Assembly: GCF_001485215.1 (NCBI RefSeq)
Contig: NZ_BBWW01000001.1
Location: forward strand, 1,860,001 to 1,924,000
Reading direction: 5' to 3'
Length of the DNA: 64,000 nt
Source of the DNA: Leptolyngbya sp. NIES-2104
Lineage (GTDB): Bacteria > Cyanobacteriota > Cyanobacteriia > Leptolyngbyales > Leptolyngbyaceae
Of this stretch, positions 1-64,000 are shown piece after piece; within the stretch, counting starts at the first letter, position 1, and each line of letters opens with the position of its first letter. Both the position numbers and the translations under genes were made by a program. A model generated the notes under the pieces. It ran no database searches, was not told the origin of the DNA, and was given only the letters and a program-made list of their open reading frames with translations.

Positions 1-413
1 TAAGCTGCAAATTTCGTGTGATAGTCGTCGCGCCAATTCGTACTGACAACCTCGATGATGAGTTTGATCGTTTTGCTGTTTTCGATCGCAGATGATTTTT
101 CCCACCTCGGTTCATTAGCAATTTCACGACGATCTAAAACAATTCCATCGGGTTCGTACGCAGATTCGCCCTCATCTTCGATCTGATCGACTTTTACAAC
201 ACACTCTTTCGGAACGAAAAAGGGTAAATTTAATTGCCGAATTAAGATACCAGCCTCGATCGAGAGAAATCCTGCAATATCCGAATGTTTTCCTCTTGGC
301 TTTGGCACTTTGACAATGACTCCACGACGTAATTCATATCGAAACTCTGAGTTCTCTGGATACCATTCGAGGAACTGATCAAAACTGACGGGTTTTTTCA
401 GGGCTTGAATCAT
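1..413 (-). CDS. Uma2 family (DUF820) endonuclease-like protein, C-terminus cut by window edge
   Basis: About 137 residues can be read before the gene runs off the left edge. The start ATG at 413 gives MIQALKKPVSFDQFLEWYP, the usual beginning of cyanobacterial Uma2 proteins. It is followed by the family landmarks GKHSDIAGFLS, PKECVVK, YEPDGIVLDRR and TNWRDDYHTKFA. Uma2 proteins have a PD-(D/E)xK nuclease-like fold and occur in dozens of copies in cyanobacterial genomes; their biological role is not settled. The reading frame stays open further upstream without an ATG in a likely place, so this start is inferred from the family. The gene is divergent from the DUF6888/DUF6887 pair, with about 100 bp between them for both promoters. 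Confidence 0.85.
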   Translation of the reverse strand, partial: MIQALKKPVSFDQFLEWYPENSEFRYELRRGVIVKVPKPRGKHSDIAGFLSIEAGILIRQLNLPFFVPKECVVKVDQIEDEGESAYEPDGIVLDRREIANEPRWEKSSAIENSKTIKLIIEVVSTNWRDDYHTKFAA

Positions 414-510
414 CTCGATCGACCAATGCACGTTAATCCGATCATACTGGTCTGAACAATTGATTTTTTGGTGGATGGTAATATCAGGGTATGTGGAGTG
501 AGTAATTTTA

Positions 511-687
511 ATGCCAACCGATGCCCAATTGAGAGGATTATACCGTCTTAGTTATTGGTTAACGTACATTATGCTTCAGCCTGTACACCTTGTCTGTATT
601 GACGATCGCACAAACAATTTGTACGTTTTGGCTGGAAATACTGAAAATTTGGAATTCCAAATTACGCCAACTGGAGAGGTATTCTGA
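511..687 (+). CDS. DUF6888 family small protein
   Basis: A 58-residue protein that starts at ATG 511 (MPTDAQLRGLYRLSYWLT) and ends with the TGA at 685-687. The core reads QPVHLVCIDDRTNNLYVLAG and the end ITPTGEVF. This is the pattern I associate with DUF6888, a cyanobacterial family of about 55-60 residues. A later ATG at 571 would give only 38 residues and lose the conserved N-terminus, so 511 is preferred. The stop overlaps the start of the next gene by one base (TGATG), so the two are translationally coupled. The function of the family is unknown. Confidence 0.75.
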   Translation: MPTDAQLRGLYRLSYWLTYIMLQPVHLVCIDDRTNNLYVLAGNTENLEFQITPTGEVF

Positions 688-905
688 TGAGTCAAGTTAA
701 TTATGCGGCGATGTCCGATGAGGAATTGAAGCAATACTTTCTCAAGCATCGTGAAGACAAGATGGCGCTTCGAGCCTATTTGGATCGTCTTGGCGATCGT
801 CCGCGCGAAATTATTACATCCGTCGATGATCCTGATTTTGAAGCCAAGATGCAAACGGCAATCCTGCGGAAAATGCACACAGGCACGAACAATGATTTGA
901 CTTGA
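687..905 (+). CDS. DUF6887 family small protein
   Basis: A 72-residue soluble protein, acidic and basic in patches, with the family signature MSDEELKQYFLKHREDK near residues 9-25, followed by LRAYLDRLGDRP. DUF6887 genes are commonly found directly downstream of DUF6888 genes in cyanobacteria, as here, with a 1-base overlap. No catalytic motif is visible. The pairing and small size resemble toxin-antitoxin or other two-component small modules, but nothing in the sequence proves that role. Confidence 0.75.
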   Translation: MSQVNYAAMSDEELKQYFLKHREDKMALRAYLDRLGDRPREIITSVDDPDFEAKMQTAILRKMHTGTNNDLT

Positions 906-1006
906 ATTTTCTCAAAAACAAGTGGGCTTAACTCTCGATTCCAATCCATCTAAGACAGACTGCAATCGAAAATTAAGCCCACAGTTCAAGCGCGATCGCA
1001 CCAATC

Positions 1007-1762
1007 TTAACGACGGCTGCGGTTCGGCACTTTGCTCATGTAGTCTTCAGAAGTGGAAACGCTACCATAGTTAGACTTCGGTGCGATCGCGGCTGCCACA
1101 CTGAGGAAGCGACGCGGATCACCTTCGGGTAGATTGCGCTCTTGCGACTTCTTGGAGTAGTAGTTCTTCACCACAAACTGCCAATCGTTCTTCACCGTTC
1201 CCGCCGTTTCGCGGAAGTCTTCACCGTAACGAGGGGTAACCAAGTTAAACGGACGCGCTTCCATGCGACGACGCTGATAAGGAACGGTATAGTCACCAAA
1301 TGCGTCTGTGTACTCTTCGCTATCCAACAGTGCATCGACGAATCCATCGAAGCCTTTGGTACCGATCACGATCGACCAAGCGACTTCTTCATCTCGATCG
1401 TAAGAATCACGACCCAAGAACCGCTTGAGGCAGATTTGCACTAAGCGATAGTTGTTGTTTACTTCTACAACCGTGCTGTAGAAGCGCTCGGATTTTGCCA
1501 ATTCACGAATGAAGTCGCGCACCGTGATTGCACCATTTCTCACACGAGATTCAGACGCAATTTGGCGATTGAACTTCAGCGTTTCATGTTCACTGAACAC
1601 TTGACGATAAGCAGCCCAGATCAGAGCTTCCATGTCGGTTACAGAGCTTACATCCTCGATTCGATAGATGTAAGGCGTGTCTTCGTTTTGGTCAGCAATG
1701 CCGAAGTTTTTTACCCGATGGTTTTGGGTGGTCGGCTTGTAAGCTAACAATGGCAATGCCAT
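1007..1762 (-). CDS. cpcG3: Phycobilisome rod-core linker CpcG (third tandem copy)
   Basis: A 251-residue linker that attaches phycocyanin rods to the allophycocyanin core. It opens with [17 protein letters not shown], the hallmark of CpcG proteins. The PBS_linker domain follows, with [34 protein letters not shown] and [14 protein letters not shown]. The C-terminal part (from about residue 190) is the variable core-binding region. No hydrophobic C-terminal segment is present, so it is not the membrane-anchored CpcL type. A GGGAG ribosome-binding site lies about 10 bases before the ATG. It is the last gene of the cpc operon. The numbering G1-G3 follows operon order and is mine. Confidence 0.95.
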
Positions 1763-1849
1763 GTCAGAATCTCCCTCGTATTAATAAACAGCAAGACTTT
1801 GAAGAAATGATCTCATTGCTACGCTTATTATCTCGTGTCTGGGACACGT

Positions 1850-2590
1850 TTAGCGTAACGGGAAGCTCGATGAGGTACTGATCGAGGCGGGAGTGCTACC
1901 AGCGAGTTCGCGGGTCATGTCAGGAATCGCGATGTTTGCCGTCGATACGGGTTTATGTTCGACGGTTTTGATATTGAGCGATCGAGCCAAATCCCGGAAG
2001 TTGTTAATATCGCCCCACTTGTAGCGGCTCGTTTCTTCCTGATCGCGCCAGTAGTCCGCATAGCTCGGAGTCACCAAGTTAAACGGACGACCTTTATAAC
2101 GACGACGCTGATAAGGAACCGTGTTATCGCCAAACGCAGTCGCGTACTCTTCACTATCGACCAGTGCATCCACGAAACCATCCCAGCCAAGAGTGGCGAT
2201 TTTGATCGACCAAGCGATCGTTTCTTCGTTGTTGTACGCCGATCGACCGAGTAAGCGCTTCAGAGCAATATCGACCAAACGATAGTTCGAGTTTTTCTCG
2301 ATCACAAGGGTTCTGAAGGTTTCCGATTTCGCCAATCCGCGCACAAAGTCGCGAACGGTAATCGCTCGGTTCTTTAGTTGTGATTCAAGATTTTTCTGAC
2401 GGCTGCTCTGTAAAATGACGTGTTCGCTGAACACTTGACGATAACCCGCCCAAATCAGGTCGGTGATATCGGTTTGATCGATAGAATCTTCGAGCCGATA
2501 AATGTACGGCGTGTCTTCGCCTGGAACTTCGTACCCATCGACTCGCTGGTTTTGCGAGGAGGGTTTGTACTCAAGTAAGGGAATCGACAT
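1850..2590 (-). CDS. cpcG2: Phycobilisome rod-core linker CpcG (second tandem copy)
   Basis: A 246-residue CpcG paralogue beginning [17 protein letters not shown]. Its PBS_linker domain (about residues 25-180) contains [44 protein letters not shown] and [14 protein letters not shown]. The tail is Ser/Thr-rich and soluble. The family role is to define which rods attach to which core face; multiple CpcG copies give several rod classes, as in the cpcG1-G4 cluster of Nostoc PCC 7120. A mobile element lies in the gap between this gene and cpcG1. No clear Shine-Dalgarno sequence is seen before the ATG. Confidence 0.95.
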
Positions 2591-2659
2591 GGTTAATCAA
2601 GGGTAAATGGGTGTGGCGATCGCGCTTAGCAAGGTTGCTGGCATTCAAGGCACTTGGTA

Positions 2660-2856
2660 GCGGGTATTTGAAGAGTTTCTTCGCTTCGATTGCGTCTCGC
2701 CCTGAAATGAATTTCGGGCTAACCGTGGAAAGTCTACTGAAGTAGACTCAGAACAAGTTTCAGTTTCTTAGTCCTTTTTAAAGGACTTTCGCCGATTAGC
2801 CCGAAATTCATTTCAGGGCGGGTGTTGCAACAAACGAAGAACCTTCAAACCTCCTC
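2660..2856. mobile_element. Non-autonomous element with T-shaped fold, copy 1
   Basis: A 197-bp element between cpcG1 and cpcG2. The right end reads ...CAAACCTCCTC followed by TTA, and that TTA (2857-2859) is the stop codon of cpcG1. The left end is diverged (GCGGGTATTTGAAGAGT) and is preceded by GTA instead of TTA. The outer stem is a perfect 25-bp inverted repeat, 2698-2722 with 2796-2820. It encloses two hairpins, AGTCTACTGAAGTAGACT (2731-2748) and AGTCCTTTTTAAAGGACT (2770-2787). It encodes no protein. The decayed left end suggests an old insertion. Confidence 0.85.
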
Positions 2857-3699
2857 TTAAACTTTCGTAGTGCCCGGAATGTAGCTATAAGGTAAGTTCA
2901 CCTTCGGACGGCTGACCGTCGGTTTTGTCACCTCAGCCGCTTCACGACTCGAATCCGGTACTTTGACCGCGCTCGATGTTGCCCGCGCCACGTGACGTTG
3001 CGTATCGAGGTGAGGCGTACTCAGGCTTTGTGCCATATTCAAGAACGTGAACGGAATCGCTTGGCGAATCACTTCTTTATCGAGATCGCCCGCGTTGTAG
3101 CTGCGAACTTGATAGTACGATCGAGTTGCCAATTCCCGCTCTAACAACCGATTGCGCCAGAAATCGCCATAGCGCGGATTCGTCAAGTTAAACGGACGAC
3201 CTTCTAACCGACGACGTTGATAAGGAACAATGTCATCACCAAAGTTCTCGCGATATTCTTCGCCATCGACAAGTTCATCAATGAAGCCGTGTAAACCTTT
3301 AGTCGCAATCACGATCGATTTCGCGATCTGTTCATCCCGACCATACGATGCCCGTCCTAAAAACCGCTTCAGGGTAATATCCACCAAGCGATAGTTCGAG
3401 TTCGTTTCAGCGACCAACTCACGGTAAATGTCGGACTTACCCAAGCCACGAACAAAGTCAGCGACACCAATTTTCCGATTCCGCAGTTGCGATTCGAGGA
3501 AAACCTGACGGTTGCTCTTGAGAATTAAGTGTTCAGCAAAAATCTGGCGATACGCTGCCCAGATAATCCGATCGACATCTTCTGACGATCGCGCATCGGT
3601 TAAGCGATAAATCACCGGATCATCTTCATCAGTGACATCGTATCCATCGACTCGCTGATTCTGAGTTTTGGGATTTACTTTGAGAAGTGGGATTGCCAT
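2857..3699 (-). CDS. cpcG1: Phycobilisome rod-core linker CpcG (first tandem copy)
   Basis: A 280-residue CpcG protein, the longest of the three and close to the usual length of the family. It starts MAIPLLKVNPKTQNQRV. The PBS_linker domain (about 25-185) has [45 protein letters not shown] and DELVDGEEYRENFG. A C-terminal region of about 95 residues, rich in Ser, Thr and Val, would contact the core. It lies 24 bp downstream of cpcF in the same operon. Its TAA stop coincides with the 3-bp target duplication of the adjacent mobile element. Confidence 0.95.
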   Translation of the reverse strand: MAIPLLKVNPKTQNQRVDGYDVTDEDDPVIYRLTDARSSEDVDRIIWAAYRQIFAEHLILKSNRQVFLESQLRNRKIGVADFVRGLGKSDIYRELVAETNSNYRLVDITLKRFLGRASYGRDEQIAKSIVIATKGLHGFIDELVDGEEYRENFGDDIVPYQRRRLEGRPFNLTNPRYGDFWRNRLLERELATRSYYQVRSYNAGDLDKEVIRQAIPFTFLNMAQSLSTPHLDTQRHVARATSSAVKVPDSSREAAEVTKPTVSRPKVNLPYSYIPGTTKV

Positions 3700-3723
3700 T
3701 AGGAGAAACCCAATAAAGTGAAC

Positions 3724-4356
3724 TTACGAAAGTTGCTGTTTCGCAAGGGCGGCTCTCGCTCGAACCGCACCATCGGAATCAGTTTGCAGTAATCGATCGA
3801 GTTGAGCAATTGCACGAGATCGATCGACCAAATCCGCAGAATTGAGCCAGCTTTGTAACCCGACGATCGCGGCGTACCGAGTCGCCCAATCGACATCTTG
3901 AGCGACAAATAAAAGCGTGTTTAAAGCTTGAGATTGAGCAGATTCGCGGGCTGTGGGTTCAAGTTGTTGCCAGCGGATTTGTCCCAATCCTTTGATTGCC
4001 GCTCGTCTGACGCTCGGAGCAAAATCGGCTTCAGCAGCTTTGATCAAAACATTTAAGGCGAGTGGATCAGCGATCGCGGCAAGTGCGCGTAAACTGTAAG
4101 CTCTTGCCCCGTAGTTATAGCCATCGATTTGAGCTAACAATTCGGGAATTGCGACTTCACCCAACGCTACCAAACCAGAAACCGCCGCTAATGCTGCACC
4201 CGGATTGTTAAACCCTAGAGCGCGAATTAGCGTCGGAATGGCTTCAGTCGATCGCACATTTGCCAAAGCGTGAACGGCTCCAACCAATTTGGCGGGAGAG
4301 TCTGCGGCTTCGACTGCATTAATCAACGATTGAATTGTGGGATCAGTTGCAATCAT
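3724..4356 (-). CDS. cpcF: Phycocyanobilin lyase subunit CpcF
   Basis: Beta subunit of the heterodimeric E/F-type lyase that attaches phycocyanobilin to Cys84 of phycocyanin alpha. The 210-residue protein is built of HEAT/PBS-lyase repeats, seen as AVHALANVRSTEAIPTLIRAL, ALAAVSGLVALGEVAIPELL and ARAYSLRALAAIADPLALN (residues about 20-120). The start at 4356 (MIATDPTIQSL) is chosen because an AGGA ribosome-binding site lies just upstream; an in-frame ATG at 4416 would add 20 residues unlike the family. It follows cpcE in the operon. Confidence 0.93.
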   Translation of the reverse strand: MIATDPTIQSLINAVEAADSPAKLVGAVHALANVRSTEAIPTLIRALGFNNPGAALAAVSGLVALGEVAIPELLAQIDGYNYGARAYSLRALAAIADPLALNVLIKAAEADFAPSVRRAAIKGLGQIRWQQLEPTARESAQSQALNTLLFVAQDVDWATRYAAIVGLQSWLNSADLVDRSRAIAQLDRLLQTDSDGAVRARAALAKQQLS

Positions 4357-4427
4357 AGAATCCTCGTGAGGGGGCACTTTGGCGATCCGATCTCGATTGT
4401 CTCGCTTCCGAATCACCGCTTACCAGT

Positions 4428-5252
4428 TCACAGTAAGTTATCCATGAGGGTCATGAGCTTGATTGCATCTGGAGACATCGGATCATCCGTTTCGCCTAGA
4501 TGATAATCGAGCAAACCTTTACAAGACAGCAGCTTAAAGCTGTTTTCTACTGGAGATGCCGCGATCGCGTCTGCTGCCGGAAGATATCCGATCGCACCCA
4601 AATCCGCTAACGCCGATCGTCTCAGTTGCACATCGTTCCCCTGTAGCGCTTCAACCAGTCGCTCCCCGTAAATTGGATCGCGAGTTAACTGGTACATCGA
4701 TCGCGCCGCAGCGTATTGAACTCGTGCCACCGAGTGATCGAGAAACGGACGAACGAGATCGATCGCTTCAGTTGCTCCTAATGCGCCCAATGCCTCTAAT
4801 ACTGCCTCTACAGGCTGTACTAAATGCGGACGACCCGGAACAAACTGAGCCGCTTCAATCCCGCCCTTGAGCAATGCCATTAATTGAGGAACACACGACG
4901 AATCGCCAAGTAATCCCAGGGCTTGAGCCGCTGACTCCCGGACGTAGAAATCATCACACTCAAGGCAGCGAGTCAGCCCAGGAACCGCTCGACGATCGCC
5001 TAATTTTCCCAACGCCCGCGCCGCATTTCGCCGCAGCGGATAGCCGCCCATTTCGGTTCGATCGTCTCCATCTTCCAACGCTTGGATCAAAGCGTCGATC
5101 GCTCTTGAATCTTTGATCTGAAATTTCCCCAGCCACCAAGACGCGTAGTATCGCAAACTCGTATCGGGACTCGACAGGTTCGCGATCGCGCTTTCGACCG
5201 TTAACGGTTCGGCTCCTGGTTGCGGTTCAAGTTCAGAATTAGATTCAAGCAC
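4428..5252 (-). CDS. cpcE: Phycocyanobilin lyase subunit CpcE
   Basis: Alpha subunit of the CpcE/CpcF lyase for the alpha-84 chromophore. It has 274 residues, the normal length. HEAT/PBS-lyase repeats fill most of it, for example LRRNAARALGKLGDRRAVP, VRESAAQALGLLGDSSCVP and VQYAAARSMYQLTRDPIYG. The C-terminus SFKLLSCKGLLDYHLGE is typical of CpcE. The start codon is GTG at 5252, five bases after the cpcD stop, which fits translational coupling. Together with cpcF it makes the operon self-sufficient for alpha-subunit chromophorylation. Confidence 0.93.
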   Translation of the reverse strand: MLESNSELEPQPGAEPLTVESAIANLSSPDTSLRYYASWWLGKFQIKDSRAIDALIQALEDGDDRTEMGGYPLRRNAARALGKLGDRRAVPGLTRCLECDDFYVRESAAQALGLLGDSSCVPQLMALLKGGIEAAQFVPGRPHLVQPVEAVLEALGALGATEAIDLVRPFLDHSVARVQYAAARSMYQLTRDPIYGERLVEALQGNDVQLRRSALADLGAIGYLPAADAIAASPVENSFKLLSCKGLLDYHLGETDDPMSPDAIKLMTLMDNLL

Positions 5253-5257
5253 GATAA

Positions 5258-5494
5258 TTACTCAGCCGTTAGCGGTTCAATGTTAACGATGCGACCACCC
5301 AGACGGGTAATCCGCTGCATTTCTTCGTTCATGCGGTTGTAAGGAACCGTGATAAACACACTGCCGCTATTACGGATTTCATAGTTATTGCGATCGGTTT
5401 GGTCGTTTTGACGCAAACCCACCACTTCATACCGAAAAACACGTGCGCCCGATGGAGTGTTTGCGGCGCTTCCCACTGCGGTTTGACCGAACAT
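5258..5494 (-). CDS. cpcD: Phycocyanin rod-capping small linker CpcD
   Basis: A 78-residue linker (about 9 kDa) consisting of one CpcD-like domain, with FRYEVVGLRQNDQTDRNNY and the motif VPYNRMNEEMQRITRLGGRI. It caps the distal end of the phycocyanin rod and so limits rod length. The length matches the family. An AAGGAG ribosome-binding site precedes the ATG. It is separated from cpcC by a palindromic repeat rather than a simple short spacer. Confidence 0.95.
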   Translation of the reverse strand: MFGQTAVGSAANTPSGARVFRYEVVGLRQNDQTDRNNYEIRNSGSVFITVPYNRMNEEMQRITRLGGRIVNIEPLTAE

Positions 5495-5541
5495 GGTTAA
5501 GACTCCTTTAGAGTTGAGATTTAAGAAAAAACTCTGAATGA

Positions 5542-5683
5542 TTGGATGCCCGGCGAATAGAATTCGCGGCTACACAGACGAAACCTGCCTTCGCAGGTTA
5601 AAGAACTTCTTGGCTTCTCCAGTCCGCGCAGGCGGACTTTGTTTGTATAGCCGCGAATTCCATTCGCTAGGGCAACCATCCAA
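5542..5683. repeat. Nested palindromic repeat in cpcC-cpcD spacer (T-shaped, unrelated sequence)
   Basis: Outer inverted repeat of 20 bp, 5553-5572 (GCGAATAGAATTCGCGGCTA) with 5648-5667, one wobble difference. It is extended by TTGGATG (5542-5548) with CATCCAA (5677-5683). Two hairpins sit inside: AACCTGC/GCAGGTT (5582-5599) and AGTCCGC/GCGGACT (5621-5638). The architecture equals that of the 200-bp elements elsewhere in this window, but the sequence is unrelated. Similar repeats are widespread in cyanobacterial genomes. In the cpc mRNA it would form a strong structure between rod linker and cap. Confidence 0.85.
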
Positions 5684-5693
5684 ACCCACAGAT

Positions 5694-6557
5694 TTACGCA
5701 GGCGTAACGCTCACGATCTTCGCGCCGGTGCGCTGAATTTGCTGCATCTTATTCGAGAGCTGCTCATAAGGCACAAGGAAAGCTGTGCTCGATCGGCGAA
5801 CCTTCGGATATCCCGGTGACAGCACACCTGCCACTTCCACCCGAAAGATCCGACCGCTTTCGCCATACGATCCGCCCAGAGCCTTCTTCGGAGCGAGATC
5901 ATCCGACGCGCTAAAGTGCGACCAGCCGCCATCTGCCTGAGACGGAGACGCGATCGACGACGACGTATTTTTCGCCAAATTCCGCGCTAAGCGAGAATTC
6001 TTTCCAGCCGCTTGAGCGCGATCGCTGTTCGCATAACCGCGATACAACTGGAACAGATTCGTAAATCCGATCGTTCTTGCTCCAGTCTCATACTGGAAGC
6101 CCCGATAGTACGGCACCACGTTATCACCAAAGTTGGCTTCGTACTCTTCGGAATCAATGTAAGAATCGATTTCCGCATCGAACCCTTGAGTTTCGTAGAT
6201 ATCCAAGTGTTCGACCACTGCCGACTCATCGAACGGAGCGCGACCCAGCAAATGCTTGTGGTTTAGCTCGATCACGCGGGTCTGGAAGTTGTTATACAAA
6301 AACTTCTCTTTATATAATTCTGATTTCGCCACGGCGCGGACAAATTCTCTGACTGAGATCTTGCCGTTGCGTAACAGCGATTCTGCACTCGTCAACCGCT
6401 CCGACTTCATCAGGTAGTCATTGCCCAACACCTGACGATAAGTAGCACGAACCACTGCTTCCACATCATCTTCTGTCCAAGGATGGCGCAATTCCACCTT
6501 GGGGGTTTCCTGAAAAGGCGCAGTACCCAACCGCGCTGCTGCTGCTGTAATAGCCAT
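5694..6557 (-). CDS. cpcC: Phycocyanin-associated rod linker CpcC
   Basis: A rod linker of 287 residues (about 32 kDa) that joins phycocyanin hexamers. An N-terminal PBS_linker domain (about 15-175) shows [45 protein letters not shown] and [24 protein letters not shown]-terminal CpcD domain (about 225-287) shows [11 protein letters not shown] and [20 protein letters not shown]. The ATG at 6557 ([11 protein letters not shown]) has GGGAG seven bases upstream; the in-frame ATG at 6608 would add 17 atypical residues. It is third in the operon, after the attenuator-like hairpin that follows cpcA. Confidence 0.95.
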
Positions 6558-6668
6558 CGATTTCTCCCAAAACAACGGCGAACGTGAATTTAAGCTTTGC
6601 GTCAGCATCCAGCCATCAGCTTTGAGAAAACCGATCGCCGATCGCTAACCCAAATTTTGATAAAACAA

Positions 6669-6727
6669 TGCCCGGAAGGGTAAACAATAGCCAGCACTTG
6701 CCAGCGAACCGCATACCTTTCCGGGCA
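6669..6727 (-). terminator. Attenuator-like hairpin between cpcA and cpcC
   Basis: Arms TGCCCGGAAGGGTA (6669-6682) and TACCTTTCCGGGCA (6714-6727) pair over 14 positions with one mismatch. On the transcribed (minus) strand the hairpin is followed by TTGTTTTATC. A structure here matches the well-known excess of short cpcBA mRNA over longer cpc transcripts in cyanobacteria. Whether it stops transcription or protects the 3' end of cpcBA mRNA cannot be told from sequence. Confidence 0.7.
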
Positions 6728-6740
6728 AGGTGAAGCTAAA

Positions 6741-7229
6741 TTAGCTCAGCGCGTTGATCGCGTAGTCGAGGTAGGTGTTTGCTTCGTTTGCAGCTTGTCC
6801 GCTCAGACCGTGGCTTGCTTTGATGTTCTTCAGCGCTTCCACGTACCAAGAAGGAGACAACTCGAATGCTTGGTTGATTTCAGCCAAACCAGCAACCAAG
6901 TACTCATCCATCGGACCCGTTCCACCTGCAACCAAGCAGTAGGTCACCATGCGGAGGTAGTAGCCGATGTCACGAGCACATTTTGCTTTACCTTCGGGGG
7001 TCGAAGAATACTGCGAACCTTGCATTTGGGTGGTGTACGGGAACTTCTGATACACCGCGTTTGCAGCACCGTCGATCAGTTTTTGTGCGTTGGTGGTCAA
7101 TGCACGAGCCGCTTCCATCGAAGCAACCGCACGCTCAAAGCGTCCGTTCACTGCTTGGAGTTCAGTGTTGCTCAAGAAACGTCCTTGGGTATCCGCAGCA
7201 GCGATCGCTTCAGTAATCGGGGTCTTCAT
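6741..7229 (-). CDS. cpcA: C-phycocyanin alpha subunit
   Basis: A 162-residue biliprotein, exactly the normal length. It binds phycocyanobilin at Cys84, visible in [14 protein letters not shown]. The start [20 protein letters not shown] is diagnostic. With CpcB it forms the (alpha-beta)6 hexamers of phycobilisome rods on the thylakoid surface. A GGGAGAG ribosome-binding site lies nine bases before the ATG. The gene is 64 bp downstream of cpcB. The chromophore-attachment helix and the C-terminal [11 protein letters not shown] are intact. Confidence 0.98.
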
Positions 7230-7293
7230 TGTCAGTCTCTCCCTTTGGGTTTATCGTTTTTGAAAAAGTAAAAGAGTTGGAGTCGCTCAGAAA

Positions 7294-7812
7294 CTAAGCA
7301 ACAGCAGCAGCCGCACGATCGAAGTAGGAAGCAACTTCCGACATCAATTGCGAACAGTCACCTTTGGTGATTCCGTTGGGGTCGTTTGCCAGTGCGAGTG
7401 CAGCTTCTTTCATTTTTTGAACGCCAGCAGCGGTCGAACCACCAGGAACGCCCAGTGCTTGGTAGGTTTCGCGCAGACCGTTCAAGCAACGATCGTCGAG
7501 GACGCTTGCATCACCTGCGAGGGTTGCGTAGGTCACATAGCGCAAGATGATTTCCATGTCGCGCAGGCAAGCTGCCATGCGACGGTTGGTGTAAGCGTTT
7601 CCGCCGGGAGCGATCAATTGGGGCTGTTCTGCGAACAATGCACGAGCCGCGTTTGCAACGATCGTCGATGCGTTGCTGGTGATGCGGTTCACGGTGTCAA
7701 GGCGCTTGCTGCCATCACGAACCACTGAGGTCAGAGCGTCGAGCTGACCGGTGCTGAGGAATTCGCCTTTGGCATCAGCCTGAGAGACCACCTTTGCGAA
7801 AGCATCTAACAT
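7294..7812 (-). CDS. cpcB: C-phycocyanin beta subunit
   Basis: A 172-residue biliprotein. The two phycocyanobilin cysteines fall at the canonical positions, Cys82 ([10 protein letters not shown]) and Cys153 (KGDCSQL). Asn72, the residue methylated by CpcM in this family, is also in place (GGNAYTNRR). It is the first gene of the cpc operon, with AGGAG eight bases before the start. The high-expression promoter must lie in the roughly 650 bp between it and serS. Nothing in the subunit departs from a normal C-phycocyanin; phycoerythrin or phycoerythrocyanin features are absent. Confidence 0.98.
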
Positions 7813-8463
7813 TGGAATTCTCCTAAAAACTGGGTATGAGTTCGGTTTGGTTCAGAACTGGAAGGTGTTACTGAAGCCATTTGGAGGTTTGATTGCAAGG
7901 AGCGCACATCACCCCACTGTCTGAATTTTACAGAATTGGTTTCTCATTAAACTCGATCAAGTTGAGTTTTTTAAGAAATCTGAGAGAATGTCACATTTCT
8001 ATGAGAAAGCGCGAATCCCATTCAGATAGTGTTTTAAGCGGGTTTGTTTTGTGTGTTTTCCCCTTCGATTTCCTTTTATACAATGCTGGAGTGCCTCAGT
8101 TTGTTACAAGTTGTTGATTTGTATCACGCTCAACGAAATATTCGTCGAAAGTGTTGCTAAACAAGGGTTTATCGAGGGTTGAAGCTTAATTTTTCCTGCA
8201 TTTCTGAGAACGATCGAGCTATTTTTATGTAGTTTTGTTAAGTTAATGATTTCTTAAGATTCTCAGAAAGCACCCGGTGATTGATTTGTAGAGCTTTTCA
8301 GAGATACAAGCAAAGCTGAAGCTTGTAAAGAAAGATTGAGAAATTTAGCAGAAATATTATTTCGGATTGTTAAGACGGAATTTGTTTTCTGAGACGCGAT
8401 CGCATTTCTCGCCGTTCAATCCCCGATGTATCCTAGTTGAGGAGCCATTTTGGATGTTGTATC
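7813..8463. other. Divergent control region between cpcB and serS
   Basis: About 650 bp of AT-rich sequence without a convincing gene. It must hold the strong leftward cpc promoter with its leader and the rightward serS promoter. I could not place either promoter with confidence: no clean -35/-10 pair stands out by eye. A 74-codon open frame at 7893-8117 has no ribosome-binding site or recognisable protein character and is not called. Confidence 0.6.
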
Positions 8464-9735
8464 GTGCTAGACCTAAAGCTAATTCGCGAAAATCCTGATC
8501 TTGTGCAAACTAAACTGAATCAGCGCGGCGGGAGTTATGACATTTCTGCGATCGCGTCGCTCGATCAGCAGCGTCGTGAATTAGAGGTCGAGCGATCGCA
8601 ACTCCAAGCCCGAAGTAACGAAATCGGGAAACTCGTCGGTCAAATGATGAAAGCCGATCCAAAAAATCCTGAAGTTCAACCGCTTCGAGATGAAGGAAAT
8701 TCGATTAAGGCAAAATTGAGCGAATTAGAGCCGCGAGAGAAGGAAATTCGCGACCAGATTGAGACGCTATTATTGACGTTTCCGAATTTGCCGAGTGACA
8801 CGACTCCGATCGGCAAAGATGAAACCGAGAATGTCGAGGTGAAGCGGTGGGGCGATGAATTTAAACCGTCGATCGAAGTTCTTCCCCATTACGAAATTGC
8901 TGAGAAGCTCGGAATTCTCAACACCGAACGAGCGACGAAAATTGCTCAAAGCCGATTCGTGATTCTGATGGGTGCGGGTGCGGCGTTGGAACGAGCATTG
9001 ATTCAGTTCATGTTGAATCAGCAGATTGCAGCGGGATACGTGGAAGTGATTCCTCCAGTATTGATTAATTCTCGATCGATGACCGCAACCGGACAGCTAC
9101 CCAAATTCGCCGAAGAAAGTTTCAAATGTGCCGATGACGATCTGTGGTTAGCTCCAACTGCGGAAGTTCCAGTCACGAACTTATATCGTGATGAAATCAT
9201 TTCTGCTGAACAGCTACCGATTTATCACTGTGCCTACACACCTTGTTTTCGTCGGGAAGCCGGAAGTTACGGCAGAGATACACGCGGCTTAATTCGACTG
9301 CATCAATTCAACAAAGTTGAGCTAGTCAAGCTCGTGCATCCTGAAACATCTGAGCAGGAACATCAAAGCTTAGTGAAGAATGCAGAAGCGATTCTAGAGG
9401 CGTTGAAACTGCCTTATCGCACAGTTGAGCTTTGTACCGGAGATTTAGGATTCGGGGCAGCAAAATGTTATGACCTCGAAGTTTGGTTGCCTTCTGCGGG
9501 AACCTATCGAGAAATTTCTAGCTGCTCGAACTTTATGGACTTCCAAGCGCGTCGAGGCAGCATTCGATTTAAGGGAGCGGCACAGAAAGGAACGCAGTTT
9601 GTTCATACGCTGAATGGATCAGGATTAGCGATCGGGCGAACAATGGCAGCCATTCTCGAAAACTACCAGCAAACAGATGAAACCGTGAAAATTCCAGAAG
9701 CATTGCAGCCGTATTTAGGGCGAGAAGTGCTTTAG
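8464..9735 (+). CDS. serS: Seryl-tRNA synthetase
   Basis: Class II synthetase that charges tRNA(Ser). The N-terminal coiled-coil arm (about residues 1-110) begins [20 protein letters not shown]. Motif 2 is seen as [22 protein letters not shown] and motif 3 as [20 protein letters not shown]. The 423-residue length is typical. I chose GTG at 8464 because homologues begin [10 protein letters not shown]; the longer reading from TTG 8437 adds nine residues unlike the family. A GAGGAG lies rather far (about 20 bases) upstream of the GTG, so the exact start is not certain. Confidence 0.95.
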
Positions 9736-9859
9736 ACAATCTCCTAAAACGGTCGCGACTTGACCGACTTCAAGGCAGAAATTCACAAGGCGCGATCGCG
9801 CTTCTTCCCCCACGATTTAAGCCAAAATAGTAGCAACCTATCGATCGCGCTCACATCCT

Positions 9860-10123
9860 ATGTCCCTGCTTCCAGCCTTACAAAATCTTCCCGCTACATT
9901 TCCGATCGAAGGAGCCGTCCGCATCGAATTAACAGAAGGGATTCCCATTTTCAAAGCTTCGAGTAGTGTACAAAACCGCATCGAAACCTTACTCGACAAA
10001 CAGCAAATCGAAAACCTCACACCAGAAGAAAACCAGGAACTCGATCACTACGAAGCGATCAACGATTACTTAAGCTTCGTCAATCGCACAATCCGCAATC
10101 TTTATCTGAACCAGTCCGCTTAA
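9860..10123 (+). CDS. Conserved cyanobacterial small protein paired with HNH gene
   Basis: An 87-residue soluble protein starting MSLLPALQNLPATFPIEGAVRI in part, with a C-terminal helical region (LTPEENQELDHYEAINDYLSF). I do not recognise a named family, though proteins of this type often sit before HNH genes in cyanobacteria. The pattern of an N-terminal beta segment containing RIELTEGIPIF and a C-terminal helix is reminiscent of small antitoxin-like proteins. Its stop TAA is immediately followed by the ATG of the HNH gene, with no spacer, so the two are co-translated. An HNH partner suggests a role in controlling or targeting that nuclease, which is inference. Confidence 0.75.
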   Translation: MSLLPALQNLPATFPIEGAVRIELTEGIPIFKASSSVQNRIETLLDKQQIENLTPEENQELDHYEAINDYLSFVNRTIRNLYLNQSA

Positions 10124-10579
10124 ATGTCTTCTCGTCGAAAGCTTTCCGCCGAGCTTCAGCAACAGGTCCGAACCCGCGCCAACTTCCTCTGCGAATTCTG
10201 TCACGCTTCCGAACAATGGCAATATGTTCAGTTCACGATCGATCATCTTCTCCCGATCGCTCAAGGCGGAACCAACGATCCAAATAATTTGGCACTCTCT
10301 TGCTTCCACTGCAATCGCAGGAAAACTGACCAAACGAATTGTCTTGATCCACAAACTGAGCAAGTTGTTTTGCTGTTTAATCCTCGTCGCGATCAATGGA
10401 GCGAACACTTCATCTGGTCACCCGATGGACTTAGAATCCTTGGATTAACGGCTACCGGACGAGCAACGATCGCGGCTTTAGATTTAAATCGACTCCGAGT
10501 AATCAACATTCGAGCCGCTGATCTGCAAATTGGAAGACATCCGCCTAGCGACGATCCGATCCAACCCTTCACTTTATGA
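10124..10579 (+). CDS. HNH endonuclease
   Basis: A 151-residue protein with a zinc-binding HNH domain at about residues 20-70. The first cysteine pair is CEFCHA, the catalytic-type histidine is in TIDHLLPIAQGG, then the Asn-rich segment NDPNNLALSC, and the second pair is CFHCNRRK. HNH nucleases of this size cut DNA in contexts ranging from defence to intron mobility. About 80 residues follow (QTEQVVLLFNPR, WSPDGLRILG) and are conserved with cyanobacterial relatives. It is directly coupled to the upstream small protein. The substrate is unknown. Confidence 0.88.
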   Translation: MSSRRKLSAELQQQVRTRANFLCEFCHASEQWQYVQFTIDHLLPIAQGGTNDPNNLALSCFHCNRRKTDQTNCLDPQTEQVVLLFNPRRDQWSEHFIWSPDGLRILGLTATGRATIAALDLNRLRVINIRAADLQIGRHPPSDDPIQPFTL

Positions 10580-10615
10580 TTGTTAGCAACCTCCCGTCAC
10601 TTCTACCTAGAGCAT

Positions 10616-10935
10616 TCAATCTTCCAGCCCAGACTGAAATTGACTCATTAACCAAGCACTGACCTTGCCATGATTCATCTCACGACTGCGACGAAACGCC
10701 TCTTCTAACAGCGCAATCTCTAAACCTGGCAGCACGAGAGATTGATCAATCCGCCGACTTCCTCGATCGGCGATCGCAAACGCCCAGATACTGGCATTCT
10801 GCACATCGATAATCCAGTACTCTTTTACGCCCAGCGACTCGTACAGCAATCGTTTCTCACCGCGATCGCGATGAACTTCTGCCAAGAGATCGGAATCCAA
10901 GCTTCCATCTGCACTTGAGTGTGTAATTGGCTCAT
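10616..10935 (-). pseudogene. Uma2 family remnant with internal deletion and frame change
   Basis: The C-terminal half of a Uma2 protein is readable from 10900 to 10616: DSDLLAEVHRDRGEKR, YESLGVKEYWIID and DQSLVLPGLEIALLEEAF. Upstream, in another frame, an ATG at 10935 opens MSQLHTQVQMEAWIPISW, which looks like a Uma2 N-terminus but runs to a stop within 40 codons. The central part of the family, including the EPD-type active-site segment, is missing. I read this as one gene with a large internal deletion that also shifted the frame. A short functional product starting at 10900 is possible but less likely. Confidence 0.7.
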
Positions 10936-11078
10936 GAGACTGTTCCTTGTGCGGATTGGCTTTATTGTATCGATAAACCAGAATGAGGAATTCTACGGAC
11001 AGAAAGAGATGACTTCATAAAGTTACTTCAAAGGCGCAAGTGTCCATACTGAAGCCATCTCGTTGACTCTCTCGGCGC

Positions 11079-12626
11079 ATGACTGACCCTAGAATCGGAC
11101 AACTACTCTCAAACCGTTACCAACTGATTCAGCTAGTGGGACGGGGTGCGATGGGGCAAGTGTACAAAGCAGAAGACGTTTTATTGGGCGGCGTGATCGT
11201 TGCCGTGAAATTTCTGTCTCAAACCTTGCTGACTCGGAAAATGCGCGATCGTTTTCGGAGTGAGGCTCGGACTTGTGCGCTCCTCAGCACCAAAAGTATG
11301 CACATTGTCCGCGTGATGGATTACGGAGTTGATGATCAGGAAGTGCCTTACTATGTGATGGAATATTTGGAAGGTAATGGTTTAAGCGAGATCATTAGCG
11401 CTCAAAATCTTCCTTTGCCTCGATTTTTGAACTTAGCGCGACAGATTTGTGCGGCGATTCAGTGCGCTCATCAAGGCATTACGATCGATGGAAATCTCTA
11501 TCCCATTATTCACCGAGACATCAAGCCGAGCAACATTCTAGTCACGCAGGACTCAGGGTATGGGGAACTGGTAAAGATTCTTGATTTTGGGATTTCTAAG
11601 CTGCTGCAAACCGATGCAAGTCAGACCAGCTCTTACATGGGAACGCTAGCGTATTCGTCGCCCGAACAAATGGAAGGACGGGAACTTGATTCACGATCGG
11701 ACATTTATAGTTTGGGCGTGATGTTCTTTGAGATGCTGACCGAAAAGATGCCGCTTCAAGCGGATACCCATTCTTTTGGGAGTTGGTACAAAACGCATCA
11801 TTTTCAACCGCCTCAGACGATTTCAGAGGTCAATCCAAACGCAAAAGTACCCAAAGTTTTAGAGTTGCTGGTCATGAGTTGTTTGGCAAAATTGCCGCAA
11901 GACCGCCCGCAAACGATCGAGGATATTCTTAAAGGTTTAGAGCCATTAGAACAGCGATACAATGCCACTCGCCAAATTAGCTATCGGATCGGGGAAGCGT
12001 TACTTAGAAGACCTATCGTAGCTCCGGCTCGAAACGCAGATGATCTTTCGCCCGATGAAGCGTGTCAGCTTACGACTTGGCCCAGAGATAAGCCGATCGC
12101 GCAAATTGTCTTTCCGCACATCCTCGAAACCAAACGGGAAACTTCAGCCACGATTTGGGTGATGTTGCCGCAGCAGGAGATCGAGAACATTCAGATTGGA
12201 AAACTGTACAATCGGTTTTTCAAAACGTTTCTGTGCATTCAATCGCCGCATCCTGTCCTGATGTGGGTGACAGCGTTGTATAACCAGCTTCAGCACAAAG
12301 ATGGTAATCCGCGGTGGTTGAAGTGTTTCCTAGATTTGAAAACGGATCAGGGGCAGAAGCTGACGAAGCTATTAATCGAAAAGCAAAGCTATTACATTTT
12401 GTTTTTTGCGATCGAAGATCCGCATCATTGCGCCTATGTGATGCCACTTCAACTTTCAGCCCTACAGCGATCGCAGCTTCTCGAATGGATGCTGACAAGT
12501 CAGACTTGGGCTTCGATGGGAAAAGCTGCGATCAGTAAAGATTTGCTGAAAGCTGAATTTGAAAAGATTAAACCGAAAGTGATCGAGGATCTAGCTCGCG
12601 CTCAAACGATCAAAGCGTTGACCTGA
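11079..12626 (+). CDS. Serine/threonine protein kinase (Hanks type) with cyanobacterial C-terminal domain
   Basis: A 515-residue protein. The kinase domain (about 12-290) is complete: Gly loop GRGAMGQVYK (21-30), catalytic Lys in VAVK (K44), HRDIKPSN (145-152) and DFG (169-171), then the activation-loop end GTLAYSSPEQM. It should therefore be active. The C-terminal 200 residues form a separate soluble domain without recognisable repeats or membrane segments, with blocks such as YNRFFKTFLCIQSPHPVLMW and LIEKQSYYILFFAIEDPHH. That region is not a PASTA, WD40 or FGE domain. It may sense a ligand or bind targets. The gene stands alone, convergent with the peroxiredoxin gene. Confidence 0.92.
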   Translation: MTDPRIGQLLSNRYQLIQLVGRGAMGQVYKAEDVLLGGVIVAVKFLSQTLLTRKMRDRFRSEARTCALLSTKSMHIVRVMDYGVDDQEVPYYVMEYLEGNGLSEIISAQNLPLPRFLNLARQICAAIQCAHQGITIDGNLYPIIHRDIKPSNILVTQDSGYGELVKILDFGISKLLQTDASQTSSYMGTLAYSSPEQMEGRELDSRSDIYSLGVMFFEMLTEKMPLQADTHSFGSWYKTHHFQPPQTISEVNPNAKVPKVLELLVMSCLAKLPQDRPQTIEDILKGLEPLEQRYNATRQISYRIGEALLRRPIVAPARNADDLSPDEACQLTTWPRDKPIAQIVFPHILETKRETSATIWVMLPQQEIENIQIGKLYNRFFKTFLCIQSPHPVLMWVTALYNQLQHKDGNPRWLKCFLDLKTDQGQKLTKLLIEKQSYYILFFAIEDPHHCAYVMPLQLSALQRSQLLEWMLTSQTWASMGKAAISKDLLKAEFEKIKPKVIEDLARAQTIKALT

Positions 12627-12650
12627 GCGCGAATAGAACTGAGGCTTGGA

Positions 12651-13379
12651 TTATCCCAAATATGCTGCTAATTCTTCAGAACCACCAATCAAAACGCCGT
12701 CTACAAAGACTTGTGGAACTGTAGAAGCTCCAGTCATCGCACGCAAGGTACGAGGACTCGCATCGCGACCGAGGACAATCTCCTCGTAATCGAAATCATG
12801 CTCACTTAACATCTGTTTTGCTTTCGCACAGAACGGACAGCCGATTTTAGTAAACAACGAAATCGCTTTCGGCTTTTCTGCATGTTCGTTGACGTACTTC
12901 AGCATCGTATCGGCATCAGAGACTTTGAACGGGTCGCCGGGTTCATCGGGTTCGATAAACATTTTCTCGATCGTGCCGTCTTTTACCAGCATCGAATAGC
13001 GCCATGAGCGCTTACCGAATCCTAGATCAGTTTTGTCTACCAACATTCCCATGCCGTCAGTGAATTCGCCGTTTCCGTCTGGAATCATTCTCACGTTGTC
13101 GGCTTTTTGGTCTTTGCACCATTCGTTCATGACAAACGCATCATTCACAGAAATGCAAATAATGTCATCTACACCATTCGCTTTGAAGATTTTTGCGAGT
13201 TCGTTATAGCCTGGAACGTGCGTTGATGAACAGGTTGGTGTGAATGCGCCTGGAAGTGAGAACACAATCACTGTTTTGCCAGAAAATAGTTCGTGTGTGG
13301 TAAGACTCACCCATTGATTGTCTTCACGGGTACGGAATGTAACATCCGGAACTTTTTGCCCTTCTCGGTTGGCGAACAT
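12651..13379 (-). CDS. Hybrid peroxiredoxin 5-glutaredoxin
   Basis: A 242-residue fusion. The N-terminal Prx5-type thiol peroxidase (about 1-165) carries the peroxidatic Cys50 in PGAFTPTCS. The C-terminal glutaredoxin (about 170-242) has the dithiol CPFC at 181-184, and [14 protein letters not shown]. Such hybrids reduce hydrogen and organic peroxides using glutathione through the attached glutaredoxin, without needing a separate reductant protein. It is expected in the cytosol. Only 24 bp separate its stop from that of the convergent kinase gene, and no hairpin is visible between them. Confidence 0.95.
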
Positions 13380-13525
13380 ATGCGGCTCTTTCTTGAGTCA
13401 ACTACTTCTAAAGCGTACTCGGAATGAGTTCGACTTGTCAAGTAAATTGTTGACATGACAACTGCTGCAAAAGCAAAAATTTACGATCGCACGTTAGTTC
13501 TTACTTGTTCGCTAGAAAAACTGAC

Positions 13526-14407
13526 TTAAGCCCAAGCGGGACTTCTCAAAAATTCGATCAATTCCCGATTCACGGTTTGGGGTGCTTCTTGCTGAATCCA
13601 GTGTCCACAGTGTGGAATCAGCTTGAATTTGAATGGAGCCGTGATCCAATTCTCGATCCCATCCATTAGTTTTGGACTGAGAATCGAATCTTCGTCTCCC
13701 CAGAGAACTAAAGTCGGAGCCGAAATCGGATCAGGCGATCGCATCCAATCTCTCACCCAATGCCCAGAGAGAAATAACTGTCGATAATGATTCACGGCTG
13801 CACGAATTGCGCCCGGTTTCTGAAGTGCCGCCTGATATTTATGAATCAAGTCCTGAGTAAATGCCCCTTTTCGCACAGCTTGTTCTTGAAACATACTTTG
13901 AATGAAGGCGGTCATGTTCAGTTGAATCAGCCACTCTGGAAGGGTCGGAACTTGAAACGCCAAAACGTACCAGCTTCGACGGAGTTGATCGAGATTACTG
14001 AGTAAATCTTTCGTAAATCGCTGCGGATGGGGAGCACTTAGAAGAGCTAAACGATCGAGCGAATTCGGAAATTTTTGAGCAAATCGCCACGCGATCGCAC
14101 CACCCCAATCGTGCCCGACAACGTGAGCGCGGGAGTACCCTAATTGATCGATTAAACTGCGAATATCTGAACTTAAAGTGTCGAGATCGTAGCCGCTCTC
14201 TGGCTTTTCTGAATCGTTATAGCCTCTGAGATCGGGAACAACGACTTTGAAATGTCTTGCAAGGGCAGGAATTTGAAACCGCCACGAATACCAAAACTCA
14301 GGAAATCCGTGCAGCAGGAGGACTAAATCGCCTTCTCCTTGAGTCACGTAGTGCAATCGGATTTGATTGGCTTCAATGAATTGATGCTGCCAATTTGAGT
14401 CGGTCAT
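13526..14407 (-). CDS. Alpha/beta hydrolase, epoxide hydrolase/haloalkane dehalogenase-like
   Basis: A 293-residue hydrolase. The oxyanion-hole motif HGFPEFWYSW is at 33-42 and the nucleophile elbow GHDWGG contains Asp100. An acidic residue lies in WGDEDSIL and the catalytic His in HCGHWIQQEAP. An Asp nucleophile followed by WGG is characteristic of soluble epoxide hydrolases and dehalogenases rather than Ser esterases. The actual substrate cannot be inferred. The gene is a single transcription unit. Confidence 0.88.
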   Translation of the reverse strand: MTDSNWQHQFIEANQIRLHYVTQGEGDLVLLLHGFPEFWYSWRFQIPALARHFKVVVPDLRGYNDSEKPESGYDLDTLSSDIRSLIDQLGYSRAHVVGHDWGGAIAWRFAQKFPNSLDRLALLSAPHPQRFTKDLLSNLDQLRRSWYVLAFQVPTLPEWLIQLNMTAFIQSMFQEQAVRKGAFTQDLIHKYQAALQKPGAIRAAVNHYRQLFLSGHWVRDWMRSPDPISAPTLVLWGDEDSILSPKLMDGIENWITAPFKFKLIPHCGHWIQQEAPQTVNRELIEFLRSPAWA

Positions 14408-14556
14408 AGTCGCCTTCTATACACCAGCCACGAAATTCTACGTTGATGAGGAGCATCGGGCTGTGTGAATAGACGCACCTCGCTTTCTGCTGAATTATCT
14501 CATTGAAAGCGTACCAACAGAAACGAGGGAATCACTCACAGTTCAACGAATTCAGC

Positions 14557-14907
14557 CTATCGCAAGCTTTCGATCGGCGCAATCGGGCGATAATCAGACG
14601 GTTTAATTTGATACTTCACTAGATTGGCGAGTTCTTGAAGTTGGTTGATGGCTTCTGCGCCCTCTAGTTTCATCAATTCTCGATCGTCGCGCATTTCTGT
14701 CCAGGTGATTCCGTAGTCGGATACCAAAAACCGAATCAGGTGGTTATTTCCCAAACTCACCATGAACGATGCGCTGTTCATTTGACCGCCACAGGTGTAG
14801 CAAGAAGCCAAATAGCCCCGATTCTCTAATACGGTTGCTAAGGCTTGGAGATTCATCACCAAGTCTTGAACAAATTGACGGTGTTGCTCTGCTAGTCGTA
14901 AGAACAC
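14557..14907 (-). CDS. DUF1815 family protein
   Basis: A 116-residue protein starting at GTG 14907 with MFLRLAEQHRQFVQDLVMNL, which is the conserved beginning of this cyanobacterial family. A small cysteine motif (CYTCGGQ, about residues 41-47) might bind a metal or be redox active. No signal peptide or membrane segment is present. The function is unknown. Confidence 0.85.
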   Translation of the reverse strand: MFLRLAEQHRQFVQDLVMNLQALATVLENRGYLASCYTCGGQMNSASFMVSLGNNHLIRFLVSDYGITWTEMRDDRELMKLEGAEAINQLQELANLVKYQIKPSDYRPIAPIESLR

Positions 14908-15351
14908 AATTGCCCTCCAATCACCACAAACAATTCTAAACCTTCTCTTAAGAATTTACCGAACATTTCCTTGATGATATACCGCAGTTTCTGAAGGTCA
15001 TAGTGTACCCAATGTTAAATCGGATACATCTGATACATTAGCTATCGTAACTGACTGGATCTGAAGCCAAAGTAGCGAACGCAACAAGTCTAAGAAACCA
15101 AAGAATTCTTAATCTTTTGTACCAATTTCCTTGAACGAAATTTGAACAGTTGTTGCATGAAGCAGGATTGAAAATCAGGAGCCAGTCTTGTTTAAGCTAT
15201 GCACATTCTAATGAGGGGATCAGGAAAGTGGAGTAAATCGATCGATAGATTTCGTAGAAACAATACATAAGTTTTATGACAACAATAAGGGGGATCAATT
15301 GATCCCCCTGTTTCAACAAAATGATGCTTTTTTTCTAACCAAAAATAACGA
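14908..15351. other. Intergenic region with a perfect palindrome used as terminator
   Basis: Some 440 bp without a gene; no tRNA or riboswitch was recognised. At 15289-15308 lies the perfect 20-bp palindrome GGGGGATCAATTGATCCCCC. It is 43 bp downstream of the DUF2839 gene (minus strand) and is followed on that strand by TTATTGTTGTC. It is therefore a likely terminator for that gene, although the U-tract is weak. Confidence 0.6.
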
Positions 15352-15564
15352 CTAATTTGCCTGCCACCAGCCCGCCGCTGGACCCACAAATCGAACGACA
15401 ATCCAAGCAACAACTAAGAGGGCAATTCCCGCCCAAGCTCCAGTCGATGTCCACTGCACAAACTTCTGAGATTGCGTTTTGGTAACTGGAAACCAAGGCG
15501 CGATCGTAGGTTCTTTGCCGTAGTTTTCACCTAGCGATTCTTTACGACGTTTTGCTTCTCCCAT
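15352..15564 (-). CDS. DUF2839 family membrane protein
   Basis: A 70-residue protein with the family start MGEAKRRKESLGENYG and one transmembrane helix (GIALLVVAWIVVRFVG, about residues 45-62). The basic N-terminus should lie in the cytoplasm or stroma side. This small single-pass family is restricted mainly to cyanobacteria; its function is unknown. It lies 30 bp downstream of the helicase-like gene and may share its transcript. Confidence 0.85.
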   Translation of the reverse strand: MGEAKRRKESLGENYGKEPTIAPWFPVTKTQSQKFVQWTSTGAWAGIALLVVAWIVVRFVGPAAGWWQAN

Positions 15565-15594
15565 AGTTTTTTATTAATTAAGGTCGTGTGTTGA

Positions 15595-17118
15595 TCATAT
15601 CGCGTTTGTCTCGTCGCCTACATTACTAAATAAGGTGGCATCAAGATAATTAATTCGAGCAAATGGACTGAGTGCCGTTAACACTTGGCTGCCGTAACTA
15701 CGATGAAGGACACGACTATCTAAGAGCGCGATCACACCTTGACTTTCCCGAACTGGAGAAACGGCGCGTTGTAATTCACCCAGCGCTTCGGGAAGCAGAT
15801 ACAGCCGAAACCAATCTTGACGATGCTGTTTGTAATGAGCGACCCGACCCGCGACTAAAGGATGTTCGAGTGAGGGAATTGGAAGAGTTGCGATCGCTAA
15901 AACTTGCGGTGCGGGCAATACACTCTGATGCTCGCGCCAAAATTCCCACCCGGTTACAAGAATGCCGTTTTCTTCTAAGCAGGTTCGCTCAACTTGAACT
16001 CTAGAACCAAATTCCGCCGCCAGAATTGATCCGACCTGAGATCTCAGCGGAGTATCGCCCACGAGAATAACCGAAAATCCTTGGAACGAAACGCTGAGGA
16101 GCGATCGCAGTTCTCGAAGCAGAGCAGGCTGAAACTGTGGCGTATTCGGAAGCGGAATCCCTTCAGGTTGATAAAGCTGGACGAGATCTTCTTGACGATC
16201 GAGCGCGAATTTCAAACACGTCAAATCATCGTTCAACCCAATTGACGATCGATAAATTGCGGCATCTGAATCGAGATCGAGCGCACCTCCGATCAATACG
16301 GTCGGCTGTTGTGACCAAATTGGAGCCAGCGAGGAAGCCACTTCAATCGGAGCGCAATGAAGCGAAAATTGTCCGGCTTGACGGGCGATCGTGACCCAAG
16401 TTAAGCGATCGTTCTGATTAAATTGCTCAAAGAATTTCGCCCAATTCGACGGTAATGATTCGGTTAATCGCTGCTGTAACTCAGTTAAAATATCGCGTTC
16501 CGCTTGCTCAAATAAGTAACATTCGTAAGGATTAGCGGGATGCTGAAAAACGGCACGAATCAATTGAATTCGAGTATCGCGGATTAAATCAACATGAGCG
16601 GGACAAGCTAACATCAGCGATTCCCAATCCGCTGATTCGATCTGGAGCGTCAATCGATCGCGTGTCCAAGTTTCCAAATCATCGACACCATCGATCACGG
16701 TCGGAATTCCCGGTGGAAATCTGCCTTCGTTGTGAAGTCGATCGCTTAACCAAGCTTGCGGAGTCGTGATCAAAATACCTTTGTAATCTGGAGAAATCCA
16801 GCGATCGCCTGTTTGGATCGGCTTCGGATAACTGATCCACTGCCGCAGTCGTGGTATTTCTACTCTCAAGATCCGCTGTTGGATCATTTCCGGTACGACT
16901 AAAATCACAGGCTCGTGCCACATCAGAAGCGGCACGAGATAGCTCAACCGATAACGCCCCTGAAGATCGGACGGTGCACCCGTTTGAATCAGCGCACTCC
17001 GACCAATCCGAAGCGCACGAGCAACTAGACGCGCCATCGTTAAGTGATGCGACCAGTACAATTCGCCTTGTTCTCTCAGAAAGGCACGTAGTTGTTGGTG
17101 GACTTCTACCTCGATCAC
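15595..17118 (-). CDS. DinG/XPD-like helicase homologue with degenerate ATPase motifs
   Basis: A 507-residue protein whose overall plan matches the cyanobacterial DinG-type helicase family: an N-terminal NTPase-like half (about 1-200) and a C-terminal half ending in the helicase VI-like motif LLDSRVLHRSYG. However, the place of Walker A reads ALIQTGAPSDLQGRYR, without GKT/GKS, and the DEAH position reads VIDGVDDL. It is probably not an active ATPase. The start is set at GTG 17118 (MIEVEVHQQLRAF in homologues). Longer readings from 17181 would run through the terminator of the upstream lipoprotein gene. Confidence 0.75.
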   Translation of the reverse strand: MIEVEVHQQLRAFLREQGELYWSHHLTMARLVARALRIGRSALIQTGAPSDLQGRYRLSYLVPLLMWHEPVILVVPEMIQQRILRVEIPRLRQWISYPKPIQTGDRWISPDYKGILITTPQAWLSDRLHNEGRFPPGIPTVIDGVDDLETWTRDRLTLQIESADWESLMLACPAHVDLIRDTRIQLIRAVFQHPANPYECYLFEQAERDILTELQQRLTESLPSNWAKFFEQFNQNDRLTWVTIARQAGQFSLHCAPIEVASSLAPIWSQQPTVLIGGALDLDSDAAIYRSSIGLNDDLTCLKFALDRQEDLVQLYQPEGIPLPNTPQFQPALLRELRSLLSVSFQGFSVILVGDTPLRSQVGSILAAEFGSRVQVERTCLEENGILVTGWEFWREHQSVLPAPQVLAIATLPIPSLEHPLVAGRVAHYKQHRQDWFRLYLLPEALGELQRAVSPVRESQGVIALLDSRVLHRSYGSQVLTALSPFARINYLDATLFSNVGDETNAI

Positions 17119-17164
17119 ACGCTTCTCTCGTTGCGGAACTAATTCACCATTTTGACACACCCAT

Positions 17165-17197
17165 AAAAAACCCTGCGGCAAGTTATCTCACCACAGG
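17165..17197 (-). terminator. Rho-independent terminator of the lipoprotein gene
   Basis: On the minus strand the arms CCTGTGG (17191-17197) and CCGCAGG (17172-17178) pair and are followed by GTTTTTT. It lies 22 bp after the stop of the gene ending at 17220. Its position argues that the next gene starts at 17118, not 17181. Confidence 0.75.
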
Positions 17198-17219
17198 ATT
17201 TTTAAGATTCAATCAACGC

Positions 17220-18074
17220 TTAGCGTCTTCTACCGCTGCCGAAAGAAGAGCGTGGTCGTACTCCACTACCAAATCCACCCGGACGATTCACACGGCTCGG
17301 AGTCGATCGATTCGATCTTCTCAATGTACTGGTGCCATATCCCGATCCAGTGGGTCGATCGTTAGAAATCCGAGGACGATTCACTCGTGTACTTGGCGAT
17401 CCCAGTCTGCCTGTCGATCGGAAAACTTGACGATTGCGTTCAACAGCGGGCGGTGCTTGATAGCGTTCCTGATAACGCGAAACGGCTTGACCGTAAGAAG
17501 AACCGTATCCGCCAAAACCAGTCAGACCGACACCCGGACGATAAACGGGAGGCACATAGTACTGAGGGCGGAAGAGAAGGCTACCGATCGCTTGACCTGC
17601 GATCGCGCCCGCAAACGGTGCCCAGAAATTCGGCTCTTGACGGACGACAACCGTTTCAGTTCGTCCAGTTTGTGGATCAGTCACGTTCTCAGTGACATTG
17701 TGGACGTATTCAATCTTGAAATCTTCGGGAATGTGAAGTGAAACCTGACCGTTTTCAGACTTCAGATATGCTTTCTGACCCGCTTTCACTTCGTCCGGGG
17801 TCAGTTGTGCCAAGGGTAAATTCTCCGTTCTAAACGATGAATTCACTCCCGCAGGCGTGTCTCGTAATAAAACGGTGTATTCCCCAGATCCGTCGTCAAA
17901 TGTCGCTTGTTGAACCGAATACTGTCCATTCGGTAAAGGTTTGGTGGCACGCGCCTCAGTCGTGGGGCGATTCGTCTGGGTGCGGGCGGGATCACCGAGA
18001 GAAGCACTACCGCAGCCTACTGTTGTCCAACAGAGCGCGACCGTCATCGAGAGAGCAAGAAATTTCCGCATCAT
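17220..18074 (-). CDS. Secreted lipoprotein with Arg/Ser/Gly-rich C-terminus
   Basis: A protein of about 284 residues. The start MMRKFLALSMTVALCW plus the lipobox TTVGC (Cys about residue 20) is a classical lipoprotein signal; the open frame extends to 18173, but that would bury the signal peptide. The middle part (about 40-160) is soluble with PNGQYSVQQATFDDGSGEYT. A glycine-rich stretch GAIAGQAIGSLLF follows. The last 110 residues are low-complexity and strongly basic (Arg, Ser, Gly, Pro), ending in SSFGSGRRR. I recognise no enzyme motif. It lies 105 bp downstream of the DUF1517-type gene, and may form an operon with it. Confidence 0.75.
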   Translation of the reverse strand: MMRKFLALSMTVALCWTTVGCGSASLGDPARTQTNRPTTEARATKPLPNGQYSVQQATFDDGSGEYTVLLRDTPAGVNSSFRTENLPLAQLTPDEVKAGQKAYLKSENGQVSLHIPEDFKIEYVHNVTENVTDPQTGRTETVVVRQEPNFWAPFAGAIAGQAIGSLLFRPQYYVPPVYRPGVGLTGFGGYGSSYGQAVSRYQERYQAPPAVERNRQVFRSTGRLGSPSTRVNRPRISNDRPTGSGYGTSTLRRSNRSTPSRVNRPGGFGSGVRPRSSFGSGRRR

Positions 18075-18177
18075 TGGAGCGAGTTTAATAAAGGAGAACA
18101 TAGGCGCTTCACTTAATCCTGTTCTAGAGTCTTTTCCTACACTATTCAGCATCCTATCGAGAGAACACCGCATATTT

Positions 18178-18783
18178 CTAGAGAGGGATCAGTTCCGGGT
18201 AAAATTCCAGCAACTGATCAGAACTAAGTTCATCACCGAGGCGCGAAGGAGAAAAGTGAATTTGAATCGCTCTTAGTCGCTCTTGGTACTGCAAGTTAAT
18301 GATTGCTTTCAGTCCAGTCGCCAGCGCTCTCAGATCCGCTAAATCTGTTTCGAGTTCAGGAACTTCCCCTTCTGCTGCGATCGTAATCATTACAATCAGG
18401 TTCTGCGTCACGGGTAACGTCAATTCATCGTTAGGGCTTTCCGTACCTGTCTCCAATTCCGGCGCACTCAAGTACCGCTGAGCCGAGTCTGTGAACAGTT
18501 CATTCACATAATCGCCCGCTTCACCTTCGTTCCAAACCGCGTCACCTTCATTGGCAGCCGATCGCCAATAGGTTTGATATTGCAGCAAGCTTTGACATAC
18601 CTCGACCAGTCCTTCGCCTAAAACTTGCAGATCGCCCTCGGACTCGATCGCATCTCGTCCTGCTCGATTCAAGATTCCGAGCAGCGGAGCTACTTCATCC
18701 CCAGCCAAATGAATAAACAGCCGACAGACCATAAATCGGCTTTTTCCCGAAAATTGGTTCAATCGATCGCGCCAAGAACTCAT
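18178..18783 (-). CDS. DUF1517-type cyanobacterial conserved protein
   Basis: A 201-residue soluble protein beginning MSSWRDRLNQFSGKSRF. It contains VCRLFIHLAGDEVAPLLGIL, EVLG-like LQVLGEGLVEVCQSLLQYQTY and DYVNELFTDSAQRYLS. I place it in the DUF1517-type family of cyanobacteria and chloroplasts from these blocks. The usual glycine-rich or membrane N-terminus of longer DUF1517 proteins is missing here. The function is unknown. Confidence 0.7.
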   Translation of the reverse strand: MSSWRDRLNQFSGKSRFMVCRLFIHLAGDEVAPLLGILNRAGRDAIESEGDLQVLGEGLVEVCQSLLQYQTYWRSAANEGDAVWNEGEAGDYVNELFTDSAQRYLSAPELETGTESPNDELTLPVTQNLIVMITIAAEGEVPELETDLADLRALATGLKAIINLQYQERLRAIQIHFSPSRLGDELSSDQLLEFYPELIPL

Positions 18784-19077
18784 AAAAACAACCTAAACTC
18801 TGTTTATTAACAAGGGATAACGTACTAAACCTCGTAGAAACAAGCGTCTGCCGTTAGTTAGGCGTTTTCGTGCGCTTTAGGGATGGGGCTGAACAATGAA
18901 GCGGTTTGTATCAATTTCACCCCAAAAAGCAAACTGCCAACCCTCGAAGAGAAATTAGCAGTTCACCTAGTATTCACAGAGATTTATGGGTTAGAGCCTT
19001 TAAATTCGCTGGCTCCATTTGATCTATATCTAGAATCTCAGACATCCGGAGGATGTTTCGGCTCTCTAACCTTTTCT

Positions 19078-19614
19078 TTAGATTTGGTGCTTATGCGGAG
19101 TCAGAGTGGCACCCAGCGCTTGAGAGAGCCAAATCTCGATCGCATGAACCGGATATTTGCGTGCCACTTCTGCGGCTGGATCGACCATCGGCTGCACCAA
19201 AATCGTGAACATGCCTAAACGGTTTCCGGCTAGAACATCGGTAAATAAGCGATCGCCCACCATTCCCACTTGTTCTGGCGGCAAATCCATCGCCTCGACC
19301 GCCCGTCTCAACTTCCGGCGCGAAGGCTTGCCTGCACCCGTAATGTAGTACGGCACTTTCAGCACATCCGCAATCCGTTTAATCCGGTTCTCACTGATAT
19401 TGTTGCTGACCAGCCAGATTTGGGTGATTTCTCGAACTTGCTCAACCCACGGTAAAAGTTCGGCTGAAATTTGTGCGGTGGTGATTGGGACTAGCGTTTC
19501 ATCCACATCAAGCACGAGACCGCGTAGTCCGCTTTGTTGAAGGAGTTCCGGTGTTAATCCAAGAATGGTCGTATCGAGAAGAAGATCGGGTTGGAGAAGT
19601 TTGCCCCAAGACAT
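19078..19614 (-). CDS. YqeG family HAD IIIA-type phosphatase
   Basis: A 178-residue HAD-superfamily protein. Motif I is DVDETLVP (D36 nucleophile, D38), motif II is WLVSNN, motif III includes KPSRRKLRRA, and motif IV is GMVGDRLFTDVLAGN. All catalytic residues are present. Relatives include mitochondrial phosphatidylglycerophosphatase Gep4 and bacterial YqeG, so a phospholipid-related phosphatase activity is possible but unproved here. It lies 188 bp downstream of mltG on the same strand. Confidence 0.9.
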   Translation of the reverse strand: MSWGKLLQPDLLLDTTILGLTPELLQQSGLRGLVLDVDETLVPITTAQISAELLPWVEQVREITQIWLVSNNISENRIKRIADVLKVPYYITGAGKPSRRKLRRAVEAMDLPPEQVGMVGDRLFTDVLAGNRLGMFTILVQPMVDPAAEVARKYPVHAIEIWLSQALGATLTPHKHQI

Positions 19615-19802
19615 GGCGTGACACTCGTGAGGTTGAACAATTAAAAAGTCTATTGACTAGCGTACGAGTTGAATTTGGTTAAATCAATCACAATTCGATT
19701 TACTGTGACAATTTGTTTATATCTTTATGAAAGAGTGCTCTAAACCTAATCAACAGTTTAGAGCGATCGTGTCTCGATTTCGTATCGGATTCTCACAGAG
19801 TG

Positions 19803-20912
19803 CTATCGAGTTTTTGCAGGTTTGGATTGTTCTTTTTGTGCCTGGGCATCGACACGATCGCGAATTTTACCTTGCGCCGCTTCATGTTCTGCCAGAGTAC
19901 GACTAAACACATGAGAGCCATCGTACCGCGCTACAAAATAGAGATAATCGGTTTGTTCAGGGTCTAAGGTTGCTTTGAGGCTGGCAATTCCCGGAGCCGC
20001 GATCGGAGTCGGTGGCAGTCCGGGTGTGACATAAGTGTTGTACGGCGAAGGAGTCGCGACCTGAGCGTAAGTTAACGGATTCTCAGGAGTTTGCTGTACT
20101 CCAAGGGCATATTCCACCGTTGGATCAGATCCAAGCGTCATGTTCTTCTTCAGACGATTGTGAAATACGCCAGAAATTCGAGCACGTTCGGTTGGAATCA
20201 CCGCTTCTTTCTCGACGATGCTGGCAAGCGTGACCCATTGCAGCAGAGAAAGATTAGTTTTACCGCGATTCTGGTTGTAAATCGGGAGTGCAACCTGCTC
20301 GAAACGATTTAGCATTTGGCGCACGACTTGTTGAGAAGTGATCGCTGATCCGGCTTCGATCTGATAAGTATCGGGGTAAAGAAAGCCTTCTAGAAAGGGC
20401 AAATTCGGCGGCAACCAAGGAAAATCTGCGATCGGAACTTGGCTTGCGGCGTTGAGAAAATCTTGAGCTTTGAAAAATCCTTCTTTCTCGAAATAGTTCG
20501 CCATCTGTTTTAGCGACCAGCCTTCAGGAATCGTAAAGCTGCGTTGTGCGACTTGTCCTTCCCAAATTTTTTGCGCGATCGCTTGCAAACTATCCCCGGT
20601 CGAAAGCTCATAGTTTCCGGCTTGAAATCCGCCATCGGGATTTTTCCACATCAGCCAGCGTGCCCAGACTTCCCAGGCTTTCGCCGATCGAATTAATCCA
20701 GCAGCTTCGAGTTCTTGTCCGATCTGTTGAGCCGAAGTTCCTTGAGGAATCTGAATCAGAACTCGTTTTCCTTGCTCTGGAGCGGCTTGAGCAGCGATCG
20801 GAGAACTGGCGAAATTCCACCAGGCTTGAGCACGCCAAGCAGATAGACCGAGTGCAGCCCCGACGAGAAACAGGAAAAACGAAAATCTCGCAACACTTTT
20901 AGCGATTTTCAT
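19803..20912 (-). CDS. mltG: Endolytic murein transglycosylase MltG
   Basis: Inner-membrane lytic transglycosylase that cleaves nascent glycan strands. One N-terminal transmembrane helix (FSFFLFLVGAALGLSAW) is followed by a LysM-like region and the YceG catalytic domain. The catalytic Glu lies in ASIVEKEAVIPTERARIS, followed by GVFHNRLKKNMTLGSDPTVEYALG read in two parts, and NTYVTPGLPPTPIAAPG. The length of 369 residues is normal. I chose ATG 20912 (MKIAKSVARFSFF), which places basic residues directly before the helix. mltG, yqeG and the DUF3727 gene stand next to each other in several cyanobacteria. Confidence 0.93.
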   Translation of the reverse strand: MKIAKSVARFSFFLFLVGAALGLSAWRAQAWWNFASSPIAAQAAPEQGKRVLIQIPQGTSAQQIGQELEAAGLIRSAKAWEVWARWLMWKNPDGGFQAGNYELSTGDSLQAIAQKIWEGQVAQRSFTIPEGWSLKQMANYFEKEGFFKAQDFLNAASQVPIADFPWLPPNLPFLEGFLYPDTYQIEAGSAITSQQVVRQMLNRFEQVALPIYNQNRGKTNLSLLQWVTLASIVEKEAVIPTERARISGVFHNRLKKNMTLGSDPTVEYALGVQQTPENPLTYAQVATPSPYNTYVTPGLPPTPIAAPGIASLKATLDPEQTDYLYFVARYDGSHVFSRTLAEHEAAQGKIRDRVDAQAQKEQSKPAKTR

Positions 20913-21086
20913 CTCGAATGAAGGTGAAGAACTGAGCAAATCACTTTGCTGAGAACAAATCTTAACGGAGTTACGAAATAAGTCAACGGATATAAAAATG
21001 ATTTATCAACAAGATTTGCGATCGAGGGGATCGCGACCAAATAAGGATTGTAGCGCTGAATTTAGATGAGGAAAAATATTTTTTTA

Positions 21087-21134
21087 GGAGTCGGCTTTTA
21101 TTTCTGAACGCGAGTATTCAAAAATACCGACTCC
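21087..21134 (-). terminator. Long hairpin after the DUF3727 gene
   Basis: GGAGTCGG (21087-21094) pairs with CCGACTCC (21127-21134), and the interior extends the stem (TATTTTTGAA with TTCAGAAATA on the minus strand, one mismatch). It lies 8 bp after the stop of the minus-strand gene. The tail on that strand is TAAAAAAATATTTTT, so the T-run is delayed. It is a probable terminator or mRNA 3' stabiliser. Confidence 0.5.
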
Positions 21135-21141
21135 AACTAAA

Positions 21142-21705
21142 CTAATCCATTTCATCGAAGAGTTGATCTTCGATCATCGGTAACATTGGCTCAATTTTCT
21201 TAAGCTCTTCTTGCGATAACAAATGTGGCGTTCCATCGTCATCGAGTCGCGCCAAAATGAAATAAGGATCAAGCGGTGTATAAATTGCGTATTCTTGTTC
21301 CTCATACCAAAAGCTGGCTAACAGTTGTAGTTCTTCCTGATCATCGTCTGAGTCGGATTCTACGCCTGCCCAAGCTTCGTCATCGTCTAAATCGGGTAAG
21401 TCACCTTCAACGGTTAGCACAACGGCTGTTTGCTTCAGAGCCAAATTTTGCTCTTCTAGCACCGCTTTTGCGATCGGAAACACCTGATCAATGACTGCCT
21501 GATCTTCGACTAATACTGCTTCATCCTCGTCGCCATTTTCCTGCCAAGCGAAAATCTCGATCGGCGAGTCAACGGGAAGTAACAGCACATATTCTTGGTC
21601 TTCCACGTCCAAAGAATGCTCGATGTAGCAGGTGAGGGTCAAGCCTGACTCATCTGTGAGGGTTACGGTGGGAGCATCCATGCTGTTAATGCTGTCTTCG
21701 TCCAT
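21142..21705 (-). CDS. DUF3727 family acidic protein
   Basis: A 187-residue, strongly acidic soluble protein made of two similar halves. The first half reads TVTLTDESGLTLTCYIEHSL...EYVLLLPVDSPIEIF, the second LLASFWYEEQEYAIYTPLDP and LARLDDDGTPHLLS. The DUF1292/DUF3727 pattern is clear. An Asp/Glu-rich linker lies around residues 105-125. The start could also be the internal ATG at residue 9 (MDAPTVTLTD). The function is unknown; the neighbourhood with mltG and yqeG is conserved in cyanobacteria. Confidence 0.85.
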   Translation of the reverse strand: MDEDSINSMDAPTVTLTDESGLTLTCYIEHSLDVEDQEYVLLLPVDSPIEIFAWQENGDEDEAVLVEDQAVIDQVFPIAKAVLEEQNLALKQTAVVLTVEGDLPDLDDDEAWAGVESDSDDDQEELQLLASFWYEEQEYAIYTPLDPYFILARLDDDGTPHLLSQEELKKIEPMLPMIEDQLFDEMD

Positions 21706-21845
21706 TGGACTCTCTCTATCTCAACTTACATAAAACGAATTTTGGACTCACCGAAATCAACAGTTGCGATCGCGGTTTGTCCTCCCAAAAGTATCTCGTA
21801 GAATGGGCACTTTTGCTCAAACCAAGAGCGGGACATCGATTGAAC

Positions 21846-21876
21846 AAAAAATCGGGATGGTTCTCACCACCCCGAT
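21846..21876 (-). terminator. Rho-independent terminator of ftsH
   Basis: Arms ATCGGGATGGT (21851-21861) and ACCACCCCGAT (21866-21876) pair over 11 positions with one mismatch around a TCTC loop. On the minus strand a run of T follows directly. It lies 24 bp after the ftsH stop. Confidence 0.85.
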
Positions 21877-21899
21877 CGAATTGAATTTATCTTAGCGAA

Positions 21900-23786
21900 T
21901 TACAGTTGCGGGACATATCGATCTTTCTCAGGAACTGCGGTGTATTCTGCAACGATCTGACGGAATTCATCGCCATCGATCGTTTCTTTTTCCACCAGCA
22001 GATCGACTAAGCGATCGATCACTTCCCGATTTTCGCGAACAATCCGACGGGTATCTTCTAAGCAATGTTCGACAATCGATCGCACTTGAGCATCGATTCG
22101 AGCCGCGATTTCTTCGGAATATTCCGATCGCGTCGTCCAACCTGCACCTAAGAAGACTTCGCCTTGCTGACTTTCGAGCGACAACGGACCGAGATCCGAC
22201 ATTCCGTAACGAGTCACCATCTGACGAGCCATTCCAGTAACTTGCTGAATGTCGCCACCTGCGCCCGTCGTGACTTCCGCATCTCCGAAAATCACTTCTT
22301 CCGCAGCGCGTCCACCTAAAGCACCTTTGATTCGCGCTAGGATTTGCGATCGCGAAATCAGTCCTTGATCTTCACTCGGCATAAACCAAGTCAAACCACG
22401 AGCCTGACCACGAGGAACCAGAGTCACCTTCTGTACGGGATCGTGCTCTTTTACTAAAGTACCTACGATCGCGTGTCCGATTTCGTGATAAGCGATCAAT
22501 CGCTTGCTCTTACTATCGGTCAGCGGTGTGCCTTCCATTCCCGCCACGACGCGATCGACAGCATCATCGATTTCGAGCATCGTGATGGCATCTTTACGGC
22601 GACGAGCGGTGAGAATTGCGGCTTCGTTCAGCAAGTTCGCTAAGTCTGCTCCAGAGAAACCTGGAGTCCGACGTGCGATCGCTTCGAGTGAAACTTCAGG
22701 TGCAATCTTTTTGTTGCGAGCGTGAACGTTCAGAACTTCAAGACGACCTTTGATATCGGGGACATCGACGGTAACTTGGCGATCGAAACGACCCGGACGC
22801 AATAAAGCAGAGTCAAGTACATCAGGGCGGTTCGTTGCTGCGATGATGATGATGCCGGTATTGCCTTCAAAGCCATCCATCTCGGTTAGGAGTTGGTTCA
22901 GGGTTTGTTCCCGTTCATCGTTACCGCCACCGATGCCCGCTCCACGCTGACGACCGACCGCATCAATTTCATCGATAAAGATGATACAAGGTGCGTTTTC
23001 TTTCGCTTTTTTGAACAAGTCGCGGACGCGGGACGCACCCACACCGACGAACATTTCGACGAATTCGGAACCAGAGATCGAGAAGAAGGGAACACCCGCT
23101 TCACCTGCGATCGCTTTTGCTAACAGTGTCTTACCTGTTCCAGGAGGTCCAACGAGCAGAACGCCCTTGGGAATTTTTGCGCCGACTGCGGTAAAGCGTT
23201 CGGGCTTTTTCAAGAAAGTAACAACTTCTTGAAGTTCTTCCTTTGCTTCTTCGATGCCTGCGACATCATCAAATAAGACACCCGTTTTCGCTTCCATTTG
23301 GAAACGAGCGCGAGACTTACCGAAGCTCATCGCTTGTCCAGGACCACCGGGAACATTCCCCGATCGACGGAACAAGAAGAACAATCCACCCAAGAGCAGA
23401 ATCGGGAAAATCAGGTTTCCGAGCAGGTTCCAGACTGCGCCATCGTTGCGGATGGGATGAGAATCGAGGTTTACACCAGCGGTGCGAAGACGGGTCACGA
23501 GTTCGGGAGTATTGCCGGGGAGATCGACTCGTAAGCGTTGTAGCCGATTATCCAAATCTGGATCAACTGCTTCTACGATCGCAGTCCGACCGCCATCATA
23601 TAAATCAACACTAGTAATTCGATTGGCATCTAAATACTCCAGGAACCGTCCATAAGTCATCCGGGTGCTGGCGGTGTTTCGACTTGTACTGGGTGCGGTT
23701 GGAGCGATTGATCCTTGCCATAGGAAAAACCCAACGACGAGCGCGGGTAATGCCCAGAGCAGGATGGTTCTCCAAGAAGATTTCAT
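21900..23786 (-). CDS. ftsH: ATP-dependent zinc metalloprotease FtsH (thylakoid FtsH2-like)
   Basis: A 628-residue membrane protease. Two transmembrane helices (about 7-25 and 118-140) flank a lumenal loop. The AAA+ module has Walker A GPPGTGKT (213-220), Walker [12 protein letters not shown] and the second region of homology [20 protein letters not shown]. The zinc site is HEIGH in the C-terminal third. All catalytic elements are intact. The C-terminal EKDRYVPQL resembles cyanobacterial FtsH2, which with FtsH3 degrades photodamaged D1 during photosystem II repair; assignment to that paralogue is from similarity only. It is a monocistronic unit with its own terminator. Confidence 0.95.
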
Positions 23787-24034
23787 AAACTAGCAACCTC
23801 GCGATACGGCTACAACGGTAAAGATCGATCGTTATTTAAGTATGGAGCTTCCATACGAGTTTGTACGGTGCGATTTGGCTCAAGAATTAAGCTCAGATGA
23901 AGCGCAAGTACTTTTACGGATTCTCTACCAAGGGATTAATGAGAAGAATCTTAACTAAATTTAACAGAAATTCGGGTCTTCCGACAAACGGGAGTTTGGA
24001 AGGGGAACTTCTTGGGGTTTGGTGCGATCGATTG

Positions 24035-24229
24035 GAGGCTGTTTGGAAAGTTTTCGCTGCGTTGTGCGCTCGCCCTGAAATGAATTTCGGGCTAATCGGC
24101 GAAAGTCTACTGAAGTAGACTAGGAGCGAGTTCTAGGCTCTTAGTTCATTTCAATGAACTTGCGTCGGTTAGCCCAAAATTCATTTCAGGGCGGGGTGTG
24201 GCAATAACGACTACGTTTCAAACACCTTC
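24035..24229. mobile_element. Non-autonomous element with T-shaped fold, copy 2
   Basis: A 195-bp element downstream of gltX. It runs from GAGGCTGTTTGGAAAGT to ...TTTCAAACACCTTC. The flanks are TTG (24032-24034) and TTA (24230-24232), the latter being the gltX stop codon. The outer stem is 24071-24095 with 24169-24193, with one G-U wobble. The inner hairpins are AGTCTACTGAAGTAGACT and AGTTCATTTCAATGAACT; the second differs from other copies by a compensated base pair. No coding capacity. Confidence 0.85.
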
Positions 24230-25669
24230 TTAAGCCACGATCGACAATGCCTGCTCAAACCGTTCTCGATCGAGTCCTTTCTGATTCAACAGCAACCAGG
24301 ACTGGACTAAATCAGGTCCTTGAAGCGCCCCAGTTAGCGAGGCTCTGAGCGATTTCATCACGACACCTTTCTTCAAGTTCTGCTCTTTCACGACTTGTTT
24401 AATCACGTCTTGAGTCGCAGCTTCAGTTAACGGTGAAGGCATCGCCTCTAAGATTGCCTTAATCGCTGTGGATGCGCCTTCTTGCTGCATTTGAGCTTTC
24501 GCATCTTCGTTCAATTCCACGGATTGGAACAGATAGCGCGTCATTTCTACCGCTTCATTTAGGCGAGAAAGGCTCGGAGCAACTAGGGCAGCGATTTGTT
24601 CCAGCCATGCACGATCGCTCTTTTCATCAAATACATACCCAGCTGATTTCCAGATCGGAACTAATAAATCCGTCACCTCTGGAATCGGCATTGCGTGAAT
24701 ATACTGCCCGTTCAGCCAGTTCAATTTATCCCAGTCGAATTTAGCTCCAGCTTTATTGACGCGATCGAATCCGAATTTCTCAGCCGCTTCTGTGAGCGTG
24801 AAAATTTCGGTCATCGGTTCGGGAGGCGACCAACCGAGCAGCGTCATGTAATTCGCGATCGCGTCCGATGTGTATCCCATATTTCTAAAATCAGAAATCG
24901 AAGTCACGCCATCGCGCTTGGAAAGTTTCGCGCCTGCTTGATTCAAAATCAGTGGAGTGTGTCCGAATTCTGGTAACGTCGCGCCTAATGCTTCATACAG
25001 TAGAATTTGCTTCGGCGTATTTCCGATGTGATCTTCGCCCCTGATCACATGGCTGATTTGCATATCGATATCGTCAATTACCACGACAAAGTTATAAAGC
25101 GGTTGACCGATTTCTTCGCCTTCTGCCGCACGAGCAATCACCATATCGCCGCCCAAATCGCGACCTTTCCATGTGACCGTTCCGCGAACGAGATCCGTCC
25201 AGGAAATTTCTCGATCGTCCTCGATTTTGAACCGAATCACAGGCTTGCGACCTTCAGCCAAGTAAGCCGCTTCTTGTTCGGGAGTCAGATTACGATGGCG
25301 ATTGTCGTATCGGGGCGCTTCGTTTCTGGCTTTTTGTGCTTCCCGCATCGCATCCAGTTCTTCAGGCGTATCATAAGCGCGATAAGCAAGTCCTTTTTCA
25401 AGAAGTTGCTTAATCTTTTCGCCGTACAAACTCATCCGAGCGGTTTGATAGACGGGTTCTTCGTCCCACGTCAAACCGAGCCAAGTCAACCCGTCGAAAA
25501 TGTTCTGCGTGTATTCGGGTTTCGATCGCTCTAGATCGGTGTCTTCGATGCGAAGAATGAATTTTCCACCATGATGACGGGCAAACAGCCAGTTAAAAAC
25601 CGCAGTTCTAGCCGTTCCGATGTGGAGATTCCCAGTCGGGCTGGGTGCAATGCGAACGCGAACTGTCAT
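24230..25669 (-). CDS. gltX: Glutamyl-tRNA synthetase
   Basis: Class I synthetase of 479 residues. The HIGH-like motif is in [13 protein letters not shown] (residues 9-21) and the KMSKS-like motif is KLSKRDG (about 250). In cyanobacteria this enzyme is normally non-discriminating and also charges tRNA(Gln) for the amidotransferase route; it also supplies Glu-tRNA for tetrapyrrole synthesis. The final TAA is the target site of the adjacent mobile element, and the protein is not altered by it. Confidence 0.96.
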
Positions 25670-25709
25670 GAGTCAAATAGGAAATTGTGCATTCTCCATT
25701 GTGGCGCAA

Positions 25710-26876
25710 TTAGGATTTCGTGGGTAACTCAACCTGAGCCGTCGTACCTTGTCCGAGTTCGCTTTGGATTGAGATTGATCCACGCTGAAGCTCGACGCAT
25801 TGTTTCACGATCGACAATCCCAATCCACCGCCCGGAATCGTGTCAACATTTTTCGCTCGGTGAAACGGCTCGAAAATCATCGGCAAGTCTTCTTCAGGAA
25901 TGCCTAAACCGCGATCGCTCACAGTAATTAAGATGTGCTGAGAATCAGTGCGAACTTCGAGATCGATCGATTGCTTCGAGAATTTGAGCGCATTAGCGAC
26001 GAGATGATTCACAATCAAACTGAATAATTCAGGATCAAGATTGACTCGCCGACTGTTGCCCAGAAAGCGGAACTGAATACGATCGTGTTGCTGAAGGTCA
26101 GACACAAGACTGGTGCAAAATCGCTGTAAATCAAACGAATCCAGTTTTGGAGCAATTTCATCTGCACCCATTTTTCGTAACGTGAGCGCATTCGTCAGAA
26201 TCGTTGTCATCGATCGCACCGCATCGCGAATCTTTTGAAAATAGCGCGATCGTCGATCTTCGGGGCAGTCTGTACCGAGCCGCTCTAATAATTCTGTAGA
26301 CGTGAGAATGATCGACAACGGCGTTCTAAATTCATGGGATGCGGTCGTGATAAAGCGCGATTTCAGTTCGTGCAGTTCTTCGATCGCTTGAGTGATTTGG
26401 GATTCTGTCCGTTGTCGTGCTGCAATTTCGTGCTGCAAACGGGCGTGAATCACGGCAAGCTCTTGAGTTTGATGCTTAAGCCGCTGTTCTAATTCTTGTT
26501 GATGTTGATGTTTCTTGAGTGCAACTTGAATCGCGCTTTCAAGTTCGATCAGATTAATCGGCTTAATTAGATATCCAAAAAGATCGGTTTGTTGAGCCGA
26601 ATAAATTATTTCTGGATCGGCATAGCCTGTTAGAAAAATAACTGGGATTTTCCAGCGATCGCGAATGGTATGAGCAACTTCAATTCCGTTCTGTTCGCCC
26701 TTCAATCCCACATCCATTAACACTAAATCCGGTGTTGTATTTGCAACAAGAGATAAAGCGGAATGTGCGGAATCAGCAATGCCAGTCACCGAATAATTTG
26801 CAGCTTCTAAACGGGATCGCAAACTCAGTGCGACCACACCTTCATCTTCGACAATAGCAATCTTTTCACCCACCAT
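25710..26876 (-). CDS. Hybrid response regulator-histidine kinase
   Basis: A 388-residue two-component protein with the receiver first. The receiver domain (1-125) has the phospho-acceptor Asp55 in LVLMDVGLKG and the Lys of LIKP. A coiled-coil linker (about 125-170) leads to the HisKA domain with TTASHEFRTPLS. The HATPase domain has NHLVANALKFS (N box), SDRGLGIPEED (G1) and GGGLGLSIVKQ (G2). There is no membrane segment, so it acts in the cytosol, probably driven by an upstream kinase. The frame opens at TTG 26909, but ATG 26876 (MVGEKIAIVEDEG) fits the start of a receiver fold. Confidence 0.93.
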   Translation of the reverse strand: MVGEKIAIVEDEGVVALSLRSRLEAANYSVTGIADSAHSALSLVANTTPDLVLMDVGLKGEQNGIEVAHTIRDRWKIPVIFLTGYADPEIIYSAQQTDLFGYLIKPINLIELESAIQVALKKHQHQQELEQRLKHQTQELAVIHARLQHEIAARQRTESQITQAIEELHELKSRFITTASHEFRTPLSIILTSTELLERLGTDCPEDRRSRYFQKIRDAVRSMTTILTNALTLRKMGADEIAPKLDSFDLQRFCTSLVSDLQQHDRIQFRFLGNSRRVNLDPELFSLIVNHLVANALKFSKQSIDLEVRTDSQHILITVSDRGLGIPEEDLPMIFEPFHRAKNVDTIPGGGLGLSIVKQCVELQRGSISIQSELGQGTTAQVELPTKS

Positions 26877-27310
26877 TTCTGACTCACCTACCTGTGCAGA
26901 CGATCGCAATGGTGGAACCGATAAAATCGGGAATTAAATGACCACGTTTAACTCGGTTTATTTCAGGAACAAGGTTCATTATGATGAATCAAAGATTAAG
27001 CTAGAGTGCTAAACGACACAATTAGAAAAATAATGCACTTAGAAGTATGAAATGTAACATCGGTAGGCTCATTAATACTGGTTAAAAGTATTAGTAAAAA
27101 ATTACCTCGACAGGCGTGAAATACGCAGATATTTGAATTCGTCAGTATACGCTATTCTAATGTAAGTTTAGTCCGTTCAACGAGTTCAAGCTGGACGACT
27201 CTTCTAAATCTTTCTTCGTTAAATTAGCATCAGCGTGAATCGAATCTTTGCTATCTTAATCACCTTGATGCGGAACACCTCATGATAGAAAGTTCTATTG
27301 AACTTGCAGT
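26877..27310. other. Intergenic region without recognised features
   Basis: About 430 bp of AT-rich sequence between the hybrid kinase start and the DUF1643 stop. No gene, tRNA or clear hairpin was seen. It presumably carries the promoter of the kinase gene. Confidence 0.6.
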
Positions 27311-27835
27311 TTAAGTAACATTTATTATTGTCTTAATTGAAGATTGTTCGATCCACGGAATGCGATCGCTATCTTGCCGCAAATACAGCGGATGTTTCGG
27401 ATGTCCTAATTTCGTAACACCTAATGTATAGACATTTTCTGTTTGGAAAAACGGCAATACTTGGTGATGACGCTCTCCAAATTCGCCCCAATTGCCCCAA
27501 GCTAAAATAATCAGATCGACTCGTTCGGATAGCGTGAATAAATAGCGATCGTTGTCTTTCCCGATCGGCTCCGCTGCCTGTTTTAACAACTGTGGCGTTT
27601 TCGCCCGGTACGCGAATAAATTTACGACTTCCAGCCCGCCAAATCCCCAACGTTTCGCAAACCCGATACAGCGTCGAATCGTTGGATCATTCAATTCGGC
27701 ATCGGCTTGATTGGGATTGAGCATGACAAATCCGACCCGCGCTGAGGACTCCCAAGTCCGCCAGAGCGCATATCGATAGTCGCCATCAAAAATTGCCCCA
27801 TTACCCGATCGGTATTTGTCCGGGTCGGACGGCAT
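27311..27835 (-). CDS. DUF1643 family protein
   Basis: A 174-residue protein with the family hallmarks YRYALWRTWESSARVGFVML, NPNQADAELNDPTIRRCIGF and GGLEVVNLFAYRA, then IILAWGNWG and VYTLGVTKLGHPKHPLYLR. Two conserved blocks, NPNxAD and AWG, suggest a nucleotide- or nucleic-acid-related enzyme, but the function is not established. The start ATG 27835 lies inside the preceding gene, a 35-bp overlap, which implies coupled translation. Homologues often occur as accessory genes near mobile DNA. Confidence 0.85.
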   Translation of the reverse strand: MPSDPDKYRSGNGAIFDGDYRYALWRTWESSARVGFVMLNPNQADAELNDPTIRRCIGFAKRWGFGGLEVVNLFAYRAKTPQLLKQAAEPIGKDNDRYLFTLSERVDLIILAWGNWGEFGERHHQVLPFFQTENVYTLGVTKLGHPKHPLYLRQDSDRIPWIEQSSIKTIINVT

Positions 27836-28412
27836 GGATATATTCACTGCCTGAGTCTGGAAATCCTCGACGATAAACCGCTTCTTCGGGCTTGCCCCAT
27901 CCCAACTGCAAAATAATTTCGAGCGTTTCAGCTTTTCCCTGATGGCTCAACGCTGCCCACTCCGATCGCTGCAAAATTCGCTCAATATCATTCTGGGTAA
28001 TGAATTGATGCAGCTTGCCGCTATTCATGCTGAGGTAGAAATCAAATCCGATCGTAATTGATCGCCAAAATTCGACGATCGCGCTTTTCTCCGCCTGCAA
28101 AATCGCCAAATCTGAGGGCAAGCTGGTCAACTGTTCGTGAATTCTTGGACAGCGAAACGTTTTTCCCTGAATATTCAGCAGCGTCCAAACCAGACCAGAA
28201 ACCTGATGCTCGATTTGATACTGGTGAATTGCGTTGCGAAAATCTCGATAAGCCGTGAAGCGCTGAATGCCATCGGAATTGACAAAGCGATCGAGCAAGG
28301 GATTGATTCCAGAAGGCATCGCGGCAAGATTCAAGCGTTGCCCGTTCATGCAGGCGTGGCGCTCTTGCGACAGGATTTGGATCAGTTCCTCAGTGCTGTA
28401 GATTTGGGGCAT
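27801..28412 (-). CDS. Conserved cyanobacterial protein of unknown function
   Basis: A 203-residue soluble protein. It starts MPQIYSTEELIQILSQERHA and includes QVSGLVWTLLNIQGKTFRCP and FWRSITIGFDFYLSMNSGKLHQF. I do not recognise a named family. A Cys-rich catalytic motif and membrane segments are absent. Its 3' end overlaps the DUF1643 gene by 35 bp, so the two form an operon. Confidence 0.75.
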   Translation of the reverse strand: MPQIYSTEELIQILSQERHACMNGQRLNLAAMPSGINPLLDRFVNSDGIQRFTAYRDFRNAIHQYQIEHQVSGLVWTLLNIQGKTFRCPRIHEQLTSLPSDLAILQAEKSAIVEFWRSITIGFDFYLSMNSGKLHQFITQNDIERILQRSEWAALSHQGKAETLEIILQLGWGKPEEAVYRRGFPDSGSEYIHAVRPGQIPIG

Positions 28413-28490
28413 CTCAGGAAATGGGGCTAGGTGTCCTACTCGAAATCTTACCGGGGAATCTCTAAAGCGCGAAATTTCTCAACGTGATTC

Positions 28491-29045
28491 TTAAGGTTTC
28501 GCCTGCGGCACGAGTTCAGTGTTAATTTCATTCACCGGACGACGCTTGAGGATGACGGATTCCGATCGCGGAAGTAAATCAAACACTTTACGAAATTCAT
28601 CATCGATTTGTTCATACGAAATCGCGCCCACTTCGTTTAATCGCACTTTCCCCGTTTGATCAAACACGATCGTCTGCGGCACAAAGCCTTTGTAGTAATA
28701 GCCGGGTTCAGTTGGCTCAAATTTATCTTTTAGCGGCAGCGAATCAACTCGAATCGGCAAAATATCAATCACACGCCCGTAAAAAGCCTGAGTTTGAGAA
28801 ACCACATTAGAGAACCGCTTACAATCGCTGCTGTCATCGGTGTAGAACACCAGTAAAGCTGGCTTTTTCTGCTTCATCGTGTCGGCTAGAGTCATTTTCG
28901 GCGGTACGAGCGAACCGTTTCCGGCATAGAGCGCAAAGATTTCGCCATCATAGCGATCGTCGTCGAGACTTGCCCAAGCGGGTTGTGCGATCGTCAAACA
29001 AATCATCAACAGCGCGACAAACGCCAACATGAAACGATTCAACAT
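28491..29045 (-). CDS. Thioredoxin-like thylakoid protein (photosystem I accumulation factor type)
   Basis: A protein of about 184 residues. The start MLNRFMLAFVALLMICL is a signal peptide or membrane anchor, with a likely cleavage after AWA. The rest has a thioredoxin-like fold: ALLVFYTDDSSDCKRF carries one Cys where thioredoxins have CxxC, followed by DILPIRVDSLP and GFVPQTIVFDQTGKV. The C-terminal block DLLPRSESVILKRRPVNE matches the cyanobacterial family annotated as thylakoid photosystem I accumulation factor (Slr1796-like). That name is from memory of the family. An alternative ATG at 29078 would add 11 residues. Confidence 0.75.
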   Translation of the reverse strand: MLNRFMLAFVALLMICLTIAQPAWASLDDDRYDGEIFALYAGNGSLVPPKMTLADTMKQKKPALLVFYTDDSSDCKRFSNVVSQTQAFYGRVIDILPIRVDSLPLKDKFEPTEPGYYYKGFVPQTIVFDQTGKVRLNEVGAISYEQIDDEFRKVFDLLPRSESVILKRRPVNEINTELVPQAKP

Positions 29046-29087
29046 AAGGGTCAGAGAAATAACATCACTCTCTCCCATTGTGACGGA

Positions 29088-29384
29088 TTACTGATCCAGT
29101 TTTTCAGGTTTGCGAATCGTGAAAGAAATTTCTCGCGGAAATTTAGCAGTCGTTGATTGGGCGATCGTTGGCGGCTCGACTGGGGGAGCTTCAGTGGGAG
29201 AATTGATCAAATTAAAGGGAAATCCCGCCCGTCGATCGAAGTTTGATGCGATCGCTAATAATGCGCCACTCAGAATAAAAAACGGTAACGGTAAAGTGAT
29301 TTCTTGCGCCCATTGGAACACCTGAGAAATTAGAAAAAATAGAACAAAGCAAACAATCCCAAACTGTACCGTAGAATTCATCAA
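29088..29384 (-). CDS. Small conserved membrane protein
   Basis: A 98-residue protein with two hydrophobic segments (QFGIVCFVLFFLISQVF, about 7-23, and LPLPFFILSGALLAIAS, about 31-47) followed by a Pro-rich soluble tail. No named family is recognised. It lies just upstream of the thioredoxin-like thylakoid gene on the same strand, with a spacer of 10-42 bp depending on the start of the latter, so the two probably form an operon. Confidence 0.7.
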   Translation of the reverse strand: MMNSTVQFGIVCFVLFFLISQVFQWAQEITLPLPFFILSGALLAIASNFDRRAGFPFNLINSPTEAPPVEPPTIAQSTTAKFPREISFTIRKPEKLDQ

Positions 29385-29490
29385 GTCTGCCTCACGTTAT
29401 CAGCTTCTATAGTACACATGGTTTCCTCAAGATTAATGTTAGATTTGAGGTACTAGAGATTTTTGTATAACACTTTGGAATCAAAGCTGA

Positions 29491-29946
29491 ATGTTAGACA
29501 CATTGACTCTTCATCTAAATACAATTCAGCAAATCTCGCAGACTAGAAGCTTTCTGTTTGAGCGTACCGATCAGGTTACGAAGTTAGCAGACGAAATTGA
29601 AGTGCTTTGTCAGACTATAGATTTTACGATCGATCTGATTCAGAAAAACTGGGATAGTTTACCTGAAGACGAGCGGCAACTGATTCGGAAACAGCAATGT
29701 TTGATCGATCGTGCATTAGAAAATCAGCAGGGATGGTCAGGCTTGATAAATCGGCTGTCTTTGCTGCCTGAGTCAATTCGCAGAGGCAAAAATCTACAGC
29801 ATTGCTTCGTACAGTCGCTCTCTCGCCTGGAAGATGCCATTTCTGACAAGATTGCAAGACAAAGTATTCGGGATGGCTGGAAAGATGTAATGACTGGAAA
29901 CACTATCCCACTGTCCGAACTATGGGATGGATTGGATGACGAATGA
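29491..29946 (+). CDS. Unknown protein upstream of RelE-type toxin (putative antitoxin or partner)
   Basis: A 151-residue, mostly helical, acidic soluble protein beginning MLDTLTLHLNTIQQISQTR and ending ELWDGLDDE. The acidic end is typical of proteins that neutralise basic RelE toxins. No DNA-binding fold (RHH, HTH, AbrB, Phd) is evident, and it is long for an antitoxin. Its stop overlaps the start of the toxin-like gene by 11 bp, so they are translated together. A role as antitoxin is inferred from position. Confidence 0.65.
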   Translation: MLDTLTLHLNTIQQISQTRSFLFERTDQVTKLADEIEVLCQTIDFTIDLIQKNWDSLPEDERQLIRKQQCLIDRALENQQGWSGLINRLSLLPESIRRGKNLQHCFVQSLSRLEDAISDKIARQSIRDGWKDVMTGNTIPLSELWDGLDDE

Positions 29947-30316
29947 CGAGGCTTCACCGACTGTCGAAGTTGTTGCTGCTTCGTCTTTTAAGCGTGAACT
30001 GAAGGGATTAAAGAAACGTTATCCAAGTATTCGTTCTGATCTTGAACCCACACTGAAACAACTTGAGGCAGGACAAACTCCAGGTGATCAGATTTCGGGT
30101 GTGAAGGATACGGTTTATAAGGTTCGGATTCCAAATCGAGACGCAAACCGCGGTAAGAGCGGGGGCTACCCAGTAATCTATTACATCCGTACACCCATCA
30201 AAGTCTTGCTAGTTGCGATTTATTCAAAATCAGAACGATCGGGCATTTCTGCGAGTGAAGTGAAAGAACTCATTGGGCAAGCGAACAAGGAGTTAGATGC
30301 AGAAAACCTTGAATGA
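29936..30316 (+). CDS. RelE/ParE family toxin-like protein
   Basis: A protein of 126 residues. The RelE/ParE fold is suggested by SFKRELKGLKKRYPSIRSDL near the N-terminus, the central KDTVYKVRIPNRD and GYPVIYYIRTPIKVLLVAIYSKSE near the end (given in parts). Toxins of this family cut mRNA at the ribosome or poison gyrase. The start ATG 29936 lies inside the upstream gene; another ATG at 29927 would add three residues. Whether it is active cannot be judged by eye. Confidence 0.8.
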   Translation: MTNDEASPTVEVVAASSFKRELKGLKKRYPSIRSDLEPTLKQLEAGQTPGDQISGVKDTVYKVRIPNRDANRGKSGGYPVIYYIRTPIKVLLVAIYSKSERSGISASEVKELIGQANKELDAENLE

Positions 30317-30480
30317 ATTGTATTCATGACGAGATGTATCTGAACAAAGCTTTTTATTGTAAGGAGTGAACCTTTGTGAAGCATTCTCGCTGTGATGCTC
30401 CTCACAGAATTCAGAATAGAACTATAGGACACTAGACAGCTACCGATTTCTCAGATTTATCTACCGGAGACGTTCAAGTT

Positions 30481-33450
30481 ATGGTGAGTCAGACTTTCAA
30501 TGACCGCTATGAATCTCAGACACAAGCGATCGCACGTCAATTACTTAGTGCGACTCGTGAATCGCGATCGTGGTTCGCTCAAATGCGCGATCAGATGCAG
30601 TGGGATGATAAGTTACTCGGCTGGGCAATGGGCAATCCAGGGTTACGAGTGCAGTTGTTTCGCTTGATCGATTGTTTGCCATCGCTCAAAAGTAAGCCGG
30701 AAATTGCGCGGCATTTGCAGGAATATATGAGCGATCGAACCGTTGAACTTCCTGCGGCTCTAAAAAATCTGCTCAATTTTGCGAATGCGGAATCGATGCC
30801 AGGACAGTTAGCGGCAACAACGCTTTCAACTGCGGTCGAGACTTTGGCACATAAGTACATTGCGGGTGAAAATCTCAAGCAAGTGCTAAAAACGATCGAA
30901 CGTTTGAGAAAAGAAAAGATGACGTTTACGGTTGATCTGCTCGGTGAAGCGGTAATTACCGAAGCGGAAGCGCAATCGTATCTCGATCGCTATTTAAATT
31001 TGATGACTCAACTCACCGAAGCCTCGAAATCCTGGTCGAAGGTCGAACAGATTGATTTCGCAGATGGAAACCCGATTCCGAAAGTTCAGGTTTCCGTGAA
31101 GCTCACCGCATTTTATTCACAGTTCGATCCGCTCGATGAAGAAGGGAGTAAAGCGCGAGTTGCCGATCGAGCAAGAACACTGTTACGTCATGCTCAGGAA
31201 CTCGGTGCAGCGGTTCACTTTGACATGGAGCAATATGCTTACAAAGATCTGACTTTGGCGACTTTAAAGGCATTGTTGATGGAGCCGGAGTTTCGATCGC
31301 GTTCTGATATCGGTATGACGATTCAAGGCTATCTTCGCGATAGCAAGGAAGATTTGCAGGGCTTGGTCGATTGGGCGAAAGAGCGCGGAACTCCGGTGAC
31401 AGTTCGATTAGTGAAAGGCGCATATTGGGATCAAGAAACGATCAAAGCGGTTCAGAAAGACTGGGAACAGCCTGTGTTTAACGATAAGGCTGAAACCGAT
31501 GCAAACTATGAACAGTTGACAGAATTGCTGTTGGAAAATCACGAAGTTTTGAATGCTGCGATCGGAAGTCATAATGTGCGATCGCAAGCTCACGCACTCG
31601 CGATCGCGAAATCTCTGAACATTCCCAAACATCGAATCGAGTTCCAAACCCTCTACGGAATGGGGGATAAGTTAGCGAAAGCGATTGTCGATCAAGGCTA
31701 TCGAGTGCGGGTCTATTGTCCTTATGGGGAACTGATTCCAGGAATGTCTTATCTGATTCGTCGCTTGTTGGAGAACACAGCAAATAGTTCATTCTTGCGG
31801 CAAAACTTAGAGGAAAGACCGATCGAGGAACTGATTTCGGCTCCGAAAGTGGGTGAACATTCAGAACTAAAGTCACTCAATAAGTTTGAGAATGCAGCCG
31901 ACACGGACTATGCAGACAGTGCGAAACGCGATCGCATTCAAGCCGCTTTGCAATCTGTTCGCGAACAATTCGGACAGACTTATTTACCTCTCATCAATGG
32001 TGAATTTGTCGAAACGGCTGAGAAGCTCAAATCCGAAAATCCATCCCGGTTTAGTGAGACGGTTGGCACGATCGGCATGATTAATATTGAGCAGGCAGAT
32101 CAAGCGATCGAGGCGGCTAAATCTGCTTTTCCCGCATGGCGACGCACTCCCGCAACCGAACGCGCTCAAATTCTTCGCAAAGCTGCCAATCTGTTTGAAC
32201 AACGGCGCGAAGAATTGATCGCTTGGATGACGTATGAAGTGGGTAAGCCTGTAAAAGAAGGGGACGGGGAGGTTTCAGAAGCGATCGATTTCTGTAACTA
32301 TTACGCCTCGGAGATGGAAAGACTCGATCGAGGGGTGGACTATGATTTTCCAGGTGAAACGAATCACTACCGCTATCATCCACGCGGACTTGTTTTAGTG
32401 ATTTCTCCGTGGAATTTTCCGTTAGCAATTCCCGTAGGTATGACCGTTGCTGCATTAGTGACAGGTAACTGTGCCTTGTTCAAACCTGCGGAAACTTCTT
32501 CGGTGATTGCTGCCAAAATTGCAGAAATCTTAGTCGAAGCGGGAATTCCTCGTGGTGTGTTCCAATTTATTCCCGGTGAAGGGCACGTCGTTGGAGCGCA
32601 TCTCGTGAAGCATCCTGATGTTCACATGATCGTGTTCACCGGATCGCAAGCAGTAGGCTGTCAGATTTACAAAGATGCTGCCGTTCTGCAACCCGGACAG
32701 AAACATCTCAAACGGGTTGTGGCTGAAATGGGCGGTAAGAATGCCATCATCGTTGATGAAAGTGCGGATTTAGATCAAGCGGTTCAAGGTGTGGTGCAAT
32801 CGGCGTTTGGATACAGCGGGCAGAAATGTTCGGCTTGTTCTCGTGCGATCGTGCTTGAACCTGTGTATGAGACATTCTTAGCGCGATTGATTGAAGCGAC
32901 TCGATCGCTCAACATCGGAGAAGCCCAATTGCCTAGTACTAAAGTCGGTCCGGTGATCGATGGAGAAGCACAGCAACGGATTCAGGACTACATCGAAAAA
33001 GGACGGACTGAGGCAGAAATCGCGATCGAGCTTCCGACTCCTGAAGGTGGCTACTTTGTCGGTCCGGTGATTTTCACGAATGTTGCTCCAGATGCCAAAA
33101 TTGCCCAAGAAGAAATTTTTGGTCCAGTCTTAGCAGTCATGCGATCGAGTTCGTTCCAGGAAGCTTTGGATTTAGCGAATGGAACTCCGTATGCGTTGAC
33201 GGGTGGGCTATATTCCCGCACTCCATCGCATATCGAGCAAGCACAGGCAGAGTTTGAAGTGGGCAATCTGTACATCAATCGGGGAATCACAGGCGCGATC
33301 GTGGCTCGTCAACCGTTTGGCGGCTTCAAGCTTTCGGGTGTGGGTTCTAAAGCAGGTGGAGTCGATTATTTGCTCCAGTTCCTTGAGCCGAGAGTGGTGA
33401 CGGAGAATGTTCAGCGTCAGGGATTTGCCCCGATCGAGGGTGCGGAATAG
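30481..33450 (+). CDS. putA: Bifunctional proline dehydrogenase / L-glutamate-gamma-semialdehyde dehydrogenase
   Basis: A 989-residue fusion that oxidises proline to glutamate in two steps, passing P5C between active sites. The FAD-dependent PRODH barrel (about 130-450) shows VSVKLTAFYSQFDP, VHFDMEQYAYKDLTL, TVRLVKGAYWD and RVYCPYGELIPGMSYLIRRL. The aldehyde dehydrogenase (about 500-985) shows SPWNFPLAIPVGM, FTGSQAVG, AEMGGKNAIIV and the catalytic Cys in GYSGQKCSACSRA. It lacks the N-terminal RHH DNA-binding domain of E. coli PutA, so it is not its own repressor. The leader region 30317-30480 carries its promoter. Confidence 0.95.
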   Translation: MVSQTFNDRYESQTQAIARQLLSATRESRSWFAQMRDQMQWDDKLLGWAMGNPGLRVQLFRLIDCLPSLKSKPEIARHLQEYMSDRTVELPAALKNLLNFANAESMPGQLAATTLSTAVETLAHKYIAGENLKQVLKTIERLRKEKMTFTVDLLGEAVITEAEAQSYLDRYLNLMTQLTEASKSWSKVEQIDFADGNPIPKVQVSVKLTAFYSQFDPLDEEGSKARVADRARTLLRHAQELGAAVHFDMEQYAYKDLTLATLKALLMEPEFRSRSDIGMTIQGYLRDSKEDLQGLVDWAKERGTPVTVRLVKGAYWDQETIKAVQKDWEQPVFNDKAETDANYEQLTELLLENHEVLNAAIGSHNVRSQAHALAIAKSLNIPKHRIEFQTLYGMGDKLAKAIVDQGYRVRVYCPYGELIPGMSYLIRRLLENTANSSFLRQNLEERPIEELISAPKVGEHSELKSLNKFENAADTDYADSAKRDRIQAALQSVREQFGQTYLPLINGEFVETAEKLKSENPSRFSETVGTIGMINIEQADQAIEAAKSAFPAWRRTPATERAQILRKAANLFEQRREELIAWMTYEVGKPVKEGDGEVSEAIDFCNYYASEMERLDRGVDYDFPGETNHYRYHPRGLVLVISPWNFPLAIPVGMTVAALVTGNCALFKPAETSSVIAAKIAEILVEAGIPRGVFQFIPGEGHVVGAHLVKHPDVHMIVFTGSQAVGCQIYKDAAVLQPGQKHLKRVVAEMGGKNAIIVDESADLDQAVQGVVQSAFGYSGQKCSACSRAIVLEPVYETFLARLIEATRSLNIGEAQLPSTKVGPVIDGEAQQRIQDYIEKGRTEAEIAIELPTPEGGYFVGPVIFTNVAPDAKIAQEEIFGPVLAVMRSSSFQEALDLANGTPYALTGGLYSRTPSHIEQAQAEFEVGNLYINRGITGAIVARQPFGGFKLSGVGSKAGGVDYLLQFLEPRVVTENVQRQGFAPIEGAE

Positions 33451-33460
33451 TTAGCAAGTT

Positions 33461-33520
33461 GTGTGGGTCGGGCATCTTGCCTGACCCCGATTCCAGAAGC
33501 AGGCAAGATGCCTGCACCAC
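33461..33520. repeat. Inverted repeat at convergent gene ends (putA and hydrolase)
   Basis: A 13-bp core GGCATCTTGCCTG (33471-33483) pairs with CAGGCAAGATGCC (33500-33512). It is extended by GTGG/CCAC. It fills the gap between two convergent genes, 10 bp after one stop and 6 bp before the other. It resembles a repeat common in cyanobacteria and could terminate transcription in both directions. Confidence 0.8.
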
Positions 33521-33525
33521 AAAGA

Positions 33526-35148
33526 TCAAAACATAGTCGCTAAACTCAGCCAGCGCGTGAGATTTTCAGGCAACTCTGTGTTTAGTCGCAACGGTAAATC
33601 AGGCTTCGACAACGATCGGGCATACTCCGGAGTCAAAAACGGCTGATACGTTTTCGCTTCAGAAGTTGATTGTTGAATAAACGCCAAACTCACCCCCTGC
33701 AACAATCGCCGCAGCGGTTCGACCTCTTCACCTCGACGCTCTTTCACCAAGGTTCCTTGTGCAATCGCGCCCGAAAAATTTCCTGGATCACTCACACTCA
33801 GATGCGTTGTCCCGATCGCAGTCAGCAAATACTTCGGAGTCGGTAACTGTAAAAATGGCTGAAGTTGCTGACTAAATGCAGGCGCTAACGTGTCATCGGT
33901 ACTGGTCAAAATCAAGGTTGGAGTCGCAACCGATTTCAATCCCGACTTACCAAAAATTTGCCCGATCGCAGGATTAAGCGCGATCGCTTGAACCACTCTT
34001 TGATCCCGCAGGCTTAATCGATTTTTCGGCTGCTCGATCGCGGCACATTGCAACCAATCCGCCGGAACTCGATCGAGCAATCCACTCGATCGACAAAATT
34101 CCCGCAGTTCATCAAATCGCAGTTCTGCTCCAGCTAACGCTAAAGCTTCAAATCCACCCAGAGAATGTCCTATCACCGAGACTTTCCGAGCATTGAGCTT
34201 GCCTTGAAGATCTCCCGGTTGCTGATTCAATCGCTCAAATTGGTCTAGCAGAAAACTAATATCTTTCGGTCGATCGACAAATTCACTCGATGGAATTAAC
34301 CGATCTGGATTGAGCGAGGATAATGAACCATTCCGAGCCACAAAGGGATGCTCGATCGCCGCAACGGTCAATCCATGCGAGGCTAAATGTCGCGCTAAGT
34401 AAGCCAAAAATTTCCGATTCGCCTCAAATCCAGGCGCAATCACGACCAAAGGCGCATCCGGTTTCGTGGAAGTACTCGAATAGATATCGACAGGCAATCG
34501 TCGATCGCGCTGTGCATCATAAAACGAATAAAAGCTTTCTCGAACCGTTTGTGAGCCAGCCGTTGACGGATCAAACGAAGCTCGAAACGGCTGATTTCCC
34601 GTACTCAAACTGCGCTCTAACAGCGATCGAATGCCCTGCGTCTTCCAGTACGAAAAATTCAGTTGCGAAGCGATTCCCACCGCTTGTGTCACATCGATCG
34701 TTACAGTCTCCTGTGGAATGGCTCGTAGAACTGCGATCGCATCGAGTCCATTCGCCTGTCGCGCCGCTAACCAAAATCCCGCCTGCAACGTTTCTAAACT
34801 CAATCCCGGTGCCGCTTGCCGAATCGAATTTAACACCTGCTGACCCGATGGCGACTTTAGCAAATCCTCAACAATCTGTGTGCCCAAATTCGGATCAAGC
34901 TGCAATCGACTGGTCAAAGCACGACGCAATTCGGGAGTTAAAACCGCTGAATAGAGTTGAAGCGATGAGGGAACAGTGCCCGTTTTCGCAAACTGTTCTA
35001 AATCAGAAACCGCGATCGATTGCTCAAACGGTCCCAACCGCAAATTTAACCGCTCAGCCGCAACACTCGGAGAAGCCCCTGTGAATGCAAGCGCCACTCC
35101 CGTCAAAACTCCAACCCCGATCGTCTTCCAAGAGGTATCTCGCTTCAC
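33526..35148 (-). CDS. Exported alpha/beta hydrolase with DUF1400 domain
   Basis: A 540-residue cyanobacterial hydrolase. A signal peptide is visible (VGVLTGVALAFTGASPSVAA). The DUF1400 region (about 35-190) follows with ERLNLRLGPFEQSIAVSDL. The hydrolase domain has the nucleophile Ser in GHSLGGFEA, an upstream APGFEANRKF (oxyanion region) and the catalytic His probably in TTHLSVSDPG. The GTG at 35148 is preferred as start: it has AGGA upstream and begins MKRDTSWK, whereas the frame opens at a TTG (35166). It is related to platelet-activating-factor acetylhydrolase-like lipases; the substrate is unknown. Confidence 0.88.
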   Translation of the reverse strand: MKRDTSWKTIGVGVLTGVALAFTGASPSVAAERLNLRLGPFEQSIAVSDLEQFAKTGTVPSSLQLYSAVLTPELRRALTSRLQLDPNLGTQIVEDLLKSPSGQQVLNSIRQAAPGLSLETLQAGFWLAARQANGLDAIAVLRAIPQETVTIDVTQAVGIASQLNFSYWKTQGIRSLLERSLSTGNQPFRASFDPSTAGSQTVRESFYSFYDAQRDRRLPVDIYSSTSTKPDAPLVVIAPGFEANRKFLAYLARHLASHGLTVAAIEHPFVARNGSLSSLNPDRLIPSSEFVDRPKDISFLLDQFERLNQQPGDLQGKLNARKVSVIGHSLGGFEALALAGAELRFDELREFCRSSGLLDRVPADWLQCAAIEQPKNRLSLRDQRVVQAIALNPAIGQIFGKSGLKSVATPTLILTSTDDTLAPAFSQQLQPFLQLPTPKYLLTAIGTTHLSVSDPGNFSGAIAQGTLVKERRGEEVEPLRRLLQGVSLAFIQQSTSEAKTYQPFLTPEYARSLSKPDLPLRLNTELPENLTRWLSLATMF

Positions 35149-35279
35149 TGTAAAAAATCCTGTCAAACTTTTTTTGCTAACTCAACCAAAACGAGGTGCG
35201 ACACTTCAATGGGCTGCACCTCGTTCTCAATCTCATTCAATTGTAGATCTGACAGAAATTCTCTCCCTGAGTTCCCCGC

Positions 35280-36458
35280 TCAGTCTCTAGCTGTCCGAAT
35301 CCAATCCCGTTGTGGACGCACTAAGAACTGCAAATAAACTGGAATTTTCCACAATATATAAAACGGAATTGCCAGTAATTCTCTCAAAGGTAAATCTTCA
35401 CGACCGAATTTCGCCCAAGCTCCAAAAACAGTCATGAGTAAAAACATTCCAGCAACGATCGCGCAAATTCCCGCTGGCCAAAATCCAGTGAAAACTCCCC
35501 AAACAATCGCGATCGTACTTACCCCGATCCAACTCATGACTAATAAAGAGAGCGGCGGTACACTCAATTCGATCGCAAGCACGATCGCAGCAACATTCCA
35601 CTTCTCAATTGCAGCTTTCAGCAATACCGGAACATACACAGCAATTGCTTGTAAATGCCCATGTTCCCAGCGCGTTCGCTGACTCTGAGTGGCACTATCC
35701 TGTTGTGGTAATGTCCCAATCACTCGCGCCTCCGGACAGTAAACGGGGGCGTACCCAGCGATCGTCAAGTCCACACTCAGCTTCATATCTTCAACCAGGT
35801 GCCCACTGGCAAAGTCCACCGCCTGAATTGCCGCCCAAGGAAACGCCATTCCTGTCCCGGTCAATAAACACGGCAACCCCAGTCGCCACAATCCCAACGG
35901 ACGCACTAGGTTTTTTGTCGTGAATGCAAACGCCGAAACGGAATCTTTCGCGGTCGCCTCAGCAGGTTTTTGCATCAAATAAGTTGCTTGAGCCGGACGC
36001 TTTTGTTTTAGAACGGTTTCGGTCAAGGTCGCGATCGCACCCGGTTCAACTCGACAATCCGCATCAATCACAATCACCACATCAGGCGGCTCACTCAACA
36101 GACTTCTCAAGCCATAATCAAGCGCATATCCTTTTCCTCGCTGAATCAAATCCTGCCGCTCAATCACGATCGCACCCTGCTTTCGAGCAATCTCAGCAGT
36201 CTGATCCGTACAGTTATCGGCAACGACAACGAGACGATCCTGCGATCGTAACTGTGGCATCACATCGATTAGTGTGTTTTCTAGTCCGGCTTCTTCGTTG
36301 TGTGCTGGAATCAAAACGACCACTCGCTCTTTTCCTCTGATACCCAGTTGCGACGAAACCTTAGAACTTAGTGCGAAAATCGTTTCCAACCCAGTCCAGA
36401 TACTCCATCCCAACAAAACTCCAACGAGTCCCACCAGGGCTGCATTTAATATAAACAT
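35280..36458 (-). CDS. Membrane glycosyltransferase family 2
   Basis: A 392-residue processive-type GT2. One N-terminal membrane helix (FILNAALVGLVGVLLGWSIW) is followed by the GT-A catalytic domain with VVLIPAHNEEAGLENTL, the DxD motif in VIVIDADCRVEPG, and QxxRW in SQRTRWEHGHLQ. Two or three C-terminal helices follow. The DxD plus QxxRW pair is characteristic of synthases such as cellulose and hyaluronan synthase. It opens the polysaccharide region. The ATG at 36458 (MFILNAAL) is taken; the frame begins four codons earlier at a TTG. Confidence 0.92.
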   Translation of the reverse strand: MFILNAALVGLVGVLLGWSIWTGLETIFALSSKVSSQLGIRGKERVVVLIPAHNEEAGLENTLIDVMPQLRSQDRLVVVADNCTDQTAEIARKQGAIVIERQDLIQRGKGYALDYGLRSLLSEPPDVVIVIDADCRVEPGAIATLTETVLKQKRPAQATYLMQKPAEATAKDSVSAFAFTTKNLVRPLGLWRLGLPCLLTGTGMAFPWAAIQAVDFASGHLVEDMKLSVDLTIAGYAPVYCPEARVIGTLPQQDSATQSQRTRWEHGHLQAIAVYVPVLLKAAIEKWNVAAIVLAIELSVPPLSLLVMSWIGVSTIAIVWGVFTGFWPAGICAIVAGMFLLMTVFGAWAKFGREDLPLRELLAIPFYILWKIPVYLQFLVRPQRDWIRTARD

Positions 36459-36548
36459 GGAAATCTGCAATTGCTAACAGGGGGCTTGCGGCATTATTTC
36501 ACAGATTTTACGGCTGCAATAGTGCCTAAAGATAGGTATCTTTCCATG

Positions 36549-36579
36549 AAAAAACGCGATCGCACTAAGCGCGATCGCG
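36549..36579 (-). terminator. Terminator built from two HIP1 octamers
   Basis: On the minus strand CGCGATCGC (36579-36571) and GCGATCGCG (36563-36555) form a 9-bp stem around a 7-base loop and are followed by six T. It lies about 30 bp after the stop of the tyrosine kinase gene. The stem arms are HIP1 octamers GCGATCGC, each itself a palindrome. Confidence 0.8.
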
Positions 36580-36610
36580 CAATTTCCTCTTTATTTCAGC
36601 GCGAGATAAT

Positions 36611-38830
36611 CTACTTGGTTAACAGCGATCGCGTCCGCTCGCCGCGCTCTGGACGGTCCGCAACCTGCTCACGCGGGCTGGTGTAGTAGAAGTAGCTGTC
36701 CGGCTCGTACCGCACGTTCACGCCGTTCGCTACGAGTCCGAGAATGTTCGGCTCTGAGCGATCGAGCAATGATTTCGCAGCAGCAACACTGCCTGCATCT
36801 GCCACACCCGGACGGACTGCAATCAGAACACCGTCTGCCATCTTGCCGAGCACGGCTGCATCTGCTGTTCCTGCCAGCGGCGGCGTGTCAAACACCACAT
36901 AATCGTAGTCTCTCGACACCGTTTCTAAGAAGGCAGTCATCGCTTCCGAGTCCAGAATCGATAACGGGTTCGGCGGCATCACGCCTGCGGTCAGCACCGA
37001 GAGATTGCTGGTAATCGGCTTCACAGCTTGCCGCAGTTCGCTCTGATCCACCACCACGTTACTCAGACCCACTGAATTGACCAATCCCCACAGGTGATGC
37101 TGTGATGGATTCCGCATATCCGCATCAACTAAAAGCACTCTCCGACCGGATTGCGCCATCGTTGCTGCCAGGTTCGCTGCTACTTCAGATTTACCTTCAC
37201 GGGGGACAGCACTGCTGATGACGATCGTTTTCACGGGCTTATCAAGGCTCATGAACTTCAGATTCGCTTGCAGCATCTGATAAGCTTCGTGGATCATTGA
37301 TCGCGGTGTACTCATCGCAATCACACGGGGTGAAATGTCATCCGCACCGGGAGACAGAATCGTTGGGGTGTCGCTGGTTTCAAAGCGAGGCACCAAGCCC
37401 AACAGAGTATAGCCATATTGCGCTTCGGCATCTTTGACGGTCTTGAGCGATTTGTCGATCGTATCGACCAAGAATGCCGCCGCGATTCCTAACAGTAAAC
37501 CGACCATTGCGCCTGCTGCCAGCAAGATCAACCGCATCCGACCCGCCGGACGAGTAGGCACCATGGCGCTTTGCAGCACTCGTGCGTTGCCGACCTGCTG
37601 ATTTTTTGCCACTTCAATCTCTTGTTTGCGAGCATTGAGGTTTTGATAAGCGGTGAGAGCAATCTCTTGTCTGCGCTCTAGTTCGCTCTCTTGCTGAATC
37701 AGTGCTGGAGTCCGAGCCGCACGGCTACTGTAGTTTATGAGTAGTCCAGAGAGCGTCGTAATCCGACCTTCTAAACCCGCCCGCTGAGATTGCAGAGTAG
37801 ATAAAGCCGCTGCCAAGTTCCGCTTGATGTCGCCGACTTGCAGCCGATTCGGAGAGACTTGCACACTCGATCCAACTGCTTCAGAGACTCGCGCCTGCAA
37901 CAGAGCGTTCAAATCATCGCGCTGCTGCTTCAAGGTTTGAATCTGTGGTGTCGTGTCTTTGAAACGCGATGATTCGGTCACGAGACGCGATTCGACGGTC
38001 TGAAGCTGGCTCAAAACGTCCTGTACGCCTGCGGACTGGCTTAGAGAAGCAAGGTCGATCGCTTGTCCGAGTTCGAGTCCTAACTGGTCTGCGACGGCTC
38101 TTTCTTGGCGACCCACATCTGCAAGTTGGGCGCGGGCTTGACTCAACTGATCTTGCAGCACAGCAGCGGAGTTGATATTTGCTGCTGATTCTCGCTCTAG
38201 ATCAACAATGCCGTTTCGTGCACGGAAGTTCTTCAGGTCTTCGGATGCCCGATTCAGCGCTTCTTCTGCGGGGGGAATTTGATTATCGATAAAGCGACCT
38301 GCTTTATTCGCTTCTTCTTGGTTGGTCTTCAGGTTGTTGTCGATGTACGCCTTGAGTACCTGGTTGACCACGTTGGCTGCCATCTCTGGGTCGTCATCTG
38401 CATACTTCACATCAAGAATGTCGGTTGTGGGAACGGGTTCAACCTTGATTTGGCGACTCAGTTCATCTGGCTCCAGCGGTCGTCCCTGGGCATTCTTCAG
38501 TTGTAGAGTATCGATGACGCGCTGCAAAATCGGGTAGGATGTGACGACTGCTGCCTGCGTGTCAAGCGGGTTGCCCTCTCTTCTAAGGGCTTCGAGGGTT
38601 CCGACTCGCTCCCCAACTCCGGTCAGCGAGGTGGTGCGGTTCGACTGAACCAAGGCGCGTCCGTTGGCTTCATAGTTGGGTCGTTGCAGTGAAGTTGCGA
38701 GTCCAGCGACTCCAACCGTTGCGGCGAAAACCCCCGCAGCGACGAGCCAGCGACGTTTCAGGACGAGCCAATAGCTTTGAAGATCAAAATCTTCAGAGTA
38801 GCGCTTTGTCTCAATGTTCATGCTTGTCAT
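36611..38830 (-). CDS. Polysaccharide co-polymerase / tyrosine autokinase (Wzc type)
   Basis: A 739-residue inner-membrane protein controlling capsule/EPS polymerisation and export. The N-terminal Wzz domain lies between two helices (about 30-48 and 440-460), with a long periplasmic coiled coil between them. The C-terminal BY-kinase has Walker A in SSAVPREGKSEVAANLA, Walker A' in VLLVDADMRNPS and Walker B in YVVFDTPPL. The C-terminal tyrosine cluster DSYFYYTSPRE is the autophosphorylation region. All parts are in one polypeptide, as in proteobacterial Wzc. It stands between the GT2 and the WecG-type gene, all leftward. Confidence 0.94.
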   Translation of the reverse strand: MTSMNIETKRYSEDFDLQSYWLVLKRRWLVAAGVFAATVGVAGLATSLQRPNYEANGRALVQSNRTTSLTGVGERVGTLEALRREGNPLDTQAAVVTSYPILQRVIDTLQLKNAQGRPLEPDELSRQIKVEPVPTTDILDVKYADDDPEMAANVVNQVLKAYIDNNLKTNQEEANKAGRFIDNQIPPAEEALNRASEDLKNFRARNGIVDLERESAANINSAAVLQDQLSQARAQLADVGRQERAVADQLGLELGQAIDLASLSQSAGVQDVLSQLQTVESRLVTESSRFKDTTPQIQTLKQQRDDLNALLQARVSEAVGSSVQVSPNRLQVGDIKRNLAAALSTLQSQRAGLEGRITTLSGLLINYSSRAARTPALIQQESELERRQEIALTAYQNLNARKQEIEVAKNQQVGNARVLQSAMVPTRPAGRMRLILLAAGAMVGLLLGIAAAFLVDTIDKSLKTVKDAEAQYGYTLLGLVPRFETSDTPTILSPGADDISPRVIAMSTPRSMIHEAYQMLQANLKFMSLDKPVKTIVISSAVPREGKSEVAANLAATMAQSGRRVLLVDADMRNPSQHHLWGLVNSVGLSNVVVDQSELRQAVKPITSNLSVLTAGVMPPNPLSILDSEAMTAFLETVSRDYDYVVFDTPPLAGTADAAVLGKMADGVLIAVRPGVADAGSVAAAKSLLDRSEPNILGLVANGVNVRYEPDSYFYYTSPREQVADRPERGERTRSLLTK

Positions 38831-39079
38831 AAAGAGGAATCTCAGAAAGTGGGTTGCTCAATACCTTTGGGAGACACGAAACCGAGAATTGAGAGCGTTC
38901 GGGTGAGTCAGAGATAGATGCGCCTGAGCGTGTTTCTTCGGTACAGGTTCGCTAGATGGTAGCGCGATCGCCTTGCACTGTCAGTAGATCTTCCCATCAC
39001 TATGCCATATCTTGTCGTTCAAAAAGCTGAGATAAAGATTGAACTAGATGAAATCTTCAAAAAGTCATCCGTAATCTTG

Positions 39080-39889
39080 CTAGATTGTTTTTATCAGCGA
39101 TCGTGACTTTTTTTGCGCGGCTGACACAGATTCGACAGTTCCCCAGGGATTGTGGTACAGCCGAAATCGCTGTTGAAGCAGCAACCAGAAGAACGGCAAA
39201 TCGTGAATCAGATAGCGCTTCCAGAGCCGTCTCGGTTCACAGAGAATCCGAAACAGCCATTCTAGCCCGACGTTGCTCATCCACTGGGGCGATCGCTGGA
39301 CGGTTCCAGCTTCAAAGTCGATTGTTGCCCCGATCGCGAGGAAAGTCTTCACATTGGGTAGCTGATCCTTGTACCGGGTGATCCATAGCTCTTGTTTCGG
39401 TGCACCGACTCCGATCGCGAGGACGGTCGCACCAGAGCGATTGATCATCTCGATGATGGCTTGACATTCTGCCTCGTTCTTCTCGAAGCCGAAGGAAGGC
39501 GAATGTGCCGCGACGACGATTTCGCGTCCGACCTTGGCATTGATTCGGCTTCGGGCTGCTTCCGCAATTCCGGGAGCGGCTCCCAGCAAGAAGATTTTGA
39601 CACCAGGGTCATTGCGGTAGTACATGTAAAACGCAGGAAACAAATCCGATCCAGAGATTTTCTCCTGAACTGGGGTTCCTAAAAAATACGAGGCATAGAC
39701 TAGCACCCGACTGTCACACACCTTGAAATCCACACCTTGATACGCCCTGTAAAATTCAGGGTCGCGCTGCAACTTCATCAGGTGATCCACGTTGGGCGTG
39801 AACACGATTCCTCCGAGTCTCAGCTTTTCGAGCAGCTCGATCATCGTGAGGTTGTGAATTCCAATGTTAAGAAGGTGAACCTGTCTCAT
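39080..39889 (-). CDS. WecG/TagA/CpsF family glycosyltransferase
   Basis: A 269-residue GT26 enzyme that adds the second sugar to a lipid-linked intermediate. Family blocks are FTPNVDHLMKLQRDPEF, VCDSRVLVYASYFLG, ISGSDLFPAFYMYY and VLAIGVGAPKQELWITRY. The C-terminal GLEWLFRILCEPRRLWKRYL is the membrane-associating part. The start is placed at ATG 39889 (MRQVHLLNIGIHNLTM), which matches the family; the open frame runs 36 residues further. It is likely part of the same repeat-unit assembly pathway as its neighbours. Confidence 0.92.
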   Translation of the reverse strand: MRQVHLLNIGIHNLTMIELLEKLRLGGIVFTPNVDHLMKLQRDPEFYRAYQGVDFKVCDSRVLVYASYFLGTPVQEKISGSDLFPAFYMYYRNDPGVKIFLLGAAPGIAEAARSRINAKVGREIVVAAHSPSFGFEKNEAECQAIIEMINRSGATVLAIGVGAPKQELWITRYKDQLPNVKTFLAIGATIDFEAGTVQRSPQWMSNVGLEWLFRILCEPRRLWKRYLIHDLPFFWLLLQQRFRLYHNPWGTVESVSAAQKKSRSLIKTI

Positions 39890-40614
39890 TACTTTGCCCG
39901 AAAAATCTCTACTACGGCTCCCTCTCAATAGAGCCAAAGCCCTGATATTGGCGATCGTCCGATCTGGACAATCTGAATTTGCTTGCTCATCTTGCACCCA
40001 ATCGTCTTGCAGTTGTTTTGAAAAACCCGCTCTGTCTAACTTCGAGGTGGCTCATTACGTAATCTAAGTGGCTTGCCGGAGGTACGTCTACTTGCTTCAC
40101 TGAATCTTTACGCCATCATTAAGAGATTACCGATGGTGAAAACCGTGGAACTACGGAAAAACCTACCTGCTGCTCTAAGAAACGATCGAAATCCTATTTT
40201 GGGACGATGACAAATTGAGATGCAATGCTAATGAAATGGAGCCACGGTGAAGAACGCATCTGAACTTTAGATAGCTTGAGAATAAGCTACTGCAATTAGT
40301 CAGTCGGCTCAAAAATTAGCAGCAAATAAATGCCCCTCTACCGTTCTCGATCGACAGGTTTAGCTTAAATAATCAGTGAATACACGGAACAATTCTCAGG
40401 ACTCAATTTCAACTGCTAAATGTCTGGTTTTGCTTCATATCAATAATTTTTCTGATTTGCATCTTTACTAAAGATGTTTGAGTATTGATTCTGAAAGTAG
40501 CAACTCTCACGTCTCTAGTTCTGTCTTTACAGCGAAATTGTTAAGTGCGATCGCAGCACAGTTGTTGCTAGAAGTTGAAGGTGCTGAACGGTCCAGACTT
40601 CATCAAGCAAAGCC
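39890..40614. other. Long leader/intergenic region upstream of the WecG-type gene
   Basis: Over 700 bp between two leftward genes without a convincing open frame. A small imperfect inverted repeat CCGTGGAACTACGG lies around 40150, followed by AAAAACC. No riboswitch family was recognised. A promoter for the WecG gene is expected here. An open frame at 40478-40807 overlaps the acetyltransferase in the opposite direction and is rejected. Confidence 0.5.
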
Positions 40615-41229
40615 CTATTCGTCCACCAAAGCTGCTGGAGCCGCCATTGCCACTTCTAAACTCAAGACATCATTTGCAGAAATTGTGTGTTCAACCGCTC
40701 GCTTGCGCTTGAGAATTTTTGCCGGAATACCGATCGCAGTTTCTCTAGCCCCTACATCCGACAACACAACTGCATTCGCACCAATGCAAGCATCGTCGTC
40801 AATCTGAACGCGTCCCAGAATTTTTGCTCCTGCACCTACGTTCACTCGATTGCCCAAAACTGGTGCTTCATCTAAACGATCGAGATAGCGATTTCCAAGC
40901 GTGCAGCCTTGCCGAATCACACAATCATCACCGATCACACAGTTACCGTGAATCACGATCGCGCTTTGATGCTCGATGATCACTCTACGTCCGACTTTGG
41001 CACTGTAAGGAAGCTCAATTCCGTAGCTGTTGCGGACTTTGCGGAACATCATGCGGTAGAGAATGCTAAGGGGTGCTCGTAACATCAGCGGTTTAATCGC
41101 CATGCGCCACACGCCGAAACGATACACTGCGATCGCTCGAAATCCAGGTTTTGTCCAGTCGCGTCCGTGCGCGTTCCAGTCTTCGACAATTTGCTGCCAG
41201 AAACTTAGGGAATCGGTTGTGTGATTCAT
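40615..41229 (-). CDS. Serine acetyltransferase-like O-acetyltransferase (left-handed beta-helix)
   Basis: A 204-residue acyltransferase. Hexapeptide repeats run from about residue 80 to 165, including VGRRVIIEHQSAIVIHGNCV, IGDDCVIRQGCTLGNR and GAGAKILGRVQIDDDACIGA. They are similar to CysE, but with polysaccharide genes on both sides it probably acetylates a sugar in the exported polymer, like WcaB/WcaF. The C-terminal 35 residues are variable. It lies 28 bp downstream of a GT4 gene and likely shares its transcript. Confidence 0.85.
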   Translation of the reverse strand: MNHTTDSLSFWQQIVEDWNAHGRDWTKPGFRAIAVYRFGVWRMAIKPLMLRAPLSILYRMMFRKVRNSYGIELPYSAKVGRRVIIEHQSAIVIHGNCVIGDDCVIRQGCTLGNRYLDRLDEAPVLGNRVNVGAGAKILGRVQIDDDACIGANAVVLSDVGARETAIGIPAKILKRKRAVEHTISANDVLSLEVAMAAPAALVDE

Positions 41230-41257
41230 CGGTTGCGTCCTCTAACACAAGGTTGGG

Positions 41258-42535
41258 TTATTGTGCGATCGAAACAGCGGTCGGCTGTACTTCGGTCAAA
41301 ACAGTCTCAATCACAGGCTGCTGGATGACTTCCATAAATAGCGCTGCGAGTTTTCGCGCTTCTGTGGCGGCATCATGATGGCGTGCAACTCTTTCTGCCC
41401 CGATTTGTCCCATTTCAGCCAGAACTTCGGGGGAAAGCGCGATCGCGTCTTTGATGGCATTGGTGAGATCCGCGATCGAGCCAGAGGGAACGAGCCATCC
41501 GCATTGATTGGGAATGACGAGTTCAGGAATCCCAGCGATGTAAGTGCTAATTACCGGACGATGAAGCGCAAGGGCTTCCATTAGTGCTACGGGCAAGCCT
41601 TCAGCGAAACTCGGAAGCACTAAGGCACGAGCTGCAAGGATTTGTTTGCGGACTTCCTCGTTACTTGCCCAACCTGTGATTTCGATGTGATCTTCTAGTC
41701 CAGCCTCTGAGATCATTGCTTCAAGCTGTGGACGGATCGAGCCATCGCCCACGAAAACGAGCTTGATTGGGATGCCTGCGGCGACGATCGGTTTAATTGC
41801 TTCAATCAAAAGAAGCTGTCCTTTTGCTTCACACAGTCGCCCGACACAAACGATTCGCGGCGCAGCAGGAACGGGAGTTGCTTCGGTGAAAAAGGCTCGA
41901 TCGACTCCGCAATGGATAATTTTGATTTTGTCCCACTGAGATTGATCACACCAGCGATACAGTTGGCTTTTGCCGAATGAACTGACTGTGGCAACAAAAG
42001 ACGATCGCTCAACTTTTTCCACGATCGACAAGGCTTGGATTGTGTCGAACTCTTCAGGTCCATGAATGGTAAAGCTGTAGGTTGGTCCACCTAAAGCTTT
42101 ACAGAGCATCGCGACCGTTGTGGAGTTTGTGCCGAAGTGAGCATGAATGTGTTGAATGCCATCTTCTTCAAACCAATCGTTCAACACGCAGGCTTCAGCG
42201 AGATAGATCAGATGTCGTAAAACACCGCGATCGGAACGCCGCCCGAATTTCACCGCGAGTTTAAGCGCTTGAAAAACCTGGTGCGGTCGGGTGAGAACTG
42301 CTTTGGTCAAACTTTTTAAGAGCGTTGCTACACCATTTTCTAGAACTGTTCGAGTCAGGGCGAGTTCTTTTTGATCGGCTTCATCGACTAACTCAGCGCG
42401 GCACGATCGAATTGCATATCGTCCAACTGGGAGACCGCATTTTTCGATCGCATGGATTTCGCGACGAACAAAACTATGACTAACCTTCGGATATTGATTA
42501 ATCAGATATGCGATCTTGGGCACACCTCTATTCAT
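41258..42535 (-). CDS. Glycosyltransferase family 4 (WcaL-like)
   Basis: A 425-residue GT-B enzyme. The N-terminal acceptor domain starts YLINQYPKVSHSFVRREIHA and holds HIHAHFGTNSTTVAMLC. The donor domain has RIVCVGRLCEAKGQLLLIEA and the E-x7-E motif region in SFAEGLPVALMEALALHRPV. It is paralogous to the GT4 at 45310-46542, with the same start pattern and the same HxH segment. The cytosolic face of the membrane is the expected location. It is divergent from the Gfo/Idh-SDR-GT4 block. Confidence 0.93.
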   Translation of the reverse strand: MNRGVPKIAYLINQYPKVSHSFVRREIHAIEKCGLPVGRYAIRSCRAELVDEADQKELALTRTVLENGVATLLKSLTKAVLTRPHQVFQALKLAVKFGRRSDRGVLRHLIYLAEACVLNDWFEEDGIQHIHAHFGTNSTTVAMLCKALGGPTYSFTIHGPEEFDTIQALSIVEKVERSSFVATVSSFGKSQLYRWCDQSQWDKIKIIHCGVDRAFFTEATPVPAAPRIVCVGRLCEAKGQLLLIEAIKPIVAAGIPIKLVFVGDGSIRPQLEAMISEAGLEDHIEITGWASNEEVRKQILAARALVLPSFAEGLPVALMEALALHRPVISTYIAGIPELVIPNQCGWLVPSGSIADLTNAIKDAIALSPEVLAEMGQIGAERVARHHDAATEARKLAALFMEVIQQPVIETVLTEVQPTAVSIAQ

Positions 42536-42955
42536 AAACCGGGTACTAATACTTACGTAAGAATGCTGAGATTAGTATAGGAACTTGCTGTTTAAGAACA
42601 AAATCTTTTCTTCAGTCTTCTCGATTTTTTGTTTGAATTTAGCTCAATGTAAAGGCTTCATGAAAAATGAGAGGTGGTTAAGAGATATTGCTGAGAAACT
42701 ATGCAGTACTATTTCCAATAAGTCACAGGAGGTTGACTTTCTTCACAATTTAGTGTTTTTGCTACACTTATTCAATCTAGCAACTAATTATTTTGGCATA
42801 TCAGAGCCTGTGACCGTTATGTAATAAGCGCCGTCAACTGTCCGGAGGGGGAGAAACAATCTTTAAGATTTCTGGTAGTTATAGGGTGTTCTTTAAAACA
42901 TGCCGTGAGTTTTAGTCATTTTTTGGATACCTGATGGACTCGGTGGAGGGTTGGT
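42536..42955. other. Divergent promoter region of the polysaccharide cluster
   Basis: About 420 bp of AT-rich sequence between a leftward GT4 and a rightward oxidoreductase. It must contain promoters for both arms of the cluster. An open frame at 42585-42824 has no ribosome-binding site and no recognisable protein features. No defined operator was seen. Confidence 0.5.
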
Positions 42956-44014
42956 ATGGCGATCGCTTTGAAGGCTGCGGTGATTGGAACTGGAGTAATT
43001 TCTAGAGAGCATTTGAGCTTTTTAGAGCGATCGCGAAATGCGAATCTGGTCGGAGTTTGTGATCTGTCGAAGATCTCAGCCCGCTATGCCGCAGAACGTT
43101 TTCAGGCTGAGGCAGCTTACACCGACTATCGGCAACTTTTAGCAGAAACAAAACCCGATGTCGTGCACGTTCTCACGCCGCCTCAGACGCACTCCTGGAT
43201 CGCGAAAGACTGTCTTGAATCGGGAGCGCATGTCATTTGTGAAAAACCGATCGCGCCAACTTACGAGGAGTTTCAGCAGCTTTGGTCGATCGCACAAGCG
43301 AATCAGCGGTATTTGATTGAAGATCAGAATTATCGATTTAATCAGCCGATTTTAGCGATCGAACAACTTATTGCTCAAGGTCGTCTGGGTGAAGTGGAAG
43401 AAGTCGAGATTCGGATTTCACTGGCAGTGCGAAAAATGGCGATGTTTGCCGATGAGAATTTGCCGAATCCGATTCACAAACTGCCTGGAGGTGTGATCCA
43501 CGACACGATCACGCACATGGCGTATTTGGTGCTGCGATTTTTGCCTATGGAGTTCGATCGAGTTCGAGCCAGTTGGAGCAACTACGGCGGTGGTGATCTG
43601 TTCAAATACGATGACCTTGATGCTTTGCTCATTAGTGGGTCAAAACACGCTCGCATTCGGTTTAGCTCAACAACACTACCAGAATGCTTTGAAATCATCG
43701 TGCGCGGCTCGAAAGGTTACGCACAAACCGATTTATTTCAACCTTATGTTCGCGCCGTGTTACCTCGGAAAGTGGGCAAGCAACTGTCACCTTTAGCCAA
43801 TCACTTCATCAATGGCGCGGAACTTATGCGCTGTAGTGTGCGGAATTTCAATCGAAAAATCATGCAGCGAACACCTTATGAAGGACTGCATGGATTACTC
43901 GATCGAACTTACACCGCATTGCTCAATGGCGATCCACCTCCGATTTCTTACGAAGACATGGAGCGTACAAGTCGATTAGTCGAAGCATTATTGGTAGAGG
44001 AGAATCGTTTATGA
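42956..44014 (+). CDS. Gfo/Idh/MocA family oxidoreductase
   Basis: A 352-residue NAD(P)-dependent sugar dehydrogenase. The Rossmann start is KAAVIGTGVISREHL, followed by VHVLTPPQTHSWIAKDCLES and the family motif HVICEKPIA. The C-terminal substrate domain contains PGGVIHDTITHMAYL. In polysaccharide clusters such enzymes oxidise nucleotide sugars, often at C3, before amination or epimerisation. A GGAGG-like site precedes the ATG. Its stop overlaps the next start by four bases (ATGA). Confidence 0.92.
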   Translation: MAIALKAAVIGTGVISREHLSFLERSRNANLVGVCDLSKISARYAAERFQAEAAYTDYRQLLAETKPDVVHVLTPPQTHSWIAKDCLESGAHVICEKPIAPTYEEFQQLWSIAQANQRYLIEDQNYRFNQPILAIEQLIAQGRLGEVEEVEIRISLAVRKMAMFADENLPNPIHKLPGGVIHDTITHMAYLVLRFLPMEFDRVRASWSNYGGGDLFKYDDLDALLISGSKHARIRFSSTTLPECFEIIVRGSKGYAQTDLFQPYVRAVLPRKVGKQLSPLANHFINGAELMRCSVRNFNRKIMQRTPYEGLHGLLDRTYTALLNGDPPPISYEDMERTSRLVEALLVEENRL

Positions 44015-45075
44015 AGCTACTAATCACGGGCGCGTCTGGCTTTCTAGGACAATATGTGGTGGCGGAAGCTTTAAGGCGGGGTCATCAAGTTCGTGCGATC
44101 GTGCGTCCGGTGACGAAAATTGAAAAGTTCTCCTGGCATGATCATCCGAATCTAGAGATTGTGCGGTTAGATCTGCGGCGCAAAGATGGATTGATTGCAG
44201 CGATTGAAGGAATCGATGCTGTGATTCATCTAGCAGCGGCAAAATCGGGCGATTTCTACGCTCAGTTTGCGGGAACTGTGATTGCGACTGAAAATCTGCT
44301 AGAGGCGATGAAAGCGGCGAATGTGCTGCGCTTGATTGCGATTAGTACGTTCTCGGTTTATGACTATTGGAACTTGCCGATCGATACAGTGCTAAATGAA
44401 GATTCAGCGATCGAGCAAAATCCACTAGAGCGCGATGAATATGCTCAAACTAAGCTAATTCAAGAACGATTAGTGCGCGAATTCGAGCAAGAGAACAATG
44501 CACCTGTGACGATTCTTCGACCCGGCATGATCTATGGTCGTGACTATCTCTGGAATCCTTGCTTAGGTGCAGAACTGACAGATACACTCTGGCTCCGAAT
44601 CGGTGCACGGGCACAGATGCCGATGAACTATGTTGAAAACTGTGCAGAAGCGATCCTTCTCGCCGCTGAGAAAGATAGTGCGATCGGTCAAACAATCAAT
44701 CTCGTTGATGATAATTTGCCGACTCAGCGAGAATTTGCTAAAAAGCTATTTGCAAGACAAAAGGACTTTCCGCGAATGGTTCCGCTCAATTGGACATTCA
44801 TGCGGGGATTCACTTGGATACTATGGCTATATAACAAAACAGTGCTGAAAGGACAGGCAAAGTTTCCGGGTATCTTTGTTCCGGCAAAACTTCATGCTAG
44901 ATTTAAGCCCTTGCTTTACACAAATGATCGAGCGAAACAAATTTTGCAGTGGATTCCGCGATACAGCTTAGATGAAGCGTTCGATCGCAGTTGTAGCTCG
45001 ATCGATTTGTTAGCGGTTCCGGTTGTCGCTCAACCTGCTCAAGATCAGGAACCTCAGCAAGCATTGGTCAGTTAG
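44011..45075 (+). CDS. NAD-dependent epimerase/dehydratase (extended SDR)
   Basis: A 354-residue extended SDR. The cofactor motif is TGASGFLGQYV (residues 6-16). The segments AVIHLAAAKSG and AISTFSVYDYW follow, and the expected Tyr-x3-Lys is DEYAQTKLIQERLV. It probably modifies a nucleotide sugar made available by the coupled Gfo/Idh enzyme. The stop codon TAG was formed by the first base of an inserted mobile element; the sequence across the empty site would have read TAA, so the protein is unaffected. Confidence 0.92.
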   Translation: MKLLITGASGFLGQYVVAEALRRGHQVRAIVRPVTKIEKFSWHDHPNLEIVRLDLRRKDGLIAAIEGIDAVIHLAAAKSGDFYAQFAGTVIATENLLEAMKAANVLRLIAISTFSVYDYWNLPIDTVLNEDSAIEQNPLERDEYAQTKLIQERLVREFEQENNAPVTILRPGMIYGRDYLWNPCLGAELTDTLWLRIGARAQMPMNYVENCAEAILLAAEKDSAIGQTINLVDDNLPTQREFAKKLFARQKDFPRMVPLNWTFMRGFTWILWLYNKTVLKGQAKFPGIFVPAKLHARFKPLLYTNDRAKQILQWIPRYSLDEAFDRSCSSIDLLAVPVVAQPAQDQEPQQALVS

Positions 45076-45283
45076 AGGGTGTTTGAAAAGTATAAAAAGC
45101 CTTTTCGCTTCGATTGCCTCCCGCCCTGAAATGAATTTCGGGCTAACCGTAGAAAGTCTACTGAAGTAGACTCAGAGGCAGCTTCAGGTTCTTAGTCCAT
45201 TTCTAATGGACTTTCGCCGATTAGCCCGAAATTCATTTCAGGGCGGGAGGCTGCAACGAACGACAAACTTTTCAAACATCCTC
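45075..45283. mobile_element. Non-autonomous element with T-shaped fold, copy 3
   Basis: A 209-bp element and one of the best preserved copies. It runs GAGGGTGTTTGAAAAGTAT ... ACTTTTCAAACATCCTC. Both flanks are TTA (45072-45074 and 45284-45286), a 3-bp target duplication. The outer stem is perfect over 25 bp (45122-45146 with 45221-45245). Hairpins inside are AGTCTACTGAAGTAGACT and AGTCCATTTCTAATGGACT. It separates the SDR gene from the downstream GT4 in the same direction and may reduce read-through between them. Confidence 0.9.
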
Positions 45284-45309
45284 TTAAGGGTTGCTCAGAG
45301 GCAAAACGA

Positions 45310-46542
45310 ATGCGAATCGCCTATCTAACCGGAGAATATCCCAGAGCCACTGATACTTTCATTCAGCGAGAAGTTGCTGGACTCAGAGATTTAGGCGTTG
45401 AGGTTCACACCTTTTCTGTGCGTCGTCCCGGTGTTGAACAGTTAGTCGGGGAAGAACAGAAAGCAGAATTCGATCGCACAACTTATCTCCTGCCGCCCAA
45501 AGCGATACAATTGCTCGGATCGCATCTGAAGTTACTGCTCGGCGGGCGATATTGGCGATCGCTAAAACTCGCTTGGAAAACTCGACAACCCGGATTACGC
45601 GGATTACTCTATCAACTGTTCTACTTCTTAGAAGCTGGAATCCTCGCCCAACAAGTTCAACTCCGCCAAATTCAACATCTACATAACCATCTCGCAACTT
45701 CTAGCGGCACCGTTGCGATGTTGGCAGCGGAACTCGGTGGCTTTACCTTCAGTTTTACGCTTCATGGACCTTATATCTTTTTCGAGCCGTATCAGTGGCA
45801 ATTAGCAGAAAAGATCGATCGTGCTTTGTTCGTTTGCTGCATTAGTCATTATTGCCGCAGTCAAGGAATGGTATTTGGCTCGATCGCATCCTGGAATCGA
45901 ATGCACATCATTCACTGTGGCATTGATCCTGCCTTGTTTAAACCTGTGAGACATCAAGGCACTGGAAATCGATTGCTTTACGTTGGACGATTAGCAGCGG
46001 TGAAAGGCTTACCGATTCTGCTCGAAAGCTTGGCGAAATTGGTGTCGAACTATCCAGATTTAGAATTAACCGTGATCGGAGACGGAAGCGATCGAGAACA
46101 ACTAGAAGCCTTGACAGATGAACTCAATTTGCGATCGAATGTCAAATTTCTGGGCTATCAATCCCAAGCCGAAGTTCGTCACCATCTTCAGAAAACCGAT
46201 GTGTTTGTGATGGCAAGTTTTGCAGAAGGCGTTCCTGTCGTTCTAATGGAAGCAATGGCGGCAGGCGTTCCCGTGGTAGCGACTCAGATTGCTGGGGTGA
46301 GTGAATTAGTCGAACATGGAAGCAATGGCTATCTTGTTCCAGCCGGAGATGCAGAGACATTAACCGATCGAATTGGGGAACTGGTACAAGATGCGGAACT
46401 GCGATCGAGCTTTGGAACCGCTGGACGGGTAAAAGTAACCGCAGAATTCAACATCAAAACCGAAGTTGCACGACTCCATCAATTGATGAACCGTGCGCTA
46501 GAAGGAAAACCTGAAGCGATTCGTCCAGCGATCGATCCTTAG
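45310..46542 (+). CDS. Glycosyltransferase family 4
   Basis: A 410-residue GT-B enzyme. The N-terminal domain starts MRIAYLTGEYPRATDTFIQR and contains HLHNHLATSSGTVAMLAAEL. The donor domain has RLLYVGRLAAVKGLPILLES and SFAEGVPVVLMEAMAAGVPV. It is paralogous to the GT4 at 41258-42535. The stop codon TAG consists of two bases of the target duplication plus the first G of a mobile element. Confidence 0.93.
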   Translation: MRIAYLTGEYPRATDTFIQREVAGLRDLGVEVHTFSVRRPGVEQLVGEEQKAEFDRTTYLLPPKAIQLLGSHLKLLLGGRYWRSLKLAWKTRQPGLRGLLYQLFYFLEAGILAQQVQLRQIQHLHNHLATSSGTVAMLAAELGGFTFSFTLHGPYIFFEPYQWQLAEKIDRALFVCCISHYCRSQGMVFGSIASWNRMHIIHCGIDPALFKPVRHQGTGNRLLYVGRLAAVKGLPILLESLAKLVSNYPDLELTVIGDGSDREQLEALTDELNLRSNVKFLGYQSQAEVRHHLQKTDVFVMASFAEGVPVVLMEAMAAGVPVVATQIAGVSELVEHGSNGYLVPAGDAETLTDRIGELVQDAELRSSFGTAGRVKVTAEFNIKTEVARLHQLMNRALEGKPEAIRPAIDP

Positions 46543-46746
46543 AGGATGTTTGAAAAGTTGTCGTTGTTGCCGCAACCCGCCCTGAAATAAATTTTGGGCT
46601 AATTGGCGCAAGTCCATTGAAATGGACTAAGAACTTCAAACTGTCTCCCAGTCTACTGAAGTAGACTTTCCACGATTAGCCCGAAATTTATTTCAGGGCG
46701 GGAGACAATCGAAGCGGAGAGACTTTTTATACTTCTCAAACACCTC
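46542..46746. mobile_element. Non-autonomous element with T-shaped fold, copy 4 (inverted orientation)
   Basis: A 205-bp element between two convergent genes, flanked by TTA on both sides (46539-46541 and 46747-46749). It is reversed relative to the other copies: the AGTCCATTGAAATGGACT hairpin comes first and AGTCTACTGAAGTAGACT second. The outer stem is 46578-46602 with 46676-46700; here ATAAAT pairs with ATTTAT where other copies pair ATGAAT with ATTCAT. Its two target copies supply or complete the stop codons of both neighbouring genes. Confidence 0.9.
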
Positions 46747-48054
46747 TTAAACCTGCTCTCGAACCTTACCAACCTGCGCTTGAGGCAATTCTCTATACGA
46801 TCGCGTCAAACTTGGCAACTCTGATTCATCATCAAAAATCGGAACGCGCTGCTTCACAGTGAGCAATGTGGCAATAAACAGCACCCAATAAACATTCGCC
46901 AATCGCAGCATATAGCTTTCGGTCATGTTATTGAGTGCGAGAAACGTGAGAAAACCCAACGACCAGAGATGCTCTGGATGCTTAGAACCATAAGCCCGCA
47001 TCAACGCTTTAATAAAGCCCGACACATAGCAAATCAGGAACAGAGTCAAACCGATTAAGCCAACATCCAGTGCAATTTCAATAAATCCGTTGTGGGCGTG
47101 CGGTGCTCTGAATGCTTGCGATAGATAGGAGCTAATCGCTCTGGGGTAAGGACTATCCGGTGACCAAAAAGCACTACGACCAAACCCAAACAAAGGACGA
47201 TCGAGCAAATAATCCAGCGAAACTTTCCAAATATAAGTCCGTCCGGTGAGGGTTGGATCTCTTCCTAATGCAGTGAGTAGCGCCACCCAGTTTGTGAGGA
47301 CTGTAACAATCGCTGCCCCACCAATCAGAACTCCTAAGCTACCCAAGACAATCGATCGCTTGCCTCGCCACCGATAATGCCGATAAAACAGCATTAGTGC
47401 CAGTAGCGTGACTGCCAGCACAAGTGCAGTTCTAGAAGTCGAGAGCAAGATCAATGCTGCTGTACTCCCGATGCCGATTCGCTTAATCCAGCGATCGCGG
47501 GGTCGCTCTACAGGTAGCGCAAAAAACGCCAAGAACGCCATCACCATCATGCTGCCAAAGGTGTTTTTGTGTCCGTAGATGCCTCGCCACGCGCCAACGT
47601 GATCAACATCTAGCCCGACTGACGGTAGACCAACGGCAAACAGCACACTCGCGATCGCGCCAATTGTAAAGGTCAGCGCATAGAGCTTGACTTGTTCTCT
47701 AAGAGAAAACCGAGTTGCAATATATAACCCGAAGCAAGTCATTTGTGCCATCTCACGATTTGCCAGCAGCGTCCATTCTGGAAAATCTGACCAAGCAAAT
47801 GAGAAGAGCACGAGCAGTGTGAGAATCCACAGTACCCAGTCTCGCCGCATCGTAATCAGCGTCCGCTTGCCATTGAGTAAAAGCAAGAGGGCACTGACAA
47901 ACCAGATAAAATATCGAACGGTTGTGACAACGATTTCTGGAACCAGACCTGTATCGACACCATCGGTGGTGGCACCGGGCGTGAGACCGCCTGTGAAGAA
48001 GGTCAATCCGAAGACGACGAAGCAAATTTCAGCAAATAAAAGCAGCTTTTTCAC
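46747..48054 (-). CDS. O-antigen ligase/polymerase family membrane protein
   Basis: A 435-residue protein with about ten to eleven hydrophobic segments, starting MKKLLLFAEICFVVFGLTFF. The Wzy_C region includes RAPHAHNGFIEIALDVGLIG, the conserved periplasmic His-containing segment of this superfamily, preceded by DRPLFGFGRSAFW. It either polymerises repeat units or ligates chains. The C-terminal 30 residues are soluble. A small hairpin-forming palindrome (CTGAATTCAG, near 48070) lies just upstream of its start. Confidence 0.9.
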   Translation of the reverse strand: MKKLLLFAEICFVVFGLTFFTGGLTPGATTDGVDTGLVPEIVVTTVRYFIWFVSALLLLLNGKRTLITMRRDWVLWILTLLVLFSFAWSDFPEWTLLANREMAQMTCFGLYIATRFSLREQVKLYALTFTIGAIASVLFAVGLPSVGLDVDHVGAWRGIYGHKNTFGSMMVMAFLAFFALPVERPRDRWIKRIGIGSTAALILLSTSRTALVLAVTLLALMLFYRHYRWRGKRSIVLGSLGVLIGGAAIVTVLTNWVALLTALGRDPTLTGRTYIWKVSLDYLLDRPLFGFGRSAFWSPDSPYPRAISSYLSQAFRAPHAHNGFIEIALDVGLIGLTLFLICYVSGFIKALMRAYGSKHPEHLWSLGFLTFLALNNMTESYMLRLANVYWVLFIATLLTVKQRVPIFDDESELPSLTRSYRELPQAQVGKVREQV

Positions 48055-48301
48055 ACTTAGTCAGCCCCTGAATTCAGTGGGGGTCGATCGCAATACAGTC
48101 ATGCCATGCAGTTTAAACGCTTATTGATCCTTCTAACGTAGGCTGCTACCCAAAATCCGCAGAATCTTGATATTCGGATCGCAAATTATGAGGAAACTGT
48201 CAGCCGTGAAACTCAGGAATTTTCGCGGCTAAACTCCGAATTTCTACGAACAGTAATTCCCGTAGCGATCGAGCACCTCTACCAGGGGGCAGAAATGCAA
48301 A

Positions 48302-49426
48302 TCAACTAGCCTTAATAACGTGAGTACGCGAATCGCCTGAAATCTTTTGGTCTTTCGCTACTTCTCGCCATGCGTCTTTCGTTTCTGAATGCAGCCAAGC
48401 GACTCGATCGAGTTTTTCTACCCGCAACCGGCGAAAATCACGTCGAATCGAGTCAGCCAAGCGATCGACGTTTGAGCGTTTCAGGCTTTCGATCGCGATT
48501 TTTGCCCACACATTCGCATATTCTTCATCTTGACTTGCGTAGGAAAAAGCACACCGATAGCTGAGATAAGCAAATCGGTAATCATCATCCCATTTATAAA
48601 GTTTGCTCAATGCGCTGGTTATGAGCTTATCTCGAAGCGATTTTTCTGGGTAACCCAGTTGAGCAGGAAAGGGAAGTTTTAATAACTTCTCTAGTGTTTT
48701 TGCTGAAAAATCTGTGAACAATTTGCGGCTCTGGACGTGGATAAAATATCTGGAATAGCCCCAATAATGAGCAACGATGTCATCACTCGTAGACAAGGTT
48801 GTTTTCTGATTTAGAACAAGTCCGATCGATAATTGCTCCACATTAAAGATGGGACAAATACGGTAAATCTCATTCAACATCTCGATCGATTGATCAATCA
48901 GCGCTAAGTGACTCGAATCTACGCCGATCACGCCTGAGTTGTACATCGGAGAGTGTCGAGTGACGTTGATTCCCTGCACATTTAGCCCGTTTCCAATTCT
49001 GGGTAGGAACGGCTGATAGAGGGAATGATTCTCGATCGCATCCACTTCTTTACAGTGCATAACTGTTTGAGTGGGCGAAATTCTGTCAAAGAGTTCAGAG
49101 GGAGAATTGAGAAAGTAAGTGTCTGTATCGACCATCACCACTGGACATTGATAATGCTCCAAGAGTTTTTTTAACGCGAAACACTTAGCGCGATGGTTAT
49201 AGGCTCCACCATCTGTCCAAGCCACTAATTCATCGGATGAGATGTGAAGAATGTCGATCGGTAGATCTGGGTCAAAGTCGATTTGATCAGTGACCACACT
49301 GATTCTGATTTCACTGGCAGTATTTTCCAACTGTTTCAGCGCTGAAAGGATGCTGAAAAAGAGTTCTAGTTTATACTTTTCATCTCCACCGTATAGGAAA
49401 TAGCCGAGAACTCGGTATTCTGCCAT
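48302..49426 (-). CDS. Putative GT-A type glycosyltransferase of the polysaccharide cluster
   Basis: A 374-residue soluble protein. The N-terminal part resembles a GT-A fold: LGYFLYGGDEKYKLELFFSI, then CFALKKLLEHYQCPVVMVDT with the DxD-type motif VDTDTYF (about residue 100). Later come MYNSGVIGVDSSHLALIDQS and VEQLSIGLVLNQ. This order matches GT8/nucleotide-diphospho-sugar transferases, but I do not know the exact family. The C-terminal 120 residues are helical and basic. Location next to the polymerase supports a role in the same pathway. Confidence 0.7.
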   Translation of the reverse strand: MAEYRVLGYFLYGGDEKYKLELFFSILSALKQLENTASEIRISVVTDQIDFDPDLPIDILHISSDELVAWTDGGAYNHRAKCFALKKLLEHYQCPVVMVDTDTYFLNSPSELFDRISPTQTVMHCKEVDAIENHSLYQPFLPRIGNGLNVQGINVTRHSPMYNSGVIGVDSSHLALIDQSIEMLNEIYRICPIFNVEQLSIGLVLNQKTTLSTSDDIVAHYWGYSRYFIHVQSRKLFTDFSAKTLEKLLKLPFPAQLGYPEKSLRDKLITSALSKLYKWDDDYRFAYLSYRCAFSYASQDEEYANVWAKIAIESLKRSNVDRLADSIRRDFRRLRVEKLDRVAWLHSETKDAWREVAKDQKISGDSRTHVIKAS

Positions 49427-49671
49427 TACGAATAAATCCTTGTGATCATCAGTAAAGTCTCTAACCGTTAAGATACTGAATTCCTCTGGATTATCGGCGT
49501 TACCCCGGAAAATTCTTAAAATCTTTGTAAAGTTACCTTGTATGAAGAATTTATTCTGAAGGTTCAGTAGGCTGCAAGCTGAAATTCACGAAATTCTTGT
49601 AAACCGTAGTTCCAAAGAATTGTCGCGGTGTAAAGAGTGTGGCGAGAGTAAACGATTCTCGCCCGTTTCGA

Positions 49672-50007
49672 TTAGCTTCGTAGAGTTGTGCTTGCTTCCG
49701 TCAAGAGACTAGACAGGCGGCGAATCTTCTCAGCAACTTCTTCAGAAGTCTCGATCGTTAATTCGCTCGATGTGTCTCCGCCTAATTTACTGAGCAAATT
49801 CGCGATCGCGTCTGCGCTCTTTTCTTTACGAAGTGCATCTTTCAACTCTCCTAAGTCATTCGCGATCGCAAGCCCGCTAAGCTGTTGTTGCCATGCTTCA
49901 ATGACCGTGATTGCTTGCTCGATCGGAATTGCGCTTACACCTTGTTCTAAAGCTGCGATCGTATTGTCAATGTTTGCCTGATCAACGTCTGCCATGATGA
50001 AATTCAT
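49672..50007 (-). CDS. Small helical protein of unknown function
   Basis: A 111-residue protein (107 if the internal ATG at 49995, MADVDQANIDNT, is used). It is helical and acidic with AITVIEAWQQQLSGLAIAND and KSADAIANLLSKLGGDTSSE. No membrane segment or motif is visible. It lies 66 bp downstream of the TPR gene on the same strand and may be co-transcribed. Function unknown. Confidence 0.65.
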   Translation of the reverse strand: MNFIMADVDQANIDNTIAALEQGVSAIPIEQAITVIEAWQQQLSGLAIANDLGELKDALRKEKSADAIANLLSKLGGDTSSELTIETSEEVAEKIRRLSSLLTEASTTLRS

Positions 50008-50073
50008 CGATACAACGGAATTGATTGTGCTGAATTTTAATCATGCAGATCGTCACTCCAAGGTTTGAGACGA

Positions 50074-51936
50074 TTAAGATTGACGATAGCGATCGAGCAA
50101 TTCCGTCAAATAGTCAAAGCCATCGACTCCAATTTCTGTCGTCAATCGCGATCGTTGTTCCTGCATGATCTGATCGAATTGCTCTCCAAGTTGTCCTCGC
50201 AGAATCGTGAGCAAACCTGCTGGAGCACGCCAATCCGTCGTTCCCATTTGTTCAAGTTTGTACATTGCGATCGCGGATGCAAACACAACTTTTGAATAGT
50301 CCTTCTCTTGATAGAATGCTTCGCCAAAGTTCGCCAAACACAGTGCATGAAGATAGCGATCGCCCGCGTCCGCAGCGGCATAACTCGCTTGTTCTAAGTA
50401 CTTCAGAGCTTGGTCAACGTCATTCAAGGTTACATAGGCACTTCCCAAACTGAGCGCACAAAGGGCTTGACTTTGTAGATCTTTCAGCTTTTCAGAAAGT
50501 GCTAAACCTTGTTCGAGATACCCGATCGCTAATTCGTACGCATCGGGATCAGATTCGAGTAGCTGCGCTTGGAATACTTCCGCATATCCCAGGTTTGCGA
50601 GGGCATTCGCTTCACCCATGCGATCGCCCGATTGCCGACTGAGAATTAATGCCCGTTGACTGGTACTGATCGCTTCTGCATATTGTTTTTGACTGATACT
50701 GATACGGCTCAGATGATTGAGATTTGCAATTTCACATTTGCGATCGCCTGCTTCTTGAGCTATTTCTTTTGCCAGTTCATGAATTTCTTTTGCGATGTCA
50801 AATGCTCCAAAGACTCGCTGTGCGGCTCCGATTAAAGTCAGAATTCGCGCTTTTTCTTGAGTGCCTTCAGTCTGTTTCAAAGGTTCGCTCAAATAGTTCA
50901 TTGCTTCCCGGAAATGCCCACCTGTAAAGGGTGTGTAAATCGTTCCATACAGAGGGAAGTAATCGCGCTGAGCAAAAACGCGGAGGATTTGTAACGTCAC
51001 TCGAAAAGATGCCTCTGAAAAGCGCGATCGATGAATCGAATTCAAGGACGAAGACTGAGCAAATCCATTCGCTAACTCTGACCAAATGAGAGCAAACGTG
51101 AGAAACAGCGAAACACAGAGCGATCGTCCCGCTTTGGAACTATAGCTTTGATTTTCTGCCCAACTGACTAACCCACGCTGTAGGGTTTGAACCACGATCG
51201 ACAACTCCACCCAATCGGCAACACTTAGATCCGGCTGATCCTGTGCCCAAAATCTGACCGGATCATTACGATCGAGAACCTCGAAAAAGGATTTTAGGTT
51301 TTCTCCAATCGGTTGTTTTGCCCACACTTCCCAGGGATTGATTCCTTTGGGTGAGCCTTCAAATCCGAGTTGATTTGGGTCATAAATCCAACTGACTAAA
51401 TGCGGCTGTAATATATTCCAAGATTGAAAACCTCGGAGAATTCCTTCGCTCAATTGTGCAAGTTCCTGCTGAGTTTCAGGATCAGAAATCGGTTGTTGTC
51501 TTGACGTGAGTGCGACTTGTTTAAGCTGATCAGCATTTAAGCTATCGGGATGATTGGGATCGCTCAAGTTTAGAAAAATGAGTAAGCGATCGCTTTTATC
51601 CGCTTGATTTAAACGTCGAACGGCAGTTGCGATCGCGCTTCGATTTCGATTTTCAGATTGCCAGCGGCTCCATTCTCCATCCAGCGTTTTCAAGGCTCGC
51701 ATTGCCCGCATTGCTTTCGCTTGCTTCAATTCATCGCTTTTATCGTTTGCCTGAGTTTCAGTTTGCATATAGCGATCGCGAAATTTCACCTCAAAAATTT
51801 CGCCGCTATCCGGTTCAATCTCCTGCACCAGCATTTGATAAACCTGTTCTTTCGATCGAATATTGCCTTTGAGCGTCATTTGGATAATTTGTTCGATCAG
51901 ATTGGAATAGCGATCGCCCAGTGCAGAATCAGACAT
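50074..51936 (-). CDS. Tetratricopeptide repeat protein
   Basis: A 620-residue soluble protein. The N-terminal domain (about 1-160) is a cyanobacterial conserved module with TLKGNIRSKEQVYQMLVQEI and SGEIFEVKFRDRY. The C-terminal half (about 350-600) has at least five TPR units, such as ARILTLIGAAQRVFGAFDIA, GEANALANLGYAEVFQAQLL, QALCALSLGSAYVTLNDVDQ and LHALCLANFGEAFYQEKDYS. It is likely a scaffold for protein complexes. ATG 51936 (MSDSALGDRYSN) is chosen; the open frame extends 18 codons upstream. Confidence 0.85.
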   Translation of the reverse strand: MSDSALGDRYSNLIEQIIQMTLKGNIRSKEQVYQMLVQEIEPDSGEIFEVKFRDRYMQTETQANDKSDELKQAKAMRAMRALKTLDGEWSRWQSENRNRSAIATAVRRLNQADKSDRLLIFLNLSDPNHPDSLNADQLKQVALTSRQQPISDPETQQELAQLSEGILRGFQSWNILQPHLVSWIYDPNQLGFEGSPKGINPWEVWAKQPIGENLKSFFEVLDRNDPVRFWAQDQPDLSVADWVELSIVVQTLQRGLVSWAENQSYSSKAGRSLCVSLFLTFALIWSELANGFAQSSSLNSIHRSRFSEASFRVTLQILRVFAQRDYFPLYGTIYTPFTGGHFREAMNYLSEPLKQTEGTQEKARILTLIGAAQRVFGAFDIAKEIHELAKEIAQEAGDRKCEIANLNHLSRISISQKQYAEAISTSQRALILSRQSGDRMGEANALANLGYAEVFQAQLLESDPDAYELAIGYLEQGLALSEKLKDLQSQALCALSLGSAYVTLNDVDQALKYLEQASYAAADAGDRYLHALCLANFGEAFYQEKDYSKVVFASAIAMYKLEQMGTTDWRAPAGLLTILRGQLGEQFDQIMQEQRSRLTTEIGVDGFDYLTELLDRYRQS

Positions 51937-52101
51937 ATAAATTTCAGCGATAGAGGCTTTTCTCATTCTAAAAGTTCTGCTGAAAGTCAATCATTTTCCA
52001 ATCAAAATTCAAAGAAAAAATCGACGAGTTGCGTTTGTGAATCGGGCAAACTTGTATATGATTAAAAATAATTCAGCCGATTTGCTGTGAGGAGTTGATC
52101 G

Positions 52102-52590
52102 ATGAAAGGTTTAACAAGTTTATTTGGAGCCGCAGTGGTTGGATTGATCGCGTATCAATCTCCTGCTTCTGCTCAAGCCGCCTATGGAAGTTATATCGGG
52201 ATCGGTCCGGCGATCGGACTCACAAGCGGCAACGGAGACGGAAGCAGTGTCTCAGCGGTCGTCTCTGGACGCTATAAGTTTCTAAGAGCGCCGATTTCGC
52301 TACGAGCACAGGCATTTTTGGGCAGCGGAACCGCGATCGTGCCCACGGTTTCTTATGACTATCCGCTGAATTGGCAAACTGATATCTACATCGGTGCAGG
52401 TGCTTCGATTCCACTCGGTGGCGATTCGGTCGTGGGCAACCGCACCAGTTTCGCGATTCAGCCGGGAATCGATTATGTTTTGCCAAATAGCAATCTCGTG
52501 GTCTTTGGCAATGCGGTGATCGCGTTCGATGGATACCGTGGTGGAGGAGCCGCAGCGACCTTACAAGGTGGAGTCGGCTTACGATTCTAG
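52102..52590 (+). CDS. Exported small beta-barrel-like protein
   Basis: A 162-residue protein with a clear signal peptide (LTSLFGAAVVGLIAYQSPAS, cut near AQA). The mature part consists of alternating hydrophobic beta strands rich in Gly, Ser and Tyr: YGSYIGIGPAIGLTSG, AVVSGRYKFLRAPISLRAQ, IYIGAGASIPLGG. It ends in GGVGLRF; a C-terminal Phe after a strand is the classic signal for outer-membrane insertion. A good GAGGAG site precedes the ATG. Function unknown. Confidence 0.75.
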   Translation: MKGLTSLFGAAVVGLIAYQSPASAQAAYGSYIGIGPAIGLTSGNGDGSSVSAVVSGRYKFLRAPISLRAQAFLGSGTAIVPTVSYDYPLNWQTDIYIGAGASIPLGGDSVVGNRTSFAIQPGIDYVLPNSNLVVFGNAVIAFDGYRGGGAAATLQGGVGLRF

Positions 52591-52650
52591 GTTGACGGAA
52601 GAGTGCGAAATTCGTAACGATAAAGAAGTTCGTTGCGATCGCATTTCTTT

Positions 52651-53853
52651 ATGACCGCTTTAAGCTGGACAGAACTCGAAGCCCTGACTGATTTCGACCT
52701 CGATCGCGTGAATGGTCCGACCAATTCCCAAGCCCGACTCCGCTTGTTTGGGCATTCGGAATCGGATGTGCGCGTGACTTTGTATCGTGATTATCACGCC
52801 TGGTGCCCTTACTGTCAGAAAATCTGGCTGTGGCTCGAAGAGAAACAAATCCCGTACCGCATCGAGAAAGTGACGATGTTCTGCTACGGGGAAAAGGAAG
52901 CTTGGTATAAGCGAAAAGTACGATCGGGAATGCTACCCGCGATCGAGCTTGATGGTCGAATCATTACCGAAAGCGATGATATTCTGATTGCACTCGAACG
53001 GGCATTCGGTGTTTTGACGTTCGGAATGGAAGATCCCAAAGTGAAGCCGCTTCGCTGGTTGGAACGACTTCTGTTTCGGGGTTGGTGTAACTGGCTCTGT
53101 TATCCCTCATACTCTGCGCGGGAAGAGCAACAAAAGCGCGAGAAATTTATCGAAATCGCGGCACAGGTCGAAGAGGCTCTGAGCAAAACGCCAGGAGACT
53201 ACTTTTTAGAAGAATTTAGTACAGTTGATGTGATTTTCACGCCGTATGTTGAGCGGATGAATGCCAGTTTGTACTACTACAAAGGCTATTCGATGCGCGA
53301 GGAGAATCCGCGACTCAAGGCTTGGTTTGATGCGATGGAAACTCGATCGGCGTATCGCGGCACTCAAAGCGATTTTCACACTCATGTTCACGATTTGCCG
53401 CCTCAGATGGGGGGATGCTGGGAAAATGGCGAACCGCAAATGTTAGTCAACAAAGCGCGAGTAGATCAAGGTGATTGGTTTGAGCTACCGGATGTGAGTT
53501 ATCCAGAGCCGGAAACCTCGCGCCAAGAAGCGCTGCATCGAGTGATCAAACATCGATCGAACATCATCCGAGTCAATCCCGCAGCCGATCGATTGATCGA
53601 TGAAGCTTTGCGCTGTGCATTGACTCGAATGATGACGGGTGAAAGTTGTGTACCGCCAATCGGATCAGATGTGGCATTGCGATATTTGCGCGATCGAGTT
53701 AGCGTCCCGCGTGATATGTCGATTTATGCTGCAAAGCGATTTAGAACTGCACTCGAAGAGACAGCCGCTCTAGTTGGAGAGGATCAAGGTCTGCCGATTC
53801 CGATTAAGCATCGACGCGATCAAGATCCGGCGAATTTTGCCAAACCAGTATGA
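52651..53853 (+). CDS. Glutathione S-transferase family protein with C-terminal extension
   Basis: A 400-residue protein. The N-terminal thioredoxin fold (about 35-125) has the glutaredoxin-like motif AWCPYCQK (Cys52, Cys55), then [20 protein letters not shown]. The helical GST domain follows ([20 protein letters not shown]). The last 150 residues form an extension with [15 protein letters not shown] and [20 protein letters not shown]. Length is about 1.7 times a normal GST. The relatives are cyanobacterial and plant-like. The start is ATG 52651; the in-frame TTG at 52633 falls in a HIP1 site. Confidence 0.85.
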
Positions 53854-54045
53854 ATTTGACGAGTCTTTCCGCTTCGATTCAGTCCCGCCCCGGAATGGAA
53901 TTCGGGGCTAGTTGAACGAAGTCCACTGAAGGGGACTGAAGACCAAACATCAGCCTTGTAGTCCTGAAGGGACTTCGCACCGTCAGCCCCGAATTCTATT
54001 CCGGGGCGAGTGAGCAACGAAGCGCAGAACCTCACCAAACTCACG
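53854..54045. mobile_element. Diverged element with the same T-shaped fold, copy 6
   Basis: A region of about 190 bp between two convergent genes. The outer stem is 53886-53909 (CGCCCCGGAATGGAATTCGG and GGCT) with 53985-54008, one wobble. Inner hairpins are AGTCCACTGAAGGGGACT and AGTCCTGAAGGGACT. The ends are only loosely inverted (GAATTTGACGAG against GAGTTTGGTGAG) and no TNA duplication is evident. It differs from the type-1 sequence mostly by paired changes. Confidence 0.7.
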
Positions 54046-54459
54046 TCACATCACCCATTGATAGAGGTCGCTCCGGAAGAAGAACAAGCGGATCAACCAA
54101 TAAACGAAAAAGCTAAAAAGCAGCACGATCGTAATTCCCGTCCGCTGTTCAATTTGATTAATCGTTCTAACTAACTGAATTCGGCTCGACTTCGGAAGAA
54201 CGATCGCGCTCAATACCAATCCACCCACGAAAACGACGATCGGTGCGAAAGCGTGAATTTTGAAGGCGTGATCAAAGTGACCTTGTAAAAGCTCGATCGT
54301 AGCGCGAGAAATTCCACAACCCGGACAGGGAACTCGCAAACTATGACGAATCGGACATTGCCAACTCGGTAAACCGAGCAACATCAATCCAAAGTGAACG
54401 ATCGCTGCTGCGACGAGAATCAGACAGAGTTTACGCGATCGCAGTAATGAAGCCAGCAT
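54046..54459 (-). CDS. DUF2752 family membrane protein
   Basis: A 137-residue membrane protein with three hydrophobic segments (about 9-28, 68-90 and 107-128). The family signature PCPGCGISRATIELLQGHFD is present. The function of DUF2752 is unknown; the CPGCG motif, just inside the membrane, suggests metal or redox chemistry. It lies three bases downstream of the DUF429 gene, so it belongs to that operon. Confidence 0.9.
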   Translation of the reverse strand: MLASLLRSRKLCLILVAAAIVHFGLMLLGLPSWQCPIRHSLRVPCPGCGISRATIELLQGHFDHAFKIHAFAPIVVFVGGLVLSAIVLPKSSRIQLVRTINQIEQRTGITIVLLFSFFVYWLIRLFFFRSDLYQWVM

Positions 54460-54462
54460 CGT

Positions 54463-55179
54463 TTAGCTCACAGAAGACGGAACCACAATATACCCAGATG
54501 CTCGATCGCCCAAAACTAGATTTTTTTCCGCTCCCCAATACCACCAATACGCCGCCACATAAGCACAAATCAAACTATCAAACTGATCTTCAACGGCTTT
54601 CAGATCGGCTCCTTTATTTGGAATTTCTGGAAGTGTTTCTAATTTTAGTTTCGGTTCGATTTGAGGTAATCGCTCTAGGATAAACTGACGTAATTTTTCT
54701 AGTTCAGGTTTGCGTTGTGCGATCGTGCCTTTCTTGTATTTCAAAATCTGATTCAGCCCGAATAAATGCACCATTGCCGGATGTGGAAACACTTCGATTT
54801 GATAACGCCCCGAACGTTGTGCCTCAATGGTTGGCGCGTGTTCAAATCCGCGTGATTCCAGGCTGAGTCCTAAACCAACCGTACGATCGGCAAACGGAAG
54901 CCCTAAATTCGCGGGGTAGCATCCGGCATGATATCGCCCGAAGTGTTTGTGTGCTAAGCGATCGGGAAGTCGCATTCCGGTTTGATTTGGAATAATCGTT
55001 GGGGCATCGACTGCCACGATCGCGGAATCTGGAGCGTGTTGATCAATCCAGGAAAGCACTTCATCGATCGAGCTTTCTCGCCGCAAATCCCGCAGCGTCA
55101 ACACCCCATTTTCCAGTTCTAAACAACACAAACCGCTGGGATTCGTGCTCCAGCCTAAATCAATTCCGAGGCATTTCAC
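54463..55179 (-). CDS. DUF429 family protein
   Basis: A 238-residue protein with an RNase H-like opening, CLGIDLGWSTNPSGLC, followed by IVAVDAPTIIPNQTGMRLPD and GFEHAPTIEAQRSGRYQIEV. The N-terminal D (in GIDLGW) and later acidic residues would suit a metal-dependent nuclease fold, as proposed for this family; an activity has not been established to my knowledge. It starts at GTG 55179, overlapping the upstream stop by four bases. Confidence 0.88.
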   Translation of the reverse strand: MKCLGIDLGWSTNPSGLCCLELENGVLTLRDLRRESSIDEVLSWIDQHAPDSAIVAVDAPTIIPNQTGMRLPDRLAHKHFGRYHAGCYPANLGLPFADRTVGLGLSLESRGFEHAPTIEAQRSGRYQIEVFPHPAMVHLFGLNQILKYKKGTIAQRKPELEKLRQFILERLPQIEPKLKLETLPEIPNKGADLKAVEDQFDSLICAYVAAYWWYWGAEKNLVLGDRASGYIVVPSSVS

Positions 55180-55562
55180 GATCGATTCTCTTCGATTCTT
55201 AGGCGCTCGATTTCTGCTCGAATCGCTGCAAGTTGTGCAGTCAATTCTTGCAATTCAAGCTGAACCTCTGGGGAAGGCGTAGTCGTCACAACCGGAGTCG
55301 CTGTAGTTGTCACCGTTGTACCAGAATTCATCTCGCCTCGACGTTGAGCGATGAACTGATCGACATAACTCCGCGCCTCTTGCTCGGTCACTTCTCCCTT
55401 CTCTGCCCATTCGCGAGCGAGTTGATCGAGGTCGGTTTTGATTTTAGTCAGATTCACTTCTCGCTTGTAGGGATCTTGGAGAATTTCGACGAGGGATGCA
55501 GTCGCTCCAAGCGTGACGCGGAAGCTTCTTTGTAAGATGCGAACAACAGTATCAGAATTCAT
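55176..55562 (-). CDS. Phasin-like coiled-coil protein
   Basis: A 128-residue protein. The N-terminal half has LGATASLVEILQDPYKREVN and LDQLAREWAEKGEVTEQEAR. A Thr-rich linker (about 85-97) leads to a C-terminal coiled coil, LQELTAQLAAIRAEIERLRI. The general plan of phasin/DUF-type cyanobacterial proteins fits, but a link to PHA granules is not shown. First gene of the three-gene unit that includes DUF429 and DUF2752. Confidence 0.7.
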   Translation of the reverse strand: MNSDTVVRILQRSFRVTLGATASLVEILQDPYKREVNLTKIKTDLDQLAREWAEKGEVTEQEARSYVDQFIAQRRGEMNSGTTVTTTATPVVTTTPSPEVQLELQELTAQLAAIRAEIERLRIEENRS

Positions 55563-55769
55563 AGATTCAGACCGTGCAACTCAATGATCCGATTCTACTC
55601 TAAGGAATTTTGCTGCACCGTTTTTGTCGCATTCAGCAACTTGAGTGAATGTGCAAAAGATCGATCGCATCAGCCTTCAGTCCCCTTTCCTGATTCATTC
55701 CATTGGAAACCTTAACAGTTCTACATAATTTCCTTAAGATAAGAAGAACCGCATTCCCGAACTTGACCC

Positions 55770-56840
55770 ATGCAGATTAAAGCTCGCTCTCCGTTTCTGT
55801 TGATTGCTCCATTTTTCCTTTGGGGTACGGCGATGGTCGCGATGAAAGGTGTGATTCCAAATACGACTCCGTTTTTTATGGCGGGAGTCCGGTTACTGCC
55901 CGCTGGAATTTTGGTTTTGCTGGCGGCGGTGTGGATGAAGCGATCGCAGCCGAAAGGATGGGCAGCATGGCTCTGGATTAGTCTCTTTGCGCTGGTGGAT
56001 GGTGCGATGTTTCAGGGGTTTCTGGCGCAGGGACTGGTTCGGACTGGCGCAGGATTGGGATCAGTGATGATCGATTCTCAACCGTTAGCCGTTGCGCTGA
56101 TGGCATTGTGGTTGTTTGGGGAAAAGATTGGAGTTTGGGGCTGGTTGGGATTAGCGATCGGGGTCGGTGGAATTAGTCTGCTCGGATTGCCGGAAGAATT
56201 GCTTCTCTCGGCGGGATCACGGCTCGGAGATGCCTTTGTTGATGTGGGTTCGTTTACCGATTTACTTGCAGGCTTGTTCGATAACGGTCAGTGGTTGATG
56301 CTGTTAGCTGCGTTGTCGATGGCAGTTGGTACGATTCTTTCTCGGTATGTTTGTCAATATGCCGATCCGATATCTGCGACAGGTTGGCACATGATTTTAG
56401 GGGGATTGCCGCTCTTTGGATTGTCGAGCCAGTTGGAAAGTGAGCAATGGAGTCATTTAACGGCTGCAAATTGGACATCGTTGTCTTATTCGACGATTTT
56501 TGGAAGCGCGATCGCATACGGGTTATTTTTCTATTTCGCCGCTAGTGGAAGTCTCACAAGTTTAAGTTCGCTAACATTTTTGACACCCGTATTTGCATTG
56601 CTATTTGGCAACCTTTTCTTATCGGAAGTGCTGAGTCCGATTCAATGGGCGGGTGTGGGATTGACGCTCGTGAGTATTTATCTAATCAATCAGCGGGATG
56701 TCTTGGGTGAGAAACTCAGCGGATCAATTTCTGAGTCGATCGAGGAAGTTCAGGGTAACATAGCCGAGAATAGGCAATTGCTACCGCAAGCCGAATCAAA
56801 TCTCCGTGAAATTACGACCCTATCCGATTCCGACTCGTAG
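55770..56840 (+). CDS. EamA family (DMT superfamily) transporter
   Basis: A 356-residue permease with ten predicted helices arranged as two EamA repeats. It starts MQIKARSPFLLIAPFFLWGT; the second repeat begins WLMLLAALSMAVGTILSRYV. Members export amino acids, metabolites or nucleotide sugars; the substrate here is unknown. A soluble tail of about 45 residues (SGSISESIEEVQGN) follows the last helix. The gene is 50 bp upstream of the HEAT-repeat gene. Confidence 0.9.
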   Translation: MQIKARSPFLLIAPFFLWGTAMVAMKGVIPNTTPFFMAGVRLLPAGILVLLAAVWMKRSQPKGWAAWLWISLFALVDGAMFQGFLAQGLVRTGAGLGSVMIDSQPLAVALMALWLFGEKIGVWGWLGLAIGVGGISLLGLPEELLLSAGSRLGDAFVDVGSFTDLLAGLFDNGQWLMLLAALSMAVGTILSRYVCQYADPISATGWHMILGGLPLFGLSSQLESEQWSHLTAANWTSLSYSTIFGSAIAYGLFFYFAASGSLTSLSSLTFLTPVFALLFGNLFLSEVLSPIQWAGVGLTLVSIYLINQRDVLGEKLSGSISESIEEVQGNIAENRQLLPQAESNLREITTLSDSDS

Positions 56841-56889
56841 CGATAAGCCGAGCCGGATGGCGATGTGACCTTCCGTTCTGGATTTCGTT

Positions 56890-57798
56890 ATGGTTCGCCT
56901 TCAACTCCTGATCGTCACTTGTGCGGCTTGTCTTGGCGTTTCGACTCGCTCAGTTGCAACTGTTCCATCTCAACCCATCCTGCTCACACAAACCGCACAG
57001 CAAGCTAAAACTCCATTTTGGGCATCGCCTCTAGTTCTCGGTGGCATCGGTGCGACGAGCGTTGTGGGCGCGATGACGGTGTTTGTTTTGAAACGATCAG
57101 GTCGCTCGACTCCTGAAATTTTAGAGCCGATTACGCCTGATCCCCAACCCGTTACACCACCAAAACTACCGACACTCAACAGCTCGAATGGCTCGAAGCC
57201 AGATTTTCCTTCGCGCAACGGACACACGCAAACCGAGACGCTTTCACAGGCTGAAACTTTAGAAGCCTTACTGCAAGTGGTGGAGCCACCGAAACCCGCG
57301 CTGCCTCCGAAATTAGAAGAAACGACGCGACTGGCGAAAGTCAATATCGTCGATGAACTGATTCAAGATTTGCGATCGCCCGATCCAGCAAAACGCCGCA
57401 AAGTGATTTGGGAACTGGGACAGCGTGGTGATACTCGTGCGGTTCAGCCTTTGGTCGATTTGCTAATTGATTCCGATTCTAAACAGCGGAGTCTTATTCT
57501 CTCAGCCTTGTCAGAGATTGGAACCCGGACGCTGAAACCGATGACACGAGCATTGGCGGTTTCACTTCAGGATGAAAATGCTGAGGTGCGGAAAAATGCG
57601 ATTCGGGACTTAACCCGTGTCTATGACATGGTTTCGCAGATTAGTAATTTGCTGCACAAGGCGACTGAAGATTCAGACAAGGACGTGCAAGAAACGGCGA
57701 AATGGGCGTTAAATCAATTGAGTCGAATTCGATCGACTCCTACGGATACGTTGCCTGCACTCAAAAATTCGGTCAGTCCTCCAGAGAGTTTGCCTTAG
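56890..57798 (+). CDS. HEAT-repeat protein with membrane anchor
   Basis: A 302-residue protein. An N-terminal signal-like segment (LLIVTCAACLGVSTRS) is followed by a transmembrane helix PLVLGGIGATSVVGAMTVFVL (about 49-69, in part) and a Pro-rich linker. HEAT repeats fill residues about 155-285: KRRKVIWELGQRGDTRAVQP, KQRSLILSALSEIGTRTLKP and EVRKNAIRDLTRVYDMVSQI. The repeats probably mediate protein binding. Its stop overlaps the end of the convergent caspase gene by four bases. Confidence 0.85.
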   Translation: MVRLQLLIVTCAACLGVSTRSVATVPSQPILLTQTAQQAKTPFWASPLVLGGIGATSVVGAMTVFVLKRSGRSTPEILEPITPDPQPVTPPKLPTLNSSNGSKPDFPSRNGHTQTETLSQAETLEALLQVVEPPKPALPPKLEETTRLAKVNIVDELIQDLRSPDPAKRRKVIWELGQRGDTRAVQPLVDLLIDSDSKQRSLILSALSEIGTRTLKPMTRALAVSLQDENAEVRKNAIRDLTRVYDMVSQISNLLHKATEDSDKDVQETAKWALNQLSRIRSTPTDTLPALKNSVSPPESLP

Positions 57799-60700
57799 AG
57801 ACACTCTGGGGGTGGACTATCGCCCATTAAGCGGCAGCCCGATCGCATCAGCGAATCTAGATCAAGATTCCAATCTTTTAGACCGTATCGATTTCCGACG
57901 CTGAAGAGTGCTTTATCATTACCCGCGAACGAGACGTGTTCGATCGGCTCTTGAGATCCGAGTAGCGTTTTTAGAAACGTTCCATCCTGCATATTCCAGA
58001 GGCGAATGGTGCGATCGCGTCCCGCAGATGCTAGAACCTTCCCATCTGCACTAAAGCTCAAACTGGTAACGGTATTCTCATGTCCTGACAGCGTTTGATT
58101 CGGGATCGTTTCTCGTTCAGAGTTCGCATCACCGACTGTCCAAAGTTTGATTGTGTCGTCTGATCCCGCTGATGCGATCGTCTTTCCATCTGGAGCGAAT
58201 GCCAGGTCGTTAATGCCCTGGATCTTTTCAGATTGGCTGTCATGATTGCCTAACAGCACAGGATTCTGACTGTCCGGATACCATAAATGAATCGAGTTAT
58301 CGATCATTCCTGCCGCCAGAATTCGACCATCTGGACTAAAGCGAATCACATTTGCAGTGGCATTATGCCCTTTGAACGTGTCTAGAATTCTGCCTTGGCT
58401 CACACTCCAGAGTTTGATTGTTTGATCCGCACTTCCTGAAGCAAGCACTTCCCCGTCCGATCGAAAACTCAGCGCTGTCACCGCTTGCGTATGCGCGGAT
58501 AAGGTTTGAATCAAAATGCCTTTCTCCACATTCCAGAGCTTGATCGTTTTATCCTGACTCGCGGAAGCTAACCGTTTTCCGTCTGGACTAAAGGCAAGTT
58601 GAGTAATCGTGCCTTGGTGTCCTTTGAAGCTTGCGAGTTGTTGGAACTTTTCACCGTTGCGCTGCCAAAGTTGGATCGTATTGTCACGAGTCGAAACAGC
58701 GAAGGTTTTGTGATCAGGACTCATGCTGGCATTTGAGAGCGAAACGCCGACGGGTGTAGTAGGTTGTTCAAAAAGTACGATCGCTTGTTGCAGTGTTGTG
58801 GTCGTGCTGAGTTTGAGAGTTTCGGGTACAAAATTCCAAGGTCGATCGATTTGCTGAAGTTTGTGTCCAGCTTTTAGAGCAGTGCTGAGCGCTCCCGGTT
58901 GACTGGATTCAATCTGAGTAGTTGCTGCGCTCGATAGTTTTTGTACAGCTTGAATCTGCTCATTGCGCGATTGGTACAGTCCCACACCTGTTACGGCAAC
59001 TGCAACAACTCCAAGGATTTTCAGACCTGCTGTGATCAATTGACGGGTTTCAGGTTTTTGAGTGTGTTCAACTGCGGATTGGGTCAGATTCCGAGTAGAG
59101 CGATCGACTTGTTGCACTGTATTTGCTGCAATCTGACTGGCTTCAGTAGTGCGCTGACGATAGATTGCTTGCCCAGAATTTGCAGCGTGATGAATGGATT
59201 GATTGAATTCACCTAGTTTTGTCGTAATCGTATTTTGAAGCTGGGCGACTCGCTGTTTTGATTGAGCGTGTTTAGCGGTTGCAAAACTTCCCGCTGCTTG
59301 GGTGGCTTGTGCGATCGTATTTGCAGTCTGTTTGAGCTGCTTCTGAGTCGCAGTTTGCAGCCGCTTGATCTGTTCTTGAGTTTGATTTGGTTTCGCAGGT
59401 TTCGCGATCGGACGTGGAGCAGGTTTAGAAGTAACTTCTCGAACTGGAGGAATCGCAGTTTCAGAAACGGGGTTTTGAACTGGAGCGACGATCGGTTCAG
59501 AAATGTGTTCTTGCTTGAATGGTGTAGCGACTTCAGAAACAGTTTCTTGAGGTTCAACTTTCGCAACTTCGGAAGGTTGAATTGCTAAAGGAATGACTTC
59601 TCCAACCGTTGGAATACTAGATTCAATAACGTGAGGCTCAGCGGGTTCTTCAGTCTGCTCGAATTGAATGACGGGTTCAACTGCGGGCAAATCAGCTTTC
59701 TGAAATTGAACCAAAAGTTCTTCCGCTGTTGGTGAAATCGGTTCAGGCTCGATCGAAGATTCTTCAGATTGCTCGAAGTGAATTGCAGGTTCTTCGACTT
59801 TTGGTAAAACTGGCTCAGGATGCTGCTCGATCGCAGATTCTTCAAAAGAGGATTCGGCTTGCTCAAACCGGATCAAAAGTTCTTCTGGTGTTGGCGAAAT
59901 GGTTTCAGGTGCGTCCTTCGAGGCTTCCTCAACGAATGATTTCGCTTGAATTGCAGGTTCTTCAACCTTTGGCGCAATGGGTTCGAGAACAATCTTTTGG
60001 AGAATGGGAATTGCAGGTTCGATCGAGGACGGTTTCTCGATCGGGGCTGGAATGACGATTTCTGGCTTTGGTTTGACGAGTGAAGCTGAACGATCGAGCG
60101 GCGGATCGATATTCGTCGCTTTGATATTTGGAAAGAGAAGCTCTAGCGGATCTTGAGGTTTGATTCCTAGAACGATTTGGGATTGTGCTTGACCGATGCG
60201 GCTCGGCGTTTGTGTGATCGCTTTCGAGGGGCGATCGTCTGTGTCCCGGTGCAGCCATGACAATTGTTGGTTCGTTCGATCGATGTATTGAATCGTGCGA
60301 TCGTGAACATAATTCGCCAACACCGAAGCGGTCACAACGCCCTGCGGATTTGCTGCGGCTCCTCTGAGTCCTTCGATTAGAAAGTGGCTAAAAATTCCAT
60401 GTCCTAGCTCTGGAAACTTCCAGGATTGTTGCCGCCCTTTTCCGCTAGGGGTGTCACACGACAACAAAGCATGAAATCCAGAATTCTGACTGGCTGAGTG
60501 TCGAAACATTTGACTCAACTGCTCAACCGGACTATCGAGCAATTCCGGTGTCTCGCTTTGAGCCGTCATTCCATTCGCGTGACAGACATCGATCCACAAA
60601 ATTTGCTGCTTTGCCGCACAACTTCCGAGCATTCCCAACAGTTTGATCGCGCTCAATCCGGTTTGCAGCATCGCGTCTTTCTGCGTGTCTGCTAAACAAA

Positions 60701-61019
60701 ACACCGCTTGCTGTAACCGTGAATCGATCGAACCATGCCCACAAAAATAAAAAACAACCGTATCGTCTGGTTTTGCTTGATTGACGATCGCTTCTAATCC
60801 CGATCGCACTGCTTCCAAGGTCGGAACCGTTGCCTGATCGTGATACACCTGAACCGATGTGTTTGGAAACTCTTGAGTGGCATCCGCGAACGCATCCGAG
60901 AGTCGCTGAGCATCGATCGTGGAATATTGCAGAATTGGAAATCGTCGATCGGCATACTGGCTCACTCCCACGAGGAGAACCCAGAGCTTTGCTTGTCCAG
61001 TCTTAAGCGTAGATTGCAT
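57795..61019 (-). CDS. Caspase-like (orthocaspase) protein with C-terminal WD40 propeller
   Basis: A 1074-residue multidomain protein. The peptidase C14-like domain (about 10-255) keeps the catalytic His95 in YFCGHGS and Cys146 in IDVCHANG. A 340-residue low-complexity linker, rich in Pro, Glu, Val and Ser, follows (about 290-545), then a coiled-coil or helical stretch and one transmembrane helix (GVVAVAVTGVGLY, about 680). The C-terminal part is a seven-unit WD40 propeller with repeated GHxxxV...SPDGK..ASxSxDxTIKLW units. Caspase-WD40 fusions are typical of filamentous cyanobacteria and are implicated, mainly by analogy, in signalling and cell death. Confidence 0.92.
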   Translation of the reverse strand: MQSTLKTGQAKLWVLLVGVSQYADRRFPILQYSTIDAQRLSDAFADATQEFPNTSVQVYHDQATVPTLEAVRSGLEAIVNQAKPDDTVVFYFCGHGSIDSRLQQAVFCLADTQKDAMLQTGLSAIKLLGMLGSCAAKQQILWIDVCHANGMTAQSETPELLDSPVEQLSQMFRHSASQNSGFHALLSCDTPSGKGRQQSWKFPELGHGIFSHFLIEGLRGAAANPQGVVTASVLANYVHDRTIQYIDRTNQQLSWLHRDTDDRPSKAITQTPSRIGQAQSQIVLGIKPQDPLELLFPNIKATNIDPPLDRSASLVKPKPEIVIPAPIEKPSSIEPAIPILQKIVLEPIAPKVEEPAIQAKSFVEEASKDAPETISPTPEELLIRFEQAESSFEESAIEQHPEPVLPKVEEPAIHFEQSEESSIEPEPISPTAEELLVQFQKADLPAVEPVIQFEQTEEPAEPHVIESSIPTVGEVIPLAIQPSEVAKVEPQETVSEVATPFKQEHISEPIVAPVQNPVSETAIPPVREVTSKPAPRPIAKPAKPNQTQEQIKRLQTATQKQLKQTANTIAQATQAAGSFATAKHAQSKQRVAQLQNTITTKLGEFNQSIHHAANSGQAIYRQRTTEASQIAANTVQQVDRSTRNLTQSAVEHTQKPETRQLITAGLKILGVVAVAVTGVGLYQSRNEQIQAVQKLSSAATTQIESSQPGALSTALKAGHKLQQIDRPWNFVPETLKLSTTTTLQQAIVLFEQPTTPVGVSLSNASMSPDHKTFAVSTRDNTIQLWQRNGEKFQQLASFKGHQGTITQLAFSPDGKRLASASQDKTIKLWNVEKGILIQTLSAHTQAVTALSFRSDGEVLASGSADQTIKLWSVSQGRILDTFKGHNATANVIRFSPDGRILAAGMIDNSIHLWYPDSQNPVLLGNHDSQSEKIQGINDLAFAPDGKTIASAGSDDTIKLWTVGDANSERETIPNQTLSGHENTVTSLSFSADGKVLASAGRDRTIRLWNMQDGTFLKTLLGSQEPIEHVSFAGNDKALFSVGNRYGLKDWNLDLDSLMRSGCRLMGDSPPPECL

Positions 61020-61059
61020 GAAGAGTAGATGTTGGGCTAGTTCAGAGGTCGTAACGCAA

Positions 61060-61218
61060 ATGGACGCACCCGGTAGATTCCGCTACTTACGTCCGATTGT
61101 GACGTATCCGCTTAGGTGCGTCAAATGCGAAGCTGATTCCGTTGACGAAAATCATGGGTTTGTGATCCCATGCGGGTCAGAGATTTACAGAATCAACAGT
61201 TGGATGAAGCGATCGTAA
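61060..61218 (+). CDS. Possible small Cys-containing protein (doubtful)
   Basis: A 52-codon frame, MDAPGRFRYLRPIVTYPLR followed by CVKCEADSVDENHGFVIPCG, in the gap between the caspase start and the CGLD27 gene. A CxxC pair and a third Cys could bind zinc. No ribosome-binding site is visible and no family is recognised, so it may be chance. The rest of the 359-bp gap shows nothing else. Confidence 0.2.
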   Translation: MDAPGRFRYLRPIVTYPLRCVKCEADSVDENHGFVIPCGSEIYRINSWMKRS

Positions 61219-61378
61219 AGTTCAACGTGAGATGAGATCGAAAAAGTGCGATCGATGCGGGTGGACTTGAAACGATTGTTTGAATTCTCAACCCAATTTA
61301 TTTAATCGGTCTTGCCTTTCATCCTCTAGCTAAGTCTTTTATACTAAACGATAGCTTTCTACTTCTTCGGCTTGATCC

Positions 61379-61870
61379 ATGAACTCTGTTATTTGTCCCG
61401 TTCCCGACGAACAGCGACCAATTAATGAATATCAAGACCTGAAGGAATCTTGGTTTTTTCGGTGGGCAACGCTTGATCCAGTTGCGTATATTAAGCCGAT
61501 CGTGATTCTCTGGGCGCTGACCTGGTTGATCTCGGCTCCGGTCGCTGCGGTCAGTTTCCCGCCTGCAAAACATTTACCGCAATTTTTGTTATTCGCCTCC
61601 GCAGGTGCATTAGTACTCCCAGGATTGGCATTGTTACGCCTTTATCTAGGATGGGCGTATGTGCAGAGACGATTGCTTGACCCAGCCGTGTTTTATGAAG
61701 AGTCGGGCTGGTATGACGGGCAAATGTGGGAAAAGCCGCCCGAAGTGTTGGCACAAGATCGATTGGTGGTGAATTATCAGGTGCAGCCGATTTTAGAACG
61801 ATTGAAAAAGACGTTTGTATCGATCGTGGCGATGAGTGCGATCGGGATTTCGATCTGGTTTTTCCTTTAA
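61379..61870 (+). CDS. CGLD27 family protein (DUF1230)
   Basis: A 163-residue membrane protein conserved in cyanobacteria, algae and plants. The signature starts CPVPDEQRPINEYQDLKESW, with two central helices (VILWALTWLISAPVAAV and FLLFASAGALVLPGLALL) and YEESGWYDGQMWEKPPEVLA. A final helix closes the protein. The plant homologue is implicated in photosynthetic performance under stress (iron-related acclimation), but a precise role is not known. Its stop TAA equals the target duplication of the next mobile element. Confidence 0.9.
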   Translation: MNSVICPVPDEQRPINEYQDLKESWFFRWATLDPVAYIKPIVILWALTWLISAPVAAVSFPPAKHLPQFLLFASAGALVLPGLALLRLYLGWAYVQRRLLDPAVFYEESGWYDGQMWEKPPEVLAQDRLVVNYQVQPILERLKKTFVSIVAMSAIGISIWFFL

Positions 61871-62078
61871 GAGGGTGTTTGAAAAGTATAAAAAGTTTCT
61901 TCGCTTCGATTGCCTCCCGCCCTGAAATGAATTTCGGGCTAACCGACGAAAGTCTACTGAAGTAGACTGGGAGCAAGTTTAAGACTCTTAGTCCATTTTT
62001 AATGGACTTGCGCCGATTAGCCCAAAATTCCATTTCAGGGCGGGACGTTGCAACGAACGATACTTTTCAAATAGCCTC
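61871..62078. mobile_element. Non-autonomous element with T-shaped fold, copy 5
   Basis: A 208-bp element. It starts GAGGGTGTTTGAAAAGTAT and ends CTTTTCAAATAGCCTC. It is flanked by TAA (61868-61870, the CGLD27 stop) and TAA (62079-62081), so the target duplication here is TAA instead of TTA. The outer stem is 61918-61942 with 62017-62042 (one extra C in the right arm). Hairpins inside are AGTCTACTGAAGTAGACT and AGTCCATTTTTAATGGACT. Confidence 0.9.
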
Positions 62079-62081
62079 TAA

Positions 62082-62110
62082 GAGACTATCGATACTTTTC
62101 AAGAATTCTC
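62082..62110. mobile_element. Terminal remnant of a second element
   Basis: Directly next to copy 5, 29 bp lie between two TAA triplets (62079-62081 and 62111-62113). Read on the minus strand it begins GAGAATTCTTGAAAAGTATC, which matches the element's terminal repeat, and the other end also reads GAG. It looks like the two ends of an element left after loss of the interior. Confidence 0.6.
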
Positions 62111-62115
62111 TAAAC

Positions 62116-62151
62116 AAAAAAGGTGATGTCTGAAACAGGCATCACCTTTTT
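62116..62151 (-). terminator. Rho-independent terminator of the Hlip gene
   Basis: AAAAAGGTGATG (62116-62127) pairs with CATCACCTTTTT (62140-62151) over 12 bp. A and T runs on both sides make it usable in both directions. It lies about 19 bp beyond the stop of the minus-strand Hlip gene. Confidence 0.88.
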
Positions 62152-62169
62152 ATAAATCTGTAACAAACT

Positions 62170-62379
62170 TTAGAGGCTGGTTAGAAATCCAATCACGCCT
62201 TGTCCAGTAAAGACTTCTAACAACAAAAGTGATACGAAACCAATCATTGCGAGCCGACCATTTAAGAGTTCTGCGTTAGTGTTGAACCCGAATTGGGGCT
62301 GATCTGTCACATACATTTGAGGCTCGATCGCGAAGTTATTCAGCTTGCCTTGATCGTCCACAATAGAACCACTTTTCAT
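62170..62379 (-). CDS. High light-inducible protein (Hlip/Scp)
   Basis: A 69-residue single-helix member of the chlorophyll a/b-binding superfamily. The chlorophyll-binding motif AELLNGRLAMIGFVSLLLLE is intact, with Glu, Asn and Arg in the ExxNxR pattern. The N-terminus of about 35 residues is soluble. Hlips bind chlorophyll and carotenoid and protect newly made photosystem II from excess light. The gene has its own terminator. An inverted pair TTTACAAA/TTTGTAAA lies upstream and may be a light-response site. Which of the hliA-D genes it corresponds to is not determined. Confidence 0.93.
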   Translation of the reverse strand: MKSGSIVDDQGKLNNFAIEPQMYVTDQPQFGFNTNAELLNGRLAMIGFVSLLLLEVFTGQGVIGFLTSL

Positions 62380-62425
62380 AGAATCTTCTCACTTTCTTGT
62401 TTGATTTCTTTACAAAGCTTAACAG

Positions 62426-62444
62426 TTGTATTGAGATTTGTAAA
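62426..62444 (-). promoter_or_regulatory. Possible HLR1-like (RpaB) site upstream of the Hlip gene
   Basis: On the minus strand TTTACAAATCTCAATACAA begins with one good HLR1 half and a poor second half ten bases later. A second TTTACAAA lies in the opposite sense at 62409-62416. HLR1 sites bind RpaB at many high-light genes. The match is incomplete and the call is tentative. Confidence 0.25.
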
Positions 62445-62679
62445 GAAACTCTAGAGCATTCGTCTGAATCTGGGCGAAAAGTCGATGTGTATCACTCTGT
62501 GAAGTCGTAAACGCAATTACAGCTTTTCAGGGTTTACTGGTACATAATTCAGTCAGTCCTTCACCAAGTTTCTTTATAAAGATTTAAGATTTGGTAACAT
62601 CCAGACCCGAACTGAAAATTCCCTCGTATTCTTAGAGGAAGCTCCAACCTGTTTCAAGTTCGTTTCATGTAGGTGGTCT

Positions 62680-62994
62680 ATGTCGTTTAGCCTCACCCTT
62701 AGTTATCTTCGATCGCTCCTCTTAGCCAGTCTATTGAGTTTCCTTGCCCCGCTCACGCTCCTCGGCGGCATGATTATGATTCTTCTGTTTCTTGGAGCGA
62801 TTCCAGGACTCACCCTATTCGGACAAGCCTGCACCACTCAAATGCTGTCATTTCTTCAAACCTTTGGAAATGGAAGTGCGCTTGAAGGCGCGATCGTCAT
62901 TGGATGTGCTTGTGCAGTCGTCGGTGCACTGTTCGACACTTATAATTTCACGGTGACAACCGCGATCGACGCGAACAAACCCCTCTCTGAATAA
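62680..62994 (+). CDS. Conserved small membrane protein
   Basis: A 104-residue protein with two or three membrane segments: SLLLASLLSFLAPLTLLGGM, IMILLFLGAIPGLTLFG and ALEGAIVIGCACAVVGALFD. No named family was recognised; the composition is typical of thylakoid or inner-membrane proteins of cyanobacteria. AGGTGG precedes the ATG. It lies 55 bp upstream of the M16 protease gene in the same direction. Confidence 0.7.
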   Translation: MSFSLTLSYLRSLLLASLLSFLAPLTLLGGMIMILLFLGAIPGLTLFGQACTTQMLSFLQTFGNGSALEGAIVIGCACAVVGALFDTYNFTVTTAIDANKPLSE

Positions 62995-63049
62995 GTCAAT
63001 TCTGACGAAACTCTCTATCCTAGAAAACGTGCCTTCAAAGGTCGTAAAC

Positions 63050-64000
63050 ATGGTGAGAATGAGTCGGACAATTGTCAGTTTTGTATTAATTTTTCTCCTT
63101 GGTTGGAGTAGCGTTCCGGGTGCTGGATTTGCACGAACGCTACCTACTCAGTCGATTCAGCCGTATCTCGATCGTGTGATTCAAAATGTCACCGAATTTA
63201 AGTTAGAGAATGGTCTGAAATTTATCGTGTTAGAGCGACACCAAGCGCCTGTGGTTTCGTTTCTAACTTATGCGGATGTCGGTGGCGCAGATGAACCGGA
63301 AGGAAAAACCGGAGTTGCTCACTATTTAGAGCATTTGGCGTTCAAAGGCACAACGCGGATCGGAACCTCGAATTATCAGGCAGAAAAGCCGCTGTTAGAT
63401 CAGTTAGATCAGCTTGCAGCGCAGATTAAAGCTGGAAAAGAACAGAAGAAAGATGTCAGCGCCTTGCAAGTCGAGTTCGATCGCATTCAAGCCGAAGCGA
63501 CGAAACTAGGACGGCAAAACGAACTCGGTCGCATTGTGGAGCAAGCAGGCGGAGTCGGTTTGAACGCGAATACATCTTCTGATGCGACTCGGTATTTCTA
63601 TAGCTTCCCCTCGAATAAGCTAGAACTCTGGATGTCGCTTGAATCGGAACGGTTTCTAGAGCCTGTATTTCGGGAGTTTTTCCAAGAGAAATCGGTGATT
63701 TTAGAAGAGCGACGATTGAGAACAGAGAATTCTCCGATCGGGCAATTGATCGAAGCCTTCGTCGGTACTGCATTTCAAGTTCATCCTTATCGTCGTCCGG
63801 TGATTGGGTACACGGCTGATTTGGTGAATTTGACGCGAAAAGATGTGCAGGACTTTTTTGATACACATTACGTTCCGAATAATTTGACGATCGCAATTGT
63901 CGGTGATGTGAATCCTACTGAAGTGAAACGCCTCGCTCAACTCTATTTCGGTCGTTATAAAACGAAGCCTACCCCACCTGATGTGATCGCTGTTGAACCT
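63050..64000 (+). CDS. M16 family zinc metallopeptidase, C-terminus cut by window edge
   Basis: The first 317 residues are in the window. A signal peptide (IVSFVLIFLLGWSSVPGAGF) precedes the M16 N-terminal domain. The inverted zinc motif HxxEH is seen as HYLEHLAFKG, and the distal zinc-ligand Glu in FQEKSVILEERRLRTEN. Members are pitrilysin/processing-peptidase-like; exported cyanobacterial copies usually come as tandem pairs, so a second M16 gene may follow outside the window. ATG 63050 is used; ATG 63059 is possible. Confidence 0.9.
   Translation, partial: MVRMSRTIVSFVLIFLLGWSSVPGAGFARTLPTQSIQPYLDRVIQNVTEFKLENGLKFIVLERHQAPVVSFLTYADVGGADEPEGKTGVAHYLEHLAFKGTTRIGTSNYQAEKPLLDQLDQLAAQIKAGKEQKKDVSALQVEFDRIQAEATKLGRQNELGRIVEQAGGVGLNANTSSDATRYFYSFPSNKLELWMSLESERFLEPVFREFFQEKSVILEERRLRTENSPIGQLIEAFVGTAFQVHPYRRPVIGYTADLVNLTRKDVQDFFDTHYVPNNLTIAIVGDVNPTEVKRLAQLYFGRYKTKPTPPDVIAVEP

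Follow-up and report, generated by a model that had tools for sequence, protein, structure and literature searches.

A stop-codon excess among copies of an IS5-linked MITE in a Leptolyngbya genome

The 64,000-nucleotide stretch of Leptolyngbya sp. NIES-2104 DNA analysed here (the window) contains five copies of an element of ~200 bp, each adjoining at least one open reading frame (ORF) whose stop codon it touches (Table 1). The neighbouring genes encode a phycobilisome linker, a class I tRNA synthetase, an NAD-dependent epimerase, a glycosyltransferase with a convergent O-antigen ligase, and a CGLD27-like protein, and the Pfam matches are compatible with the six gene names assigned in an earlier reading of this DNA (the original prediction). 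A search for the end motif, allowing up to 3 mismatches, returned 9 matches in the window against 0.23 expected; eight of these are ends of the five copies, which lie where the original prediction had placed them, and the ninth (190-206) belongs to none. As read off directly, and as first described, three copies carry the same triplet on both sides (TTA/TTA, TTA/TTA and TAA/TAA), and the other two have a single mismatch between their triplets (GTA/TTA and TTG/TTA). In every copy a neighbouring ORF has a stop codon that coincides with, or overlaps, one of the triplets, and here too the ORFs agree with what had been claimed.

Table 1. MITE copies, adjoining genes and their stop codons in the window
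Feature	Position	Strand	Remarks
MITE copy 1 (197 bp, decayed)	2660..2856	+	Flanks GTA and TTA (2857-2859); left end 3 mismatches; right end placed by eye and entered by hand
Phycobilisome linker gene (cpcG1 in the original prediction)	2857..3699	-	ORF, Pfam PF00427; right triplet of copy 1 forms its stop TAA
MITE copy 2 (195 bp, decayed)	24035..24229	+	Flanks TTG and TTA (24230-24232)
Glu/Gln-type tRNA synthetase gene (class I; gltX in the original prediction)	24230..25669	-	ORF, Pfam PF00749; right triplet of copy 2 forms its stop TAA
NAD-dependent epimerase gene	44011..45075	+	ORF, Pfam PF01370
Epimerase stop TAG	45073-45075	+	Target TA plus first G of copy 3
MITE copy 3 (209 bp)	45075..45283	+	TTA flanks 45072-45074, 45284-45286; ends 0 and 1 mismatch to motif
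Glycosyltransferase gene (GT4-type)	45310..46542	+	ORF, Pfam PF00534/PF13439
Glycosyltransferase stop TAG	46540-46542	+	Target TA plus G of copy 4
MITE copy 4	46542..46746	-	TTA flanks 46539-46541, 46747-46749; strand by alignment to copy 3; right end moved one base
O-antigen ligase gene, convergent	46747..48054	-	ORF, Pfam PF04932
O-antigen ligase stop TAA	46749-46747	-	Right triplet of copy 4
CGLD27-like gene	61379..61870	+	ORF, Pfam PF06799; left triplet of copy 5 forms its stop TAA
MITE copy 5 (208 bp)	61871..62078	+	TAA flanks 61868-61870, 62079-62081

At copy 5 the target triplet TAA is itself the stop codon, and its left duplicate still terminates the gene. The plus-strand stop at copies 3 and 4 is TAG, in which TA comes from the target and G from the element, and the rebuilt empty site reads TAA. 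Where the triplet is a gene's TAA stop the left duplicate would keep TAA, and where a TTA overlaps the stop by two bases the TA of the left duplicate together with the element's first G would give TAG. As insertion rebuilds TAA or forms TAG, the protein is unchanged, in agreement with the proposal that insertion regenerates a stop. A stop codon on one strand or the other can fall within the target consensus reported below, YTWAR. Empty sites, proposed earlier for comparison, are present in G002, G005 and G006, where the orthologous loci are free of the element at the junctions of copies 3 and 4; the O-antigen ligase of G002 ends at the same position, its stop there being TAG in place of TAA. 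Between species the glycosyltransferase and epimerase vary at their tails, so that the ancestral stops of these two genes are taken from the rebuilt site only. Creation of the stops by truncation upon insertion is ruled out, as the counted cases have an in-frame stop once the empty site is rebuilt, with that variation of tails to be borne in mind for the glycosyltransferase and epimerase.

The genome under study (6.39 Mb, 5 contigs) has 114 forward and 103 reverse matches to the stem arms (up to 3 mismatches), which translates to ~110 copies of the element, and roughly two thirds of these (70) were mapped with both ends within 4 mismatches. The consensus of the 70 is 207 bp long with 17-bp inverted ends, starts with GAGGGTGTTTGAAAAGT, ends with the near-inverse of this start, and contains two small hairpins and, around CGCCCTGAAATGAATTTCGGGCTAA, a long palindrome. 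Being short, free of a transposase, present in many copies and bounded by inverted terminal repeats, which are paired in the 70, the element is a MITE. A long hairpin is predicted for copy 3 (-119 kcal/mol, z -14.9), which bears out the claim that a structured element is added at the 3′-end of a gene. An intrinsic terminator would have a GC-rich hairpin with a T-run immediately behind it; the element has a hairpin, but in the copies read no T-run directly follows the stem. The Rfam covariance models have no match inside copies 3 and 4, and one sub-threshold match in the window, at 46362-46495. A sister family of 211 bp, to which one of the 70 copies (1392625) belongs, shares this layout with a different sequence. 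An alignment combined 5 sequences of this type with 59 of the 207-bp type, 10 of the remaining 69 copies being omitted; across its 64 sequences, two-sided changes are seen in 11 of the 32 consensus pairs, most of which set the five 211-bp-type sequences apart from the rest. Across the 59 aligned sequences from the studied genome the core of the stem is almost invariant, even in copies with decayed ends, which could reflect constraint or correction between copies.

End pairs were sought in the window together with 80 stretches surrounding copies (1,003,514 bases in total), and the 85 pairs obtained, less 4 that overlapped and with window copy 1 added by hand, define 82 elements. Of the 82, which include 6 IS copies, 63 are flanked by identical direct triplets, and these are TAA (33), TTA (24), TCA (4), CTA (1) and CAA (1), so that 61 of the 63 are TAA, TTA or TCA. 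The target consensus is YTWAR and the duplication is 3 bp, mostly T(A/T)A, as anticipated for a mobile element with a T-N-A duplication. That the triplets might be part of the element is ruled out by their equality as direct repeats. Duplication of a 3-bp TNA target is typical of groups within the IS5 family. An IS5-like transposase gene bounded by the same ends had been suggested as the source of mobility, and the genome does contain an IS of 915 bp, each end of which is one mismatch from the MITE motif, with the same type of duplication, in seven copies (6 chromosomal and 1 on the second contig). Its 263-aa product matches NF033580 at 209.7 bits (cut-off 110), identifying it as an IS5-family transposase, and has Pfam matches to PF13340, PF01609 and PF13586. 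In Nostoc, Nodosilinea and other cyanobacteria this IS has relatives whose ends are of the same type, and TNA flanks are present both at the 915-bp copies and at the relatives. As the ends and the target are nearly the same, the 915-bp IS probably mobilises the MITE in trans, a role that we infer from the ends, and the element falls in the class of IS5-linked MITEs.

To place the copies relative to genes, the elements were excised by script, and a dicodon model was used to call genes in the resulting empty sequences. Among the 70 mapped copies of MITE length, 35 are at a stop codon, 3 are in DNA called as coding and 32 are elsewhere. The 35 comprise 33 assigned by script and window copies 1 and 2, added by hand on the basis of an intact right triplet; one of the 33 (2657532) has an offset of +2 and unequal triplets, leaving 34 strictly at 0 or -1. 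One of the three called coding (111566) has a TCA triplet just before a TGA stop and was excluded from the stop count. Under a null model in which sites are weighted by the target preference of the non-stop copies, stops account for 9.5% of the non-coding weight. When the target triplets are tabulated against such sites, an excess is evident, with 35 of the 67 non-coding mapped copies at stops against 6.4 expected (~5x, p about 1e-18). Coding DNA, with 75% of the target weight, holds 3 of the 70. The excess is also visible at close range, with 35 copies at the stop and 8 within bases 1-30 downstream, where the null assigns 47% to stops (p = 5e-6), and in a test that needs no gene caller, in which an ORF of at least 100 codons ends exactly at the site for 30 of the 70 copies versus 2.9% of sampled T(A/T)A sites. 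Six of the 35 stop copies are in contact with two stops at once, those of convergent genes that overlap there. Such overlaps are not an artefact of the method, as stops that overlap by exactly 4 bases are also found at 18 of the 134 convergent junctions that lack this element in the stretches surrounding copies. In a later hold-out, none of three full-size copies is at a stop, nor are the extras recovered with them (one short element, one 902-bp IS and two single-ended copies), and three more 211-bp copies lie 4, 6 and 16 bases past, rather than at, the stop of an ORF; the hold-out and these three copies were kept out of the main counts. The stop pattern is real in the studied genome at a rate of about one half, and five of five in the window is the lucky end of that rate. 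The statement that the element always sits at a stop codon does not hold.

No such excess was found in the independent genomes and IS relatives that were compared. From 80 loci of IS relatives, removal of 16 without paired ends and of 6 with end mismatches or non-TNA flanks leaves 58, of which one ends an ORF of at least 60 codons, where 4.2% of T(A/T)A sites do so as background; this ORF-only test was relied on since gene calls are poor in loci from other taxa. Unequal flanking triplets occur in 17 of the 58 (among L136-L209), the first T and last A being fixed by the selection rule, and may result from recombination between copies or from chimeric assembly of repeats. In genome G022, 40 stretches with 42 exact ends gave 34 elements of a different MITE with the same ends, of which 3 are at a stop, with 1.7 expected (p = 0.23). 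Among relatives of the MITE in the congeners G001-G006, where 40 stretches yielded 22 copies with ends and 2 of these are in coding DNA, 3 of 20 non-coding copies are at stops, with about 2.4 expected from a background of 12%. These rates differ from that in the studied genome with p = 1e-5 and p = 0.004, respectively. The original prediction would have read the pattern as chance if most copies lay off stops at the rate expected for their target sites. For the MITE in the studied genome they do not, whereas the data from all three comparison sets are compatible with that description. The G022 MITE is 160 bp long, and many copies contain an insert of ~200 bp (L288, L289, L290 and others; about 4000-4360) that has its own inverted ends, GCTACCGTGTACACACAAGTCG, and is present in either orientation and at varying points, as a nested small element.

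The reading that we favour, with a probability of about 0.6, is that the excess arises by selective retention and not by targeting; the original prediction had left this choice open, and the evidence leans to selection. The MITE, ~207 bp and non-autonomous, would be moved in trans by the 915-bp IS5-family IS and would insert initially across YTWAR sites at large. Over time, insertions would be lost from coding sequence, which makes up about three quarters of the weighted sites, and from promoters and 5′-regions, and those at stop codons would persist, presumably because neither gene is disturbed. Selective loss as the cause is what we infer from several lines of evidence, namely the rates in the IS relatives, in G022 and in the congeners, the age of the stop copies and the comparison within gaps. 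Stop copies are more diverged from their nearest copy than the others (median 0.097 vs 0.060, p = 0.0025), with p = 0.07 when age is taken as the distance to the consensus and p = 0.07 by terciles; 10 of the 23 copies in the least diverged third are still at stops. Insertion density per weighted site declines from stops to convergent, then co-directional, then divergent gaps. When each copy is set against the sites available within its own gap (66 of 70 copies assigned; 49 informative gaps, of which rounding leaves 46 when they are divided by gap type), 23 of 49 are at stops against 12.5 expected (p = 1e-5). In convergent gaps this test gives no stop excess (6 of 15, 5.5 expected), and the excess lies in co-directional gaps (17 of 31, 7.0 expected), which matches tolerance where the 5′-region of a downstream gene must be spared. 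A further 11 copies lie in gaps in which the stop is the sole non-coding target. The matched test also bears on the alternative that chance and target composition suffice because non-coding T(A/T)A sites include many stop codons. This does account for G022, the congeners and the IS relatives, and stops do make up nearly a tenth of the weighted non-coding sites; for the studied genome it is refuted by the genome-wide count, the ORF-end test and the matched test together, unless the ~40 unmapped copies are nearly all off stops, and we regard it as very improbable.

Retention does not absorb all of the signal. In co-directional gaps, 18 copies are at the stop and 4 at bases 3-30 downstream (p = 5e-4), an abrupt step that is sharper than avoidance of promoters alone predicts. 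Seven copies occupy overlapping convergent junctions, which account for about 1% of the non-coding weight, and when convergent junctions are counted together stops are over-used (14 of 24, p = 9e-4). Other elements of this genome, the IS included, are at stops in 3 of 8 informative cases in the matched test, with 0.66 expected (p = 0.005); the 915-bp IS itself lies at an ORF end in 2 of its 7 copies, and short and 211-bp relatives are at a stop in 3 of 6. This raises the possibility that part of the effect belongs to the genome and not to the MITE, and, as the IS relatives come from other taxa, host and element effects are incompletely separated. A transposase or host factor that steers insertion to stops, for example through a longer motif or a DNA state at gene ends, would be consistent with the contrast between stops and the 30 bases downstream, with the matched excess over all gaps and with the two IS copies at ORF ends. 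It would predict the same bias wherever these ends and this target are used, and targeting found no support in the IS relatives, the MITE relatives of G001-G006 or the G022 MITE; together with the lack of an excess within convergent gaps, this makes targeting improbable, if less so than chance. As some excess is unexplained, we retain as a minority view, unlikely but ahead of targeting, a positive role for the host, in which a hairpin behind the stop is kept as a 3′-end module (a terminator, a barrier to antisense read-through between convergent genes or a shield against exonucleases) and stops, namely overlapping convergent stops and those of upstream co-directional genes, are preferentially fitted with a hairpin that ends or insulates transcripts. 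The very stable predicted fold, the over-use of overlapping convergent stops and the sharp step at the stop all point this way, as does the sister family, which keeps the layout with paired changes, although template-switch correction of palindromes could also produce such changes. Convergent junctions with the element have weaker native hairpins than those without (median -10.6 vs -14.6, 24 vs 105 junctions, p = 0.03), as would fit an element that takes the place of a terminator, but no size stratum is significant alone, and a corresponding difference at the level of genes (p = 0.009) is lost when short gaps and remnants are removed (p = 0.62 for co-directional genes, 0.11 together). Terminator-like sites do not differ significantly between junctions with and without the element (4 of 24 vs 33 of 105, p = 0.21), there is no evident orientation bias, and the copies read lack the T-run of a terminator.

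Non-coding repeats with inverted ends that match a resident IS, a target duplication, a hairpin and many copies are also described in the available text on MITEAba12, moved by ISAba12 (PMC6382973), and on RUP, mobilised by IS630-Spn1 (PMC2229807). Compared with these accounts, the MITE reported here differs in its IS5-family partner, its 3-bp T(A/T)A target and the location of half of the mapped copies exactly at stops. The partner matches the IS5 family (NF033580), and its relatives are without a stop excess. The closest precedent is pneumococcal. According to the text available of PMC3049150, 58 genes overlap a BOX repeat and 36 of these end in it, the repeat supplying the stop codon; BOX, RUP and SPRITE are over-represented between convergent genes; and its authors suggest that SPRITE was co-opted as a terminator and explain the placing of repeats 3′ of genes by tolerance. 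That text contains no count against a null of target sites, and in the pneumococcal cases it describes the stop comes from the repeat sequence, whereas in the MITE described here it comes from the duplicated target or from the target plus one base of the element. Among cyanobacteria, the MITEs of Anabaena sp. 90 and Nezha resemble ours in having a hairpin and in being mostly intergenic (132 of 147 in Anabaena sp. 90); the available text on Anabaena sp. 90 (PMC3542288) mentions no stop-codon pattern, and our element may be identical with Nezha, which is cited in PMC10969869. Searches of an open-access literature library gave no account of this MITE family or of an exact-stop bias in cyanobacteria. 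MITEs linked to an IS, and repeats at gene ends, are already known, with BOX as precedent; the present family adds a well-counted and partly unexplained bias to the exact stop. It provides a counted case of a transposon whose T(A/T)A target gives access to the very end of a gene with the protein unaltered, in one genome, while relatives of the partner IS show no such bias. The system offers a way to test cleanly whether repeats at gene ends are tolerated or functional, an issue that has been raised for pneumococcal repeats as well (PMC3049150). If the hairpin does act as a 3′-end module, a stop-shaped target would let a transposon spread insulators with no protein altered.

Some further elements accompany the MITE and the IS. 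At L078:5001-5915 a copy of the 915-bp IS splits a long ORF, leaving 268 codons before and 331 after it, both on the same strand. A second IS5-type element, 902 bp long, is located at L351:944-1845 (near 1206228 of the first contig); its ends, GAGGACGTTTGAGAAGT, are more diverged and resemble those of the 211-bp sister family, and it is flanked by TCA and TTA. Four short elements of 55 and 82 bp have both ends (L045:5001-5055, L035:5001-5082, L051:4001-4082 and L086:15789-15870); those of 82 bp retain part of the stem, and two of the four are at stop codons.
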